From: Demequina sp. NBRC 110053
GTDB lineage: Bacteria; Actinomycetota; Actinomycetes; Actinomycetales; Demequinaceae
Length of the DNA stretch: 64,000 nucleotides
Assembly (NCBI RefSeq): GCF_002090095.1
Contig: NZ_BBRJ01000003.1
Coordinates: 248,001-312,000 of the forward strand
Direction of reading: 5' to 3'
Below, piece by piece: positions 1-64,000 of this stretch. The notes beneath the pieces were generated by a model that was given only the letters and a program-made list of their open reading frames with translations, searched no databases and had not been told where the DNA came from. How positions within the stretch are numbered: the stretch's first letter is position 1; every line of letters starts with the position of its first letter. The translations under genes and the position numbers were made by a program.

Positions 1-75
1 CCGGGCGATCAGCTCCTGGGCATGCGAGCGCGACCGTGCCAGGCCGCGCGCGTGGAGCGCGCGGTCAAGACGCAC
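1..75 (-). CDS. tlyA: TlyA family rRNA 2'-O-methyltransferase, N-terminus only
   Basis: Only the first 25 codons are present; the gene runs off the left edge. The translation starts V-R-L-D-R-A-L and continues with GLARSRSHAQELIAR. This is the start of the S4 RNA-binding domain of TlyA, a methyltransferase that modifies 16S and 23S rRNA and affects capreomycin sensitivity in mycobacteria. The GTG start lies 6 nt after the stop of the 56-aa upstream gene, so the two are probably co-transcribed. The catalytic domain cannot be seen. The identification rests on the S4-like N-terminus plus the conserved gene order HAD phosphatase - small protein - tlyA. Confidence 0.8.
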   Translation of the reverse strand, partial: MRLDRALHARGLARSRSHAQELIAR

Positions 76-81
76 GGGTGG

Positions 82-252
82 CTACTGCTCGTCGCGCATG
101 CGGGACGAGAGGGAGTCCTGGATCTTGTCGAAGAACTCGGCCTGCTTGTCCAGGTCGTCCGGAAGCTCGGTGACCGCGTTGAGCGCCTCGCGGACCTCCG
201 CGGGGTACTTGACCTCGCCCAGCGGCTCGCGCTGCTCCTTGATCTCACTCAT
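82..252 (-). CDS. Conserved 56-aa protein upstream of tlyA (Rv1693-like)
   Basis: A 56-residue acidic protein that reads MSEIKEQREPLGEVKYPAEV and ends RMRDEQ. It has no signal peptide or membrane segment and looks helical and charged. The ATG overlaps the 3' end of the HAD phosphatase gene by 8 nt, which points to translational coupling. Its position between the HAD phosphatase and tlyA matches a small uncharacterised protein at the same place in mycobacteria. The function is unknown. Longer reading frames in this stretch are shadows of the phosphatase gene. Confidence 0.75.
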   Translation of the reverse strand: MSEIKEQREPLGEVKYPAEVREALNAVTELPDDLDKQAEFFDKIQDSLSSRMRDEQ

Positions 253-1282
253 GGGCCGAGGGTACCTCCAGGTCGGGCAGGGTCTCAACATCGACCTCGC
301 GTCCGTAGTCGGCGGTGGCCCACGCGGCAGCGCAGGCGGCGCGGGCCGGGTCGAGCCCGTCGTCCGTGCCGGGGCCGTCGACCTCAAGGTGCAGGCGGCC
401 GCCCGCGACCCACGCGGTCGCGGCGCCCACGGTCCAGCGGTCGCCGTGACGCTCGGGCGCGGGGTGGGCCATGGCCAGCGCCGTGAGGTCCCGGCCCAGG
501 AAGGAAGGTCGCTCGACCGGCGAGGCCAGGATCGCCTCTCGAACGCCATCGACGCCCGTGAGCACCTGCAGGCCGGGGAAGCCGGCGGCGCGGGCGCCCT
601 TGAGGTCAGTGTCGAGCCGGTCCCCGATCACCAGCGGACGCTGCGCGTGTGCCTTGTCCGCCGCGAGCCGGAACATCGCGGGCTCGGGCTTGCCCGCCCC
701 CGGCGGCTCCACCCCGGTGGCGGTCACGACCACGTTCACGAGCGAGCCGTTGCCCGGCGCGGTGCCGCGGTCGTTGGGGATGGTGAGGTCCTTGTTCGAG
801 GCGAAGAAGCGGGCGCCGGCGCTGATGGCGTAGGACGCCTCGGCCAGCTCCTTCCAGGACACGTCAGGCGAGAAGCCCTGCACGACCGCATCCGGGCCGT
901 CGGCGGCGCTGTCGACGATCCGATACCCGGCGCCCGTCACCGCGGTGCGCAGGCCTTGACCGCCCACGACGTACACGCTCGAGCCCGCCTCGAGCGACTC
1001 GAGCATCAGCGCCGCGACCGCCTGCGCGGCCGTCATGACCTCGTCCTCGGTGGTCGGCATCCCCAGCTCGGTGAGGTGCTCGGCGACCGTGACCGGCTCG
1101 CGGGACGCGTTGTTCGTCACGAACACCACGCGCATGCCCGCAGCACGCGCCGCCTCGAGGGCCGGCGGTGCGGAGGGGATCGCGTGGGGGCCGCGGTAGG
1201 CGACGCCGTCGAGGTCGACGAGCGCCGCGTCGAACGCGGTCTGGAGCGGCTGGTCGCTGCCCAGCAGGGCCGATGCGCTCAT
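245..1282 (-). CDS. HAD-IIA family phosphatase (Rv1692-like)
   Basis: A 345-aa cytosolic HAD-superfamily phosphatase of the NagD-like subclass. Motif I is LVDLDGVAYRG with nucleophile Asp23 and acid/base Asp25. Motif II is the FVTNN stretch near 54-58, the motif III lysine lies in GKPEP (about 198), and motif IV is VIGDRLDTD near 218-226. About 75 residues follow the HAD core, as in the mycobacterial homologue Rv1692. That protein has been reported as a glycerol-3-phosphate phosphatase in phospholipid head-group recycling. The ATG overlaps the stop of the TPR gene by 1 nt (TGATG), so the two are coupled. The substrate is inferred from synteny only. Confidence 0.85.
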   Translation of the reverse strand: MSASALLGSDQPLQTAFDAALVDLDGVAYRGPHAIPSAPPALEAARAAGMRVVFVTNNASREPVTVAEHLTELGMPTTEDEVMTAAQAVAALMLESLEAGSSVYVVGGQGLRTAVTGAGYRIVDSAADGPDAVVQGFSPDVSWKELAEASYAISAGARFFASNKDLTIPNDRGTAPGNGSLVNVVVTATGVEPPGAGKPEPAMFRLAADKAHAQRPLVIGDRLDTDLKGARAAGFPGLQVLTGVDGVREAILASPVERPSFLGRDLTALAMAHPAPERHGDRWTVGAATAWVAGGRLHLEVDGPGTDDGLDPARAACAAAWATADYGREVDVETLPDLEVPSAHE

Positions 1283-2688
1283 CAGCGGTCCTCCTCGGCG
1301 CCGTCGCGGGACTCGTCTTCCACGGGCTCACCGTCGTGAGCGTCACCGTCGCTGCGGGTGCTCTCGTCGGGCTCCGGCAGCTCTGCGACGTCATAGACGG
1401 TGATGTCGAAGTCGAGGTCGGGCTCCACGGCGCCGCCCGACAGGGTCGCCTCGAGCTCGTCGGCCTCGTCATCCTTGCCCATCGCGCGCAGCACCGGGAC
1501 GGTGGCGGCGCCGATGCGCTCGCGCAGCTCGTCGTCCGAGCCGTCGAGCTGACGCAGGATGACGAGCGCGGCCCCGGCGTCGCCCATGTCGAGACGCGCG
1601 CCGGCCAAGACGATGTCGAGCTCGATGCGCGCACGCGGGGGAAGCGAACGCGCCTCCTCGGACCGCGCGAGGTCGATCGCGCGTTCGGGGCGGCCCAGGC
1701 CGCGTTCGCAGTCGGCCATCAGCGGCAGGTGCTCGTGCGAGCCGTTGAGCCGGCGCACGGTGCGGAACTCACGCAGCGCCTCTGCGTAGCGACCGGTCGC
1801 GTAGGCGGCGAGGGCGTTGGCCTCGCGGACCACGTCGACGCGACCGCCACGGGCGACGGCCACCTGCGCGTGCTGGTAGGCCAGCTCCGGGTCGAGGTCG
1901 AGCAGCGAGCCCACCATGATCAGGTGCCGGCCCACGTCCTCGGCGTTGTCCTTGCTCAGTGTGCGCAGGCGCGCACGGACGGTGCGGTCTAGTTGGCCGT
2001 ACTCCACCTCGTCGGGAATCTGAGGGGCGTCAGGAGCCGGCCGGGCCGAGGTACGGTCGCCGCGGCGTGAACCGTCGTCTCTGGTCGTTCGCCTGTCGTC
2101 CCGTCGCACCCGGTCCGAGTCGCGGCCAGCCTGCTGACCGCCATCGCGACGGCGGTCGTCCCCGCCGCGGTAGGCGCCGGAGCTGCGGCCCGCTCCATAG
2201 GACGGACGGTCGCCGCGGCCCCGAGAGTCACCACGGTCACCCCGGTAGGACGAACGGTCGCCCCTGCCTCGAGAGTCACCGCGGTCACCGCGGTACGGCG
2301 CCCGATCGCCGGGACCGGAACGACCGCGCCGCTCATCGCCGTCGCGGCGTGGGCCGCGGTAGATGCCGCGCTCGTCACCCTCGCGCGGGGGACGCGAGCC
2401 TCCCGAGCGTCGGTCGGCGCCATCGGGCCGGCGGTAGCTGCGCCCCGAGCCGCCGTCCGAGCCCTCATACCGGCGGCCGCCCGAGCCGGAACCGGAGGAG
2501 CCGGATGCTCGTCGATCACCGCCCTGCCGGGGCTGGTAGCCACCACGGCGGTTCTCGTCGCCGCGCCCCGATCTGTTCGAGCGCTCGGGACCGCCCGATC
2601 CGCGCGGCCCGCTCCCTGCACCGGAACGGTCGGAGTCCGAGCGGGATCCGCGCTCCTCGCCGTGTTCGCGGTCGTCTGTGCCAGCCAT
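1282..2688 (-). CDS. TPR protein with long RG-rich disordered N-terminus (Rv1691-like)
   Basis: A 468-aa protein. Residues 1 to about 225 are low complexity, rich in Arg, Gly, Ser and Asp, with tandem copies of a YRGDRGDSRGRGDR unit. Residues about 230-420 are helical with tetratricopeptide-like spacing (for example ALAAYATGRYAEALREF), and the tail is acidic. It heads the TPR - HAD - 56-aa - tlyA block and lies just downstream of the rRNA operon terminator. TPR proteins act as scaffolds and RG-rich tails often bind RNA. An RNA- or ribosome-linked role is only an inference, because no enzyme motif is visible. The repeated tail may vary in length between strains. Confidence 0.8.
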   Translation of the reverse strand: MAGTDDREHGEERGSRSDSDRSGAGSGPRGSGGPERSNRSGRGDENRRGGYQPRQGGDRRASGSSGSGSGGRRYEGSDGGSGRSYRRPDGADRRSGGSRPPREGDERGIYRGPRRDGDERRGRSGPGDRAPYRGDRGDSRGRGDRSSYRGDRGDSRGRGDRPSYGAGRSSGAYRGGDDRRRDGGQQAGRDSDRVRRDDRRTTRDDGSRRGDRTSARPAPDAPQIPDEVEYGQLDRTVRARLRTLSKDNAEDVGRHLIMVGSLLDLDPELAYQHAQVAVARGGRVDVVREANALAAYATGRYAEALREFRTVRRLNGSHEHLPLMADCERGLGRPERAIDLARSEEARSLPPRARIELDIVLAGARLDMGDAGAALVILRQLDGSDDELRERIGAATVPVLRAMGKDDEADELEATLSGGAVEPDLDFDITVYDVAELPEPDESTRSDGDAHDGEPVEDESRDGAEEDR

Positions 2689-2745
2689 GATGCTCCGATC
2701 GGGTGCGCGCCTGGTGCGCGCCTAGGGACAATTCTTACGGAAACG

Positions 2746-2779
2746 ACGAAGGGCCGCCCAGCTTTGGGCGGCCCTTCGT
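2746..2779 (-). terminator. rRNA operon terminator
   Basis: A perfect 15-bp stem (2746-2760 with 2765-2779) with the 4-nt loop GCTT lies about 10 nt after the 5S gene. On the minus strand it is followed by a short, T-poor tract (CGTTTCC). The GC-rich stem and its position fit the intrinsic terminator of the rRNA operon. Confidence 0.85.
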
Positions 2780-2789
2780 TGAAAGAATG

Positions 2790-2908
2790 TCCCGCTGCGA
2801 CCTACTCTCCCACACCCTGGCGAGTGCAGTACCATCGGCGCTGAGAGGCTTAGCTTCCGGGTTCGGAATGGAGCCGGGCGTTTCCCTCTCGCTATGGCAG
2901 CGGAAACT
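2790..2908 (-). rRNA. rrf: 5S ribosomal RNA
   Basis: About 119 nt. Read on the minus strand it begins near GTTTCCGCTGCCATAGCG and contains the conserved CCGAACCCGGAAGCTAAGCC core. It ends near GAGAGTAGGTCGCAGCGGG. The ends are approximate to a few bases. It is the last gene of the 16S-23S-5S operon and is followed by the hairpin terminator. Confidence 0.95.
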
Positions 2909-2974
2909 CTATGGAGATATCAGTACCCGACCGTATCTCGGGAACCGCACAGTGGACGCGTAGCAATATTGATA

Positions 2975-7942
<4,968 letters not shown>

Positions 7943-8129
7943 ATGTTTGATAGCAATCCGACCGAGGTCGGTTCACATACAATACGAAGTGGTTCCGAGG
8001 AACCGTTCAATCTCTAGCTTCGAACAAAATGTCACTGACATTTCGTTGTCTACCAAAGGAATCCTGCATCCCGCTGCTCGAGCTGACGCTCGATCACCGT
8101 GATGCCGGAGGTTTTGGCATCGACTATGT

Positions 8130-8156
8130 GGCACACTGTTGAGTTCTCAAGGTTCG
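8130..8156 (-). promoter_or_regulatory. boxA-like element in the 16S leader
   Basis: In minus-strand sense the leader reads CCGAACCTTGAGAACTCAAC, followed by AGTGTGCC. The core CTTGAGAACT recurs in the 16S-23S spacer at 6097-6120. Duplication before 16S and before 23S is typical of Nus-dependent antitermination (boxA) sites. Assignment is by similarity to mycobacterial boxA regions and by position. Confidence 0.55.
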
Positions 8157-8207
8157 GACGCGCACCGCTCTCAACTCGTTTGAGTTGGGATTCGGGGCAA
8201 CCCTTCT

Positions 8208-8236
8208 AAGTTACTCGCATGTTTCCGGCTTGTCAA
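8208..8236 (-). promoter_or_regulatory. rRNA promoter P5 (closest to 16S)
   Basis: -35 TTGACA (8231-8236) and -10 TAACTT (8208-8213) are separated by exactly 17 bp. Downstream come 6 nt and then GTTGCC, taken as the start site. GCGAT precedes the -35 box. The transcript leader to 16S is about 260 nt. Confidence 0.85.
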
Positions 8237-8283
8237 ATCGCGCTCATGGCGATCTTTACCGGCCCCATTCGGGCAACTCGTCG

Positions 8284-8312
8284 AAGTTACTCACCTGGTC
8301 GCAGCCTGTCAA
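8284..8312 (-). promoter_or_regulatory. rRNA promoter P4
   Basis: -35 TTGACA (8307-8312), a 17-bp spacer and -10 TAACTT (8284-8289), followed by 6 nt and the conserved GTTGCC start region. It lies 76 bp upstream of P5. Confidence 0.85.
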
Positions 8313-8362
8313 ATCGCGCTAGTGGCTGATTTGTTGAGCTGTTCCCGTGTGGCAACCCGACT

Positions 8363-8391
8363 AAGTTACTTTTACGTTCTCGACTTGTCAA
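8363..8391 (-). promoter_or_regulatory. rRNA promoter P3
   Basis: -35 TTGACA (8386-8391), a 17-bp spacer and -10 TAACTT (8363-8368), followed by 6 nt and GTTGCC. It lies 79 bp upstream of P4. Confidence 0.85.
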
Positions 8392-8442
8392 ATCGCCGTA
8401 TTGGCGCTTTTTTAATGTCGAAGCCGTTCTGGCAACTTGCTG

Positions 8443-8471
8443 AAGCTACTCGGTCGCTCTCGGCCTGTCAA
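8443..8471 (-). promoter_or_regulatory. rRNA promoter P2
   Basis: -35 TTGACA (8466-8471), a 17-bp spacer and -10 TAGCTT (8443-8448), followed by 6 nt and GTTGCC. It lies 80 bp upstream of P3. The -10 box differs from P3-P5 by one base. Confidence 0.8.
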
Positions 8472-8524
8472 ATCGCTCATGTGCGACTCGAACGTGCGGC
8501 CGGAGTCATCCGGGCAACTCCACC

Positions 8525-8553
8525 AACTTACCCGCTTCGTCAGGCCCTGTCAA
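8525..8553 (-). promoter_or_regulatory. rRNA promoter P1 (most upstream of the array)
   Basis: -35 TTGACA (8548-8553), a 17-bp spacer and -10 TAAGTT (8525-8530), followed by 6 nt and GTTGCC. It lies 82 bp upstream of P2. The flank before the -35 is GCGAGT rather than GCGATT. Confidence 0.8.
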
Positions 8554-8728
8554 CTCGCCATGCTTGGCGTGTCGAGCAACACCTTCTCCGCGGGGGGCTC
8601 TCCATCGTACATCACTCGGGGCACGCTTGCGACCCGAGTTCGATCATCGTTGGGGAGCTGTCCAGTGGGGCTTCGCGTGGCCTTGTTCAGTCCTCCGCGA
8701 AGCGCTTCCGTCGTTGGCAGCGAGGTAG

Positions 8729-8758
8729 AGATTACGGTTCCGTGAACCCGCAAGTCAA
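8729..8758 (-). promoter_or_regulatory. Possible sixth, divergent-type rRNA promoter
   Basis: TTGACT (8753-8758), an 18-bp spacer and TAATCT (8729-8734), preceded by GCCGAT as in the array promoters. It lacks the conserved GTTGCC start region and lies about 200 bp upstream of P1. It could be an extra rRNA promoter or chance. The rest of 8554-8845 holds no gene. A short CCGCCA/TGGCGG hairpin (8813-8827) after tyrS may weakly terminate that gene. Confidence 0.35.
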
Positions 8759-8845
8759 ATCGGCGTCCCCCGGGCGTGTCGCGACGTGCTGGTGCGGCGA
8801 CGTTCCTGCTATCCGCCACATTGGCGGGCGCCTCCGGCCCAGGCC

Positions 8846-10111
8846 TCAGTGCTCGACTTGCACCAGACCCACGGACTTCTTCCCTCGCCTGAGCACGAAC
8901 CATCCCCCCGCGAGCGGCTGGACGGCGTCGACCACGGCATCGATGGAGTCGGCCTTCACGTTGTTGACGTAGGCACCGCCATCCTGCACGGCCCGCCTGG
9001 CCTCCGACTTGGAGGAGACGATGCCCGCCTCGACCAGCGCATCGACCACCGACGTGCCCGGCGCCACGGAACCACCGCCGAGCTCGACGGCACAGCCGGC
9101 GAGCGTCGCCTGGTCGAGCGCCGAGAGATCTCCCCGGCCGAACAGGGATTGCGAGGCGGCGACGACCGCATCGGCAGCAGCAGGGCCGTGCACCAGCGCC
9201 GTCACCTCCCATGCCAGCGTGCGCTGCGCCTCCCTCTTGAATGGCTCCTCGGCCACGGAGAGCTCCAGGCGCGCGATGTCCTCGCGACCAAGGAAGGTGA
9301 AGACCTTGAGGTAACCGATCACGTCCGCATCAGCCGCATTCACCCAGAACTGGTAGAAGGCGTATGGGCTCGTCATCGTCGGGTCGAGCCATACCGTGCC
9401 GGACTCGGTCTTGCCGAACTTGGTGCCGTCAGCCTTGGTGATCAGCGGCGTCGCCAGCGCGTGCACGCTCGCGCCAGCCGCCTTGCGCGTGAGCTCAGTG
9501 CCGGCCGTGAGGTTTCCCCACTGGTCGGAGCCCCCCGTCTGAAGCGTGCACCCGTAGCGCCGGTGCAGCTCGAGGAAGTCCATGCCCTGGAGCACCTGGT
9601 ACGAGAACTCGGTGTAGGAGATGCCCTCGTCGGAGTTCAGTCGGCGCGCGACGGTGTCCTTGGCGATCATCGTGCCCAGCCGGAAGTGGCGCCCCACGTC
9701 GCGGAGCAGCTCGATCGCGCTGAGGTCCTTGGTCCAGTCGTAGTTGTTGACCATCCGCGCGGCGTTGGCGCCCTCGAAGCTCATGAGCGGTTCGATCTGC
9801 CCGCGGATGCGCTCGACCCATTCGTGCACGGTGTCGACGGGGTTCAGCGTGCGCTCGCCACTCATCTTGGGATCGCCGATCAGTCCCGTCGCCCCGCCGA
9901 CGAGCAGGAGCGGCACGTGCCCCGCTTCCTGCAGGCGGCGCACCGTCAGGATCTGGACGAGGTTGCCGATGTGCAGGCTTGGCGCCGTCGGGTCGAACCC
10001 GCAGTACAGCGTGACGGGGCCGGCGTCGAGGTGAGCGCGCAGCTCGTCGTCCCCCGTGGTCTGGGAGATGAGGCCGCGCCAGGCGAGGTCGTCGAGGATG
10101 TGCTCAGTCAT
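8846..10111 (-). CDS. tyrS: Tyrosyl-tRNA synthetase
   Basis: A 421-aa class I aminoacyl-tRNA synthetase that attaches tyrosine to tRNA-Tyr. The HIGH-type motif is HIGN at 47-50 within FDPTAPSLHIGN. The KMSKS equivalent is KFGKT at 231-235. The tyrosine-binding segment QTGGSDQWGN is at 191-200, and a C-terminal S4-like RNA-binding region (SKSEARRAVQDGGAYVNN) follows. I chose the ATG giving MTEHILDDLAWRGL because family members start this way. An in-frame ATG lies 12 nt upstream, and a longer frame reaches 10303. No T-box leader was seen. The gene reads toward the rRNA promoter array. Confidence 0.95.
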   Translation of the reverse strand: MTEHILDDLAWRGLISQTTGDDELRAHLDAGPVTLYCGFDPTAPSLHIGNLVQILTVRRLQEAGHVPLLLVGGATGLIGDPKMSGERTLNPVDTVHEWVERIRGQIEPLMSFEGANAARMVNNYDWTKDLSAIELLRDVGRHFRLGTMIAKDTVARRLNSDEGISYTEFSYQVLQGMDFLELHRRYGCTLQTGGSDQWGNLTAGTELTRKAAGASVHALATPLITKADGTKFGKTESGTVWLDPTMTSPYAFYQFWVNAADADVIGYLKVFTFLGREDIARLELSVAEEPFKREAQRTLAWEVTALVHGPAAADAVVAASQSLFGRGDLSALDQATLAGCAVELGGGSVAPGTSVVDALVEAGIVSSKSEARRAVQDGGAYVNNVKADSIDAVVDAVQPLAGGWFVLRRGKKSVGLVQVEH

Positions 10112-10324
10112 GATGCGTGCCATTGTGCCAGCACGGGACGAGCGTCCCCGCTGCGCCGTTGCAGCGAGGCACAACCACAGGATCAGGCGCCTCGGGAGGG
10201 AGAGAGTCGCTGGGCACGCGGAGCGGAAGCACGAATCGGCGCTGAGGGGTGGACTTCTTGCGAGGGGTCCAACCGACTCGAGATGTCGCATGCCCAGCGA
10301 CACTTACGACGCTAGGTGGCTCAC

Positions 10325-10342
10325 TCTGAGAGGCCTCTCAGA
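10325..10342. other. 18-bp perfect palindrome between the kinase gene and tyrS
   Basis: TCTGAGAGGCCTCTCAGA is its own reverse complement. It lies 14 bp beyond the stop of the P-loop kinase gene and about 215 bp upstream of tyrS. It could fold as a 7-bp stem with a GGCC loop (a terminator lacking a T-run), or be a dimeric protein-binding site. Nothing else was recognised between 10112 and 10356. Confidence 0.4.
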
Positions 10343-10356
10343 AGGTTCACGGCGGC

Positions 10357-11025
10357 TCAGTCGGGGATGGGAGAAGTTCCGTCGATGACCAGGTCCGCGG
10401 CGGCCCGGGTGCCCTCGCGCGCGAAGTGGGCCGCCTCGCGCGGCTGCCAGCGCAGCCACTCCGCCCGCATGCCCTCGCCGTCGCGCGCCACGCCCCGTGC
10501 GAGGCGCTCCGCCTCCGGCGCGTCGACCCACAGCAGCAGCGCTGCGCACCGACGCGCCGAGCGCTGGCCGACGCCGACGCCCTCCACCACCAGGAACGCG
10601 CGCGGGTCGACCGGGATGCGGTGGGTCCGTCGGGACTGGTGCCAGTCCCACATTCGGAAGTCCGCGCCGCGACCTGCCGCGAGCGGCTCGATGACCTGGT
10701 CCACGAGGACCGCGTCCAGGGTCTCGAGGCCGTCCCATCCCTCGTACATGTCGTCGGCGTGCAGGAGCTGGGCCGGCGCGCCCGGCGCGGGAGGCCGGTA
10801 CGGGTCGAACGCGCCAGCGCCGCCGGTGGGCTCGCCGCCCAGCGCGGCGACCACGCGCTGGGCCAGCGTGGTCTTGCCTGCTCCCGCGGGCCCGTCGATG
10901 AGGATCAGACGGGTGTCGCCCAGGCGTGGGGCCGATGCGCGTGCTCGGTTCGCGATGTCGGTGACCGTCGCATTCGGCGCAGCAGGGGCGCCCGCAGGGT
11001 CTCGCGACGCAGGGACACCAGGCAC
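10357..11025 (-). CDS. P-loop kinase of the uridine kinase type
   Basis: A 222-aa cytosolic NTP-binding protein. The Walker A motif GPAGAGKTT lies at about 45-53 after a beta strand (TRLILID). Later features are LLHADDMYEGWDGL, where the Asp pair fits a substrate or Mg2+ site, and VVEGVG before an Arg-rich lid. This layout is that of uridine/cytidine kinase-like P-loop proteins; the substrate is not identified. The start is GTG. A TAGCCT box ends exactly 6 nt before it, so the mRNA is probably leaderless. It is divergent from the YbaK-type gene, with 22 bp between the start codons. Confidence 0.75.
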   Translation of the reverse strand: MPGVPASRDPAGAPAAPNATVTDIANRARASAPRLGDTRLILIDGPAGAGKTTLAQRVVAALGGEPTGGAGAFDPYRPPAPGAPAQLLHADDMYEGWDGLETLDAVLVDQVIEPLAAGRGADFRMWDWHQSRRTHRIPVDPRAFLVVEGVGVGQRSARRCAALLLWVDAPEAERLARGVARDGEGMRAEWLRWQPREAAHFAREGTRAAADLVIDGTSPIPD

Positions 11026-11031
11026 GAGGTC

Positions 11032-11041
11032 AGGCTACGGT
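11032..11041. promoter_or_regulatory. Symmetric bidirectional -10 element
   Basis: The plus strand reads AGGCTACGGT. TACGGT (11036-11041) is a -10 box for the plus strand. TAGCCT, the complement of 11032-11037, is one for the minus strand. They share the central TA pair. Each is followed by exactly 6 nt and then a start codon (ATG at 11048, GTG at 11025), so both mRNAs are predicted to start at or next to the start codon. Neither side has a clear -35 box. Confidence 0.7.
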
Positions 11042-11047
11042 AGCCAG

Positions 11048-11512
11048 ATGCATGCGAACGTCCAGAAGGTCACGGCGGTCCTCGACGCGGCGGGCCTTCA
11101 CGGCCGCGTGCGCGAGCTGTCCACCGGCACGCACACGGCAGCCGAGGCCGCCGCCTTCCTGGGCTGCGAGATCGGGGCGATCGCCAACTCCCTCATCTTC
11201 ATGACGGAGAAGGGCCCCATCCTCGTGCTCGCGTCGGGCGCGCACCGCGTCGACACCGACCTGCTGGCTCGCGCGATCGGCGTCGAGGCCGTCACGCGAG
11301 CCACGGCCGAGGAGGTGAGGGCCGCCACGGGTCAGCCCATCGGTGGCGTCGCGCCCGTGGGCCACCCCTCTCCCCTGCCCACCTACATCGACGTCGAGCT
11401 CACGGAGCACGGCGAGCTGTGGGCGGCGGCGGGGATCCCCGCCTCGGTGTTCGAGATCTCGTACGAGGACCTGCGCGACCTGACGGGCGCGACCGAGGTG
11501 ACGGTCGCCTGA
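11048..11512 (+). CDS. YbaK/EbsC-family aminoacyl-tRNA editing protein
   Basis: A 154-aa single-domain protein of the YbaK / ProX deacylase family. These proteins remove wrongly attached amino acids (for example Cys or Ala from tRNA-Pro). The family core is visible: FLGCEIGAIANSLIF, LVLASGAHRVD, and the signature GQPIGGVAPVGHPSPLPTYID with its conserved Gly-X-X-Pro segment. The protein is full length for the family. The ATG lies 6 nt after a TACGGT -10 box, so a leaderless mRNA is likely. Substrate preference cannot be read from the sequence. Confidence 0.88.
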   Translation: MHANVQKVTAVLDAAGLHGRVRELSTGTHTAAEAAAFLGCEIGAIANSLIFMTEKGPILVLASGAHRVDTDLLARAIGVEAVTRATAEEVRAATGQPIGGVAPVGHPSPLPTYIDVELTEHGELWAAAGIPASVFEISYEDLRDLTGATEVTVA

Positions 11513-11524
11513 CGTCCGTGCCGC

Positions 11525-12655
11525 CTAGGCGAGCCGCACCACGCGCGACCCGACCTCGAACTCGACGAGCGCATCGGCGTTGGGCTGTTCGCACAGCCCA
11601 GGGAAGGTCGGCACGGCGATGTGCCCGTCCTCGATCGCGAACGGCGTGGTGAGGTCCCGCTCGTAGAACCGCGCAGACCCCGAGATGTCGCCTGGCAGCG
11701 TGAAGCCTGGGAGCGCGGCCAGGGCCGCGTTCGCGCCGCGCGCCAGTCCCGTCTCGAGCATGCCGCCGCACCACACGGCAGTGCCGTGCGCGCGCGCGAG
11801 ATCGTGGATGCGCACGGACTCGAGGTAGCCGCCCACCCGCGAGGGCTTGATGTTGATGACGGCCGCGGCGCCCAGCGCTATGGCGTCCGCGGCGGAGGCG
11901 GCAGACACCACTGACTCGTCGAGGCACATGGGCGTGGACATGAGGCGCGCGAGCTCGGCGTGCTGGCGGATGTCATCCTCCGCGAGGGGCTGCTCGATCA
12001 GCAGCAGGTCGAAGGCGTCGAGGCGGCGCAGCAGTGCGGCGTCCACCAGCGTGTAGGCGGCGTTCGCGTCGACCTGGAGTGGGACGTCGGGGTGGGCCTC
12101 GCGCACGGCGCGCACGGGCTCGATGTCCCAGCCGGGCTGGATCTTGAGCTTGACGCGCTGGTAGCCCTCGTCGACGTAGCGCCGCACGACGTCGAGCAGC
12201 GCCGGGATCGAGTCCTGGATGCCCACGGACACGCCCGAGGGGACGCGGTCGCGCGTCGCCCCCAGGTAGGTGGCGAAGCTCGTCCCTGCCGCCTTCAGCT
12301 GCGCGTCGAGCACGGCGGCCTCGAGCGCAGCCTTGGCCATGCGGTGGCCGACGACGGCCTCGAGGTGGGCGCCCACCGTCTCCGCCGTGAGGGCGCCGTC
12401 CCGCTGGGCGGCCGCGAGGCGCGGCAGCAGGAAGCGCTCGGTGACGTCCATCGCGCCGGCCGCATACTCCTCGGAGTACACCGGCTCAGCGAGCGCCCCG
12501 CACTCGCCCCACCCGGTGACCTCGGCGCCGTTCACGCGCGCCGCCACCTCGACCGCGACGAGGGTGCGCGCCGTCTGAGTCGAGAAGGACGTGGTGAAGG
12601 GGGAGACGAGCGGGATGCGCAGCTCGCGCAGCGTGACGTGGTCGATCTGGATCAT
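11525..12655 (-). CDS. Enolase-superfamily N-succinylamino acid racemase / o-succinylbenzoate synthase
   Basis: A 376-aa protein of the OSBS/NSAR family. The catalytic set is complete: KLK at 169-171 (the two acid/base lysines), metal ligands Asp196 (QVDAN), Glu221 (IEQPL) and Asp246 (CLDES), and Lys270 (NIKPSRVGG). The family contains both the menaquinone enzyme MenC and N-succinylamino acid racemases. Here the start overlaps the stop of a GNAT gene by 4 nt, and an M20 peptidase lies upstream. That three-gene set is known from Geobacillus as a D- to L-amino acid pathway. I therefore favour racemase over MenC, without excluding both activities. Confidence 0.85.
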   Translation of the reverse strand: MIQIDHVTLRELRIPLVSPFTTSFSTQTARTLVAVEVAARVNGAEVTGWGECGALAEPVYSEEYAAGAMDVTERFLLPRLAAAQRDGALTAETVGAHLEAVVGHRMAKAALEAAVLDAQLKAAGTSFATYLGATRDRVPSGVSVGIQDSIPALLDVVRRYVDEGYQRVKLKIQPGWDIEPVRAVREAHPDVPLQVDANAAYTLVDAALLRRLDAFDLLLIEQPLAEDDIRQHAELARLMSTPMCLDESVVSAASAADAIALGAAAVINIKPSRVGGYLESVRIHDLARAHGTAVWCGGMLETGLARGANAALAALPGFTLPGDISGSARFYERDLTTPFAIEDGHIAVPTFPGLCEQPNADALVEFEVGSRVVRLA

Positions 12656-13536
12656 GGTCGTCCCAAGAGGTAGTGGTGGTCGTGGAAGCCGGTCACGCGC
12701 CAGCCGCGATCGAGCAGGGGCACCATCGCGCCGCGCACGGCGCCGCGCCAACGGGCGGCGCTCTCAGGGCGCTCACGCCGCAGCGCCTCGATGTCGGGCG
12801 GGACGGCGATGGCGATCTCCGGTGCGCTCGGGTCCGGCACGCGGACGCGGGGGTCGCCGCTGGAGCCCGGCTCGAGGGCCGATGCGCTGGCCGAGTGCCG
12901 CTCGCGGTGGGGCGGTGTCTGATCGCGCGCGACAGCGTCGGGCCGGGCGGCTTCGGTGCTCGCTGCTGGTGGGCGGGTCGGGAGTGGCTTGTCGAGCCGC
13001 CACGCGGCGAGCAGCCGATCGCTCCCCTGCCCCGCATTCACGCCGTCGCTCATCTCGCCATAGAAGTCGACGAGGTACTCGTCGATGTCGACGCCGAGTC
13101 GCTCGATGTTGAACGCCGCGTTGCGGGACACGAGCGGGTCGAAGGTCCAGGTGATGCGGGTGAGCCCGCGCTCGAGAGCCCAGGCACGCTGGTGAAGCTT
13201 CATCGCCATGCCGACGCCGCGCCGCTCGGTGCCCGGCGCGACTCCGGCGACATGGGAGTGGAGCGCCTGGCCCAGCGGCTGGGCGAAGTAGCCGACGCAC
13301 GCGCCCACCATCCGATCGGGCTCTCCGGCGGCGAAGGCACCGGCGACGTAGGCGCCGCTGTGCTCGAGAGCGACCATCAGCGGCGGCTCGATCGTCGGGT
13401 TGCCCCAGATCGCCGTGAGCAGTCGCGCGGCCTGCGCGACCTCGCCGGCACGCAGGGCGCGCACCTCGACCGCGGCGCGGCGGGCTGCGGAATCGGCGTC
13501 GCTGCGCGCTCGTGCGGCGTGCTCGACGGCCATCAT
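12652..13536 (-). CDS. GNAT acyltransferase, likely D-amino acid N-succinyltransferase (COG3375 type)
   Basis: A 294-aa GNAT-fold protein. The acyl-CoA loop ERRGVGMAMK lies near 104-113. It is followed by the COG3375-type segment TFDPLVSRNAAFNIERLG (about 131-148), then a disordered, Pro/Ser-rich stretch (about 195-240) and a C-terminal domain. Homologues beside NSAR genes are succinyl-CoA-dependent D-amino acid N-succinyltransferases. Start and stop overlap the neighbouring genes (ATGA both sides), so the three proteins are made together. The start is ATG-ATG at 13536 or 13533. Acyl donor and substrate are inferred from context. Confidence 0.78.
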   Translation of the reverse strand: MMAVEHAARARSDADSAARRAAVEVRALRAGEVAQAARLLTAIWGNPTIEPPLMVALEHSGAYVAGAFAAGEPDRMVGACVGYFAQPLGQALHSHVAGVAPGTERRGVGMAMKLHQRAWALERGLTRITWTFDPLVSRNAAFNIERLGVDIDEYLVDFYGEMSDGVNAGQGSDRLLAAWRLDKPLPTRPPAASTEAARPDAVARDQTPPHRERHSASASALEPGSSGDPRVRVPDPSAPEIAIAVPPDIEALRRERPESAARWRGAVRGAMVPLLDRGWRVTGFHDHHYLLGRP

Positions 13537-14699
13537 CCTCCCGCCCCCGATGCAGGCAGGCCCAGCAGGTCCTCGACCAGGAGCGCGACCAGCGCCGTCC
13601 GCTGCGCGACATGCTCGATGATCACGTGCTCGTCGTCCGCGTGGGCGCCGCCGCCCACGCCGCCCAGACCGTCGAGCGTCGCGACTCCCAGCCCAGCGGT
13701 GAAGTTGCCGTCGGATGCGCCGCCCACGGCGCACTCGGCGAGGTCCTCGATGTCCGCCGCGGGCGCCACGCGCTGCGCGCGCTCGTACAGCGCGGCCGCC
13801 ATCGCGTGCTCGAGCGGCGGGCGGTTGATCCCGCCCTCCACCGCGATCCGAGCGCCATCGGCGCCGGGGTCGAGCGCCCGCATCGCCGTGTCGACGCGCT
13901 CGAGCTCGGCGGCCGTGCGTGCGCGCACGTCCACATCGACGGATGCCGTGGCCGGCACCGTGTTGAGCGTGGTGCCGATCCGTCCCGAGGTGGGCGTCAC
14001 GGTGGTGCCGATGGCGGCCTTGGACAGCGCCGCGATCGCGTGGATCTGATGCGCGATCTCGACGCCCGCGTTGATGCCGCGCTCGGGCTCGAGGCCCGCA
14101 TGGGCCGCACGGCCCACCGCGGTGACGGTGTACATCGAGGTGCCCTTGCGCTCGGTCTTGAGCGCGCCGCCCGGTCCGGACGCCTCGAGCACCAGCACCG
14201 CATCCGCGTGGCGCGCCTCGTCCTCGAGCAGGTCGCGCGAGCGCGTGGACCCCGTCTCCTCGTCGCCGGTGACGAGCAGCGTCACGCCGGCCACCGCATC
14301 GGCGCCATGGCGGTGGGCGAGCGCGGCGAGGGCGTGGGTCGCCTGCACGAGGCCGATCGCCATGTCGAAGCACCCGGGGCCGCGCAGGACTCCGTCCTCC
14401 ATCGAGAACGGCAGGCGCTCCAGGGATCCGAGCGGCCAGACCGTGTCGTGGTGGCCGAGCAGCAGCACGCGCGTGGGGCCGCCGCCCCAGCGCAGGGTGG
14501 TCGCGCCATCCACGGTGATGCGCTGCGGGTCTGCTGGCAGGCCCGCCTCCGCGAGGCGAGCGCCGAGGACCTCGGCCGTGACATCGGCGCTGCGGGCGTT
14601 CGCCTCGGCGTCCTCGGACGGCGACTCGCACTCGATCAGGCGGCGCACGTCCTCGAGCATCGCTGGCAGTCGAGCCTGGCAGTCGTCGAGCAGGGTCAC
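13533..14699 (-). CDS. M20 family metallopeptidase, likely N-succinyl-L-amino acid desuccinylase
   Basis: A 388-aa dinuclear zinc amidohydrolase like carboxypeptidase G2. Metal and catalytic residues are in place: GHHDTV (His83, Asp85), bridging Asp112 in GCFDMAIG, the general-base pair Glu147-Glu148 in TGDEETG, Glu172 in VLEAS, and a C-terminal His in GGGAHADDEH. It is the first gene of the M20-GNAT-racemase operon. Its likely job is irreversible hydrolysis of the N-succinyl-L-amino acid made by the racemase. The start is GTG. The 238 bp upstream to argH (14700-14937) hold no recognisable gene. Confidence 0.85.
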   Translation of the reverse strand: MTLLDDCQARLPAMLEDVRRLIECESPSEDAEANARSADVTAEVLGARLAEAGLPADPQRITVDGATTLRWGGGPTRVLLLGHHDTVWPLGSLERLPFSMEDGVLRGPGCFDMAIGLVQATHALAALAHRHGADAVAGVTLLVTGDEETGSTRSRDLLEDEARHADAVLVLEASGPGGALKTERKGTSMYTVTAVGRAAHAGLEPERGINAGVEIAHQIHAIAALSKAAIGTTVTPTSGRIGTTLNTVPATASVDVDVRARTAAELERVDTAMRALDPGADGARIAVEGGINRPPLEHAMAAALYERAQRVAPAADIEDLAECAVGGASDGNFTAGLGVATLDGLGGVGGGAHADDEHVIIEHVAQRTALVALLVEDLLGLPASGAGG

Positions 14700-14937
14700 C
14701 GTGCCATCGTGTCAGATGCTCCGTGTCCGACGTGTTTCACGGCCGCGGCGCTCAGCCACCATCAGGTGACGGAGCACACCTGAAGGCGACGGCCAGCCAT
14801 CTGGACGCCGGGGGGCGACGGGGCCGGGCGCCAAGCGGGCTTGCTGCGCCGAGAATCTCCTCATGCGGCGCGCCGGTGGGCCGAGAACGACACTCACTGC
14901 CTCATAGGGCGCTCAGGCAGGAGGGTGTGGTGGGGGG

Positions 14938-17588
<2,651 letters not shown>

Positions 17589-17637
17589 GTGTGTTGCTTC
17601 CTTCTGCCTTGTGGTCACTTCTGGTGTCGAAGAGGTG

Positions 17638-18129
17638 TCAGTGGTGCGCAGCGCGCGCCGCTCGGTCGAGGAACTTCTGGGCGAGCCGCAGGCCCCCATC
17701 CGGCTCGCGGGTGATGATCATGAGCGTGTCGTCGCCGGCGACGGTGCCGACGATGTCCCCGTCGTCGTGGCTGTCGATCGCGCTCGCGAGGTACTGCGCG
17801 GCGCCAGACGGAGTGCGGATGACCGTCAGGTTCGCGGAGCCGTCGGCGCTGAACAGCAGCTCGCCGCACAGCCGGGTGAGGCGCTGCTCGGTGTCCTCGC
17901 CGGCGGACATCGTCTCGCTGGTCGCGTACACGTGACCGCCGTGCACGCCGCGCACCTTCACCGCGCCGATATCGACCAGGTCGCGCGACAGCGTCGCCTG
18001 GGTGACGGTAATCCCCTGCGCCTCCAGGCGCACGGCGAGCTCGCCCTGCGAGTGGATGGGCTCGGCCTCGATCAGGCGCCGGATGAGCGCCTGGCGCGCT
18101 GCCTTGGTCGCGGGGATCGTCTGGGTCAT
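17638..18129 (-). CDS. argR: Arginine repressor
   Basis: A 163-aa repressor. The N-terminal winged helix-turn-helix includes the conserved TQATLSRDL. The C-terminal hexamerisation and arginine-binding domain includes [12 protein letters not shown]. With bound arginine, ArgR hexamers bind 18-bp ARG boxes; a tandem pair lies at the argC start. The ATG at 18129 overlaps the argF stop by one base (TGATG). A GTG one codon upstream is an alternative. Being inside the operon it controls makes its synthesis autoregulated. Confidence 0.95.
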
Positions 18130-19058
18130 CACCGCTCCACCAGCCAGCTCAGCACCGCCTTCTGGGCGTGCAGGCGGTACTCGGCCTCAAGCCACACGAG
18201 CGACTGCTCGCCGTCGAGGACCGATGCGGTGATCTCCTTGCCGCGGTAGGCGGGCAGGCAGTGCAGCACGTGGGCGCCAGGGGCGGCGAGCTCGAGCGAG
18301 CGCGCGTTCACCTGGTAGGGCGAGAACGCCGCCTCGCGCTCGGCCTTCTGGGCCTCGTCTCCCATGGACACCCACGTGTCCGTGGCGATGATGTCCGCGC
18401 CGCTGACGGCGTCATCGGCGCTGTGGGTCACGGTGACCGAGCCGCCGGTGGACTCGGCGATCTGCTCGGCCTTGGCGACCACCTCGGCGTCGGGCAGGTA
18501 GCCGTCCGGGGTGCCGATGCGCACGTGCAGGCCGGCGGTCGCCCCGCCCAGCAGATAGCTCTGCGCCATGTTGTTGGCCCCGTCCCCCACGTACGCGAGG
18601 TCGAGCCCGGCAAGGGCGCCCACGCCGCCCCGCGCATCGGCGACCGCGGCGAGATCCGCGAGGATCTGGCACGGGTGGAAGGAGTCGGTGAGCGCGTTGA
18701 TGACCGGCACCGACGAGTGCGCCGCCATCTCCTCGATCAGGCGCTGGCCGTACGTGCGCCACACGATCGCGCTGACCTGCCGCTCGAGCACACGCGCGGT
18801 GTCAGCGACGGACTCGCCGCGGCCCATCTGCGAGGTGCCGGTGTCGAGCACGAGCGGGTAGCCCCCGAGCTCCGCGACTCCCGCCGAGAACGACACCCTC
18901 GTGCGGGTCGAGTGCTTGTCGAAGATGATCGCGACGGCCTTAGGGCCGACGAAGGGCTGGACCTTGTAGCGATCGGCCCTCAGCTCGAGGGCGAGCTCGA
19001 GCACCTCGCGCTGCTCGGTGGGGCTGAGGTCGTCGTCGCGCAGCAGATGCCGGGTCAT
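18129..19058 (-). CDS. argF: Ornithine carbamoyltransferase
   Basis: A 309-aa enzyme that makes citrulline from ornithine and carbamoyl phosphate. Carbamoyl phosphate loop STRTRVSF is at about 50-57 and FHPCQILADL near 127-136. The ornithine/catalytic HCLPAYRGKE motif lies near the C-terminus. It is the anabolic type, as expected in an arg operon. The ATG overlaps the argD stop by 4 nt, and its own stop overlaps the argR start. Confidence 0.96.
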   Translation of the reverse strand: MTRHLLRDDDLSPTEQREVLELALELRADRYKVQPFVGPKAVAIIFDKHSTRTRVSFSAGVAELGGYPLVLDTGTSQMGRGESVADTARVLERQVSAIVWRTYGQRLIEEMAAHSSVPVINALTDSFHPCQILADLAAVADARGGVGALAGLDLAYVGDGANNMAQSYLLGGATAGLHVRIGTPDGYLPDAEVVAKAEQIAESTGGSVTVTHSADDAVSGADIIATDTWVSMGDEAQKAEREAAFSPYQVNARSLELAAPGAHVLHCLPAYRGKEITASVLDGEQSLVWLEAEYRLHAQKAVLSWLVER

Positions 19059-20311
19059 GGCGTGCCTCCGTCGCTCGCCGACTCCGCGGCCAGGGGATGC
19101 GCCTCAAAATGGCCCTCGAGCCACGTCAGGAAGGTGTCGGCCTCGGCGGTCGTGAGCGTGAGCGCCGGGATGAGTCGCAGCGTGTCGGGCGACGGCGGGT
19201 TGACGATGAAGCCCGCCGCGACCGCCGCCTGGGCGATCTCAGCGGACTGGGGCGCCGCCAGGCCCACGCCGAGCATGAGCCCCTCGCCGCGCACCTCGAC
19301 CACGCCGTCCATCGCCTCGAGGCGCTCGCGGAGGTGAGCGCCCACCGCCTTGACGTTGGCGATGAGGTCCTCGTCCTCGATGACCCGCAGCGTCGCGAGC
19401 GCCGCCGCTGCCGCGAGCGCATTGCCGCCGAAGGTCGTGCCGTGCTCCCCCTTGCCGAGCATCGCGCCTGGCCCGTCGCCGAAGGCGACGAGCGCGCCGA
19501 TGGGGAACCCGCCGCCCAGGCCCTTCGCGAGCGTCATGACGTCCGGCTGGATGCCGTGCAGCTGGTGGGCGAACCACGCGCCCGTGCGGGCCACGCCGGT
19601 CTGGACCTCGTCGAGGATCAGCAGCGCATCATGGCGCCGGGTGAGCGTCCGCGCGAGCGCCAGGTAGGCGTGCGAGAGGGGGATCACGCCGGCCTCGCCC
19701 TGGATGGGCTCGACGACGATCGCCGACAGGTCGGCCGCGTGCTCCGTGACGGCGGCCCGCAGCGCCTCCTCGTCGTTCGGCGGCACGAACACGACGTCGC
19801 CGATGAGGGGCGCGAACGGAGCGCGGTACGCCTCCTTGTGCGTCAGCGCCAGCGCACCCGTCGAGCGGCCATGGAAGCCGCCCTCGAGCGCGATGATGGT
19901 GCCCTTGCCGGTCTTGCGGGCCATCTTGATGGCGGCCTCGTTGGCCTCCGTGCCGGAGTTCGCGAAGAACACCCGCGAGCCGGACGGCGCATGGGCGAGG
20001 TCGAGCAGCCTCTCGGCGAGCGCGATCTGCGGCTCCGTGGCGAAGAAGTTCGAGGTGTGCGACAGCGTGGCCGCCTGCGAGGCGATCGCCTCGACCCAGG
20101 CGGGGTGGCCGTGGCCGAGCGCGTTGACCGCGATGCCGCCCAGCAGGTCGAGGTAGCGATTGCCGTCGGCGTCCCAGACGTACGAGCCCTCTCCCCTGGT
20201 GAGCACGCGCATCGGCACCCCGAAGGTGCCCATGATCGCGTGACTGTAGCGCTGGAGGTCGACCGCACCCTTCTCGAGGCCCGCCTCCCCGTGATTCGAC
20301 AGATCGGTCAT
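19055..20311 (-). CDS. argD: Acetylornithine aminotransferase
   Basis: A 418-aa class III PLP-dependent aminotransferase that converts N-acetylglutamate semialdehyde to N-acetylornithine. NSGTEANEAAIK (cofactor phosphate region) and LILDEVQTGVARTG (Asp that pairs with the PLP ring) are present. The PLP lysine lies in TLAKGLGGGFPIGA. The ATG at 20311 is used; a longer open frame upstream is a shadow of argB. It starts 1 nt after argB ends. Confidence 0.96.
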   Translation of the reverse strand: MTDLSNHGEAGLEKGAVDLQRYSHAIMGTFGVPMRVLTRGEGSYVWDADGNRYLDLLGGIAVNALGHGHPAWVEAIASQAATLSHTSNFFATEPQIALAERLLDLAHAPSGSRVFFANSGTEANEAAIKMARKTGKGTIIALEGGFHGRSTGALALTHKEAYRAPFAPLIGDVVFVPPNDEEALRAAVTEHAADLSAIVVEPIQGEAGVIPLSHAYLALARTLTRRHDALLILDEVQTGVARTGAWFAHQLHGIQPDVMTLAKGLGGGFPIGALVAFGDGPGAMLGKGEHGTTFGGNALAAAAALATLRVIEDEDLIANVKAVGAHLRERLEAMDGVVEVRGEGLMLGVGLAAPQSAEIAQAAVAAGFIVNPPSPDTLRLIPALTLTTAEADTFLTWLEGHFEAHPLAAESASDGGTP

Positions 20312-20312
20312 G

Positions 20313-21230
20313 TCAGCCCCACAGGTCCACGTCGTCCGGCCGGACCATGGTGCCGATTCCGGAGGTGGTGAAGATCTCGGACAGCAGCGAGTGCTGCTCG
20401 CGCCCGTCGACGATGTGCGCCTGGGGCACGCCGCCGCGCACGGCCCGCAGGCAGGCCTCCATCTTGGGCACCATGCCGGAGGCGAGGGACGGCAGCAGCT
20501 TCTCGACGTCGGTCGCATGGATGCGTCGCACGAGCGAGTCGCGGTCGGGCCAGTTCGCGTATAGACCCTCGACGTCGGTGAGCATGATGAGCTTGCGTGC
20601 GCGCAGGGCGACGGCGATCGCCGCCGCGGCGGTGTCCGCGTTGACGTTGAGCACCGTCGTCGGGTCGTCCATGTCGGGCGCGACGGTGCTGACCACGGGG
20701 ATGCGACCGGCGGCGATGATGTCCTCGACGGCCGCGGGGTTGACCTTGATGACGTCGCCGACCTGGCCGACGTCGACGAGCTTGCCGTCGATCTCGGCGT
20801 GGCGACGCTTGGCCTGCAGCAGGCCCGCGTCCTCGCCCGACAGGCCCACCGCGAGCGGGCCGTGGTCGTTGATGAGGCCGACGAGCTCGCGCGACACCGA
20901 GCCGGTGAGGACCATGCGCACCACGTCCATCGCCTCGGGCGTGGTCACGCGCAGGCCGCCCCTGAACTCGGACTCGATGCCCAGCTTGTTCAGCATCTCG
21001 GAGATCTGGGGGCCGCCGCCGTGCACGACGACGGGGAACAGGCCCAGCAGCCGCAGGTGCACGATGTCCTGGGCGAAGGCCGCCTTCAGGGTGTCGTCGA
21101 TCATGGCGTTGCCGCCGTACTTGATCACGACGGTCGCGCCCTTGAAGGACTCGATCCACGGCATCGCGTCGATGAGGACGCCCACCTTCTGGGAGGGCGT
21201 CAGGTCGGGATAGTCGAAGTCATGAGTCAT
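20313..21230 (-). CDS. argB: Acetylglutamate kinase
   Basis: A 305-aa amino acid kinase-family enzyme that phosphorylates N-acetylglutamate. Conserved parts are [10 protein letters not shown] (ATP phosphate loop), [10 protein letters not shown] (acetylglutamate loop), [14 protein letters not shown] and the Lys in [14 protein letters not shown]. In arg operons with argJ this is usually the arginine-inhibited step. The ATG at 21230 overlaps the argJ stop by 4 nt. A much longer frame through this region is a shadow. Confidence 0.96.
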
Positions 21231-22402
21231 GAGGAGTACGCGCTGTTCTCGTGGACGTAGTCGTGGGTGAGGTCGTTGGTCCAGACCGTGGCGGACGCGA
21301 CGCCCGCCTTGAGGTCGACCACCACGTGCACCTCGCGGCCGCTCAGGTCGACGAGGTCGCGATCGTCCCCCACGCCGGCGTCGCGGCACACCTGGACGCC
21401 GTTGACGGAGACGTCGATGGTGCGGGGGTCGAAGGGCGCCACCGACTCCGGCACGGTGCCGGCGGCGGAGATGATGCGGCCCCAGTTGGGGTCGTTGCCG
21501 AAGATCGCCGTCTTGAAGAGGTTGGAGCGGGTGATGGCCCTCGCGACCGCCTCCGCGGCGGCCTCGGTGGTCGCGTGCTCGACGGTCACGGCGATGTCGT
21601 GCGCCGCTCCCTCCGCGTCCGCGACCAGCTGGCGGGACAGGCTCGCCAGGACATCGGTCAGCTCGGCCTCGAAGGCGCTCGCCTCGGGAGAGGCGCCGCT
21701 GGCGCCCGAGGCCATCAGCAGGACCGTGTCGTTGGTCGACATGCAGCCGTCGGAGTCGACCCGGTTGAGGGTCCGGGACACGGCTGATGCGAGGGCCGCC
21801 TTGGCCGTGGCGGCGTCGATCTGGGCGTCGGTCGTCACGACGCACAGCATGGTCGCCATGCCAGGGGCGAGCATGCCTGCACCCTTCGCCATGCCGCCGA
21901 CGGTCCAGCCGTCGCGGCCCGCGACGGCGGTCTTCGCGACGGAGTCGGTGGTCATGATGCCCTCGGCGGCGTCCTGGCCGCCGTCCGCGCTCAGCGTGCC
22001 CACCGCAGCTTCCGCGCCGGCGAGCAGCGTGTCCATGGGCAGGCGAATGCCGATGAGTCCCGTCGAGCACACGGCGACGTCTCCCGCGCCGACGTCGCGG
22101 CCGGTGGCCTGGAGCGCGCCCGCAAGGTGCTCGGCGGTGCGATGCGTGTCCGTGAAGCCCTCTGGCCCCGTGCACGCGTTCGCGCCGCCCGAGTTGAGGA
22201 TCACGGCGTCTACCCGGCCGTCAGAGGCGACCTCGCGCGACCACGTGACGGGCGCCGCCTCGATGCGGTTGGTGGTGAAGACGCCGGCGGCGACTTTGGA
22301 CGGGCCGTCGTTCACGACGACGGTGACGTCCTTGGCGCCGGTGCTCTTGATGCCGGCGGCGACCCCGGCGGCGACGAAGCCCTGTGCGGCGGTGACGCTC
22401 AC
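21227..22402 (-). CDS. argJ: Bifunctional glutamate N-acetyltransferase / ornithine acetyltransferase
   Basis: A 391-aa Ntn-like enzyme that recycles the acetyl group from acetylornithine to glutamate. It cuts itself into two chains before the conserved threonine in the [17 protein letters not shown] segment. The scissile Ala-Thr bond is present. NDPNWGRI near the C-terminus is also diagnostic. The GTG at 22402 overlaps the argC stop (GTGA). Presence of argJ means the pathway is cyclic. Whether ArgJ also makes acetylglutamate de novo cannot be decided here. Confidence 0.95.
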
Positions 22403-23442
22403 GGCGCGACTCCCAGCGTCTGCAGGCCCGTGGTCTCCTCGACCCCGAGCGCGAGGTTCATCGACTGCAGGGCCGCCCCGGCGGTGCCCTTGACGAGGTT
22501 GTCGATGGCGCTGATGACGACCACGCGGCCGGCCTTCTGGTCGACGGCGACCTGCACGAGGCAGGTGTTCGCGCCAAGCGTCGCCGCGGTCGTCGGCCAC
22601 TGGCCCTCCGGCAGCAGGTGGACGAAGGGCTCGTTCTCGTAGGCGGCCTCCCACGCGGCACGCACCTGCGCGGCATCGGCACCCGAGGCGAGGGGTGCCG
22701 TCACGGTCGCGAGGATGCCGCGTGCCATCGGCACGAGGGTGGGCGTGAAGCTGATGGTCACGTCCTCGCCGCCCGCGCTGGTGAGGTTCTGCACGATCTC
22801 CGGGATGTGGCGGTGCACTCCCCCGACGCCGTACGGGCTCGCCGCGCCCAGACCCTCGGAGGCGAGCAGATGGGTGGCGAGCTTCTTGCCCGCTCCGGAG
22901 TATCCGTTGGCGAGCACCGCGACGATGTCTGTCGGGTCGACGACGCCGGCCGCGACGCCGGGCTGGAGGGCGAGGGTGACGGCCGTGACGTTGCAGCCAG
23001 GAACGGCGATGCGACGCGATCCTGGCAGGTTGTCCCGTTGGTGGCCGCCTGGCGTGATGAGCTCGGGCATGCCGTACGGCCACGTCCCGGCGTGCTCGCC
23101 GCCGTAGTACTCCGCCCATGCCTCCGCGCTCGCGAGGCGGTGGTCGGCGCCGCAGTCGATCACGAGCGTCTCGGGAGGCAGCTGAGCGGCGATCTCGCCG
23201 CTCGCTCCGTGCGGGAGGGCCAGCACGACGACGTCGTGCCCGGCGAGCGTCTCGGCGCTCGTCTCCACGATGGTGCGGTCGGCGAGCGATCGCAGGTGCG
23301 GCTGGTGCACCCCCACGAGGTCACCCGCCGATGAGTGCGCGGTGAGGGCGCCGAACTCGACGTCGGGGTGCTCGCTGAACACCCGCAGCACCTCGCCGCC
23401 CACGTAGCCGGACGCTCCAGAGACAGCCACAGAGATCGTCAT
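22399..23442 (-). CDS. argC: N-acetyl-gamma-glutamyl-phosphate reductase
   Basis: A 347-aa NADPH-dependent reductase and first gene of the operon. The Rossmann loop is [10 protein letters not shown] near the N-terminus. The catalytic cysteine is in the [13 protein letters not shown] segment and HRHIPEI lies further on. I chose ATG 23442 ([12 protein letters not shown]) over ATG 23448. A TATAGT -10 box ends 7 nt upstream of it, which predicts a leaderless transcript, and two ARG boxes cover this start. Confidence 0.96.
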
Positions 23443-23480
23443 GTGCATAACTATACACAGATTTGCATGCGACCATGCGG
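23442..23480 (-). promoter_or_regulatory. argC promoter with tandem ARG boxes
   Basis: Box 1, TGTGCATAACTATACACA (23442-23459), matches its reverse complement at 14 of 18 positions. Box 2, TTGCATGCGACCATGCGG (23463-23480), has GCATG and CATGC arms 4 bp apart. The gap between boxes is 3 bp, the classic spacing for ArgR operators. Box 1 covers the -10 TATAGT (complement of 23450-23455) and touches the argC start codon. ArgR binding would therefore block RNA polymerase directly. No good -35 box was seen. Confidence 0.8.
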
Positions 23481-23537
23481 CGGGTCGTGCGTGCGCATCG
23501 GCGCCGAGACTCGAAGCAACCATGACACCATGGCGAG

Positions 23538-24521
23538 ATGAGAGCGATCGTGATCGAGTCTCCCGGTGAGCCGCAGGTGATGGAGGTCGCGGACGTCCCC
23601 GACCCGCGCATCGGTCCCCACGAGGTGCTGGTAGACGTCGCGGCCGCGGGCGTCAACTTCATCGACACCTACCAGCGCAGCGGCGTCTACGCGGTCGACA
23701 TGCCGTTCACGCCGGGCCTCGAGGGCGCCGGCGTCGTCGCCGAGGCGGGAGCCGAGGTCGACTGGACACGCGTGGGTGAGCGCGTCGCCTGGGCCTCCTC
23801 TCCCGGCTCCTACGCCGAACGCGTGCGGGTACGCGCCAAGGACTGCTACCGCGTGCCAGACGAGGTCGACCTCGAGGTCGCGGCGGCGCTCATGCTGCAG
23901 GGCCTCACGGCGCACTACCTCAGCGCCTCGTCCTTCCCGCTGGAGCCGGGCCACACCGCGCTGATCCACGCGGGCGCCGGTGGCGTCGGCCTGCTGCTGA
24001 CGCAGCTCGCCGTCGCCCGCGGTGCGCGGGTCATCACCACCGTGTCGACTGACGCCAAGGAGGCGCTGTCGCGCGGCGCCGGCGCCGCCGAGGTGATCCG
24101 CTACGACCGGTTCGGCGACATGGGCGCCGAGCTTCCCGCCGCCGTCAGGGGCCTCACCGAGGGACGGGGGGTCGACGTGGTGTACGACGGCGTGGGCGCG
24201 TCGACGTTCGAGGCGTCGCTGGCGTCCGTGGCGGTGCGCGGCTCGCTGATCGTGTTCGGGGGCGCATCGGGGCAGGTGCCGCCGTTCGACCTCCAGCGCC
24301 TCAACCGCGCGGGTTCCATCACGCTCGGCCGGCCGTCGATGGGTCACTTCCTCAGGACCCCTGAGGAGCGCGCCTGGCGAGCGGGCGAGCTGTTCGAAGC
24401 CGTCGCCGCCGGCACGCTGGACATCCGCGTGGGCGCGACGCACCCCCTCGCGGACGCTGCCGCCGCGCACGAGGCGCTCGAGTCCCGACGCACGACGGGC
24501 AAGGTGCTGCTGCTCCCCTGA
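23538..24521 (+). CDS. Quinone oxidoreductase family protein (MDR superfamily, zinc-free)
   Basis: A 327-aa NADPH-dependent reductase of the medium-chain superfamily, like Qor. The N-terminal GroES-like domain includes [12 protein letters not shown] and PGLEGAGVV, typical of quinone reductases. The Rossmann domain has [15 protein letters not shown]. The structural zinc cysteines of alcohol dehydrogenases are absent. It is divergent from argC with 95 bp between starts. The physiological quinone or enone substrate is unknown. Confidence 0.88.
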
Positions 24522-24682
24522 CGGCGCGTTCCCGGGCACCGAGCGCGCTGGCGCGCGACGCGCCGCGACAGGCCAGGAGCGGTGTGCGCGGGGGCGGGGT
24601 CGCGCGAACGCGGCCGCACGCCGACATGTCGACGTCGCACGCCCGACACGCATCCGTGACATGGGCGCGGCACAATGGCGCC

Positions 24683-25195
24683 ATGCAGAACCTGCGGATG
24701 CGTGTGATGCGCGAGGGCGACCTGGATCAGGTGCTCGCGCTCAACACGGCCGCCCACCCTGCGGTCACCACCCTCACCGAGGACCAGATGCGCGCGCTCG
24801 TCGGCTGGTGCGACGTCGCGCTGGTGGCCCTCGGACGCGACGGCGCCGTCATCGCCTTCCTGCTGAGCCTGGGGTCCGGCCAGCCCTACGAGTCCGAGAA
24901 CTACCGGTGGTTCGAGACGCGCGGCGTGCGCCACCAGTACATCGACCGCATCGTCGTGGGCGAAGGCGCCCGCGGCACCGGCGTGGGCCGCGCCATGTAC
25001 GAGTCCGTCTTCGAACGGGCCCGCGAGCGCGGCGCGACCGAGGTGACGGCGGAGGTCAACGTGCGGCCGGCGAACCCGCGCTCCATCGCCTTCCACGAGC
25101 ATCTGGGCTTCCGCCAGCTCGCCGAGCAGGAGACGAAGGACGGAGCGGTGCGCGTCGCGCTGCTTGCGCGACCCGTCGACGGGATCGCGCCATGA
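24683..25195 (+). CDS. GNAT family N-acetyltransferase
   Basis: A 170-aa single GNAT domain. It has a beta strand YIDRIVVGEGARGTGVGRAM with the acetyl-CoA loop G-R-G-T-G-V-G-R near 100-110, and the C-terminal FHEHLGFRQL segment. The ATG at 24683 was chosen because the domain begins there and CACAAT lies 6 nt before it, although a longer frame exists. Its stop overlaps the start of the next gene (ATGA). The substrate is unknown. Confidence 0.82.
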   Translation: MQNLRMRVMREGDLDQVLALNTAAHPAVTTLTEDQMRALVGWCDVALVALGRDGAVIAFLLSLGSGQPYESENYRWFETRGVRHQYIDRIVVGEGARGTGVGRAMYESVFERARERGATEVTAEVNVRPANPRSIAFHEHLGFRQLAEQETKDGAVRVALLARPVDGIAP

Positions 25196-25533
25196 ACCAC
25201 TACCTCGTGTCGTTCCCCGCCTCCGCGATGGACCTCGACGAGGACGAGCTCCACCAGGCCTCCGTCGACTCCCACGCCGTGGTCGACGAGGCCAAGGCCG
25301 CTGGGGTGTGGGTGTTCGGCGGCGGGATCGACCAGAGCGTGCCCACGGTGCTGGTCGACGGGGACGGCGCCTCGGTCGAGGACTCCTACGCCGGCACCAC
25401 GCAGCTGAACGGCGGCTTCACGGTGCTGCGCACGCGCACGCGCGACGAGGCGCTCGAGTGGGCCGCCCGCATCGCGAGGGCGTGCCGCTGCGCGCAGGAG
25501 GTGCGTGTGTTCATGTGGGATCCCGCGAGCTGA
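25192..25533 (+). CDS. YCII-related (DGPF) domain protein
   Basis: A 113-aa small protein beginning MNHYLVSFPASAMDLDEDEL. The ferredoxin-like fold contains VFGGGIDQS, GGFTVLRTRTRDEALEWA and a C-terminal strand (EVRVFMWD), as in YCII/DGPF proteins. Such proteins are sometimes encoded beside ECF sigma factors, but none is adjacent here. It is translationally coupled to the GNAT gene by a 4-nt overlap. No function is assigned. Confidence 0.75.
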   Translation: MNHYLVSFPASAMDLDEDELHQASVDSHAVVDEAKAAGVWVFGGGIDQSVPTVLVDGDGASVEDSYAGTTQLNGGFTVLRTRTRDEALEWAARIARACRCAQEVRVFMWDPAS

Positions 25534-25594
25534 CCTTCGGGCGTTCTCGGCGCCAGCTCACGACGGGGCCACGCCGTGACCGTAGGCTCGGTCC

Positions 25595-26641
25595 ATGCGC
25601 ATCCTCATCGTCGGCGGAACCGGACTGATCTCCTCGGAGCTCGCGATCATCGCGGCGCAGGCCGGCGACGACGTGACGCTCGTCAATCGCGGGCGGACCA
25701 CGGCGGCGGCGACGCCTGCCGGCGCGCGGGTGATCCACGCTGACGCCAAGGACGCCCAGGCTCTGCGCGGGGCTCTGCAGGGGATGCGGCTGCGAGGCGA
25801 GCGCTTCGACGCCGTCGTGCAGTTCGTCGCGTTCGACGCCGAGCATGTCGCGCAGGACGTCGAGACCTTCGCGCCGCTCACGGACCGCTACGTGCTCATC
25901 GCGACGAGCGCGTCGTACCGCACCATGGATCGGCTGATCCCCACCACCGAGGACACCCCGCAGGAGAACCTCCACTGGGAGTACGCGCGGCTCAAGCAGG
26001 CCGCGGAGGCCGCGCTGCACGAGGAAGCCGAGCGCGTGGGGCTGCCGTACGTCATCGTCCGGCCGGCGCACACGTACGGCCCCTCGAAGATCCCCGCGTT
26101 CACCGCCAACTCACGGATGCCGTGGACGCTCGTCGACAGGATGCGGCGAGGCGCGGACCTGGTGGTCCCCGGCGACGGCACCTCGCTGTGGACGCTGACT
26201 CACGCTCGCGACGTCGCCGCCGGCATCCACGGCCTGCTCGGGGCCGAGGCGGCGCTGGGGCGCGCCGTCCACATCACGTCGGACGAGGCGCTCACCTGGA
26301 ACGCCATCTATGCGACCATCGCGGACGCCGCCGGCCTCGACCCGGAAGCGTTCGAGCGGCAGCGGGTGTGCGTGCCGTCGGACGCCCTCGTCGCGGCCGC
26401 ACCGTCGCAGGCCGGCTCGATCTACGGCGACAAGATGCATCCCGCGGTCTACGACACGTCGCTCATCAAGGAGCTCGTGCCGGGGTGGGAGGCACGGATC
26501 GCCTTCGCCGACGGCATGCGCGAGGCGGTCGCATGGTTCGAGGCCGACCCCTCGCGGCAGCAGGTCGACGAGGATGCCGACGGGATGCTCGACCGGGTGG
26601 CCAGAATCTACCGCGAGGCGCTGCGCGCGGCCGGAGCCTGA
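25595..26641 (+). CDS. NAD-dependent epimerase/dehydratase family protein (copy 1)
   Basis: A 348-aa extended short-chain dehydrogenase. The dinucleotide loop is GGTGLIS at about 7-13, where Ser replaces the usual third Gly; this is a known variant in one branch. A YARLK segment near 130 fits the YxxxK catalytic motif, and VIVRPAHTYGP follows. It closely resembles the protein encoded at 27673-28725 (same VTLVNRG, GARVIHAD, EHVAQD-ETFA, DGTSLWT and AVAWFEAD blocks). ATG lies 6 nt after a TAGGCT -10 box, so the mRNA is probably leaderless. The substrate is unknown. Confidence 0.85.
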   Translation: MRILIVGGTGLISSELAIIAAQAGDDVTLVNRGRTTAAATPAGARVIHADAKDAQALRGALQGMRLRGERFDAVVQFVAFDAEHVAQDVETFAPLTDRYVLIATSASYRTMDRLIPTTEDTPQENLHWEYARLKQAAEAALHEEAERVGLPYVIVRPAHTYGPSKIPAFTANSRMPWTLVDRMRRGADLVVPGDGTSLWTLTHARDVAAGIHGLLGAEAALGRAVHITSDEALTWNAIYATIADAAGLDPEAFERQRVCVPSDALVAAAPSQAGSIYGDKMHPAVYDTSLIKELVPGWEARIAFADGMREAVAWFEADPSRQQVDEDADGMLDRVARIYREALRAAGA

Positions 26642-26808
26642 ACGACGCCGACGGACGATCGGTGGACCGCCACCCGCGCGATGTCGCTGGCGCGGCGCCG
26701 GGCTATGAGGGGCTGCGGAAAGGGTGACGAAACGGACACCCGGCGCTAGCGTGAGAGGTGACGCTCCTGCGCCACGCAGGGACGGATGGTCAAGCCTCGG
26801 GGGTGGCG

Positions 26809-27588
26809 GTGTCCAGGATGGTCGTGCGAGGTGCCGGCATCGCCATCGGCGTCGCCGCACTCCTCGGTGCCTGCGTCCCGTCCGGACCGAACGAGTCCGA
26901 GGAGCCCGAGATCGTCACGGCGGGCGAGGTGAGCCCGCTGTCCCCCGGGGCGAGCGCCGCGGCGCCGGACCGCGCATCGGCCCCCACGACGTCGAACGCT
27001 CGCCCGGACGCTCAGCCCAGCGCTGATGGCACCGGGGAGCCTGCGCCCGAACCCAGCCCCTTCGCGCTCGCATGCCCCACGTATGACGACGGCCTCGACT
27101 GGAGCTCTGTCGCCATCGAGGGCCACCGGTTCGGCCCCGTGTGCGTGGGGATGACCTTCGAGGAGGCCGGCGACCGCGTGCCGGGTCACGCCATCGCGGG
27201 GCGGACGGAGTGCCCGTGGGTCGCGCCCGTCACCGGCGACGGCCCACTGGAGATCGTCGCCGTCACGTCTCCCGTCGAGCCGGACGGGCCCATCCGGTTC
27301 TTCCGCCTCGTCTACCGTGGCGACCTCGCGACCGCCTCGCCGCACGACCTGCCCTCGACGCGCGAGGGCGTCGCGCCCGGATCACCCAGGGCCGACGTCG
27401 CGGATGCGTACCCCACCGCGAAGGAGATCACCCAGGACGACCCCGCCCGCGGAGTCCGGCAACAGGTCGTGGCCGAGCAGCCAGGCTCGCACCACTACGT
27501 GTTCGACATCGTCGACGGAGTGGTCGCGGAGCTCACGTGGGGCACGGGCCTGTCGAGCGGGATCGCGGGCGAGCTCTGCGCGCTGTGA
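26809..27588 (+). CDS. Secreted lipoprotein of unknown function
   Basis: About 259 aa. A signal peptide (VVRGAGIAIGVAALLG) ends at a lipobox LLGA-C, so the cysteine is lipidated and the protein anchored outside the membrane. A Pro/Ser/Glu-rich linker of about 70 residues leads to a C-terminal domain with VCVGMTFEEAGDRVPGH. Two further cysteines may pair. The start is uncertain: GTG 26809 has a G-rich stretch upstream, ATG 26818 is three codons later. GTG 26758 lies just after a TAGCGT box. The gene sits between two paralogous epimerase genes. Confidence 0.7.
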   Translation: MSRMVVRGAGIAIGVAALLGACVPSGPNESEEPEIVTAGEVSPLSPGASAAAPDRASAPTTSNARPDAQPSADGTGEPAPEPSPFALACPTYDDGLDWSSVAIEGHRFGPVCVGMTFEEAGDRVPGHAIAGRTECPWVAPVTGDGPLEIVAVTSPVEPDGPIRFFRLVYRGDLATASPHDLPSTREGVAPGSPRADVADAYPTAKEITQDDPARGVRQQVVAEQPGSHHYVFDIVDGVVAELTWGTGLSSGIAGELCAL

Positions 27589-27672
27589 CGGGGCGGCACG
27601 TGGGCCTCGCACCGGGCGTAGGGTGAACACCGACCTACCCGCTGATCTCCCCCGAGCCAAAGGAGGCCCCTC

Positions 27673-28725
27673 GTGCGCGTGCTGTTCATCGGTGGCACCG
27701 GCCTGATCTCGTCGGCCTGCTCTCCCCTCGCCGTCGAGCGCGGGATGGACCTGACCCTCGTCAACCGCGGCGCCTCGGTCCGCGGCGCCGCTCCGGACGG
27801 CGCGCGGGTGATCCATGCCGACGTCCACGACGTCCCGGCCCTGCGCGCCGCCGTGAGGGAGGACGTGGCCGCTCATGGCGAGTATGACGCCGTGGTGCAG
27901 TGGATCGGCTTCGCACCCGAGCACGTCGCCCAGGACATCGAGACGTTCGCCGGCCTCACCCGGCAGTACGTGTTCATCTCCTCCGCGAGCGCGTACGAGA
28001 CGCCGCCCACGCGCGCCGTGGTGACCGAGGACACGCCGCTTCACAACCCGTTCTGGCAGTACAGCCGGGACAAGGCGGCGTGCGAGGCGCTGCTGCGGGA
28101 GGCCGGCGCCGAGCGCGACTTCCCGTTCACGATCGTGCGCCCGTCCCACACCTACGGGTACTCGGACATCCTGTTCGGCATCACCTCGTGGGGGCAGCCA
28201 TGGACCATCGCCGACCGGCTGCGACGCGGCGCGCCCGTGCTGGTGCACGGAGACGGCACGTCGCTGTGGACCGTGACCGACCACCGGGACTTCGCGGTGG
28301 GCCTCGTGGGACTGCTCGGCAACGAGGCCGCGGTGGGCGAGGACTTCCACATCACTGGCGACGACGTGCTGTCGTGGAACCAGATCCACGGCTACGTCGC
28401 TGACGCTCTCGGGGTGTCGCGCGATGCGCTCGAGGAGCAGACGGTGCGGATCCCGACGGACACGCTGATCCGCTTCGACCGCGAGGCGTTCGAGGGGCCC
28501 CTCAAGGGCGACAAGACGAACGCCGCGATCTTCGACACCTCCAAGCTGCGCGCGGTCGTGCCGGACTTCTCGACCCGGCACTGGTTCCGCGACTCCATCC
28601 ATGAGTCGGTCGCGTGGTTCGAGGCGGACGAGGCTCGGCGCGGCATCGACGCGCAGGCCAACGCGCTGTGGGACCGCATCGCCCGCGACTACACGAGCGC
28701 GGTGGACGGGATCTTCCTGCGGTGA
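27673..28725 (+). CDS. NAD-dependent epimerase/dehydratase family protein (copy 2)
   Basis: A 350-aa paralogue of the protein at 25595-26641. The dinucleotide loop is FIGGTGLISSA, the catalytic segment is YSRDK, and IVRPSHTYGY follows. Central differences (SDILFGITSWGQPWT against the other copy's PAFTANSRMPWT) suggest a different substrate. The GTG start is preceded by AGGAGG. A TAGGGT -10 candidate lies at 27619-27624, giving a leader of about 40 nt. The stop overlaps the TetR gene (GTGA). The substrate is not known. Confidence 0.85.
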   Translation: MRVLFIGGTGLISSACSPLAVERGMDLTLVNRGASVRGAAPDGARVIHADVHDVPALRAAVREDVAAHGEYDAVVQWIGFAPEHVAQDIETFAGLTRQYVFISSASAYETPPTRAVVTEDTPLHNPFWQYSRDKAACEALLREAGAERDFPFTIVRPSHTYGYSDILFGITSWGQPWTIADRLRRGAPVLVHGDGTSLWTVTDHRDFAVGLVGLLGNEAAVGEDFHITGDDVLSWNQIHGYVADALGVSRDALEEQTVRIPTDTLIRFDREAFEGPLKGDKTNAAIFDTSKLRAVVPDFSTRHWFRDSIHESVAWFEADEARRGIDAQANALWDRIARDYTSAVDGIFLR

Positions 28726-29363
28726 GCGCGCCGTGGCACCGATGGCGCGGGCGACGCGGTCGGCCAGGCGATGCGGGCGCTCCGGCCGCCGAGCAGGCGG
28801 TGCTCGATGCCGCCGTCGCAGTGCTCGCGCGCGACCCGCACGCGCCGCTCGACGCCGTTGCCGCGCGAGCGGGGCTCGACCCACGCCAGGTGCGCGCGCT
28901 GTTTCCCTCACGCGATGCCCTCGTCGCCGCGACGATCATGCGTGGCGCGCGCCGCATCGCCGGCGCCGCCGTGGTGGAGGACGGCACGCCGGCCGAGCAG
29001 ATCGCGCTGCTGGTCGCGCGAATCTGGGACGACCAGGCGCCGGTCGCGGCCTTCACGGCGCTGTGGATGCGATCCGAGCTGCGCGGCGAGGTCGAGAAGG
29101 CGCTCGAGCCCGTGCGCGTGCTGATCGCCGATGCGGTGGCCAGGGGCGCAGGCCCGGGAGGGCTGCGCGCGGACGTGCCGGAGACCACGGTGGCCTGGCT
29201 GGTCGAGCACGCCGTGCTGGCGTGCCTCGCGGGCGTCGCCGATGGTTCCGTCGACGACGCCTCCGGACGGCGGCTCGCGATGACGCACGCGCTCGCCGCC
29301 GCCGGCCTCCCGTGGGACTCGGCCGCCGCCGTCACCGACGGCGTCGAGGCGCGGATCGCGTGA
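28722..29363 (+). CDS. TetR-like transcriptional regulator
   Basis: A 213-aa protein. The N-terminal helix-turn-helix region reads AEQAVLDAAVAVLARDP, AVAARAGLDPRQVRALFPSRDALVAATI, which is a TetR-type DNA-binding domain. An all-helical ligand domain follows. The GTG start overlaps the epimerase stop and has no ribosome-binding site of its own, so it is translationally coupled. It probably responds to a small molecule and controls this cluster. The regulator type is clear; ligand and targets are not. Confidence 0.78.
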   Translation: MSAPWHRWRGRRGRPGDAGAPAAEQAVLDAAVAVLARDPHAPLDAVAARAGLDPRQVRALFPSRDALVAATIMRGARRIAGAAVVEDGTPAEQIALLVARIWDDQAPVAAFTALWMRSELRGEVEKALEPVRVLIADAVARGAGPGGLRADVPETTVAWLVEHAVLACLAGVADGSVDDASGRRLAMTHALAAAGLPWDSAAAVTDGVEARIA

Positions 29364-29475
29364 TGCAAGGCGGGCGTCCAGCGGTCGCGGGTCGCGCGGA
29401 ATGGCGGGCAGGCCCGCGTCTGTTGACTGAGGCAGACTTCCAGGGCCCCTGACCCGAACGACGAGGAGAACCACC

Positions 29476-30477
29476 ATGCACGCGATCGCGGCCTTCGACC
29501 CCCTCCCCGTCGACGACCCGGCATCCCTGCGCGACGTCGAGGTCCCGGAGCCCGAGCCAGGACCGCTCGACGTGCTCATCCGCGTCGAGGCGGTCTCCGT
29601 GAATCCGGTCGACGTCAAGAAGCGCGCAGGCGGCTATGGCCGGGGCGCCGTGGGCGACGAGCCGCGTGTGCTCGGCTACGACGGCGCCGGCACCGTCGTG
29701 GCCGTGGGAGACGAGGTCGAGGGGCTCGACGAGGGCGACGAGGTGTGGTGGGCAGGAGACGCCGGCCGCCAGGGCGCGAACGCCGACCTCCAGGCGGTCG
29801 ACCACCGGATCGTCGCGCGCAAGCCGGAGTCCGTGTCCTTCGCGGACGCGGCGGCGATGCCCCTCGCCGCCCTCACCGCGTGGGAGGGCATGTTCGATCA
29901 TCTCCGCATCAACCGCGAGGACTCGGGCACCATGCTGGTCGTGGGTGGCGCGGGCGGCGTGGGCTCGCTGCTCACGCAGCTGGCGAAGCGACTCACGGCG
30001 CTGCGGATCATCGCCACGGCCGGGCGCGAGGAGTCCGAGGCGTGGTGCCTGCGCATGGGCGCCGACGCGGTGGCGGACCGCCACGACCTGGTCGCCTCGG
30101 TCGAGAAGCTCGCGCCGGCCGGAGTCGACTCGATCTTCAGCGCCTACACGCCCGGCAATGTGGGCACCTTCGCGCGCCTGATCAGGCCCTTCGGCGCGGT
30201 CGTGTCGATCGACGGCACCGACGAGTCGCTGCTGCCGCTGTTCGCGAAGTCAGCCTCCATGCATTGGGAGTACATGTTCGCGCGGTCGCGCTACGACACC
30301 TGGGACATCGGCGAGCAGGCACGAATCCTCGACGAGGTCGCCGGGCTGGTCGACCGCGGCGACATCGTGTCCACGGCCACCGAGCGCATTGCAGACTTCT
30401 CCGCGGCGGGCCTGCGCGAGGCCCACCGGCTCGTCGAGTCGCAGTCCGTCATCGGCAAGGTGGTCGTGCACCGCTGA
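29476..30477 (+). CDS. Zinc-free MDR-family oxidoreductase
   Basis: A 333-aa medium-chain dehydrogenase/reductase like the zinc-type alcohol dehydrogenase-like and quinone reductase proteins. VNPVDVKKRAG and LGYDGAGTV are in the GroES-like half. The Rossmann loop is VVGGAGGVGSLLTQLAKRL. The zinc-binding cysteines are missing. A strong AGGAGA ribosome-binding site precedes the ATG. It follows the TetR gene by 112 bp and may be its target. The substrate is unknown. Confidence 0.85.
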   Translation: MHAIAAFDPLPVDDPASLRDVEVPEPEPGPLDVLIRVEAVSVNPVDVKKRAGGYGRGAVGDEPRVLGYDGAGTVVAVGDEVEGLDEGDEVWWAGDAGRQGANADLQAVDHRIVARKPESVSFADAAAMPLAALTAWEGMFDHLRINREDSGTMLVVGGAGGVGSLLTQLAKRLTALRIIATAGREESEAWCLRMGADAVADRHDLVASVEKLAPAGVDSIFSAYTPGNVGTFARLIRPFGAVVSIDGTDESLLPLFAKSASMHWEYMFARSRYDTWDIGEQARILDEVAGLVDRGDIVSTATERIADFSAAGLREAHRLVESQSVIGKVVVHR

Positions 30478-30502
30478 GCGCGCGTCTGGCACACTCGGGC
30501 CC

Positions 30503-31192
30503 ATGCTCAGACCCGTCGTGCCTGCTCTTGTCGCCCTCGCCGTGGTCGCCGGGTGCTCCGCCGCGCCCGCGGACGGCCCCGGCTCCTCGATGCCTGCCAC
30601 CCCTCTGGGGGGCGCGACCGAAGGGGCCGCGGCCGGAGAGATCGCCGTCCCCTCCCCCGGCGCCCACGCCAGCACGGGCGACGCCGCCGACATGGGAGGC
30701 GGCAGCGACGTCGCAGCGGGCTCGGACCTGTTCTGCGCCCCCGCCCAGGCGGGCATCACGTCGACCAAGGAGCTGCTCGACGCGACGGACCGCAAGAGCG
30801 AGCAGACGGGCATCGAGGACGACGGCGGCGACGTCGCCCTCATGAACGCAGCGGGAGAGGATATGCTCGCGCATGCCGCCGATGCGCAGGCCGAGTGGGC
30901 CGAGGCGCGCGGTCTGCTGGACGCACCCGGTTGGGTCGAGTCCTCGGCGCCGCTCACCACCGCCGAGGTCGAGGCTGCCCTCGACGAATACGAGTCGTAC
31001 ATGGAGGCGTGGGTCGTCCCAGAGGCGCGCATCGCCGCCGAGTCGAGCTCGATCGCCCAGTACGACCAGGCGACGCTGGCGCTGCTCGGCGCCCCCGACG
31101 TCATCGATGCGGCTGCAGCGGGAGGCGAGGCGCTCGGCACGCTCCTGGGCTACACGGGGCTGCGCTGCGGGGAGATCGACGCCCTCGGCTGA
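30503..31192 (+). CDS. Secreted lipoprotein of unknown function
   Basis: A 229-aa protein. MLRPVVPALVALAVVAGC is a lipoprotein signal peptide with lipobox VAG-C. A Ser/Gly/Ala-rich linker (about 20-80) leads to a helical, acidic domain with two cysteines (LFCAP and LRCGE). CACACT lies 7 nt before the ATG and may be a weak -10 box for a leaderless mRNA. The gene ends 31 bp from the convergent transaldolase gene. The family was not recognised. Confidence 0.7.
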   Translation: MLRPVVPALVALAVVAGCSAAPADGPGSSMPATPLGGATEGAAAGEIAVPSPGAHASTGDAADMGGGSDVAAGSDLFCAPAQAGITSTKELLDATDRKSEQTGIEDDGGDVALMNAAGEDMLAHAADAQAEWAEARGLLDAPGWVESSAPLTTAEVEAALDEYESYMEAWVVPEARIAAESSSIAQYDQATLALLGAPDVIDAAAAGGEALGTLLGYTGLRCGEIDALG

Positions 31193-31223
31193 GGCGCCCG
31201 CCGTGGCAGCGCAGCCGCGTGCC

Positions 31224-32348
31224 TCAGTCGCCCATCTGCTCCTCGACGCGCGCGAGGAGCTCCTCCCACGCATCGGCGAACTTGGCGATGCCCTCATCCT
31301 CGAGCTGGCGGGTGACGTCGGCAAGGTCGACGCCTGCCTCCTCGAGGCGCTCGAAGGTGCGGCGCGCGTCGTCATAGGTGCCCCGCACGGTGTCCCAGCC
31401 CTCGGCGTCGGAGGGAGCCTCGCCGTGGTCGGCGAAGGCGTCGATCGTGCTCTCCGGCATGGTGTTGACGGTCCCGGCCGTCACGAGCTCGTCGACGTAC
31501 ATCGTGTCGGGATAGGCGTCGTCCTTGACCGAGGTGGAGGCCCACAGCGGCCGCTGCGGGTGGGCACCGGCGGCGGCCAGCGCCTTCCAGCGCTCGGACG
31601 CCAGCACCTTCTCGTGGTGCTCGAAGGCGAGGCGGGCGTTCGCGATCGCGGCCGTCCCGCGCAGGTCCTCGCCCGCGCCGCCCGACGCGAGGCGCTTGTC
31701 GACCTCGGAGTCGACGCGCGACACGAAGAACGAGGCGACCGAGCCGATGCGCGAGAGGTCGAGTCCGGCGGCGTGGGCCGCCTCGAGGCCGGCGAGGAAC
31801 GCGTCCACGACCTGCTCGTAGCGCTCGAGGGAGAAGATCAGCGTGACGTTCACGGAGATGCCCTGGCCGAGCGCCTGGGTGATCGCCGACAGCCCTTCGA
31901 CGGTGCCGGGGATCTTGATCATCGCGTTGGGCCGGTCCACGAGCCACCACAGCTGGCGCGCCTCCGCGAGGGTGGCCTCCGTGTCGCGGGCGAATCGCGG
32001 GTCGACCTCGATCGACACGCGTCCGTCGACGCCGTCCGTCGCGTCGTAGACGGGACGGAGCACGTCGCACGCCTCGCGCACATCCGCAGTCGTGATCATG
32101 CGCACGGCCTCGTCGACCTCGACCCGACGCGCCGCGAGATCGCCGATCTGCGCGTCGTACTGATCCGAGCCGGCGACGGCGGCGGCGAAGATCGACGGGT
32201 TGGTCGTCACGCCGACGATGGACTTGTCATGGATGTCCTGCTCGAGCGAGCCGTTGCGCAGCCGCTCGCGCGACAGGTCGTCGAGCCAGACGGCGACGCC
32301 GGCCGCGGACAGCGCCTCGAGAGGGCGGACGGACGTGGGGGCTGACAT
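31224..32348 (-). CDS. tal: Transaldolase
   Basis: A 374-aa non-oxidative pentose phosphate enzyme that moves a dihydroxyacetone unit between sugar phosphates. The Schiff-base lysine is Lys145 in NAMIKIPGT. The N-terminal GVTTNPSIF and the [11 protein letters not shown] strand are typical of the actinobacterial transaldolase class. AAGGAG precedes the ATG. It is divergent from the SDR-zwf-gnd genes. The 216-bp gap between them probably holds both promoters, but no clear consensus was seen. Confidence 0.95.
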
Positions 32349-32564
32349 GGGGTGCTCCTTCGCGGTTCGAGGTGGAGATCTCGCCGGGGCAACCCCGGCA
32401 CTTCGTCCAGCATTCCATCGTTGCCGCCCGTACGCGAGGGCGGCGGAGGCGCCACCCTCGGCAGGCACCGAGCCTCGTGTCGCATGGCTGTGGCGGCGCC
32501 CGGGGAACAACGCTGTCCGTGACCGGGTTGGGGGTGAACACACCGCGACGCTGGAGGAGAACCC

Positions 32565-33533
32565 ATGGCCTGGACCGCCGCCGACATTCCGGATCTGAAC
32601 GGACGCGTCGCCGTCGTCACGGGGGCCAATGGCGGGCTTGGGCTCGAGACGGCGAAGGCGCTCGCCGGTGCCGGCGCGCACGTCGTCATGGCCGCACGGT
32701 CGCCCGACAAGACGGCCGATGCGCGGGCGGCGATCGTCGCTGCCGTCCAGGACGCGTCGATCGAGACGGTGGCGCTCGACCTCGGCTCGCAGGCCGGGAC
32801 GAGGGCCGCCGCCGCGCAGATCGCGACCACGCACTCGCGCATCGACATCCTCATCAACAACGCCGGCGTCATGGCGATGCCGGAGGGCCGCACCGAGGAC
32901 GGGTTCGAGACTCAGCTCGGCATCGACCACCTGGGTCATTGGACCTTCACGGCCGGGCTGCTGGGCCCGCTGCTCGCCGCCGAGGCGGCGCGCGTCGTGA
33001 CGGTCACCAGCACGGCTCGCCTGATGGGCAGGCGCATCGATCCCGACAACCCGAATCTCGCCGGCGAATACTCCGAATGGAAGGCCTACGGTCAGGCCAA
33101 GCTGGCGAACCTGCACTTCGCCTACGGCCTCGAGCGAGAGCTGCGCGCGGCAGGTGCGCGAGCACAGTCGTTGGCGGCGCACCCGGGCCTGTCGGACACC
33201 GACCTGCAGAGCCGCACCGTGCGCGAGGGCGGCGGCGGACGCCACGGCCCCCTCTTCGAGCGACTGTCAGCGTCGACCGGCATGCCAGCGTGGCGCGGCG
33301 CGCTCCCCCAGCTGCGGGCCGCGACCGATCCCGCCGCGCGGGGCGGACAGTTGTACGCGCCTCGCTGGGTGAACGCGGGCGACGCCGTGCGGCGACCGCT
33401 GTACCGGCGCATCGGCCTCGCGACCTCGATCGACGTCCTGTGGCGGGTGTCGGAGGACCTCACGGGGGTGCCCATGGACATCGAGGCGGCCCTGCCGGCG
33501 CGACCTGATGCGCTGGGCCGTGCACACCCCTAG
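32565..33533 (+). CDS. Short-chain dehydrogenase/reductase, retinol dehydrogenase-like
   Basis: A 322-aa classical SDR. It has the NADP-binding loop [11 protein letters not shown] (about 19-29), [11 protein letters not shown], the catalytic Ser in VTSTARL and YGQAK (the YxxxK motif). The long C-terminal part and the [16 protein letters not shown] segment fit the retinol dehydrogenase / oxidoreductase branch. GGAGGAGA precedes the ATG. It lies upstream of zwf in the same direction with a 60-bp gap. Its link to the pentose phosphate genes is only positional. Confidence 0.88.
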
Positions 33534-33593
33534 GGTGTTCTGTGGAGAGACCAGGAGACCCGCCGCGACATCCCTGATGAGTGGAGGAAACCG

Positions 33594-34988
33594 ATGCCAG
33601 GAGCCCAGCCAGGAACACCGTCCGACGCCCTCGTGTTCTTCGGGGCGAGCGGCGACCTCGCGCGGAAGTCGATCTTCCCGTCGCTGTACCGCATGGTGGC
33701 CGCCGGCGGCCTGAGGGTCCCGGTCGTGGGCGTGGCCTTCTCGCAGTGGACGCTCGACGACCTGCGCCAGCGTGCGCGCGAGGCTGTCGAGGCCGCGGGC
33801 GACGTGGACGAGCAGGTGCTCGACCGGCTCCTGAGCCTGCTGCGCTACGTCGACGGCGACTACAACGACCCCGCGACCTTCACGCACCTGCGCGAGGCGC
33901 TCGCCGAGTGCTCCTCGCCCACCCACTACCTCGCGATCCCTCCCGCGCTGTTCGGCACCGTGGTGAGCGGGCTGCGGGGCGTGGGACTGAACGAGAACGC
34001 CCGCGTGGTGGTCGAGAAGCCGTTCGGCCGCGACCTCGCCAGTGCCCGCGAGCTAAACGCGGTGATCGCGAGCGCGTTCGACGAGCCCGCGATCTTCCGC
34101 ATCGACCACTTCCTGGGCAAGGAGGAGATCATGAATCTCCTCTACTTCCGGTTCGCGAACGCGATGTTCGAGCCCATCTGGAACCGCAACTACATCGAGA
34201 CGGTGCAGATCACCTTCGCGGAGGACTTCGGAGTCCGCGGCCGCGGATCCTTCTACGAGTCCGCCGGCGCGCTCCGGGACGTGGTCGAGAACCACCTGTT
34301 CCAGATCGTGGCGCTGCTGACCATGGAGGCGCCCACGTATCGCGGCTACGGCGCCGTCCAGTCGGCCAAGGCCAACGTGTTCAAGGCTATGCGGCCGCTC
34401 ACCCGCCAGGACTACGTGCGCGGCCAGTTCGTGGGCTACCGGGACGAGGAGGGCGTGGCGCCGCACTCGGACGTCGAGACCTTCGCCGCGGTGCGCCTGC
34501 ACATCGACTCGTGGCGCTGGGCAGGCGTGCCCTTCTACCTGCGCACCGGCAAGTGCCTCGCCGTCTCCGCAGGCGAGGTCGTGGTCGACTTCAAGCGACC
34601 CCCGCAGGCGCTGTTCGGGGACGCGCTCGATCCCGATCAGCATCCCAACCGGCTGCGGTTCCGCCTGCAGCCGGAGGGAGAGATCGGACTCGGCGTGCGC
34701 GTGAAGCGCCCTGGCGAGGAGTTCGTGGGGCACGAGCAGGAGCTGCTGCTGCCCACGGAGAGCCCCCTCGAGCGCTCGCCGTACGAGCGCCTGCTGACCG
34801 ATGCACTCAACGGGGACAGCGCGCTGTTCACCCACGAGGACTCCGTCGAGGCCGCCTGGCGAGTGGTCGACGGCATCCTCGAGGACCGGCCCGCCGCCAT
34901 CCCGTACCAGCCGGGCACGTGGGGTCCCGAGGAGGCGGCCGGTCGCCTCATCGGGGAGGACGGGCCGTGGCACAACCCCCGACCCTGA
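33594..34988 (+). CDS. zwf: Glucose-6-phosphate dehydrogenase
   Basis: A 464-aa enzyme that starts the oxidative pentose phosphate pathway and makes NADPH. The coenzyme loop GASGDLARK is at 17-25 and EKPFGRD at 141-147. The active-site signature is RIDHFLGKE at 169-177, with Phe where many homologues have Tyr. Length is slightly short of the usual 480-510. GGAGG precedes the ATG. A TAGGGT -10 candidate overlaps the end of the SDR gene (about 33531). No opcA partner is seen in this window. Confidence 0.95.
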
Positions 34989-35018
34989 CGCAACGGCAGC
35001 ACTCGACGAGGAGGACAC

Positions 35019-36059
35019 ATGGCTACTGACACACCCCTGCAGTTGGGGATGATCGGGCTGGGACGCATGGGGGCGGGGCTGTCCCGCCGCCTCATGCGCG
35101 ACGGACACACGGTCGCGGTCCACGACGTGTCACCGGACGCGATCGACGCCCTCGCCGCCGAGGGCGCCGTGCCGGTGCAGGACGTCGCCGGGTTCGTCGA
35201 CGCCCTCGAGGCCCCGCGCGCCGTGTGGGTGATGGTGCCGGCCGGGCAGATCACGCAGTCCGTGATCGAGTCGCTCGCGGCGGTGCTCGAGCCGGGTGAC
35301 ACGATCATCGACGGCGGCAACAGCTACTACCGCGACGACCTCGCCCACGCTGCGATGCTGCGCGACCGGGGCATCCACCTGGTCGACTGCGGGACGTCGG
35401 GCGGCGTGCACGGGCTCGCTCGAGGCTTCTGCCTGATGATCGGCGGCGAGACGGAGGCGGTGGAGCGGCTCGAGCCCATCTGGGACACGATCGCCCCCGG
35501 CGTCGACGCCGTCGAGCGCACCCCCGGTCGCGAGGGTGAGCCCGCACAGGCCGAGCGCGGCTGGCTGCACTGCGGCCCGAACGGCGCCGGGCACTTCGTG
35601 AAGATGGTGCACAACGGCATCGAGTACGGCCTCATGGCGGCGTACGCCGAAGGGCTGAACATCCTGCGCAACGCCAACGTGGGCGCCGCCGAGCGTCAGG
35701 CCGACGCCGAGACCGCACCCCTCGCGACGCCGGAGTTCTACCGCTACGACATCGACACCGCGGCGGTCGCCGAGGTGTGGCGGCGGGGCTCGGTGATCGG
35801 GTCGTGGCTGCTCGACCTGACGGCGGAGGCGCTCCACCAGGACGCCGACCTCTCCGAGTTCTCGGGCCACGTGTCCGACTCGGGCGAGGGCCGCTGGACA
35901 TCGATCGCGGCGATCGACGAGGGCGTGCCGACGCCCGTGCTCACCACGGCGCTGTACTCACGCTTCGCGTCGCGCGACCTCGACATCTACGCGGAGAAGG
36001 TGCTGTCCGCGATGCGCAAGGGGTTCGGCGGCCACCAGGAGAAGCCCACGGGCGAGTAG
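35019..36059 (+). CDS. gnd: 6-phosphogluconate dehydrogenase, decarboxylating, short form
   Basis: A 346-aa enzyme that oxidises and decarboxylates 6-phosphogluconate to ribulose 5-phosphate. MIGLGRMGAGL is the coenzyme loop. DGGNSYYRDD and the signature HFVKMVHNGIEYGLM carry the catalytic lysine. It belongs to the short (about 300-350 aa) class, which often prefers NAD. An insertion (ERTPGREGEPAQAERGWLHC) precedes the active-site helix. GAGGAGG precedes the ATG, 30 bp after zwf, so the two are co-expressed. Confidence 0.93.
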   Translation: MATDTPLQLGMIGLGRMGAGLSRRLMRDGHTVAVHDVSPDAIDALAAEGAVPVQDVAGFVDALEAPRAVWVMVPAGQITQSVIESLAAVLEPGDTIIDGGNSYYRDDLAHAAMLRDRGIHLVDCGTSGGVHGLARGFCLMIGGETEAVERLEPIWDTIAPGVDAVERTPGREGEPAQAERGWLHCGPNGAGHFVKMVHNGIEYGLMAAYAEGLNILRNANVGAAERQADAETAPLATPEFYRYDIDTAAVAEVWRRGSVIGSWLLDLTAEALHQDADLSEFSGHVSDSGEGRWTSIAAIDEGVPTPVLTTALYSRFASRDLDIYAEKVLSAMRKGFGGHQEKPTGE

Positions 36060-36086
36060 CGATCGCCGCGGTCGAGGGGTCGGCGG

Positions 36087-36548
36087 TCAGGCCTCGATGC
36101 GCGACCGCACCGCGTCGATGAGCCCCGGCTCGTCGTCGACGCCCAGGTACAGCTCCGAGCCGTCCGCGAGGGCGAGCACCACGGCGCTCGTGCCGCTCGT
36201 CGTGTAGGCCGTCGCGCGCCTGTCGAACGCCCACCGCAGGCCCCACCCGCCGAACTCGCGCACGGGGTGGTAGTCGCGACGCTCGACGCTCCTGATGTCC
36301 GTGAGCGCCACGTCGCGGCGCATGATGCGCGCGAGCGAGACACGCACGGCCTCCTCGTCGACCGTGACGGTCAGCGTCACGAACAGCAGGCCGGCGAGCA
36401 GGACGATGGTGCCTCCGCACAGCCAGGGCGCCTGCGACCACGCTCCGGCCACCGTGAAGAGCACCGCCAGCAGCGCGATCGATCCCAGCAGGACCGTCGC
36501 GGCGAGTCGGTTCTCGAAGGCGTACTGGCGGGAGCGGTAGGCGACCAT
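36087..36548 (-). CDS. Small membrane protein with two TM helices
   Basis: A 153-aa protein. Two hydrophobic helices near 17-40 and 43-64 are followed by a soluble C-terminal domain (VTVDEEAVRVSLARIMRRDV, TDIRSVERRDYHP), like PH-domain membrane proteins. I chose ATG 36548 because GGTGGAG lies just upstream; GTG 36557 is an alternative. It converges with gnd across 27 bp. No function can be assigned. Confidence 0.72.
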   Translation of the reverse strand: MVAYRSRQYAFENRLAATVLLGSIALLAVLFTVAGAWSQAPWLCGGTIVLLAGLLFVTLTVTVDEEAVRVSLARIMRRDVALTDIRSVERRDYHPVREFGGWGLRWAFDRRATAYTTSGTSAVVLALADGSELYLGVDDEPGLIDAVRSRIEA

Positions 36549-36702
36549 GGGCTCCACCCTGACATGCGCATCGGCGCGCCGCAGGCGTCAGGGAGATCAC
36601 ATGCGCCCACACGGGAATCTCCGGGCGCAGGATCGGTTGTCCCTCAGGACAGGGGTGGCGTGAGACCGACGCCGCCACACCAGCGTGATGTGAGGAGATC
36701 CC

Positions 36703-37599
36703 ATGTCCCCCGACCAGCTGACCTTCGACAACCCCGTCGAGCGCCACGCGCACATCAAGCCCCAGGCGCAGCATCAGGAGCCGCCGGGCCTCGACAGAGA
36801 CCTCGAGCCGAAGCCGGACCGCGGGGAGGAGACCTACCGAGGCACGGGCCGGCTCCAGGGCCGCAAGGCGCTCATCACCGGCGGCGACTCCGGCATCGGC
36901 TCCGCGGTCGCGATCGCGTTCGCTCGCGAGGGAGCCGACGTAGTCCTCAACTACCTGGAGTCCGAGCGCGAGGACGCGGAGCGCGTGGGTGGGCTCATCG
37001 AGCATGAGGGAGGCAAGGCCATCCTCATCGCAGGAGACATCCGGCAGCGGGAGTTCTGCCGCGAGCTGGTGGCGAAGGCGGTCGACGCGCTCGGCGGCCT
37101 CGACATCCTCGTCAACAACGCCGGCCACCAGGTGTACCAGGAGGACTTCGCGGAGTTCGACGAGGAGCACCTCGACCGCACCCTGAAGACCAACCTCTAC
37201 GCGATGTTCTGGATCACCAAGGACGCGCTCCCGCACATGGGTCCGGGCTCGACCATCATCAACACGTCGTCGGTGCAGGCCTACAAGCCCTCGCCCATCC
37301 TCATCGACTACGCGACCACCAAGTTCGGGATCAACGGCTTCACCAAGGGCCTGGCGATGCAGCTCGCACCCCAGGGGATCCGTGTCAACGCGGTCGCTCC
37401 CGGGCCGGTGTGGACCGTGCTGCAGGTGACGGAGGGCCAGCCGCCCGAGAAGGTCGAGTCCTTCGGCGAGAACACCGCGCTGGGCCGGATGGGACAGCCC
37501 GTCGAGATGGCGCCCGCGTACGTGTTCCTCGCCTCGCCCGAGTCGAGCTACGTCGTGGGCGAGACCATCAACGTCAACGGCGGGCTGCCGGTGCCCTGA
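36703..37599 (+). CDS. Short-chain dehydrogenase of the general stress protein 39 / YghA type
   Basis: A 298-aa SDR. A Pro-rich N-terminal tail of about 45 residues (LEPKPDRGEETYRGTGRLQGR) precedes the NADP loop ITGGDSGIGSAVA. NNAGHQVYQ, the catalytic Ser in INTSSVQAY and the Tyr-Lys pair in YATTK follow. GG-X-P near the end (NGGLPVP) is typical. The tail plus core is diagnostic of the GSP39/YghA group, linked to stress in Bacillus. GAGGAGA precedes the ATG. The substrate is not established. Confidence 0.9.
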   Translation: MSPDQLTFDNPVERHAHIKPQAQHQEPPGLDRDLEPKPDRGEETYRGTGRLQGRKALITGGDSGIGSAVAIAFAREGADVVLNYLESEREDAERVGGLIEHEGGKAILIAGDIRQREFCRELVAKAVDALGGLDILVNNAGHQVYQEDFAEFDEEHLDRTLKTNLYAMFWITKDALPHMGPGSTIINTSSVQAYKPSPILIDYATTKFGINGFTKGLAMQLAPQGIRVNAVAPGPVWTVLQVTEGQPPEKVESFGENTALGRMGQPVEMAPAYVFLASPESSYVVGETINVNGGLPVP

Positions 37600-37627
37600 C
37601 CCGGAGTCGACACTCGGCGCGCGCGGT

Positions 37628-37656
37628 GCGCCGCCCACCGGCAGGTCGGGCGGCGC
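37628..37656. terminator. Hairpin between convergent genes
   Basis: GCGCCGCCC (37628-37636) pairs perfectly with GGGCGGCGC (37648-37656) around an 11-nt loop. It lies between the plus-strand SDR gene and the minus-strand DUF202 pair. The position fits a two-way terminator, although no T-run follows. Confidence 0.5.
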
Positions 37657-37716
37657 GCCGCGCGGGCGCGTGAGGGGCGCAGGCGGGTCCGGGCACCCTC
37701 ACGCACCGCAGGCAGC

Positions 37717-38085
37717 TCACAGCTGAATGAGGATCCAGAGCAACCCTGCGAGCGCCACCGCCGCCGTGAAGGCCGCCAGCATCGTCAGCCGGACCTTCGC
37801 ATCGGCGATCCGCGCCTTGCCGCTCCTGCTGACGTGCCCACCGCGCGCCTTGGTTCCCTCGGCGTAGGCGGCCGAGGCGCTCGCATGCACCGCGACGGCG
37901 AGTCCCACGCCGCCGAGGGCGGCCACGAAGACCCACGGCCCGAACGCCTCGGACAGCAGCCGCGCCGCGAGGACCGCGCCCACCGCCACCTGGAGTGCCG
38001 TGCGTCGCCACGCGAGCACGGTCTGCGTCGCGGCGAGGAAGTTCTCGCTCGGCACGTCCTCGAGGTCGCGGTAGGCGCCGCTCAC
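37717..38085 (-). CDS. DUF202 membrane protein (second of a pair)
   Basis: A 122-aa protein with three hydrophobic helices. The FLAATQTVLAWRRTALQVAVG segment matches the DUF202 signature (N/A-X-R-T-X-L-A-W-X-R-T). The GTG start overlaps the stop of the other DUF202 gene (GTGA). Such pairs (like YidH/YidG) probably form one membrane complex; the function is unknown. Confidence 0.82.
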   Translation of the reverse strand: MSGAYRDLEDVPSENFLAATQTVLAWRRTALQVAVGAVLAARLLSEAFGPWVFVAALGGVGLAVAVHASASAAYAEGTKARGGHVSRSGKARIADAKVRLTMLAAFTAAVALAGLLWILIQL

Positions 38086-38438
38086 GCCAGCAGCGCCCCG
38101 ATGCCGAGGATCACCACCGCGAGCACGACGCCGGCGGAGATGTAGACGCCCATGCGCAACTGGGGCACCGGCGCGCCGCGAGAGAGCTCGCGATCGGTGT
38201 GACGCCACCCGAGCCATGCCTGCACGGCGCACACGACGCCCAGCGCGGCGAACACGGCTCCTGACGCCACCCGCCAGCCGAGCGGCAGCGGCAGGTTGAA
38301 GGCGACGAGGGCGACGCCGGTCGCGACCAGCGCGAGCGAGGTGCGGATCCACGACAGGAAGGTGCGCTCGTTGGACAGCGCGGTCTGAGGATCGATGCGG
38401 GCGTCGTCGCCCCTCGTGTCGCGGTCGGAATCGGACAT
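38082..38438 (-). CDS. DUF202 (YidH-like) membrane protein (first of a pair)
   Basis: A 118-aa protein. The DUF202 signature ALSNERTFLSWIRTSLALVA is followed by three hydrophobic helices. ATG 38438 is preceded by AGGAGGTGG at ideal distance, so a longer frame upstream is rejected. It is coupled to the downstream DUF202 gene. The pair sits at the inner membrane with no known activity. Confidence 0.85.
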   Translation of the reverse strand: MSDSDRDTRGDDARIDPQTALSNERTFLSWIRTSLALVATGVALVAFNLPLPLGWRVASGAVFAALGVVCAVQAWLGWRHTDRELSRGAPVPQLRMGVYISAGVVLAVVILGIGALLA

Positions 38439-38501
38439 CGGCCACCTCCTGCGATGGTCAACCTGGCGCGCGGTCGGGGTGTTCCCCAAGCGCTCTCGCT
38501 C

Positions 38502-38831
38502 TCACCTGGGGGCGAGCATCATGACTCCAGCGCCGATCAGGCACAGCGACGCTCCCGCCCAGTCCCACGCATCGGGCCGGAACCGATCGACGAGGATGCC
38601 CCACGCGAGCGATCCTGCCACGAAGATGCCGCCGTATGCCGCGAGGATGCGCCCGAAGTGCGGGTCGGGCTGAAAGGTCGCGATGACGCCGTACAGCCCG
38701 AGGGCGACCACCCCGAGCCCGACGAAGATCGCGCCGCGCTGCTCCCTGATGCCCTGCCACACGAGCCATGCGCCGCCGATCTCCGCGAGGGCGGCCAGCG
38801 CGAACAGGGCGATGATGCGCAGGGTCGTCAC
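38502..38831 (-). CDS. YnfA family membrane protein (UPF0060)
   Basis: A 109-aa protein with four predicted membrane helices. [17 protein letters not shown] and YAAYGGIF-like [15 protein letters not shown] are family hallmarks of the UPF0060/YnfA group, related to small multidrug transporters. I set the start at GTG 38831 because a TAGAGT -10 box (complement of 38839-38844) ends 7 nt upstream. The GTG at 38840 would overlap that box. Confidence 0.85.
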
Positions 38832-38873
38832 GCCGGTCACTCTACCGAGGCCGCGACCGCGGCCGGCCGGGGT

Positions 38874-39383
38874 TCACTCGGCCGCCAGTCGCTCCTCGTA
38901 CAGTTCCAAGTCGTAGTCCGAGTAGCAGCAGAAGATGACCTCGCGAATGGACGGGTGCTCCTCGACGGCCGCGCGGGTGGCCTCGATGGCGACGTCCGCC
39001 GCCCAGTCCTGAGGAAAGCCGTACGTTCCCGTGGAGATGCACGGGAACGCCACCGTCGCGAGGCCGTGCCCCGCCGCGAGCGCGATCGAGTGGCGGTAGC
39101 AGTCGGCGAGCACCTCGCGCTCGCCGTGCCCTCCACCGCGCCAGATGGGACCCACGGTGTGGATGACGTGCGTCGCAGGAAGCCGGTAGCCGCCCGTCAT
39201 CTTCGCCTCTCCTGGCTCGCATCCGCCCAGCTCTCGGCACTCCTCGTAGAGCCCCCGGCCGGCGGCCGCGTGGATCGCCCCGTCGACGCCGGCGCCTCCC
39301 AGAAGGGTCTCGTTCGCCGCGTTGACGATGGCGTCCACGTCCAGGTTGGTGATGTCGTCCCGGGTCGCGCGCAGGTGGGTCAT
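38874..39383 (-). CDS. Macrodomain protein, O-acetyl-ADP-ribose deacetylase-like
   Basis: A 169-aa single macrodomain that binds ADP-ribose. The motif IVNAANETLLGGAGVDGAIH (about 19-38) and the phosphate loop CISTGTYGFP are intact. This is the YmdB-type arrangement that hydrolyses O-acetyl-ADP-ribose or removes mono-ADP-ribose from proteins. ATG 39383 starts MTHLRATRDDITNL. Catalytic Asn and Asp are present in the first motif. It lies 42 bp upstream of the YnfA gene. Confidence 0.9.
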   Translation of the reverse strand: MTHLRATRDDITNLDVDAIVNAANETLLGGAGVDGAIHAAAGRGLYEECRELGGCEPGEAKMTGGYRLPATHVIHTVGPIWRGGGHGEREVLADCYRHSIALAAGHGLATVAFPCISTGTYGFPQDWAADVAIEATRAAVEEHPSIREVIFCCYSDYDLELYEERLAAE

Positions 39384-39481
39384 GGCCACAGTCTCACTCA
39401 GGATCGAGTTGCGCGCACGGTCAGGGGCCCGGCGCGGGCCGGATCGTCCCGCGGCCCCGACATCTCGCCTCAGTGCTCGCG

Positions 39482-40396
39482 TCAGCGCTCGTGCGCGGTG
39501 ATGACGCCCGCGTACGGCCCGGACAGCGCGCCCGGCTCGCCCATGCCGCTGACCCACAGGTCCGAGACCTGACCATCGAGATACAGCGCGTCCTCGACGC
39601 CGAGCTCGTCCCTGAACAGCGTCGCGAAGTCCCACAGGTTGGTGAGGCCGACGGACATGGCGAGGTAGACGGTGGAGCCGTCGGGACTCACCCCCACTCC
39701 ATTGCGGAGCGCGAGGTTGGTCGACCCCTCGCGAAACTCGGGATGGACCTCCCCGTCGAGCACGAGCGCGGGTCCCGACTGCGTGGCCTGGGCGACGCCC
39801 TCGGGCTCGTAGTCGACGCTGTCGACGACGGTCGCGGTGCCGTCGTCGTGCACCGCGAACACCGCATTGGGCTTGAGGTGAAAGTTGCCGCCGCCGTCGG
39901 CGAGGTTGAGCGGCACCAGCTCGTCGCCGTCGCTCACCAGCAGCCCGCCAGGCACCATCTCCGGCGTGAAGATGCCGGCGTTCGTCGCCACGGCGACGGT
40001 TGGATCCTCGGCGATGACGTCAGCGAGCATCACCCCGCCTGCCTGAGGATCCCACCCGACGCGCACGTCCCAGCGCTCGAGCGGCAGCGTCACGACGGCG
40101 TAGGAGCCCTGGGCGTGGTCGATCACCTCGGCATCGACGTCGATGACCTCGCCGGGGGCCGATGCGCCCGTAGGGGTCTGCGGTGCGCTCGGCTGCGCGG
40201 GGGTCGCGCCCGGGGAGGCCGTCACGGTCACGCGCGGAGGGCTCGGTGCCTGTGCCGCGCACGCGGCGAGGGCGAGCACGACCGCCGCGAGCAGGACAGC
40301 CGCGAGCAGGACAGCGGCAACCCCCGCGACGCCGCGGGCGGCCCGCGCACTGCGGCTCGTGCCGCGCACCAGGACCGGCCGGCTGGCCCGAGTCAC
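39482..40396 (-). CDS. Lipoprotein with phosphodiester glycosidase (NAGPA) domain
   Basis: A 304-aa protein. An Arg-rich N-terminus and a long hydrophobic segment (GVAGVAAVLLAAVLLAAVVL) end near LAA-C, so it is probably an exported lipoprotein. Residues about 95-300 match the NAGPA/DUF2233 fold: ATNAGIFTPEMVPGGLLV, LVLDGEVHP, LRNGVGVSPDG and DALYLDGQVS. Such proteins cleave sugar-phosphodiesters, often in cell-envelope polymers. The GTG overlaps the antiporter stop by 4 nt. The substrate is unknown. Confidence 0.83.
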   Translation of the reverse strand: MTRASRPVLVRGTSRSARAARGVAGVAAVLLAAVLLAAVVLALAACAAQAPSPPRVTVTASPGATPAQPSAPQTPTGASAPGEVIDVDAEVIDHAQGSYAVVTLPLERWDVRVGWDPQAGGVMLADVIAEDPTVAVATNAGIFTPEMVPGGLLVSDGDELVPLNLADGGGNFHLKPNAVFAVHDDGTATVVDSVDYEPEGVAQATQSGPALVLDGEVHPEFREGSTNLALRNGVGVSPDGSTVYLAMSVGLTNLWDFATLFRDELGVEDALYLDGQVSDLWVSGMGEPGALSGPYAGVITAHER

Positions 40397-42039
40397 AGCT
40401 CCAGCCGGATCTGCTCGGCGTCGAGCTCGGCGAGCATGGCCGACAGCGCGGGCGAGCTGAACGTGCCGAGCGAGCGCACATCGAGCAGCGCGTCTCTCTT
40501 CGCCTCGATCACGTGCAGATGCTGGGCGTGATGGTGGCCGTCGCGGCCGGCGCCGTGAAACTCCTCGCGCGCCTCGGCGCCGACGTCGTCGAGAAGCTCG
40601 CGCAGTCGGGCGCGCTCCTCCGCCTGCTCCGCCTCGGTCGCCCCCATCGACGGCTTGAGCACCCGTACGGCCCAGGCGATGGTGCCGCCCTGGACGACCA
40701 GCGAGCCGATCGCCACGATGTACGCGATGAGCACGAGGAGGTCGCGGTCGGGGGCGTCGAGGGGCAGGGTCTGCGCCGCAGCCACGGTGACCACGCCCCG
40801 CATCCCCGCCCACACCATCAGTCCGCCCTCGCGCGGCCCCAGCGGCGCCCGCTCGAGGTACGAGATGTCCGCCTCGGCACGGGTGAGGTAGCGCTCGACT
40901 GCCTCCGCCGTGGGGTGCTGGGAGGGGCGCAGGCGGCGGTGCCAGGGCCGCCTCTTGGCCAGCCGCCTGATCGCCCCGGTATGGGTGCCGTCGTCGTTCA
41001 AGGCCGCCCGCGCATCGGCTATGCGCGGCCTGGCCGCGACGGCCCGCGCGGCCCGTCGCGCCTGGAACCACAGCAGTGGCGCGATGAAGGCGGCGCGCAC
41101 GACGAGCACCGCGAGCAGCGCGACGGCGGCGACGCCGACGGCGAAGCCGGCCCCCTGGTGGTCGCGATGGACGGCCTCGACCGTGGTGAAGAGCTCGAGG
41201 CCGAGGATCAGGTACACCACGCCCTCGAGCATGAGCTCGATCGCGCGCCACGTCTGGTGGTCGGAGGCTCGCACCTGGGGCGGCAGCGCCCGGGCGGCGC
41301 CGTTGCCCGTCACGAGGCCGGCGACCACCGCGGCGACCAGGCCGGAGGCGCCCATGAGCTCTGCGGGGATCGAGGCGAGAAACGGCACCGTGAAGGTGAA
41401 CACCGTGTTCGCCGTGGTGTCCGTGATGCGGGCGCTGATGATGAGGTTGAGATGGCCGACCAGCCAGCCGATGATCACGGCGACCGTCATGGCCAGGATG
41501 AACTCCCACGCGACGCCCCAGATCGTGACGGCCGATGCGGCGGCCGCGACGGCGCCGCGCAGCAGGACGAGCGCGGTCGCGTCGTTGAGCAGCGACTCTC
41601 CCTCGAGCAGCGACACCATGCGCGGTGCGACGCCCAGGCGCTTGATGATCGACGTCGCCACCGGGTCCGAGGGGCTCACGATCGCGCCGAGGGCGAAGGC
41701 CCACGGCCAGGCGAGATCAGGAAGCACCGCGTGGAACAGCACCCCCAGCAGGAGGGTCGAGATGATGGTCAGCACCACCGACAGCGCCCCGATGGACTTG
41801 AACTCGCGCCGGAAGTCGGTCGCGGGGATCGAGACCCCCGCCGCATACAGGAGCGGCGGCAGAACCCCCGCAAGGATCACCTCCGGGTCGACCGCGACGG
41901 GACCCACGCCTGGCAGGGCGCTCGCGCCGATGCCGATCGCGACCAGGATCAGCGGCGAGGCGATGCCCACGCGCGGGCTGACCACTGTCGCGAAGGCGAT
42001 CGCGATGAGGGCGACCACCCCGATGACCAGGTACTCCAC
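40393..42039 (-). CDS. CPA1-family Na+/H+ antiporter
   Basis: A 548-aa integral membrane protein with 10-12 predicted helices in the first 420 residues and a cytosolic tail. GAIVSPSDPVATSIIKRLG carries the conserved ion-site Asp. LLEGESLLNDATALVLLR has the second acidic site, and GMRGVVTVAAA matches the late conserved loop. The C-terminal tail contains a His-rich stretch (GRDGHHHAQHLHV) that may bind metal or sense pH. The start is GTG. It likely exports Na+ in exchange for H+. Confidence 0.92.
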   Translation of the reverse strand: MEYLVIGVVALIAIAFATVVSPRVGIASPLILVAIGIGASALPGVGPVAVDPEVILAGVLPPLLYAAGVSIPATDFRREFKSIGALSVVLTIISTLLLGVLFHAVLPDLAWPWAFALGAIVSPSDPVATSIIKRLGVAPRMVSLLEGESLLNDATALVLLRGAVAAAASAVTIWGVAWEFILAMTVAVIIGWLVGHLNLIISARITDTTANTVFTFTVPFLASIPAELMGASGLVAAVVAGLVTGNGAARALPPQVRASDHQTWRAIELMLEGVVYLILGLELFTTVEAVHRDHQGAGFAVGVAAVALLAVLVVRAAFIAPLLWFQARRAARAVAARPRIADARAALNDDGTHTGAIRRLAKRRPWHRRLRPSQHPTAEAVERYLTRAEADISYLERAPLGPREGGLMVWAGMRGVVTVAAAQTLPLDAPDRDLLVLIAYIVAIGSLVVQGGTIAWAVRVLKPSMGATEAEQAEERARLRELLDDVGAEAREEFHGAGRDGHHHAQHLHVIEAKRDALLDVRSLGTFSSPALSAMLAELDAEQIRLEL

Positions 42040-42165
42040 CGCTCACTCCCCTGCCATTGGCGCTCGCTGACATCGTATCCAGCGGGACCTTGGTCGGTCG
42101 CCGTGCGCGCGCATCGGCTGTTACCGTCAGTGCCACATCACTCGCTGAGCCGGAGAGGAGAGCCC

Positions 42166-42474
42166 GTGAACGCCGCGTCCGACACCGTCGACCTGCGCGC
42201 CACCGCGCGACCGCGATCGTTCGTGAGCGCCCCCGTGCCGACCTTCCGGTCCGCCACGGGAAGGGAGCAGGCGCCACTGCGCATGTGGGTCACGGGACTG
42301 ACGCAGCGGGGCGTGATGGTCAGCGACGGCGAGGGCGCGGCGGTGTGGATCATCGACGAGCGCTCGCGCCACGCGGTCGAGCAGGCGCTCTCCCTTGGCA
42401 TCCGCGCGCTCGACGTGCACGTCGACGGCACCATCGTGATCGCGGGCTCGGAGCTCAACGTCGCTCCCTGGTGA
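42166..42474 (+). CDS. Hypothetical 102-aa protein
   Basis: A small soluble protein. GGAGAGGAG precedes a GTG start. The N-terminal 35 residues are Ala/Arg-rich. The rest (MWVTGLTQRGVMVSDGEGAA, VWIIDERSRHAVEQALSLGI) looks like an alpha/beta fold. It is divergent from the antiporter gene and converges on the radical SAM gene across 52 bp. The family was not recognised. Codon use matches its neighbours, which supports it as real. Confidence 0.62.
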   Translation: MNAASDTVDLRATARPRSFVSAPVPTFRSATGREQAPLRMWVTGLTQRGVMVSDGEGAAVWIIDERSRHAVEQALSLGIRALDVHVDGTIVIAGSELNVAPW

Positions 42475-42526
42475 GCCGACCGGGCCACGCGCCCGCCGAG
42501 AGCCGCTGGGAGTTCCCGGCGACCTG

Positions 42527-43717
42527 TCAGAAGAGCGTCGACTGGGGCTGGCCGTGCTCGAGCTCGACGAGATTCGCGCGCGAGCCCGTAGAACGCCACT
42601 CGCCGTTGCTGTCACGCGCGTCCGCGCGCGAGACGGCACCGTCGCCGGCGCGAGCGCCTTGAGCTTCTGACGCGCCGCCTCCGTGGGGTCCCCCTGCCTC
42701 GCCGGCTCCGGCGGCCGCCGAGGTGCCCGTCGTGCTGCCCATCGAGCCCGTGTTCGGATCCTCCGGCGCGCGCTCGAGCCCGTGGGCGCGGATGAGTGGC
42801 TTGATGCGCGCCGCGAGTCGCCTGCGATAGTCCTTGGGGGCGTAGGCGCCGTCACCGTAGAGCTCGCGGTAGCGCGGGGTGAGATCGGGGCGATGGGTGT
42901 TGAGCCAGCGCGCGTACCACTCCTTGACGCCGGGACGCAGGTGGAGCGCGGTGTACGTGACCGAGTGCGCTCCCGCGGCCTTGATCCGGCCAAGCGCCCG
43001 GTCCAGATGCTCCTCCGAGTCGGTGAGGAACGGCAGGATCGGCATCATGAAGACCGCGACGTCGAAGCCTGCCTCGGCGGCGGCCGTGACCGTCGCGAGG
43101 CGCGCCTGAGCGGTGGGAGTGCCCGGTTCCATGGACTGCTGAAGATCGTCGTCGAGGATCGCGATGGACAGCGCGAGGTCCACCGGGACGCTCTCACGGG
43201 CCTGGGCGAGGCGAGGCAGGTCGCGTCGCAGCAGCGAGCCCTTGGTGAGGATCGAGAAGGGGGTGCCCGACTCCGCGAGCGCGTCGATGATGCCGGGCAT
43301 GAGCCGGTAGCGACCCTCGGCGCGCTGGTACGGGTCGGTGTTCGTGCCGAGCGCGACGTGCTCGCGCCGCCACGAGCGCTTGCTGAGGTCCTTGCGCAGG
43401 GCGTCGACGACGTTCACCTTGACGATGAGCTGACTGTCGAAGTCGCGACCCGCGTCGAGCTCGAGGTACTGGTGCGAGGGCCGCGCGAAGCAGTACACGC
43501 AGGCGTGGGAGCAGCCGCGGTACGGGTTGATGGTCCACGTGAACGGCACCGCGCTGCCCTGGCCCACCTTGTTCAGCGCGCTCTTGGCGAGCACCTCGTG
43601 GAAGACCATCCCGTCGAACTCGGGCGTGCGCACCGATCGGACCAGGTTGTTGAGACGCGCAAGGCCCGGCAGAGCCTCATCGTTCTCCTTGGCGATCGCC
43701 TGCCCTTCCCACCGCAT
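42527..43717 (-). CDS. Rv2578c-like radical SAM protein
   Basis: A 396-aa protein. Cysteines 69, 73 and 76 (YRGCSHACVYCFARP) bind the 4Fe-4S cluster of radical SAM enzymes. GTNTDPYQRAEGRYRLMPGI and ILTKGSLLRRDL match the family related to spore photoproduct lyase. The last 80 residues are disordered and rich in Gly, Ala and Ser. ATG 43717 starts MRWEGQAI. A perfect LexA-type palindrome (43726-43741) lies 8 bp upstream, so it is probably DNA-damage inducible. The reaction is unknown; DNA repair is a guess from regulation and family. Confidence 0.88.
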   Translation of the reverse strand: MRWEGQAIAKENDEALPGLARLNNLVRSVRTPEFDGMVFHEVLAKSALNKVGQGSAVPFTWTINPYRGCSHACVYCFARPSHQYLELDAGRDFDSQLIVKVNVVDALRKDLSKRSWRREHVALGTNTDPYQRAEGRYRLMPGIIDALAESGTPFSILTKGSLLRRDLPRLAQARESVPVDLALSIAILDDDLQQSMEPGTPTAQARLATVTAAAEAGFDVAVFMMPILPFLTDSEEHLDRALGRIKAAGAHSVTYTALHLRPGVKEWYARWLNTHRPDLTPRYRELYGDGAYAPKDYRRRLAARIKPLIRAHGLERAPEDPNTGSMGSTTGTSAAAGAGEAGGPHGGGASEAQGARAGDGAVSRADARDSNGEWRSTGSRANLVELEHGQPQSTLF

Positions 43718-43725
43718 GCGGCCAG

Positions 43726-43741
43726 TCGAACATACGTTCGA
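43726..43741. promoter_or_regulatory. SOS box (LexA operator)
   Basis: TCGAACATACGTTCGA is a perfect match to the actinobacterial/Firmicute LexA consensus TCGAAC-N4-GTTCGA. It sits 8 bp upstream of the radical SAM start codon, in the spacer after TTGACT (complement of 43748-43753). It is 46 bp from the start of the divergent GNAT gene. LexA bound here should repress the radical SAM gene and could also affect the GNAT gene. Confidence 0.85.
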
Positions 43742-43787
43742 ACCTCAGTCAAGCGACGCGGCCGAGGCGCGGCGTAGCCTGGGGAGC

Positions 43788-44261
43788 GTGGACGGCTCCC
43801 CCGTCGACGTGCGTGCCGCGGATCCCGCCGACGCTGCCCTGCTGGCGTCGATGCTCGCGGACTTCAATGTCGAGTTCGACTCCCCCGGCCCCGACGTCGC
43901 CATCCTCGCACCGAGATACGAACGCCTGCTGGCGGGCCCCGACTTCTGGGCGGTCATCGCGGGCGATCCCGCCGTGGGCTTCGCGACGGTCGCCATGCGT
44001 CCCTCGGTCTACAGTGCGGGCGACGTCGCGTTGCTCGAGGACTTCTTCGTGCGCCCCGAGATGCGCAATCGGAGGGTGGGCGCAGCGATGATGGAGGCGC
44101 TGCTCGACCGGCTCGACCAGATGGATGCCGGGGCGCTCGAGGTGCAGGTGGACGAGCCTGACGCCGACGCGATGCGCTTCTACGCCCGGTACGGCCTGCA
44201 GCTGCGCGACGCGCTCACCGACGACCGCGTGCTCGTGCTGTGGCTGGACCTCGAGGTCTAG
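43788..44261 (+). CDS. GNAT family N-acetyltransferase
   Basis: A 157-aa GNAT domain. EDFFVRPEMRNRRVGAAMME carries the acetyl-CoA loop (R-N-R-R-V-G-A-A), and the late YARYGLQLRDAL helix is present. The start is GTG, 7 nt after a TAGCCT box, so the mRNA is probably leaderless. It is divergent from the SOS-box-controlled radical SAM gene. The substrate is unknown. Confidence 0.82.
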   Translation: MDGSPVDVRAADPADAALLASMLADFNVEFDSPGPDVAILAPRYERLLAGPDFWAVIAGDPAVGFATVAMRPSVYSAGDVALLEDFFVRPEMRNRRVGAAMMEALLDRLDQMDAGALEVQVDEPDADAMRFYARYGLQLRDALTDDRVLVLWLDLEV

Positions 44262-44280
44262 CGCCCCACGTGCTGGAGCA

Positions 44281-44685
44281 TCATCGGTGCCGTCCCGACA
44301 GGGCACGGAGGGCTGTCATCGCGTCAGACGCGCGTCCAGCCGGAACGAAGATGTGGTCGTGGTGCGCGCCCGCGACCACGTTGGCGCTGATCCCCGCCTC
44401 CGCGAGCGCTCGCGAGAACGCGGCCGTGAGGCCTACCGCCTCCAACGACGAGTGAACGGTGAGCGTGATGCGCCGGCTCGGGAACGCGGCGTCGAGGCCG
44501 TGACGCGCGGCCGCATCGATCGGGAGCACGAGCGTGAGCCCCTCGGCCTCCCGCACGGTCGCGACGGCGTCCACCAGCGCCCCTGCGGCGGCGAGTCCAT
44601 CGACGCTCGCCCACACGTACGTGGCGGGATCGAGATCGGGCTCCATCGCGCGGACGAGGGCGGCGAGCTCGGTCTGGTCGGCCAT
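44281..44685 (-). CDS. ACT-domain protein
   Basis: A 134-aa protein made of two ACT-like halves. The second (ITLTVHSSLEAVGLTAAFSR, AGISANVVAGAHHDHIFV) is a clear ACT fold, a regulatory amino acid-binding domain. The ATG lies 7 nt after a TACGCT -10 box (complement of 44693-44698), which suggests a leaderless mRNA. It converges with the GNAT gene across 19 bp. The ligand and partner are unknown. Confidence 0.8.
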   Translation of the reverse strand: MADQTELAALVRAMEPDLDPATYVWASVDGLAAAGALVDAVATVREAEGLTLVLPIDAAARHGLDAAFPSRRITLTVHSSLEAVGLTAAFSRALAEAGISANVVAGAHHDHIFVPAGRASDAMTALRALSGRHR

Positions 44686-44733
44686 GACTCGGAGCGTAGT
44701 CGGAGCACGAGTGAGGGCTCGAGAAAATCGCTG

Positions 44734-44759
44734 TCAACCTTCTGCGCCTCTCGCGCATC
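44734..44759 (+). promoter_or_regulatory. Candidate ECF-type promoter
   Basis: TCAACC (44734-44739), a 16-bp spacer and CATC (44756-44759). The AAC core of the -35 box is typical of ECF sigma promoters. It would start transcription about 70 nt upstream of the Gly/Asn-rich protein gene. The sigma factor encoded at 45710 could use it, but this is a guess from spacing and the AAC motif. Confidence 0.4.
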
Positions 44760-44834
44760 TTCTCTGTGGAGCCGCTCCACCGATGGCAACTCACCACAAC
44801 AGAGGAACCCAAAGGAAAGAGGAAGGTGACGACG

Positions 44835-45656
44835 ATGTCCACTCCACGCAATGCTCCGCAGGACAGCACGGTTCGAATGACCGCGGTCGGAATGCTCGCC
44901 GCGGGCGCCGGAGCCCTGGTCGCTCTCAGCGCGACCTGGGGGCTCGGCACGGCTGCCGCTGACGAGGGTCAGGACGCGACGATCGACGGCGCGAGGGCCG
45001 TCACCGTCGGCGCCGACGCCTCGGCCGCTATCAGCGCAGCCACGACCGGTGGGAAGGCGCACACCCCCCAGTGCGTCTACCCGCCGGTCGACGCGCCTGA
45101 CGACGGCGACGACGGCAACGGCAACGGCGACGACACGTTCGACGGCGTGCTCGGCGCAGGCATCACGGTCGATGTCGGTGACGGCGACGGGCACGGTTCC
45201 GGCGACGGCAACGGCAACGGCGACGGCAACGGCAACGGAAACGGGAACGGCAACGGCAACGGAAACGGTTCCGGCGACGGCAACGGCAACGGAAACGGTT
45301 CCGGCGACGGCAACGGCGACGGCAACGGCAACGGAAACGGTTCCGGCGACGGCAACGGCAACGGCAACGGTGACGGGAACGGCCATGGCGACTCCGGCTC
45401 GTCTGGCCCCCTGATCGACGCGGACGTCGACCTCGACGTCGCCGGCGACAAGGGTCACCTCGTTGATGCCGACGCCGATGTCCGCGTGGGCAACTCGAAG
45501 TCCGGCCACCACCGCAACCTGCTGGACGCGGACATCCTCACGGACGTCGACCACGTGCTCAAGGGCGACGTCGGCGCCGTCGTGGGCCACGCTCCCGACG
45601 ACTCGCCCGCGCTGATCGAGCTCGACGTCACCGGCCTGCTGGGTCACCACGACTGA
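44835..45656 (+). CDS. Secreted Gly/Asn/Asp-rich repeat protein
   Basis: A 273-aa protein. A hydrophobic segment at about 14-42 (VRMTAVGMLAAGAGALVALS) ends near AAADE and acts as a signal peptide or anchor. Residues about 95-190 are almost only Gly, Asn, Asp and Ser (GNGDGNGNGNGNG type). The C-terminus (about 195-273) is Asp- and His-rich with LIDADVDLDVAGDKGHLVDA and could bind Ca2+. No LPXTG sorting signal was seen. GAGGAAGG precedes ATG 44835. The gene lies 53 bp upstream of an ECF sigma gene. The function is unknown; a surface or matrix role is inferred. Confidence 0.72.
   Translation: MSTPRNAPQDSTVRMTAVGMLAAGAGALVALSATWGLGTAAADEGQDATIDGARAVTVGADASAAISAATTGGKAHTPQCVYPPVDAPDDGDDGNGNGDDTFDGVLGAGITVDVGDGDGHGSGDGNGNGDGNGNGNGNGNGNGNGSGDGNGNGNGSGDGNGDGNGNGNGSGDGNGNGNGDGNGHGDSGSSGPLIDADVDLDVAGDKGHLVDADADVRVGNSKSGHHRNLLDADILTDVDHVLKGDVGAVVGHAPDDSPALIELDVTGLLGHHD
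45100..45390 (+). repeat. In-gene hexanucleotide repeat (GGCAAC / GGCGAC)
   Basis: About 290 bp of near-perfect 6-bp units GGCAAC, GGAAAC and GGCGAC, with a higher-order unit starting GGTTCCGGCGACGGCAACGG. The reading frame is kept because every unit is 6 bp. Such arrays change copy number by slippage, so the linker length is likely to vary between strains. Confidence 0.85.
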
Positions 45657-45709
45657 CAGACCAGGGCGTAGAGTCGAAGGAAGAGTCAGGCGAGGGAGGC
45701 TGATTCCAG

Positions 45710-46207
45710 ATGACGGCGACGGCGGCCACGCGGGAACGCGTGGCCGCCTTCCTGGACTCCGACTACGCGAGGGCGGTCGGAGCGGTCGCGCTTGCCACGG
45801 GAGACCGGCAGCGCGCCGAGGACGCGGTGCAGGATGCGATCGTCACGACGCTGTCCGGGGACGCCGAGCCTGAGAATCTCGCGGGCTGGATCACCGTGGT
45901 CGCGATCAACTCGATCCGCCAGCAGTGGCGCCGCGGCAAGGCCCAGCGCCGCGCGTACCTCAGGGTCGTCACGTGGGACGACCCCGGCGACGACGAGTCG
46001 CAGCGCACGGTCGACACGATCGCTGTGCACGATGCGCTGGCCGAGCTGCCCGAGCGTCAGCGCGCGGCGATGGTGCTGCACTATCTCGAAGGCCTCAGCG
46101 TCGCGGAGACGGCTCGGCTGCTCGAGGTGAGCGAGGGCACCGTGAAGACGCAGCTCAGCCGCGGCCGTGCCGCGCTGGGCGCGATGCTCGACAGGGAGGC
46201 GGTGTGA
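45710..46207 (+). CDS. ECF-family RNA polymerase sigma factor
   Basis: A 165-aa protein. The sigma-2 region reads GDRQRAEDAVQDAIVTTL. The sigma-4 region reads LAELPERQRAAMVLHYLEGL, then SVAETARLLEVSEGTVKTQL as the helix-turn-helix. Such factors redirect RNA polymerase to a small regulon. A TAGAGT -10 candidate lies about 40 nt upstream. Its stop overlaps the next gene, a membrane protein that is a likely anti-sigma factor. Confidence 0.93.
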   Translation: MTATAATRERVAAFLDSDYARAVGAVALATGDRQRAEDAVQDAIVTTLSGDAEPENLAGWITVVAINSIRQQWRRGKAQRRAYLRVVTWDDPGDDESQRTVDTIAVHDALAELPERQRAAMVLHYLEGLSVAETARLLEVSEGTVKTQLSRGRAALGAMLDREAV

Positions 46208-47340
46208 GGATGGATGCCCTCGATCGCGAGATCGCGCAGGCACTGCGCTCGACCGAGCCCACGCTGTCCAGCGAGGGCCGGGATGCGCTGCTGGAGAGCC
46301 TCACCGCGCGCATCGACGCGCGAGTGGCGACCAGCGAGGCGGGAGCATCGGCCGTCGGCTCCGCTGCCGACCGAGCCGATGGCCCGCCCGCGCCGGACGC
46401 TGCGGCGACCGCGCCCGTCATCGACATCTTCTCCCGCAAGCCCGGCCGCCGCGCCGCAGGGCGGGCTGCCGGCATCGGGGTCGGAGGCTGGCTCGCCATC
46501 GCCGCGGGCTCCGTGGCCGCCGCAGCTGCCGGCATCTGGGCGATCGACGAGGCGAGGCCCGACCCGGTGCCCACGGATGTCGAGGGGCCCATCATCGTGG
46601 ACGTCCGCGCCGACCACGACGGCCTGCCCGCTGACCGCTTGCCTGACATCACCGCCGTGGCGCTCGAAGAGGCCGCATCGTCCGACTCCGTGGCCCCGCC
46701 CGCGATCGAGGTGGTGCTGCCCAACGCGGACGAACAGGGCGGCACCGACGACGGCGACGGTCGCGACTCCGATGCGCGCTCGAGTGCCGAGGGCGACGGC
46801 GCATCGGGCGAGCGCAGCGGTGGGTCCGGCAGCGCCGAGGGCTCAGGTCAGGGCGGATCAGGCTCGGACGGTGCGGGCCGGGGGCCCGGCGCCGACGGCG
46901 GGCCCGCGCTTGAGGGCGAGGTCGACGTCGGTGGCGTCGACGACCTCGTCGAGGACGCCGTCGACGCCGTCGTTCCGGACGGACCGCTCGCCGACACCAT
47001 CGCTCCCGTCATCGAGGCGATCAACGTGAACGGGCTCGCCTCGTGGGTGGTCGACTCGCTCCTGTGCGGCCAGTCGGCGCCCGTGGGTGCGACGGTCACC
47101 GATGCCGGGGGCGTCAAGGCCGTCACCTATCGCGTCACCACGGCCGCGGGGCACACGCAGACCGTGGGGCTCAGCGGCGGCGGATCGTCGTGGTCTGGCC
47201 TGCTCTCCCCCATCACATCGCTCGACCTCGGCCTGCTCAACCGGACGGTGTCCGTCCGGGTGACGGCGACCGACCACGCGGGCAACGTCTCCGTCAAGAA
47301 CACTCAGGTCAAGGTCGGCATCCTGTCCTGCCTGGGATGA
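46204..47340 (+). CDS. Membrane anti-sigma-like protein with extracellular Ig-like domain
   Basis: A 378-aa protein. The N-terminal 85 residues are cytosolic (MDALDREIAQALRSTEPTLS). One membrane helix lies at about 88-113 (GIGVGGWLAIAAGSVAAAAA). A Ser/Gly/Asp-rich external linker (about 180-255) leads to a C-terminal Ig-like module with VGATVTDAGGVKAVTYRVTT and VSVRVTATDHAGNVSVKN. Two Cys may bond. Overlap with the sigma gene and this layout fit an anti-sigma factor that senses outside signals. No zinc-finger HXXXCXXC motif was seen. The start is GTG 46204 or ATG 46210. Confidence 0.75.
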   Translation: MRMDALDREIAQALRSTEPTLSSEGRDALLESLTARIDARVATSEAGASAVGSAADRADGPPAPDAAATAPVIDIFSRKPGRRAAGRAAGIGVGGWLAIAAGSVAAAAAGIWAIDEARPDPVPTDVEGPIIVDVRADHDGLPADRLPDITAVALEEAASSDSVAPPAIEVVLPNADEQGGTDDGDGRDSDARSSAEGDGASGERSGGSGSAEGSGQGGSGSDGAGRGPGADGGPALEGEVDVGGVDDLVEDAVDAVVPDGPLADTIAPVIEAINVNGLASWVVDSLLCGQSAPVGATVTDAGGVKAVTYRVTTAAGHTQTVGLSGGGSSWSGLLSPITSLDLGLLNRTVSVRVTATDHAGNVSVKNTQVKVGILSCLG

Positions 47341-47347
47341 CGGTCCT

Positions 47348-47797
47348 TCAGTCGTACGGCTGCACCCTGCCAGTGTGGGCGGCGAGCTCGGCGAGCACGG
47401 CGAAGTCGACATCGGCGGCGGAACCGAAGGTCAGCGCCGCCGCGCCCGCCTTCACCGAGCCGGGCGCCGTGCCGAGCCTCGGCGCATAGGACTTCGTCAG
47501 GTACTCGCGGCCGTCGGCGGCGTTGACATACAGGCTCACGTGCCGCTTCTGACGCGCGAGGCCCAGCAGGAACCACTCGACGCTCGCTCCCCGCGGCCGC
47601 GGCTGCTCGATGCGGCCGTAGCCGATGATCGCCTGCTCGGTGCCGCCCCAGAACACCCCCCGCCACAGCGTGCGGGAGATCCCCGGCAGCGCGTCGGTGA
47701 TGGTGCGGTCGATGGCCGCGAGGGTCCCGTCGAAATCGTCCGAGCGCAACAGCTCGTCGACGGGCTCGTCCGTGGGACGCATGGAGTCGTCGGCCAT
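47348..47797 (-). CDS. Conserved small protein, DUF1801-like
   Basis: A 149-aa soluble protein. ITDALPGISRTLWRGVFWGG, AIIGYGRIEQP and FLLGLARQKRHVSLYVNAAD match the DUF1801/YdhG-like fold. ATG 47797 lies 6 nt after a TACCCT box (complement of 47804-47809), so it is probably a leaderless mRNA and the longer upstream frame is dropped. It ends 7 bp from the anti-sigma gene. The biochemical role is unknown. Confidence 0.75.
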   Translation of the reverse strand: MADDSMRPTDEPVDELLRSDDFDGTLAAIDRTITDALPGISRTLWRGVFWGGTEQAIIGYGRIEQPRPRGASVEWFLLGLARQKRHVSLYVNAADGREYLTKSYAPRLGTAPGSVKAGAAALTFGSAADVDFAVLAELAAHTGRVQPYD

Positions 47798-47886
47798 GAC
47801 ACCAGGGTAGGCCGCTATCGCCGCCGGGCGCCTGTCCTCCCAGCGGACGACTCCCGCCACGCGCGCGCGTCACGTAACATTTCCCC

Positions 47887-48042
47887 ATGCCCGACGGCCA
47901 TAGTCCCAAGCGCCGGCCCGCCGCCTCGCCTCGAGCGAGCGTGCACGGCCCGGCGCCAGCCCTCACCCCCCTCCCTGCCGAGCCGTACCGCCACCCGAGC
48001 GTGCCCGGCGCGGCCAGCACCCGCATCGGCCCGCTGCCATGA
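47887..48042 (+). CDS. Possible 51-aa upstream ORF coupled to the CNNM gene
   Basis: An ORF reading MPDGHSPKRRPAASPRASVH and ending in STRIGPLP. TAACAT (47875-47880) lies 6 nt before its ATG, the spacing of a leaderless start. Its stop overlaps the ATG of the CNNM/CorC gene (ATGA). It has no known domain. It could be a leader that sets translation of the transporter gene, or a chance frame in high-GC DNA. Confidence 0.4.
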   Translation: MPDGHSPKRRPAASPRASVHGPAPALTPLPAEPYRHPSVPGAASTRIGPLP

Positions 48043-49553
48043 CCCAGGCATGGCTTCTGCTGGGCCTTGCGGTCCTGCTCATCGCGGCCAACGCACTGTT
48101 CGTCGCCGCCGAGTTCGCCTTCGTGACCGTCGACCGCCCGAGTGTCGACAAGGCCGCCAAGTCCGGCGACAAGCGCGCCGCGAGCCTCAAGTCCGGGCTC
48201 GCGCAGCTGTCGACCGAGCTGTCGAGCGCGCAGCTGGGCATCACCGTGACGAGCCTGCTGGTCGGCTTCATCGCCGAGCCGTCGATCGCGACCCTGCTGC
48301 GCGCCCCCCTCGACGCGGCCGGCATGCCGGAGGGCACGGCGCTCGCGGTGTCGTTCACGGCCGCGTTCATCATCGCGACGGCGACCCAGATGATCTTCGG
48401 CGAGCTTGTGCCCAAGAACTGGGCGATCGCCGAGCCGCTCCGCGTGGGCCGCGCCATCACGGTCCCCCACCGCGGCTTCACGTGGTTCGCGGGGCCGCTC
48501 ATCCGCTTCCTCAACAACTCCGCGAACTGGCTGGTGCGTCGCCTCGGCATCGAGCCCGTCGAGGAGCTCGCGTCCGCGCGGTCCGCCCAGGAGCTCGAGT
48601 CCCTCGCGGTTCGCTCCGCCGCCCAGGGGACCCTCGAGCCGCGCGTCGCGACGCGCCTCGCCCGGGCCGCAGAGCTGCGCGAGCGGACCGCGTCGGACGC
48701 GATGACGCCACGCACGCGCGTCACCTTCGTCGAGGCCGATGCGTCCGTGGCCGAGGTGCTCGCGCTCGCCTCGCGCACGGGTCACGCGCGCTTCCCCGTG
48801 ATGGGCGAGAGCGTCGACGACATCGTCGGGGTCGCGCACTTCAAGCGCGCGCTCGCCGTGCCCGCTCGCCAGCGCAAGACCACTCCCGTCAGCGAGGTCT
48901 GCCTGCCGGTCGAGTCCGTGCCGTCGACCATGCCGCTGAGCTCCGTCCTGGACGCGCTGCGCCGTGGCTCCCAGATCGCGATCGTCGTCGACGAGTACGG
49001 CGGCACCGACGGGGTGGTCACGCTCGAGGACCTGGTCGAGGAGATCGTCGGCGAGATCGAGGACGAGCAGGACCGGCCCGTCGCGCGCCACCGCAGCATC
49101 GGCGAGGACAAGTGGTCGCTGTCCGGCCTGCTGCGGCCCGACGAGGCCGGGGAGATCATGGGCCTCGACCTGCCCGAGGCTCGCGAGTCCGACACCATCG
49201 GCGGGCTGCTCACCGAGCACCTCGAGCGCTTCCCGAAGCTCGGCGACCAGATCACCGTCGAGGCGCGTGATGAGCGCCACCGCGACGAGGACGACATCCC
49301 CACGCCCGTCGAGGTGCGCATCACCGTCACCAGGCTCGACGGCCACCGTGTCGACCGCGTGATGGTCGAGCTGATGCCGCGCGAGGTCGACGCTGACGAG
49401 CGCGGCGGTGACAACGCCTCCTCCGGCTCGGGCGATCGGCGCGAGGGCGAGGCAGGCGCTAGGTCCGGCGCGCGCAGCGACTCGCGTGCGAACGCGCGCG
49501 ACGACCGAGGCAACGACCGACGCGACGACCGCGGGGAGGTGAGCCGTGGCTGA
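48039..49553 (+). CDS. CNNM/CorC-family membrane protein (HlyC/CorC), larger subunit
   Basis: A 504-aa protein. The N-terminal DUF21 domain has 3-4 helices (LLLGLAVLLIAANALFVAAE, FIIATATQMIFGELVPKNWA). A pair of CBS domains follows (TPRTRVTFVEADA, PSTMPLSSVLDALRRGSQIA) with the DEYGGTDGVVTLED signature. A CorC_HlyC domain comes next, then a disordered charged tail of about 60 residues. Relatives export or regulate Mg2+ and other divalent cations. It overlaps the second CNNM gene by 8 nt. Confidence 0.92.
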   Translation: MTQAWLLLGLAVLLIAANALFVAAEFAFVTVDRPSVDKAAKSGDKRAASLKSGLAQLSTELSSAQLGITVTSLLVGFIAEPSIATLLRAPLDAAGMPEGTALAVSFTAAFIIATATQMIFGELVPKNWAIAEPLRVGRAITVPHRGFTWFAGPLIRFLNNSANWLVRRLGIEPVEELASARSAQELESLAVRSAAQGTLEPRVATRLARAAELRERTASDAMTPRTRVTFVEADASVAEVLALASRTGHARFPVMGESVDDIVGVAHFKRALAVPARQRKTTPVSEVCLPVESVPSTMPLSSVLDALRRGSQIAIVVDEYGGTDGVVTLEDLVEEIVGEIEDEQDRPVARHRSIGEDKWSLSGLLRPDEAGEIMGLDLPEARESDTIGGLLTEHLERFPKLGDQITVEARDERHRDEDDIPTPVEVRITVTRLDGHRVDRVMVELMPREVDADERGGDNASSGSGDRREGEAGARSGARSDSRANARDDRGNDRRDDRGEVSRG

Positions 49554-50595
49554 CTGGGTCGCCATTGTCATCGCCATCGCGCTGCTGCTCGGCAACGCCT
49601 TCTTCGTGGGCGCCGAGTTCGCGCTCGTCTCCGCGCGTCGCACGCAGATCGAGCCTCGCGCCGCGGAGGGCTCCTTCTCCGCCCGCATCACGGTGCGAGC
49701 CATGGAGAGGGTGTCGCTGATGATGGCCGGCGCTCAACTGGGCATCACCATGTGCTCGCTGGGCCTGGGCGCCATCGGCGAGCCGGCCGTTGCGCATCAG
49801 CTCGAGAAGCCGCTCGCGGCGATCGGCGTCGAGGGCGCGTGGCTGCACGGCATCGCGTTCGGAGTCGCGCTCGCCATCGTCGTGTTCCTGCACATGGTGC
49901 TGGGCGAGATGGTGCCCAAGAACATCGCGCTCGCCGGGCCCGAGCGGTCCGCGATCCTGCTGGGTCCGGTGCTTTACGGCATCGTGTGGATCCTGAAGCC
50001 GGTGATCTGGATGCTCAACTGGATCGCGAACTGCGTGCTCAAGGCGCTGCGCGTCGAGCCGCGGGAGGAGGTCGCCAGCGCGTTCGACGCGGATCAGGTG
50101 GCGGCCTTCGTCGCCGAGTCGCGAGACGAGGGCCTGCTGGGCGACGAGGAGCACCAGGTGCTGTCGGGGTCGATCACGCTCGCCTTCGAGACGGTCGAGA
50201 CCGTGCTGACGCCGTGCGGCGAGCTCGAGACGCTGCCGGTCGACGTCACCCCGCAGCAGGCGCAGAAGGCGTCCCTGCGGACCGGGTTCTCGAGGTTCCC
50301 GATCGTGGACGACGACGGCGAGTACGTCGGTTACCTGCACCTCAAGGACTTCGTCGAGGTGCAGCGTGGAGCGGCGACCAAGCCGGTTCCTCAGGAGAGC
50401 GTGCGTCCGCTCACGTTCATCAGCGCCGATGCGTCGCTCGAGTCTGCCCTCACCGCCATGCAGGCGCGGGGCACCCACATCGCGCTCGTGCGCAAGGGCG
50501 GCACGGTCATCGGCGCGGCGATGCTCGAGGACGTCATCGAGCGGCTCGTGGGCGAGGTCGTTGACGCAGGCCAGGCGGTCGACGCGGACGTCTGA
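49546..50595 (+). CDS. CNNM/CorC-family membrane protein, shorter subunit
   Basis: A 349-aa paralogue of the upstream gene product. It has the DUF21 membrane part (AIVIAIALLLGNAFFVGAE, FLHMVLGEMVPKNIALAG) and a CBS pair (DDDGEYVGYLHLKDF, IALVRKGGTVIGAAMLEDVI). It lacks the C-terminal CorC_HlyC domain. The GTG start overlaps the first gene by 8 nt, so the two are made together, probably as a heteromeric cation transporter. Such tandem pairs are common in actinobacteria. About 190 bp downstream, to 50789, hold nothing recognisable. Confidence 0.9.
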   Translation: MADWVAIVIAIALLLGNAFFVGAEFALVSARRTQIEPRAAEGSFSARITVRAMERVSLMMAGAQLGITMCSLGLGAIGEPAVAHQLEKPLAAIGVEGAWLHGIAFGVALAIVVFLHMVLGEMVPKNIALAGPERSAILLGPVLYGIVWILKPVIWMLNWIANCVLKALRVEPREEVASAFDADQVAAFVAESRDEGLLGDEEHQVLSGSITLAFETVETVLTPCGELETLPVDVTPQQAQKASLRTGFSRFPIVDDDGEYVGYLHLKDFVEVQRGAATKPVPQESVRPLTFISADASLESALTAMQARGTHIALVRKGGTVIGAAMLEDVIERLVGEVVDAGQAVDADV

Positions 50596-50788
50596 GGTCG
50601 TGCGCCGGGTTGCAGCGGCGCTCGCATGTGCAGGGGCGCTGGCTCGGGCCGACGCTGGTGCACCATAGCCGCTCGCGGATCGGCGAGAAGCGACGTCGGG
50701 CCACCATTGCCGCGCTCAGACGGCGCGGAGCACCGACGCCTGGTGGTGCAATGGCGTGCGGCGTCGTACCCCGTCGAGCGCGGACCCA

Positions 50789-50944
50789 CTAAGTCGCTTC
50801 GGTGGGCTGGGCGGGCGTGTCCTCTCCGCCGTCGGGGAGGTCCGTCGGCTCGGGGCGGCGCGCGAGCAGCACGATCGACCCCACCAGGCCGCCCCAGATG
50901 ATGAGCATCGACACTGCCATGAGGGCGACGGCTTCCGGGCTCAC
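50789..50944 (-). CDS. metS: Methionine/alanine importer small subunit
   Basis: A 51-aa protein with one membrane helix (AVALMAVSMLIIWGGLVGSI) and a short acidic Pro-rich tail. The start is GTG, overlapping the stop of the large transporter gene by 4 nt. Size, position and sequence match MetS, which is needed for MetP activity in Corynebacterium. It would be missed by a length cut-off. Confidence 0.87.
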   Translation of the reverse strand: MSPEAVALMAVSMLIIWGGLVGSIVLLARRPEPTDLPDGGEDTPAQPTEAT

Positions 50945-52698
50945 GAGGTCCTCCTCTGGTCGGGGCGCGGTTCGGGCTGGCCGGGTGCCTCGGACTCGCC
51001 CGGCGTTTGGGGCCAGCCAGGAGGCTCGGGCTCGCCCGGCGCGGAAGTCGAGTTGCGCGGCCCGAGGGGCGCTGATGCCGCCCCGGGTGTGGCCGTCGGT
51101 CCGCCCAATACCCGACCGTCGACTCCGGGCAGGCCGAGCTGCTCCCGCGTGGGCCACACGGAGAATCGCGACACGTCGCGCCGCCACCCGAGCATCGGCA
51201 CCAGGAGGGCGGCCAGGAGCAGGAACGCGACCGTTCCCCACCCGGCGAGGAGCAGGTATCCACCGGGGTAGTCGCCGTAGCCATCCCCGAGGAACTCGAC
51301 GGCCTTCTGGATCAGCATGAAGATCAGCACCAGCGCGACCAGGTTGACGAGGACGCGCCAGACCACGCCGGGCCGGTAGGTCGACAGCACACTGAGGTGC
51401 CGGTCGAGCTCGAGCGTGCGCCGGCCCAGCCAGAGCGCGACGACGATCATCCCCACGGCACCGGCGACGATCCCGAGCTGGTTGGAGAACGCGTCGACGA
51501 CATCGAGCAGGTAGATCCCCGTCGCCGTCGAGAACCCCAGGATCGACAGGATCGCCGACACTCCCCCGACCGCGAGGGCGGCGGTCCGCGGCGTGAGCGA
51601 GAACTTGTCCTGAAGCGCCGCGGAGATGGCCTGCAGCACCGACATCAGCGACGTGAGTCCGGCGATCACGAGCGACGCGAAGAACAGCGCCCCGAACAGC
51701 TCGCCGCCAGGCATCTGCGCGATCACCGCGGGGAACGTCACGAACGACAGCTGGACGCCAGCGAGCCCTTCGAGGTCGGCGACCGCGACGCCCTGCTGCG
51801 CGGCCAGGAAGCCGAGCGTCGCGAAGACGCCCAGTCCGGCCAGTAGGGAGAAGGACGAGTTGCCGAATGCGACGACGAGCGCTGGCGTCGTGAGGTTGGA
51901 GCGCCGCCGCCGGTAGGACGAGTACGTGATCATCACGCCGTACGCGAGCGACAGCGAGAAGAACACCTGACCGAAGGCCGCGATCCACACAGCCGGGTCC
52001 GCAAGCGCCTCGAAGTCGGGTGTGAACAGCGCGTCGATGCCCTCGGCGGCGCCGTCGAGGAACAGCGCACGGACCACGAGGGCGCCGAAGGTCACGACGA
52101 GCAGCGGGATGCCGATGACGTTGAGCTTCTCAACGCCGTGCGCGACGCCGAGGGCGAGCACGAGGATCGCGATCGCCCACAGCACCACCAACGGGATCAG
52201 AACTCCTGGGACGAAGTCGAGGCTGAACGCGCCGGGCTCGCCGACGTGCAGGTACTCCTCGTTGAAGAAGTCCGCGGGGTTCTCCGCGTAGCGCAGGTCG
52301 AAGCTGAAGACGAAGTAGCTCAACGCCCACGCGATGATCACCGTGTAGTACAGGCCGATGACGAAGCAGATCGCGACGTGGAACCACCCCACGGACTCGC
52401 CGCCCGGGCCGGCGCGCTTCATGGCGAGTGGCGCCGAGCCTCGGAAGCGGTGACCGATCGCGTTCTCGAGGAACAGGATGGGGATACCCGCCACGACGAG
52501 CGCGATCAGGTACGGGATCATGAACGCGCCGCCGCCGTTCTCATACGCCTGGCCGGGAAAGCGCCAGATATTGCCGAGCCCCACCGCGGAGCCGATCGCC
52601 GCCAGGATGAAGGCGGTCTGGCCGGACCAGTGCTCGCGCTTCTCGGCAGGTGCGCCCCGAGGCGCCGGCACCGCCGGGGATGCGTCGCTGTCCGCCAT
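50941..52698 (-). CDS. metP: Sodium-dependent methionine/alanine transporter (NSS family)
   Basis: A 585-aa symporter with about 12 helices. Hallmarks of the NSS family are AIGSAVGLGNIWRFPGQAYENGGGAF in two overlapping parts near the start (Na+ and substrate site) and SFSLAYG-like FFSLSLAYGVMITYSSY. The C-terminal tail of about 80 residues is Pro/Gly-rich and probably disordered. ATG 52698 has GGAG nearby; GTG 52704 is an alternative. It imports methionine or alanine with Na+. The 227 bp between its start and the HNH gene hold no gene. Confidence 0.9.
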   Translation of the reverse strand: MADSDASPAVPAPRGAPAEKREHWSGQTAFILAAIGSAVGLGNIWRFPGQAYENGGGAFMIPYLIALVVAGIPILFLENAIGHRFRGSAPLAMKRAGPGGESVGWFHVAICFVIGLYYTVIIAWALSYFVFSFDLRYAENPADFFNEEYLHVGEPGAFSLDFVPGVLIPLVVLWAIAILVLALGVAHGVEKLNVIGIPLLVVTFGALVVRALFLDGAAEGIDALFTPDFEALADPAVWIAAFGQVFFSLSLAYGVMITYSSYRRRRSNLTTPALVVAFGNSSFSLLAGLGVFATLGFLAAQQGVAVADLEGLAGVQLSFVTFPAVIAQMPGGELFGALFFASLVIAGLTSLMSVLQAISAALQDKFSLTPRTAALAVGGVSAILSILGFSTATGIYLLDVVDAFSNQLGIVAGAVGMIVVALWLGRRTLELDRHLSVLSTYRPGVVWRVLVNLVALVLIFMLIQKAVEFLGDGYGDYPGGYLLLAGWGTVAFLLLAALLVPMLGWRRDVSRFSVWPTREQLGLPGVDGRVLGGPTATPGAASAPLGPRNSTSAPGEPEPPGWPQTPGESEAPGQPEPRPDQRRTS

Positions 52699-52925
52699 GC
52701 TCACTCCACTCGACTAGTGATCCGCTGGCTCTCGGACCCGACGGCATCAGATCCGAGCGAGGAACATCACGGCCCCAGCAGGAGGAGCCCTGCGTTCGAG
52801 TCACATCCGTCGACGCTGTGCCGCCTGCGCTCGGCATGATCGGACGGCACCGCGTGCTGCTTCGCTTCCTACGCTAGCCCGGTACCAGCGCCGATGCGCG
52901 GGCTGGCAGAAAGCGGAGCTGTCCC

Positions 52926-54632
52926 TCAGTGGGCCAGAGCGTCGTCTTCGAGCGGCTCGTGCTCAAACAAGGCCTCGTCGGCACCGTGCATGCCGTGGAC
53001 GCCGAGCCGGAACCAGGCGTCCTCCTCGTTCCAGACCTGTTGCTCAAGGTCGCGGATGAAAGCCTCGTCCTCTGGCGTGATGGCGGGCAGGGGCGGAACC
53101 TGTTCGAGGGTGTGAATGCCGGACATGTCGATGTCGAACACCGCGTCGCCGCCAAGATGCGGTGTGCGGCTCGGATCAATGTGCGGTGGTGGCACGAAGG
53201 ACACGCGGCTGCCGTGCACGTCGATCTGCCAGCCGAGGTTGTGGACATCGTGATGACATCTCGTGCACAGCATCACGCCGTTGGCGAGGTCGGTCATCCC
53301 GCCGCGTTCCCAGAACTCGATGTGGTGGGCTTCGCAGTACTCGGGAGGGGCGTGGCATTTCGCGCAGCCACCATCGCGGCCGATCATCGCGGTCCGCTGG
53401 CTGGCAGTGAACAGGCGTCTGGTGCGCCCGAAGTCCATCACGGTGCCGTCACCGGCAAGCACCTCGGGGATGAAGCCGGCATCCCCTGCCAGGCGGCGTG
53501 CCTCGCGCGCCGACACCGGTGTGGTGATCCCGTCGATGGACGCTAGTCCTTGGCCGCGCAGCAGGCTCTCCAGGGTCATCCGCACGATCACGGTGGTCCG
53601 CACCCCCGACTCGCCACGCTTGGTGCAACCCAGGATGTGGCGGGCCAGGTCGTGCAGCACGTCGGCGCGGATCTGCCCGATCGTGCGCCGCTCGAGAGCC
53701 TCACCGGTGCAGCCGTCACGGTGACCGCTCAGGCATGCACCCGGTCCGGCGCAGTCGTGCGAGATGTGCGACACCTGGCAGCCACACGGCTCGGTGATCG
53801 CACCCGTGACGGGATCGATGGCGCCTGGCTTGGCGGGCCGCGCCTGCTGACGGACCTGCAGGGTCGTCATCTGCTCCAGCACCGTCAAGATCGGCGCGGC
53901 CGTGACGGCGTCGAGCTCACCGTGAATCACCACTTTGCCTGAGTGGTCCTGCTTCCACCACAGATACCGCTTGTCGTATGCGACCTTCTCACGACGCTCG
54001 TGCTCGTCGAGGTCGATCCTCGCGACCGCCCGCGCCACCGCCCGCTTGACGCCGTTCACGTCGAGCGTGCGCGCCTTGTTCACCAGCCGCGTCTCAAGCT
54101 CGGCCAGCACCTGTGCCGACACCCGTCCAGCCACAGCATTCAAACCGTTCACGATCGCGGCGGCGGCCTCCACCGAGATGTCGCCGACCAGCTGCGCCCC
54201 GGCCACGAGCGGATACTTCGCACGCATACGCTTGCGCCCCGGCGCAGACGAACCGTCAGGGGCAGGGATCAGAGCAGGCTCCTCGCTCCCATCGGGAACC
54301 GGGCTGTCGTCCTCGATGGGCGTAAACGCATCTCCGGCCTCCACCGACCGCTTCGCACGCGGAACCGACCCACCCTGAACCTTCGCGAACATCGCCGGCG
54401 CGTCGCCATGGCCCTCGATGCGCGCGAGCCCCCCACCGGGCAGATCATCAGCCGTGCGCCGAGCCACCTCGCCCGCGAACCGCGCCTCCAGCGCCCCCAC
54501 CGTGCGCGACACCCTGCCCACATGCTCCAACGCCTCAAGCAGCTCCGGCTTCGACAGACCAGAGATGTCCTCACCCGCGGCAGCACCCAGCAGCTCGTGC
54601 AGCTGCACCCACTCCGCGTCCGAGAACGTCAT
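52926..54632 (-). CDS. DUF222 / HNH endonuclease domain protein (13E12 type)
   Basis: A 568-aa protein. Residues about 10-380 are DUF222. Residues 423-465 are an HNH nuclease module: Cys423 and Cys426, His435-His436 with EFWERGG, Asn451, Cys456 and Cys459, and His460/461. Within DUF222, residues 283-308 carry five cysteines and three histidines (EPCGCQVSHISHDC and on), which look like an extra zinc site. These 13E12-type proteins occur in many copies in actinobacteria; their role is unclear. No SOS box lies upstream. Confidence 0.88.
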   Translation of the reverse strand: MTFSDAEWVQLHELLGAAAGEDISGLSKPELLEALEHVGRVSRTVGALEARFAGEVARRTADDLPGGGLARIEGHGDAPAMFAKVQGGSVPRAKRSVEAGDAFTPIEDDSPVPDGSEEPALIPAPDGSSAPGRKRMRAKYPLVAGAQLVGDISVEAAAAIVNGLNAVAGRVSAQVLAELETRLVNKARTLDVNGVKRAVARAVARIDLDEHERREKVAYDKRYLWWKQDHSGKVVIHGELDAVTAAPILTVLEQMTTLQVRQQARPAKPGAIDPVTGAITEPCGCQVSHISHDCAGPGACLSGHRDGCTGEALERRTIGQIRADVLHDLARHILGCTKRGESGVRTTVIVRMTLESLLRGQGLASIDGITTPVSAREARRLAGDAGFIPEVLAGDGTVMDFGRTRRLFTASQRTAMIGRDGGCAKCHAPPEYCEAHHIEFWERGGMTDLANGVMLCTRCHHDVHNLGWQIDVHGSRVSFVPPPHIDPSRTPHLGGDAVFDIDMSGIHTLEQVPPLPAITPEDEAFIRDLEQQVWNEEDAWFRLGVHGMHGADEALFEHEPLEDDALAH

Positions 54633-54809
54633 GACCCCACCCCACCACCAGCCACTGACACCGCAACCGCGCAGTCCACAGCCTGCAAGCGCATCGGCCC
54701 TATCCAGAGGACTCCAGCACGGCGCGACGTGTCCATGGAGACATCACACCACGGGGGTCTGACATCGCCGAGAAGGCTCACATACCAGGCACGATAGCCA
54801 CCGAGCGCA

Positions 54810-55139
54810 TCACCCTTCGCGGATCGTCATCGACGCGATCTGCCCCTCCTCCGGCACGATCTCGAAGCTCGACAGGCCGTTCGCATGCGTCGAGCGCCAG
54901 TCCCCCACCACGGTGACCACGCGGCCCTCGACCTCCACCTCGCGCACGGTGAGGGTCCCGCGAGCGCCCAGGAACTCCTTGTCGCTCCACGCCTTGATCT
55001 CGTCGCGGCCGCGGAAGATCCGGCCCCAGTCGTCGACGTAGCCGGACTCGACGAAGGCCTCGAGAAAGGCAGACTCGTCGTGCGCGTTGACGGCGGCGAT
55101 GAAGGACGCCACTGGCTCGGGGATGTGCTGGTCAGTCAT
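54810..55139 (-). CDS. NTF2-like (SnoaL-type) protein
   Basis: A 109-aa alpha+beta-barrel protein. PVASFIAAVNAHDESAFLEA, FVESGYVDDWGRIFRGRDEI and the IKAWSDKEFLGARGTLTVRE stretch match the nuclear-transport-factor-2 fold. GGAGGAG precedes ATG 55139. The NTF2 fold is found in enzymes and binding proteins, so no reaction can be named. The 177 bp on its left side, toward the HNH gene, hold no gene. Confidence 0.78.
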   Translation of the reverse strand: MTDQHIPEPVASFIAAVNAHDESAFLEAFVESGYVDDWGRIFRGRDEIKAWSDKEFLGARGTLTVREVEVEGRVVTVVGDWRSTHANGLSSFEIVPEEGQIASMTIREG

Positions 55140-55232
55140 GTGCTCCTCCACGGTCGACGGGGCGGATGCGGCGGTCACCTCCGACTATCTCTCACCCACA
55201 CCGTGCACGCGACTTGGGCGGCGCAGCACAGC

Positions 55233-55697
55233 TCACCGCACGATCTCGAAGCCGTCGTACGCGGCGCCCTCCTCGGCCGTGGGCGCCTCGTACAGATGCG
55301 CCGAGTCGCGCAGGACCCCGTCGGCGAGGGCCCGAGCATCCTCACCTCCGCGCTCGAGCACGCGCGCGATGCACACGTCCACCGGCACGTCGACCCAGTG
55401 CAGCACGGTGCGCGCGCCAGTGCCGTCGGCGAGCGACCGCAGCCTGTCGCGCTCGTCGCGCGCCCAGGAGCCGAACTCCGCGACCACCGTCGTGCCGGAC
55501 GCGAGCAGCGGCGGGATGGTCGCCTTGACCTCGGGCTGCAGAGCGAAGCGCGCCTCGTAGTCGACCAGGCTGAGGCCCCGCGCGAGAACCGCATCGTCCA
55601 TCGCGACGTGCACGCCAGGCTCGGCCTCGAGCAGCCGCGCCGCGAGCGCGGTCTTGCCCGAACCCGGCAGGCCGGTGAGGACGTGGAGAGTCGTCAT
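55233..55697 (-). CDS. P-loop kinase of the zeta-toxin-like / AAA_33 type
   Basis: A 154-aa protein. The Walker A motif GLPGSGKTAL lies at 9-18. The DD pair in VHVAMDDAVLARG and a lid with RDERDRLR follow. It resembles the small AAA_33 and zeta-toxin family kinases. No antitoxin gene is adjacent, so a toxin role is not supported. ATG lies 6 nt after a TACCGT box (complement of 55704-55709), so it is probably leaderless. Confidence 0.8.
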   Translation of the reverse strand: MTTLHVLTGLPGSGKTALAARLLEAEPGVHVAMDDAVLARGLSLVDYEARFALQPEVKATIPPLLASGTTVVAEFGSWARDERDRLRSLADGTGARTVLHWVDVPVDVCIARVLERGGEDARALADGVLRDSAHLYEAPTAEEGAAYDGFEIVR

Positions 55698-55732
55698 GGA
55701 AGCACGGTAGCGGGCACGTGCAGTCGCCTCTC

Positions 55733-55749
55733 GCGCATCGCCGATGCGC
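55733..55749. repeat. Palindromic copy of the GCCGATGCG iterated motif
   Basis: GCGCATCG-C-CGATGCGC: two 8-bp arms around one base. It lies between the divergent kinase and transglutaminase genes and contains one copy of the 9-mer that recurs through the window. It can form a hairpin. Confidence 0.5.
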
Positions 55750-55893
55750 GGGCCCGGCCCCGCGGCGCTGTCACCAGCTCTCGGAGCGCCACGCTGCCCG
55801 AGGGGTGTTGTCTGTGCCACACCGTGGTGCCGCCGAAGGCCTGGTAGACAGTAGATTCGGCGCAGGCGAACGAGATCGACACCGAGGGGCCGC

Positions 55894-57048
55894 ATGACAC
55901 ACGAGGGCACGCACGAGGGGATGCGTCCCGGCGAACCCCGAACGCCAGGGCTGCCCGCTCGCGGCTGGCTCCCCGACCCCTCCGAGACAGGGCTCGAGCG
56001 GTTCTGGGATGGCACCCGGTGGACGGGACGCGTGCGCGACCGGCACACGCGCATGGAGTTCCCGCCGCCCGAGCTCCTGACATACAGCCCGCGCACGTGG
56101 GACCGAGAGCTGCCACGGCCGCCGCGGCGGCGCCTCGCGGGACTCAAGGCGCTCGCGTTCATCGCCGTGGTCGGCGCCGGCGCCTACTACGGCTACCAAT
56201 GGCTGCACGAGAGCGAGCAGCTCCCGACATGGGCCGAGTCGTCCGCGGTGGCCGCGGTGCTCAGCGTACCGGCGGTGCCGGACACCGGCTATCCCACCTA
56301 CGGCTCGACCGAGCTGGTGAACTACCTCGAGGCGGGCATGGTCGCGCAGGAGGGCGCGATCGACGTCACCTACTGGGCCAACGACGTGGGCATCGACGGC
56401 ATCTCGGATGCCTTGCTCGAGGCCGCAGCGCAGAACCCCTACCTCTACGTGAAGGGTTGGGCGGCCTCGCAGTGGGGCGCCCGAACCGTCATTGAGCCCG
56501 AGTACGTGTACGCGAAAGAGGAGGCCGACCGTCGCCGGGCCACCACCCTTCAGGCGGTGACGGACGCGCTCGCCACCTCCGGCGCGCTGCAGGCGTCCGA
56601 CCCCGAGGAGCGGGTGACGCTCATCCACGACTGGATCGTGGACCACGCCACCTACGACATGACCGCCTTCGAGGAGATCACCGGCAGCGAGCTCTCCGAC
56701 CGCGTGGCCCAGTCCCAGGAGGCGTACGCGATCTTCGCGCTCGGCACCGCGGTGTGCAACGGCTACGCGATGGCGTTCGCTGCGATGGCGGAGCAGGCCG
56801 GCGTGGACGCGGTGGTCGTGACCGGCTCCGATGGCGCGGGCGAGACCGGCGGCGCGCACGCGTGGAACAAGGTGCTGATCGGCGACGAGTGGCTGCTGGT
56901 CGACACCACCTGGAACGATCCGATCGCTCCGGAGCCCATCCTGCGCCACGACTATCTACTGGTCGAGGACGGCGCGGCCATCCTCGACACGCGGGTCACG
57001 CACGACGACTGGGTCGTGGACGCGAACCGGCACGCGTTCGGGGCGTGA
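55894..57048 (+). CDS. Transglutaminase-like protein with DUF2510 domain
   Basis: A 384-aa membrane protein. DUF2510 (GWLPDPSETGLERFWDGTRW, about 24-43) is at the N-terminus. One membrane helix lies at about 83-103 (LKALAFIAVVGAGAYYGYQW). The extracellular domain carries a papain-like triad: Cys288 (GTAVCNGYA), His322 (GGAHAWNKV) and Asp337 (LLVDTTWND). It could crosslink or cleave peptides in the cell envelope. Several in-frame ATGs occur near the start. It converges with the next gene across 6 bp. Confidence 0.85.
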   Translation: MTHEGTHEGMRPGEPRTPGLPARGWLPDPSETGLERFWDGTRWTGRVRDRHTRMEFPPPELLTYSPRTWDRELPRPPRRRLAGLKALAFIAVVGAGAYYGYQWLHESEQLPTWAESSAVAAVLSVPAVPDTGYPTYGSTELVNYLEAGMVAQEGAIDVTYWANDVGIDGISDALLEAAAQNPYLYVKGWAASQWGARTVIEPEYVYAKEEADRRRATTLQAVTDALATSGALQASDPEERVTLIHDWIVDHATYDMTAFEEITGSELSDRVAQSQEAYAIFALGTAVCNGYAMAFAAMAEQAGVDAVVVTGSDGAGETGGAHAWNKVLIGDEWLLVDTTWNDPIAPEPILRHDYLLVEDGAAILDTRVTHDDWVVDANRHAFGA

Positions 57049-57054
57049 CGTGGG

Positions 57055-57297
57055 CTACGACCGCCGCACCCCGTCGCCCGATGCGGTCAGCACTACGCGG
57101 TCGTACTTGCGGTTGGCGAGGCGGTAGATCACGTAGATCAGCCACAGCCCGCCGGTGAGGATCACGAAGATGGTGTTCCAGAACCAGCCGATGCGCCGCT
57201 GCCTGGCAAGGACCACCTGCGACGGCGTGCGCGACTCGATGCCGTAGCCGCGGGCGACGTAGCGCGCGACCTCGGTGTCCAATGCGGGCGAGTTCAT
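57055..57297 (-). CDS. Small membrane protein, function unknown
   Basis: An 80-aa protein. MNSPALDTEVARYVARGYGI leads to a hydrophobic helix at about 39-60 (WFWNTIFVILTGGLWLIYVI) and a charged end. AGGAGGT precedes the ATG. It resembles short YccF/TM2-like helpers, but no family is certain. It converges with the transglutaminase-like gene across 6 bp. Confidence 0.7.
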   Translation of the reverse strand: MNSPALDTEVARYVARGYGIESRTPSQVVLARQRRIGWFWNTIFVILTGGLWLIYVIYRLANRKYDRVVLTASGDGVRRS

Positions 57298-57393
57298 GAG
57301 ACCTCCTGTGTCATCACGAGCATGACGCTCATCGCGGCGAGAGCGCAAATACGGGCCGATGCGGCTGTCACCTGTGCACCCTACGGTGGAGGC

Positions 57394-58263
57394 ATGCCGG
57401 CCTCGCCTTCCGTACCTGCCTCGACGCCCGCGAGCTCTCTGGGCGAACGTGCGATGGTCCAGGTCGACGGCATCGAGGTCGCGACCTACGAGCTGGCTGC
57501 GGACCGCGGCGCCGCCGGGACGGTGGTGATGTGCCACGGCACCCCATGGCAGGCGCAGGTGTGGGCACCGGTCGCGCACGCGCTCGCGCAGCGCTACCGC
57601 GTCCTGCTGTGGGACATGCCGGGCTACGGCCACTCGACCATGGACCCGGAGGTCCCGGTCGACCTCTGCTCCCAGATGTCCCGCTTCCGCGCACTCCTCG
57701 ATCACTGGAACCTGGACCGTCCGCACGTGGTCGCTCACGACATCGGCGGCGCGGTCGCGCTGGGCGCCCACCTGCTTCACCACGCGGATTACGCCAGCCT
57801 GCACCTGTGGGACATCGTCACGCTCGAGCCGTGGGGCTCTCCGTTCTTCTCACTCGTCGCCGAGAACGCCGAGGTCTTCTGCCGCCTGCCGCCGCGCCTG
57901 CACCGCGCGCTCGTGCGCGAGTACATCGCCGGTGCCGCTCATGGCCGCCTCCCGGAGTTCGAGCTCGACATGCTCGCGGCTCCGTGGACCACGGACCGGG
58001 GGCAGGCGGCGCTGTATCGGCAGATGGCGGCGCTGGCGCCCGAGCACACCCGCCCTCTCGCGGCGAGCCTGGGCGAGGTGCGCTGTCGTGTCACGCTGGG
58101 CTGGGGCGAGCAGGACCCGTGGATCCCGATCGAGCAGGCGCACCGACTGCGGGAGGCCCTGCCAGGAAAACCCGCCCTGACGAGCGTTCCCAACACCGGG
58201 CACCTGGTCCCTCTCGAGCGGCCCGATGCGGTGGCGGCGGCGCTCCTCAGCGGGCTCCCGTAG
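57394..58263 (+). CDS. Alpha/beta hydrolase with Asp nucleophile (epoxide hydrolase / dehalogenase type)
   Basis: A 289-aa alpha/beta hydrolase. The nucleophile elbow is VVAHDIGGAVAL with Asp116, not the Ser of esterases. The oxyanion loop is HGTPWQA (48-54). The acid lies in GEQDPWIP and the His in NTGHLVPLE. Asp nucleophiles point to haloalkane dehalogenases, fluoroacetate dehalogenases or epoxide hydrolases. The substrate is unknown. ATG 57394 was preferred; longer frames add a disordered N-terminus. Confidence 0.83.
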   Translation: MPASPSVPASTPASSLGERAMVQVDGIEVATYELAADRGAAGTVVMCHGTPWQAQVWAPVAHALAQRYRVLLWDMPGYGHSTMDPEVPVDLCSQMSRFRALLDHWNLDRPHVVAHDIGGAVALGAHLLHHADYASLHLWDIVTLEPWGSPFFSLVAENAEVFCRLPPRLHRALVREYIAGAAHGRLPEFELDMLAAPWTTDRGQAALYRQMAALAPEHTRPLAASLGEVRCRVTLGWGEQDPWIPIEQAHRLREALPGKPALTSVPNTGHLVPLERPDAVAAALLSGLP

Positions 58264-58367
58264 AACAACAGCGCGGCAGAGACCCGGCTACCCGCGGCGG
58301 GGCATGTGCGGCGGCCGAGCCGGCACGAGCCCGCGCCCGTGAGTCGAGCCGTGACACGATGGCAGGC

Positions 58368-59732
58368 ATGACGCCTCCGGACAGCGGCGCGGCCGCGAGC
58401 GCGCTCGCCACCGATCAATACGAGCTCACGATGGCAGCGAGCTACCACGCGCAGGGCATGAACGGGCCGGCGGTCTTCGACCTCTTCGTGCGGTCGCTTC
58501 CCGAGTCGCGGCGGTACCTGGTAGCCGCAGGGATCGCCGATGCGGTCGCCTACCTCGAGCAGGTGCGCTTCAGCAAGGCGGACGTCGAGTACCTGAGGTC
58601 GCTCGGGACGTTCGACGAGGCCTTTCTGAACTACCTCGCGGGATTCCGCTTCACCGGAGAAGTGTGGGCGGTGGCCGAGGGCGAGGTGTGCTTTCCCGAG
58701 GAGCCGCTCGTGCGGGTCGAGGCGCCGCTCATCGAGGCGCAGATAGTCGAGACGGCGCTGCTGTCGACCGTCGCCCACCAGACCGCCATCGCGTCGAAGG
58801 CGGCGCGCGTCGCGATCGCCGCAGGCGAGCGCAGCTTCGTGGACTTCGCCTCCCGGCGCGCCCACGGGCCCGAGGCCGCTGTGAAGGGGGCGAGGTCCGC
58901 ATACCTGGCGGGCGCATCGGCTACCAGCAATGTGTTGGCCGGGAAGCTGTACGGGATCCCTCTCAGCGGCACCATGGCGCACTCGTACGTGATGGCGTTC
59001 GAGGACGAGCGCGAGGCGTTCCGCACGTTCGCGCGCGACTTCCCCACCTCCGCGGTGCTGCTGATCGACACCTACGACACCGTCCAGGGCGCCCGCCACG
59101 CCGTCGAGGTGGCGCGCGAGCTCGCTGACGAGGGCGTGCGCCTGCGCGGCGTTCGCCTGGACTCGGGCGATCTCGCGAACCTGTCGCGCGCGGTGCGGAC
59201 CGTGCTCGACGAGGGCGGGTGCGGCGACGTGCGCATCGTCGTCAGCGGCGACCTGGACGAGCATCGCATTGCCGAGCTGATCGCCGCGGGGGCGCCCATC
59301 GACTCGTTCGGCGTGGGCACGCAGATGGGCGTCAGCGCCGATGCGCCCGCGCTGAGCGCCGTCTACAAGCTCGCCGAGGCGGACGGGCGGCCCGTGCTCA
59401 AGCTCTCGACCGGCAAGGACTCGCTGCCGGGGCGCAAGCAGGTGTGGCGCGTCGAGCGCGACGGACTTCTCGATCACGACGTGATCGGGCTGGACGGCGA
59501 GGAGCTGCCCGGACGCCCTCTGCTCGAGCACGCGATGTCGGGAGGGAGGCGCATGGGTCAGGCGCCGTCGATGGCCGATGCGCGAGAACGCTGCGAGCGT
59601 GGCCTCGCCTCGCTGCCCGAACAGCTTCGCTCACTCGAGGGCGGTGCCGTGCCGCCGCCCGTGAGGACGTCGGCGGCGCTCGATGAACTCTCTACGCGCG
59701 TGCGTGCCGCGCTCGACGATCGCGGCGCCTGA
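58368..59732 (+). CDS. pncB: Nicotinate phosphoribosyltransferase
   Basis: A 454-aa enzyme that joins nicotinate and PRPP for NAD salvage. ATDQYELTMA and VFDLFVRSLPESR are at the start. FASRRAHGPEAA, SGTMAHSYVMAF (with the phosphorylated-His region) and VRLDSGDLANLSR follow, all typical of PncB. FGVGTQMGVS binds the phosphoribosyl part. ATG 58368 is used; ATG 58359 adds three residues. It ends directly against the convergent 73-aa gene. Confidence 0.95.
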   Translation: MTPPDSGAAASALATDQYELTMAASYHAQGMNGPAVFDLFVRSLPESRRYLVAAGIADAVAYLEQVRFSKADVEYLRSLGTFDEAFLNYLAGFRFTGEVWAVAEGEVCFPEEPLVRVEAPLIEAQIVETALLSTVAHQTAIASKAARVAIAAGERSFVDFASRRAHGPEAAVKGARSAYLAGASATSNVLAGKLYGIPLSGTMAHSYVMAFEDEREAFRTFARDFPTSAVLLIDTYDTVQGARHAVEVARELADEGVRLRGVRLDSGDLANLSRAVRTVLDEGGCGDVRIVVSGDLDEHRIAELIAAGAPIDSFGVGTQMGVSADAPALSAVYKLAEADGRPVLKLSTGKDSLPGRKQVWRVERDGLLDHDVIGLDGEELPGRPLLEHAMSGGRRMGQAPSMADARERCERGLASLPEQLRSLEGGAVPPPVRTSAALDELSTRVRAALDDRGA

Positions 59733-59954
59733 CTAGAGGCTGCGCTTGAGGAAGTCGCGGAACTCTGGCGCGACCACCCACGTGGGCCCGGGCTCGCCGG
59801 TGATGTCCTCCTCGGTCGCCGCGCCGTGCACCGCGAGCTCGCTGCCCACCTCCGGCGGGAGGAAGGTCTTGCGCTCGGCGACGATGGCGGTGATCTGCTC
59901 CGCGGACAGCTTCTGCTTGGCGGCGATGAATCGGTCGTTGTCCAGATCGCTCAT
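59733..59954 (-). CDS. Conserved 73-aa protein of unknown function
   Basis: A small acidic soluble protein starting MSDLDNDRFIAAKQKLSAEQ. It has helical and strand-like parts (TWVVAPEFRDFLKRSL) but no known motif. The ATG lies 6 nt after a TAGTGT box (complement of 59961-59966), so it is probably a leaderless mRNA. Its stop touches the pncB stop codon with no gap. Good coding bias supports it as real. Confidence 0.72.
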   Translation of the reverse strand: MSDLDNDRFIAAKQKLSAEQITAIVAERKTFLPPEVGSELAVHGAATEEDITGEPGPTWVVAPEFRDFLKRSL

Positions 59955-60016
59955 GCTTCGACACTAACGCCGGACGGGCGGTCGTGCGTCACCCAAGCAC
60001 CGTTCCTGCGGGCAGC

Positions 60017-60703
60017 TCAGGGATGCTGAACATCGATCACGACCCGGGTGGGATCCTCGAGCCGGAAGACTCGGAAGGGCTGGTCGGAGGACAGCCCCAC
60101 GAAGACCTCCGTCTCGCCTTCGAACACGGAGCCGTAGACGACCTCCTCGACGATCCCGGCGGGATCGGGATCGATCCGGTCGGGGCCCTGGTACTCCTGC
60201 GCTCCGTCCTCCGTCGGGTGGACCACGCCGTCGACCGCGATGCGCAGGAAGGCGTCCCCGTCCAGGTCCACCGGCTGACCCGAGCCAGCAAGGGCGGGCT
60301 CGTCGACGTAGCCGGCCCTCCACCCGGGCTCACCGGGTCCGGCGAGATCGAGCACGATCCGGTCGTAGTCCTCGTGGTAGCCGAACCTGAGGTTGGTGGG
60401 ACTCAGGCGCGCGTCTGCGCTTGCGTCAGCGGTGTCATCCGCGCGGTCCGCCGGGAAGGGAGCCTCGTCCTCGGGCGGCTCCTCGTCCGTGGGCTCGCGC
60501 GTGGTGACGATGGTCTCGGAGGGCCGAGGCGTGGCCGTCGTGACCGAGACGTCTGGCGACGGCGTGACGGTCGCCTCCTCCGTGACCGTGTCGGTGGCGG
60601 TGTCGGTGGTGGTCGAGACCGGCGGCTCCGCGTCCTCGGAAGCGCACCCGGTGACCAAGAGGGTTCCCGCCGCGGTCACGGCGGCCAGGTGGGTGTGTCG
60701 CAT
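60017..60703 (-). CDS. Lipoprotein with AMIN-like C-terminal domain
   Basis: A 228-aa protein. The signal peptide AAVTAAGTLLVTG ends before a Cys (lipobox VTG-C). A Thr/Pro/Glu-rich linker of about 75 residues leads to a domain with LRFGYHEDYDRIVLDLAGPG, GLSSDQPFRVFRLEDPTRVV and IDVQHP. The last blocks are typical of AMIN-like domains, which bind cell-wall polymers. GAGAGGAG precedes ATG 60703. Confidence 0.83.
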   Translation of the reverse strand: MRHTHLAAVTAAGTLLVTGCASEDAEPPVSTTTDTATDTVTEEATVTPSPDVSVTTATPRPSETIVTTREPTDEEPPEDEAPFPADRADDTADASADARLSPTNLRFGYHEDYDRIVLDLAGPGEPGWRAGYVDEPALAGSGQPVDLDGDAFLRIAVDGVVHPTEDGAQEYQGPDRIDPDPAGIVEEVVYGSVFEGETEVFVGLSSDQPFRVFRLEDPTRVVIDVQHP

Positions 60704-60842
60704 GGCATCGCTCCTCTCGCTACTGGCGTGGCGAGCCGGCGCAGACGCGCCGGCGCGTGCGTGCCCTTCGATTCGAACGCGGATGGTGCTTCCATGCAAG
60801 GGCGCTGGCAGGGCGCTCGGTCTGCGACCGCTGGCCGAACGA

Positions 60843-61556
60843 TCAGCCCTCGGCGAGCCGCGTCACACCGTCGAGGATGAGGTCGATCCCCACCTCGAAC
60901 GACGCGCCGAAGCTGTACCCCGGCTGCATCGCATGTTCGGATGCGAAGCGCAGCAGGTGCGGGAACTCCTGCCCGTCGAGCACGTCCTCGAGGGAGCCAG
61001 CAACGTCCTCGGCGTGCGAGTTGCCGTACGATTCGGCCGAGTCGCCAATGGACTGCGCCGCGCCCAGGTAAGCCTCCTGCATCGCGAAGCCGTAGACGAA
61101 CGAGTCCAGCAGCGCATACGCATGAGCGATGCACCACAGCGGCAGCCCGCCGCGCGTGAGCGCGGCGAGCGTCGCTTCGTGATGGCGCAGGAGCTCAGGT
61201 CCCGGATTCGAGCGCGACTCAAGCAGCGGGATCGCCCACGGATGACGGACCAGCGCTTGCCTCGCCGACTCGCAGCGCCGCCGGATCGCCTCGCGCCACT
61301 CGAGTTCCGCGCTCGCCGGCTCCATCTCAGCGATCACCCTGTCCACCATTCCGTCGAGCAGCGCGTCCTTGCTCTCGACGTGGCGGTAGAGCGACATGGG
61401 CTTGGCCCCAAGCTCCGCAGCCAGCGACCGGATGGTCAAGGACTCGAGCCCATCGCGGTCAGCCAGCTCGACGCCCGTCGCGAGAACGACCACCGTGGAC
61501 AGCTTTGCCTTGCTAGGGCGCTGCTTTGGCGCCTCGCTCTGTTCCCTCTTCGCCAC
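60843..61556 (-). CDS. TetR family transcriptional regulator
   Basis: A 237-aa repressor. The N-terminal HTH region is LTIRSLAAELGAKPMSLYRH, then VESKDALLDGMVD. The C-terminal domain is the TetR_C type with WREAIRRRCESARQALVRHP. GGGAG precedes the GTG start. It is divergent from the VOC / dehydrogenase / DUF4386 genes. Two palindromic operators lie between them, so it probably represses both directions until an inducer binds. Confidence 0.9.
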   Translation of the reverse strand: MAKREQSEAPKQRPSKAKLSTVVVLATGVELADRDGLESLTIRSLAAELGAKPMSLYRHVESKDALLDGMVDRVIAEMEPASAELEWREAIRRRCESARQALVRHPWAIPLLESRSNPGPELLRHHEATLAALTRGGLPLWCIAHAYALLDSFVYGFAMQEAYLGAAQSIGDSAESYGNSHAEDVAGSLEDVLDGQEFPHLLRFASEHAMQPGYSFGASFEVGIDLILDGVTRLAEG

Positions 61557-61573
61557 GACTTCTCCCGGATCTG

Positions 61574-61628
61574 TTGACAGTGAGTACTTAGTACGCCTAC
61601 TCTCGAGCCTATCAGGCGTACTAAGTAC
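61574..61628. promoter_or_regulatory. Face-to-face promoters with two TetR operators
   Basis: Operators GTACTTAGTAC (61584-61594) and GTACTAAGTAC (61618-61628) are each palindromic around one base. With flanks they form a larger 15-bp inverted repeat (61584-61598 and 61614-61628). Rightward -35 TTGACA (61574-61579) and -10 TACTCT (61598-61603) flank operator 1. A leftward -10, TAGGCT (complement of 61606-61611), has operator 2 in its spacer, but its -35 is poor. Binding would block both promoters. Confidence 0.75.
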
Positions 61629-61661
61629 GCAAAACTGCGACGCACATGGAGGATCACCACC

Positions 61662-62096
61662 ATGACCGCGAAGTCACAGCAGGACCCCACCGGCGCGACG
61701 CAGCTCCGCCTGGTGGTCCACGCCGAGGACATCGTCGCCGCCCTCGACGTCTACCGAGACGCACTGGGTCTGACCCCCGAGCTCGACCTCACCACCGACA
61801 CCGACGACGGCCCCGCCCGCGTGGTCGTCCTCGATGCCGGCCGAGCGACCCTCGAGCTCATCGACAGTCGCCAGCGCCACCTCATCGACTCGCTCGAGGT
61901 GGGTCGCGACGTCTCCCGGGACATCCGCGTGGGACTCGAGGTCGCCGATGCGCACGCCGCCACCGACCGCGCCCTCTCCGCCGGCGCCGAGCAGGTCGCG
62001 CCTCCCACCCGCACCCCCTGGGGCTCGCTCAACGCGCGTCTCGAGGGACCGGCTGGCCTTCAGCTCACCCTCTTCCGGCAGATCGACCCGGAGTGA
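61662..62096 (+). CDS. VOC (glyoxalase/bleomycin resistance) family protein
   Basis: A 144-aa protein. QLRLVVHAEDIVAALDVYRD and ALGLTPELDL start a VOC beta-alpha-beta-beta-beta module. RATLELIDSRQ and the late GLQLTLFRQ strands complete it. VOC proteins bind metals for glyoxalase, dioxygenase or drug-binding roles. GGAGG precedes the ATG. It is the first gene of the TetR-controlled rightward operon. The substrate is unknown. Confidence 0.83.
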   Translation: MTAKSQQDPTGATQLRLVVHAEDIVAALDVYRDALGLTPELDLTTDTDDGPARVVVLDAGRATLELIDSRQRHLIDSLEVGRDVSRDIRVGLEVADAHAATDRALSAGAEQVAPPTRTPWGSLNARLEGPAGLQLTLFRQIDPE

Positions 62097-62140
62097 TCCG
62101 CCCCGGGCCACCACCCACCACGACACCAAGGAGAACGGCC

Positions 62141-63196
62141 ATGACCGCCACCGCCCGCACCGCCACCACCGAGAACACCCCGCAGATCACCGCGTCGTAC
62201 CCCGTCACCATGACCGCCGCGCTTCACCGGTCCTTCGGTGACGCGCGCTCGTCAGTCGAGATCGCATCGGCCCCCATCCCCTCCCCCGGCCCCACGCAGG
62301 TGCTGGTGAAGGTCGAGGCCGCGGGCATCGCCATCGGCGACTGGCTGACCATGCAGGGCCTGCCGTACATCGCCCGCCCGGCGTATGGTCTCGCTCGACC
62401 CAAGCTGCCGGTCCTCGGCAACGAGGTCGCTGGCACAGTGGTCGCCGTCGGCGACCAGGTCTCCAGCGGCGCCGATGCGTTCGTTCCTGGCGATCGTGTG
62501 CTCGGCTTCGCGCAGGGCGCCTTCGCGCAGTACGCGGTCACGGAGGCCGCTCACCTGGTCCGCACCCCAGACGCCCTAGGAACCGTCGACGCCGCTGCGA
62601 TCCCGGTCTCGGGCCTCACCGCCTACCGGGCCGTGGTCGAGGAGAGCGGCGCCAAGGCCGGCGAGAGGGTGCTCGTGCTGGGCGCCTCAGGTGCGGTCGG
62701 CACCTTCGCCGTCCAGATCGCGAAGGCGCACGGCATGCACGTGACCGCCGTGGCATCGGCGCGGAACGCTGACCTCGTCGCCCGACTCGGCGCCGACCAG
62801 GTGGTCGACTACGCCGCCCAGGATATCGAGGACATGGGTCAGAGCTGGGACGCCGTCATCGACCTCGCCGGCAACCGGCCCGTGCGCTCGCTGCGCCGCC
62901 TGCTCACGGCTCGCGGCACCGCCGTGATCGTCGGCGGCAACGGCGGGCGCGTCACCATGGGCTTCTCGCGCACCATTCGCGCGATGCTGCTCAACCCGTT
63001 CGTGAAGCAGAGGCTGACGATGCTGGTGGCGGGCTCGTCCCAGGCCGGCCTCGCCGCGGTGCGTGACATGGTCGCCTCCGGCGCTGTCATCCCGGTCATC
63101 GACCGCACCTTCCCGCTGTCGCGGTTCGCGGACGCCATGGAGCACATCGGCAGCCGTCACACCCAAGGCAAGTCCGTCATCGTCGTCGACGGCTGA
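62141..63196 (+). CDS. NAD(P)-dependent alcohol dehydrogenase, MDR family
   Basis: A 351-aa medium-chain reductase without zinc-binding cysteines. GroES-like domain: VKVEAAGIAIGDWLTMQGLP, LGNEVAGTVVAVG. Rossmann loop: VLGASGAVGTFAVQIAKAHG. The tail has the FPLSRFADAMEHIGSRHTQG substrate-binding end, and GKSVIVVD closes it. AAGGAGA precedes the ATG. The gene is 44 bp after the VOC gene in the same operon. It may detoxify enones or aldehydes, a guess from family and context. Confidence 0.88.
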   Translation: MTATARTATTENTPQITASYPVTMTAALHRSFGDARSSVEIASAPIPSPGPTQVLVKVEAAGIAIGDWLTMQGLPYIARPAYGLARPKLPVLGNEVAGTVVAVGDQVSSGADAFVPGDRVLGFAQGAFAQYAVTEAAHLVRTPDALGTVDAAAIPVSGLTAYRAVVEESGAKAGERVLVLGASGAVGTFAVQIAKAHGMHVTAVASARNADLVARLGADQVVDYAAQDIEDMGQSWDAVIDLAGNRPVRSLRRLLTARGTAVIVGGNGGRVTMGFSRTIRAMLLNPFVKQRLTMLVAGSSQAGLAAVRDMVASGAVIPVIDRTFPLSRFADAMEHIGSRHTQGKSVIVVDG

Positions 63197-63234
63197 CGCC
63201 CCACGACTGAGCACAACACCGCAGGAGAGAACCC

Positions 63235-64000
63235 ATGCATGCCACTGCCACCAACCGCTCCATCAAGCGCACGAGCCGCGCCGCTGGCGAGCTCTACGCC
63301 GCGATCTTCCTTCTCGCTCCCCTCGGCTTCCTGATCGGCAAGTCGCCCGTCACGAGCCTGGGCGAGGGCGAGTCCGCCACCTTCGCCATCGCGCAGAACG
63401 AGCAGCTGTTCCGGCTCGGCATGCTCGCCGAGGTGGGCGTGGTCGCCATCGAGCTGATTCTCGCTGCGCTGCTGTTCGCGCTGTTCCGCCCGGTGAGCCG
63501 CTCGCTCGCGCTGGGCGCGGCGCTCACCCGCGCCGCCGAGGCCGTCATCCAGGCCGTGAACCTCGTGCCGAGCTTCATCGCCCTGTCCGCCGCGACCGGC
63601 ACGGGCGTGTACGCGGAGATGGCTCTCGCGAGCCGCGAGACCGTCGTCCTCGCGTCGATGGAGGCGTACGAGTTCGGCATCCTCGTGTGGGGCCTCCCCT
63701 TCGCGCTGCACGTGCTGTTCCTCGGGCTCCTCGTCGTGCGGTCGCGACTCGTGCCCGCGGCGATCGGCTGGCTGCTGATCGCCGCCTCTGCCGGCTACTT
63801 CCTTGACTCGCTCGCCCCGATGGTGCTGCCCGGCGCGGCCGGCGTCGCCGAGGCGCTCGTGATGGTGCTCGCCATCCCCGCCGAGCTGTCGTTCGCGGTG
63901 TGGCTGATCGTCAAAGGCGTGCGGCCCGAGAGGTGGCGCGCGCTCGCGGCGGAGCCGGACGGAGCGACGGCCGATGCGCTCGCGGCCTCTCGCGGTCCCG
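63235..64000 (+). CDS. DUF4386-family membrane protein, 3' end missing
   Basis: An open frame from ATG 63235 (MHATATNRSIKRTSRAAGEL) reaches the end of the window without a stop, giving 255 residues. About six membrane helices are visible (YAAIFLLAPLGFLIG, GVVAIELILAALLFALF, GLPFALHVLFLGLLVV, AAIGWLLIAASAGYFL, LVMVLAIPAELSFAVWLI). This matches DUF4386. GGAGAGA precedes the ATG, 38 bp after the dehydrogenase gene. It is the third gene of the TetR-controlled operon. The function is unknown. Confidence 0.82.
   Translation, partial: MHATATNRSIKRTSRAAGELYAAIFLLAPLGFLIGKSPVTSLGEGESATFAIAQNEQLFRLGMLAEVGVVAIELILAALLFALFRPVSRSLALGAALTRAAEAVIQAVNLVPSFIALSAATGTGVYAEMALASRETVVLASMEAYEFGILVWGLPFALHVLFLGLLVVRSRLVPAAIGWLLIAASAGYFLDSLAPMVLPGAAGVAEALVMVLAIPAELSFAVWLIVKGVRPERWRALAAEPDGATADALAASRGP

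Follow-up and report, generated by a model that had tools for sequence, protein, structure and literature searches.

A conserved LexA box ahead of an Rv2578c-family radical SAM gene points to SOS control in Demequina sp. NBRC 110053

Gene organization and promoter structure

The analysed window, a 64-kb stretch of the genome of Demequina sp. NBRC 110053, harbours a radical SAM gene preceded by a LexA (SOS) box and a divergently oriented GNAT acetyltransferase ORF (Table 1). The range initially delimited for this locus runs to 43788, which is the first base of the GNAT ORF. As proposed in the initial annotation, the box matches the LexA consensus at every arm position (exact 16-mer) and is separated by 8 bp from the start codon of the radical SAM gene (ATG at 43717-43715).

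Table 1 Features of the radical SAM locus (positions refer to the 64-kb window)
Feature	Position	Strand	Basis or remark
Rv2578c-family radical SAM gene, 396 aa, ATG start	42527-43717	minus	NF038135, 508 bits; Pfam Radical_SAM
CX3CX2C cluster motif codons (C69 to C76)	43490-43513	minus	cysteines invariant in 46 aligned sequences
Intact counterpart (H71-V74) of the element insertion site	43496-43507	minus	site empty in this genome
-10-like element TCGACT, over one box arm, 17 bp from -35	43724-43729	minus	inferred from spacing
LexA (SOS) box TCGAACATACGTTCGA	43726-43741	no strand	perfect palindrome arms
-35-like element TTGACT	43747-43752	minus	window sequence; TTGAC conserved in other loci
Divergent GNAT acetyltransferase ORF, GTG start	43788-44261	plus	Pfam Acetyltransf_1

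The palindrome TCGAACN4GTTCGA occurs in perfect form at this one place only within the window. Since palindromes with up to two mismatches number five against 2.87 expected from shuffling, only the perfect match is informative at the scale of the window. Across the 2.5-Mb genome, four perfect sites are present compared to about 0.05 expected from the base composition of the window (70 % G+C).

Reading toward the radical SAM gene, the upstream region has the arrangement TTGACT-17 bp-TCGACT-6 bp-ATG, with the LexA box lying in the spacer and extending over the -10 element. This sigma-70-like promoter agrees with the consensus in 8 of 12 bases, a value of 8 or more being reached by 22 of 1,000 random 63-bp stretches. 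From this geometry, a probably leaderless mRNA starting at or beside the ATG is predicted, as is repression via blocked polymerase: once bound to the palindrome, which lies in the spacer and overlaps the -10 element, LexA would exclude RNA polymerase from the promoter.

Integration into the SOS regulon

The other three perfect boxes of the genome are located upstream of uvrA, recA and an imuA-like ORF, the latter being followed by an imuB-like ORF (both recognized by eye; Pfam assigned no family to the first). Three boxes with one mismatch lie near the start of lexA, and one-mismatch boxes are also found near ruvA and near a LysM gene that shares the lexA boxes. The encoded LexA repressor comprises the LexA DNA-binding and S24 domains. 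In view of these sites, the box of the radical SAM gene appears to be part of a normal actinobacterial SOS regulon: it is a promoter box of the TCGAACN4GTTCGA type that is kept in orthologues (see below), in a genome that encodes LexA and carries boxes at the lexA gene itself. Elsewhere in this genome, a gene for a GAF-ANTAR protein (L017:1259-2014) starts 19 bp from a one-mismatch LexA-like box.

SOS control of radical SAM genes is known in kind. A radical SAM protein is listed in the core Gram-positive SOS regulon (PMC7739468), and vnz_31145 of S. venezuelae was reported as a radical SAM LexA target with 19.97-fold induction by mitomycin C (PMC9380542). Thus, the core finding, a LexA-controlled radical SAM gene with about 20-fold mitomycin C induction, is already in print, and these genes resemble that of the window in having a LexA box ahead of a radical SAM gene. 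However, the box printed for vnz_31145 (TCGACCGTTCGCTC at -61; PMC9380542) is unlike the conserved box described here in both sequence and location, and vnz_31145 is likened to the present gene as a radical SAM LexA target rather than as an established member of the Rv2578c family. The name Rv2578c, a phylum-wide test of box position and a leaderless geometry do not appear in the available text of PMC7739468 and PMC9380542, and the literature searched yielded no report treating Rv2578c together with LexA. What is new, then, is the measurement of box position throughout the phylum, together with the promoter geometry and the elements lying in sense orientation behind a LexA promoter.

Conservation of the LexA box

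Conservation was assessed in three partly overlapping samples. Sample (a) covers near relatives and the order with 64 loci (one per genome with a strong match, the window's own locus counted), five weak matches being left out and extra pieces of split genes not being counted as loci. Sample (b) adds 67 loci; the 396 genomes drawn across the phylum for this purpose yielded 101 rows with at least 365 bits (by eye), of which 67 were taken anew, 4 were already in the sample and 30 were left out. Sample (c) consists of 80 named loci from 31 genera (by eye), the best 80 of at least 596 candidates; at least five of the 80 are apparently shared with the other samples. Eight loci (L193 to L198, L280 and L281) stand outside the analysis. 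In sample (b), the search for the box covered the 350 bp preceding and the 90 bp following the projected start.

In sample (a), the box is perfect in 52 loci and found with at most one or two mismatches in 62 and 63, respectively, whereas palindromes with shuffled arms gave means of 0, 0.04 and 0.73 (largest 0, 1 and 8). The corresponding counts in sample (b) are 12 perfect, 40, 57 and, with up to three mismatches, 66 (shuffles: means 0.02, 0.08, 0.77 and 7.8; largest 9 at up to two mismatches). Among the best 80 of at least 596 candidates, i.e., sample (c), 28 boxes are perfect, and 59, 72 and 78 are found with up to one, two and three mismatches (shuffles: means 0, 0.03, 0.36 and 4.9; largest 6 at up to two mismatches). 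Single shuffles reach 33-38 loci at three mismatches, so that such matches count only with the position fixed. With this restriction, boxes with up to three mismatches lie 7, 8 or 9 bp before the projected start in 2, 53 and 20 of the best 80 of at least 596 loci, i.e., in 75 distinct loci, compared to 7 of 5,592 placements at 20-89 bp. Together with the boxes at lexA, recA and uvrA, this positional conservation supports the initially suggested SOS control and bears out that the box is kept upstream of Rv2578c homologues.

A chance palindrome, or the site of another regulator, would fit the abundance of two-mismatch palindromes in the window; since sequence and position of the box are conserved, we consider this reading highly improbable.

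Deviating loci are few. The box of L214 is perfect and those of L265 and L266 have up to two mismatches, all three at projected distances other than 7-9 bp and in alignments that begin past residue 1. No box with up to three mismatches was found in Dactylosporangium vinaceum and Tsukamurella sputi (2 of the best 80 of at least 596 loci). In sample (b), the best match lies far from the start in L097, L103, L130 and L160, which were counted as having no clear box. In 7 of 11 large-genome loci taken as Streptomyces, the best match is a weaker form, GGGAACN4GTTCTA, located some 30 bp ahead of the projected start; two of the 11 have no box close to the start. LexA sites near Rv2578c in Mycobacterium had initially been suggested; by comparison, a box with up to two mismatches is indeed present in all 17 loci from Mycobacterium, Mycolicibacterium and Mycobacteroides that belong to the best 80 of at least 596, a set that does not include M. 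tuberculosis.

Among 18 selected weaker homologues from the phylum, two of which were classified (L162 and L164, both PA0069 family), a box with up to two mismatches precedes a single one (L179, 286.7 bits). On this sample, the LexA box tracks the Rv2578c family and not radical SAM genes at large.

The -35-like element is conserved as well: considering only loci with a box of up to two mismatches, TTGAC is found upstream of 64 of 117 boxes exactly and of 17 with one base off, as compared to 0 (exact) and 27 (one base off) of 116 in a control stretch 45 bp further up. In 62 of the 81 loci with such a motif, it begins 11 bp ahead of the box.

The initial annotation also considered that the divergent GNAT gene might share the control, in which case the palindrome would govern both genes and the acetyltransferase would be a co-regulated partner. 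The short distance of 46 bp between the end of the box and the GTG start of the GNAT ORF is compatible with this arrangement. However, a GNAT gene adjoins the radical SAM gene in only 3 of the 64 relative loci (one being the window itself) and in none of the best 80 of at least 596 loci, where the box is nearly universal, and the -35 and -10 hexamers at the box point toward the radical SAM gene. Shared control was thus rejected on conservation and is unlikely; the GNAT ORF probably lies outside the regulated unit. An operon partner was likewise rejected by clustering of ORFs in the best 80 of at least 596 loci: the radical SAM gene itself and clusters overlapping it by position make up the four most frequent ones, and the next occurs in only 16 of the 80. 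This clustering of the best 80 of at least 596 loci revealed no conserved neighbour pointing to a repair pathway. Further along the window (44766-45656), a 296-aa ORF begins with a signal-like segment and contains an extended Gly-Asn/Gly-Asp repeat tract (by eye).

The radical SAM enzyme

The window protein scores 508.1 bits against the model of the Rv2578c family (NF038135 rSAM_Rv2578c, cut-off 430), in agreement with the initial assignment as Rv2578c-like. The nearest other family is that of PA0069 (NF033668), against which it reaches 223.2 bits (cut-off 360) and whose actinobacterial members L162 and L164 lack a LexA box. PA0069 is an SOS gene of Pseudomonas; the literature searched contained no report on PA0069 together with LexA. 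Within the genus, the radical SAM gene is also present in a further genome (G041) and in Demequina litorisediminis (L093/L200), where it shifts frame at about residue 285 in the assembly.

Like spore photoproduct lyase (SPL; SplB, TIGR04070), the window protein belongs to the radical SAM superfamily, and both share the CX3CX2C cluster motif and a weak sequence match. The initially claimed kinship with SPL is weakly supported: SPL is the best match among solved structures, if a weak one (E 7e-4 over 59 profile positions); the SPL model TIGR04070 does not list the window protein at E 0.001, and two family members (L149, L160) match it far below its cut-off. SPL furthermore possesses an extra conserved cysteine as hydrogen donor. 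In an alignment of 46 sequences (the window protein, 44 loci from the best 80 of at least 596, and one viral contig), C69, C73 and C76 are the only invariant cysteines (46/46), and a fourth conserved cysteine was not found. Other cysteine columns shared by at least four sequences are those at positions 220 (27/46) and 44 (10/46), both absent from the window protein.

Proposed mechanism and role

The combined evidence suggests a single-gene SOS transcription unit that is repressed by LexA and induced by damage, and whose radical SAM product most likely acts on damaged DNA bases or nucleotides, repairing or detoxifying them; we assign this reading a probability of roughly 0.8. Upon DNA damage, RecA would prompt self-cleavage of LexA and the radical SAM gene would be transcribed; that LexA binds here, that the gene is induced and where its transcript starts are predictions from the DNA sequence. 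The encoded radical SAM enzyme would carry a single [4Fe-4S] cluster at its CX3CX2C site, and its chemistry presumably differs from that of SPL, because no fourth cysteine is conserved.

A role in DNA or nucleotide repair can reasonably be assumed, even if the chances that the substrate itself is DNA or a nucleotide appear about evenly balanced. Alternatively, the enzyme may be SOS-induced without repairing DNA, modifying instead a protein, RNA or metabolite in damage tolerance or cell-cycle arrest. The lack of a conserved repair gene beside it, the weak similarity to SPL, the lack of a conserved fourth cysteine in the family and the LysM gene on the lexA boxes, which suggests that the regulon also has non-repair genes, are in line with this alternative. 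On the other hand, LexA sites were predicted before splB, encoding an SPL homologue, in alpha- and beta-Proteobacteria (PMC3323433), where the LexA motifs differ, favouring a damage-repair role for such enzymes. SplB-like proteins were tied to SOS operons (PMC3765255). We regard the non-repair alternative as a genuine but lesser possibility. Among actinobacteria, the gene seems to belong to the SOS genes of wide distribution, and its SOS regulation offers a direct route to seeking the substrate of the enzyme.

Mobile elements and inteins within the gene

In two Demequina relatives (G037, locus L062; G023, locus L063), the radical SAM gene is split within the CX3CX2C motif, at codons 71-74 (HACV); the inserted elements measure 8,730 bp (L062:3232-11961) and 9,414 bp (L063, minus strand), respectively. 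A short repeat of codons 71-74 is present at both ends of the elements, and the reading frame carries on in the flanks. Both elements encode a large serine integrase (phrog_95) just within the left end, oriented like the radical SAM gene. They also share a phage major head gene, and the element of L062 has scaffold and adaptor genes in addition. Their small size (8.7-9.4 kb) suggests that they are satellites or remnants. The integrases share 45 % identity, whereas the DNA of the elements agrees at 89-91 % over stretches of 0.9 and 2.4 kb, pointing to two different integrases that use one common site.

The perfect SOS box is kept on the upstream gene fragment of the split loci. Here, the host promoter agrees with the consensus in 9 of 12 bases, as compared to 6 of 12 for the best candidate between left junction and integrase, a score that is the commonest value in random stretches. 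The host's box is the sole perfect one in each of the two 15-kb stretches, and the elements themselves contain a box with one mismatch (L063) or two mismatches (L062).

Smaller insertions or remnants occur in three further genomes. G017 (L065:2651-3290) has a tandem pair of 277 and 344 bp, in which small ORFs and three att-like sites are present, and G019 an insertion of 527 bp at the same site. In G028 (L064:3690-4500), a 5' gene fragment carrying an SOS box is separated by an ORF from an intact copy that has another SOS box. Relatives of the integrases of L062 (searched at E 1e-20) and L063 (E 1e-30) were not found in G017, G019 (an assembly of about 230 contigs) and G028; the small insertions may be decayed elements or non-autonomous cassettes.

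An att arm with up to three mismatches is present in 5 of 44 genomes of the genus, in four of them solely at the radical SAM gene; the fifth (G020) has a partial match at another place, and the genome of the window has no such arm. A search for the right junction in 297 genomes of the order retrieved only G037, which carries little weight, since the known carriers G023, G017 and G019 were absent from this draw. Sixteen att-like matches in viral contigs were judged as chance, the left arm being absent (7-12 of 12 positions differ); no related integrase was found in the stretches examined.

One may tentatively speculate, with more doubt than confidence, that these elements capture the SOS promoter: docking in sense orientation, they would place their integrase under the LexA promoter of the host, damage would raise the level of integrase, and excision would restore the split gene. 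The small insertions without related integrase, once in tandem, would then resemble cassettes captured behind a damage-switched promoter. If so, the integrase would be coupled in a simple way to DNA damage in the host, with no need for the element to bring an SOS box itself, and the radical SAM gene would act as a reversible switch. The literature searched, including the available text of PMC8270828 and PMC5296598, yielded no case of an integrase driven from a host SOS promoter, which leaves its absence unproven; the mobile element described in mutS (PMC5296598) offers a parallel for residence in a repair gene.

The serine integrase of the Streptomyces phage Samy likewise inserts into Rv2578c-family genes and is parted from its viral promoter upon integration (PMC12924846). 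Its target SVEN_6313 is, we infer, identical with vnz_31145. In the same report, a link of the gene to DNA repair is termed speculative in the available text, and the term SOS is absent from the main text. In contrast to the sense-oriented Demequina elements at codons 71-74, the Samy repeat corresponds to codons 27-34 in antisense orientation (11 of 11 loci taken as Streptomyces), such that the Samy integrase faces away from the SOS promoter; promoter capture was rejected for this phage.

Inteins seem to interrupt many members of the Rv2578c family: 25 of the 101 phylum rows (at least 365 bits, by eye) span more than 1,300 bp, which fits inteins, and three inspected loci (L045, L091 and L271) contain one at C76. 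The last of these, from Cryobacterium arcticum, had been a candidate for a split gene and was rejected as such on account of its intein. The intein site C76, the third cluster cysteine, adjoins the codons used by the serine-integrase elements.
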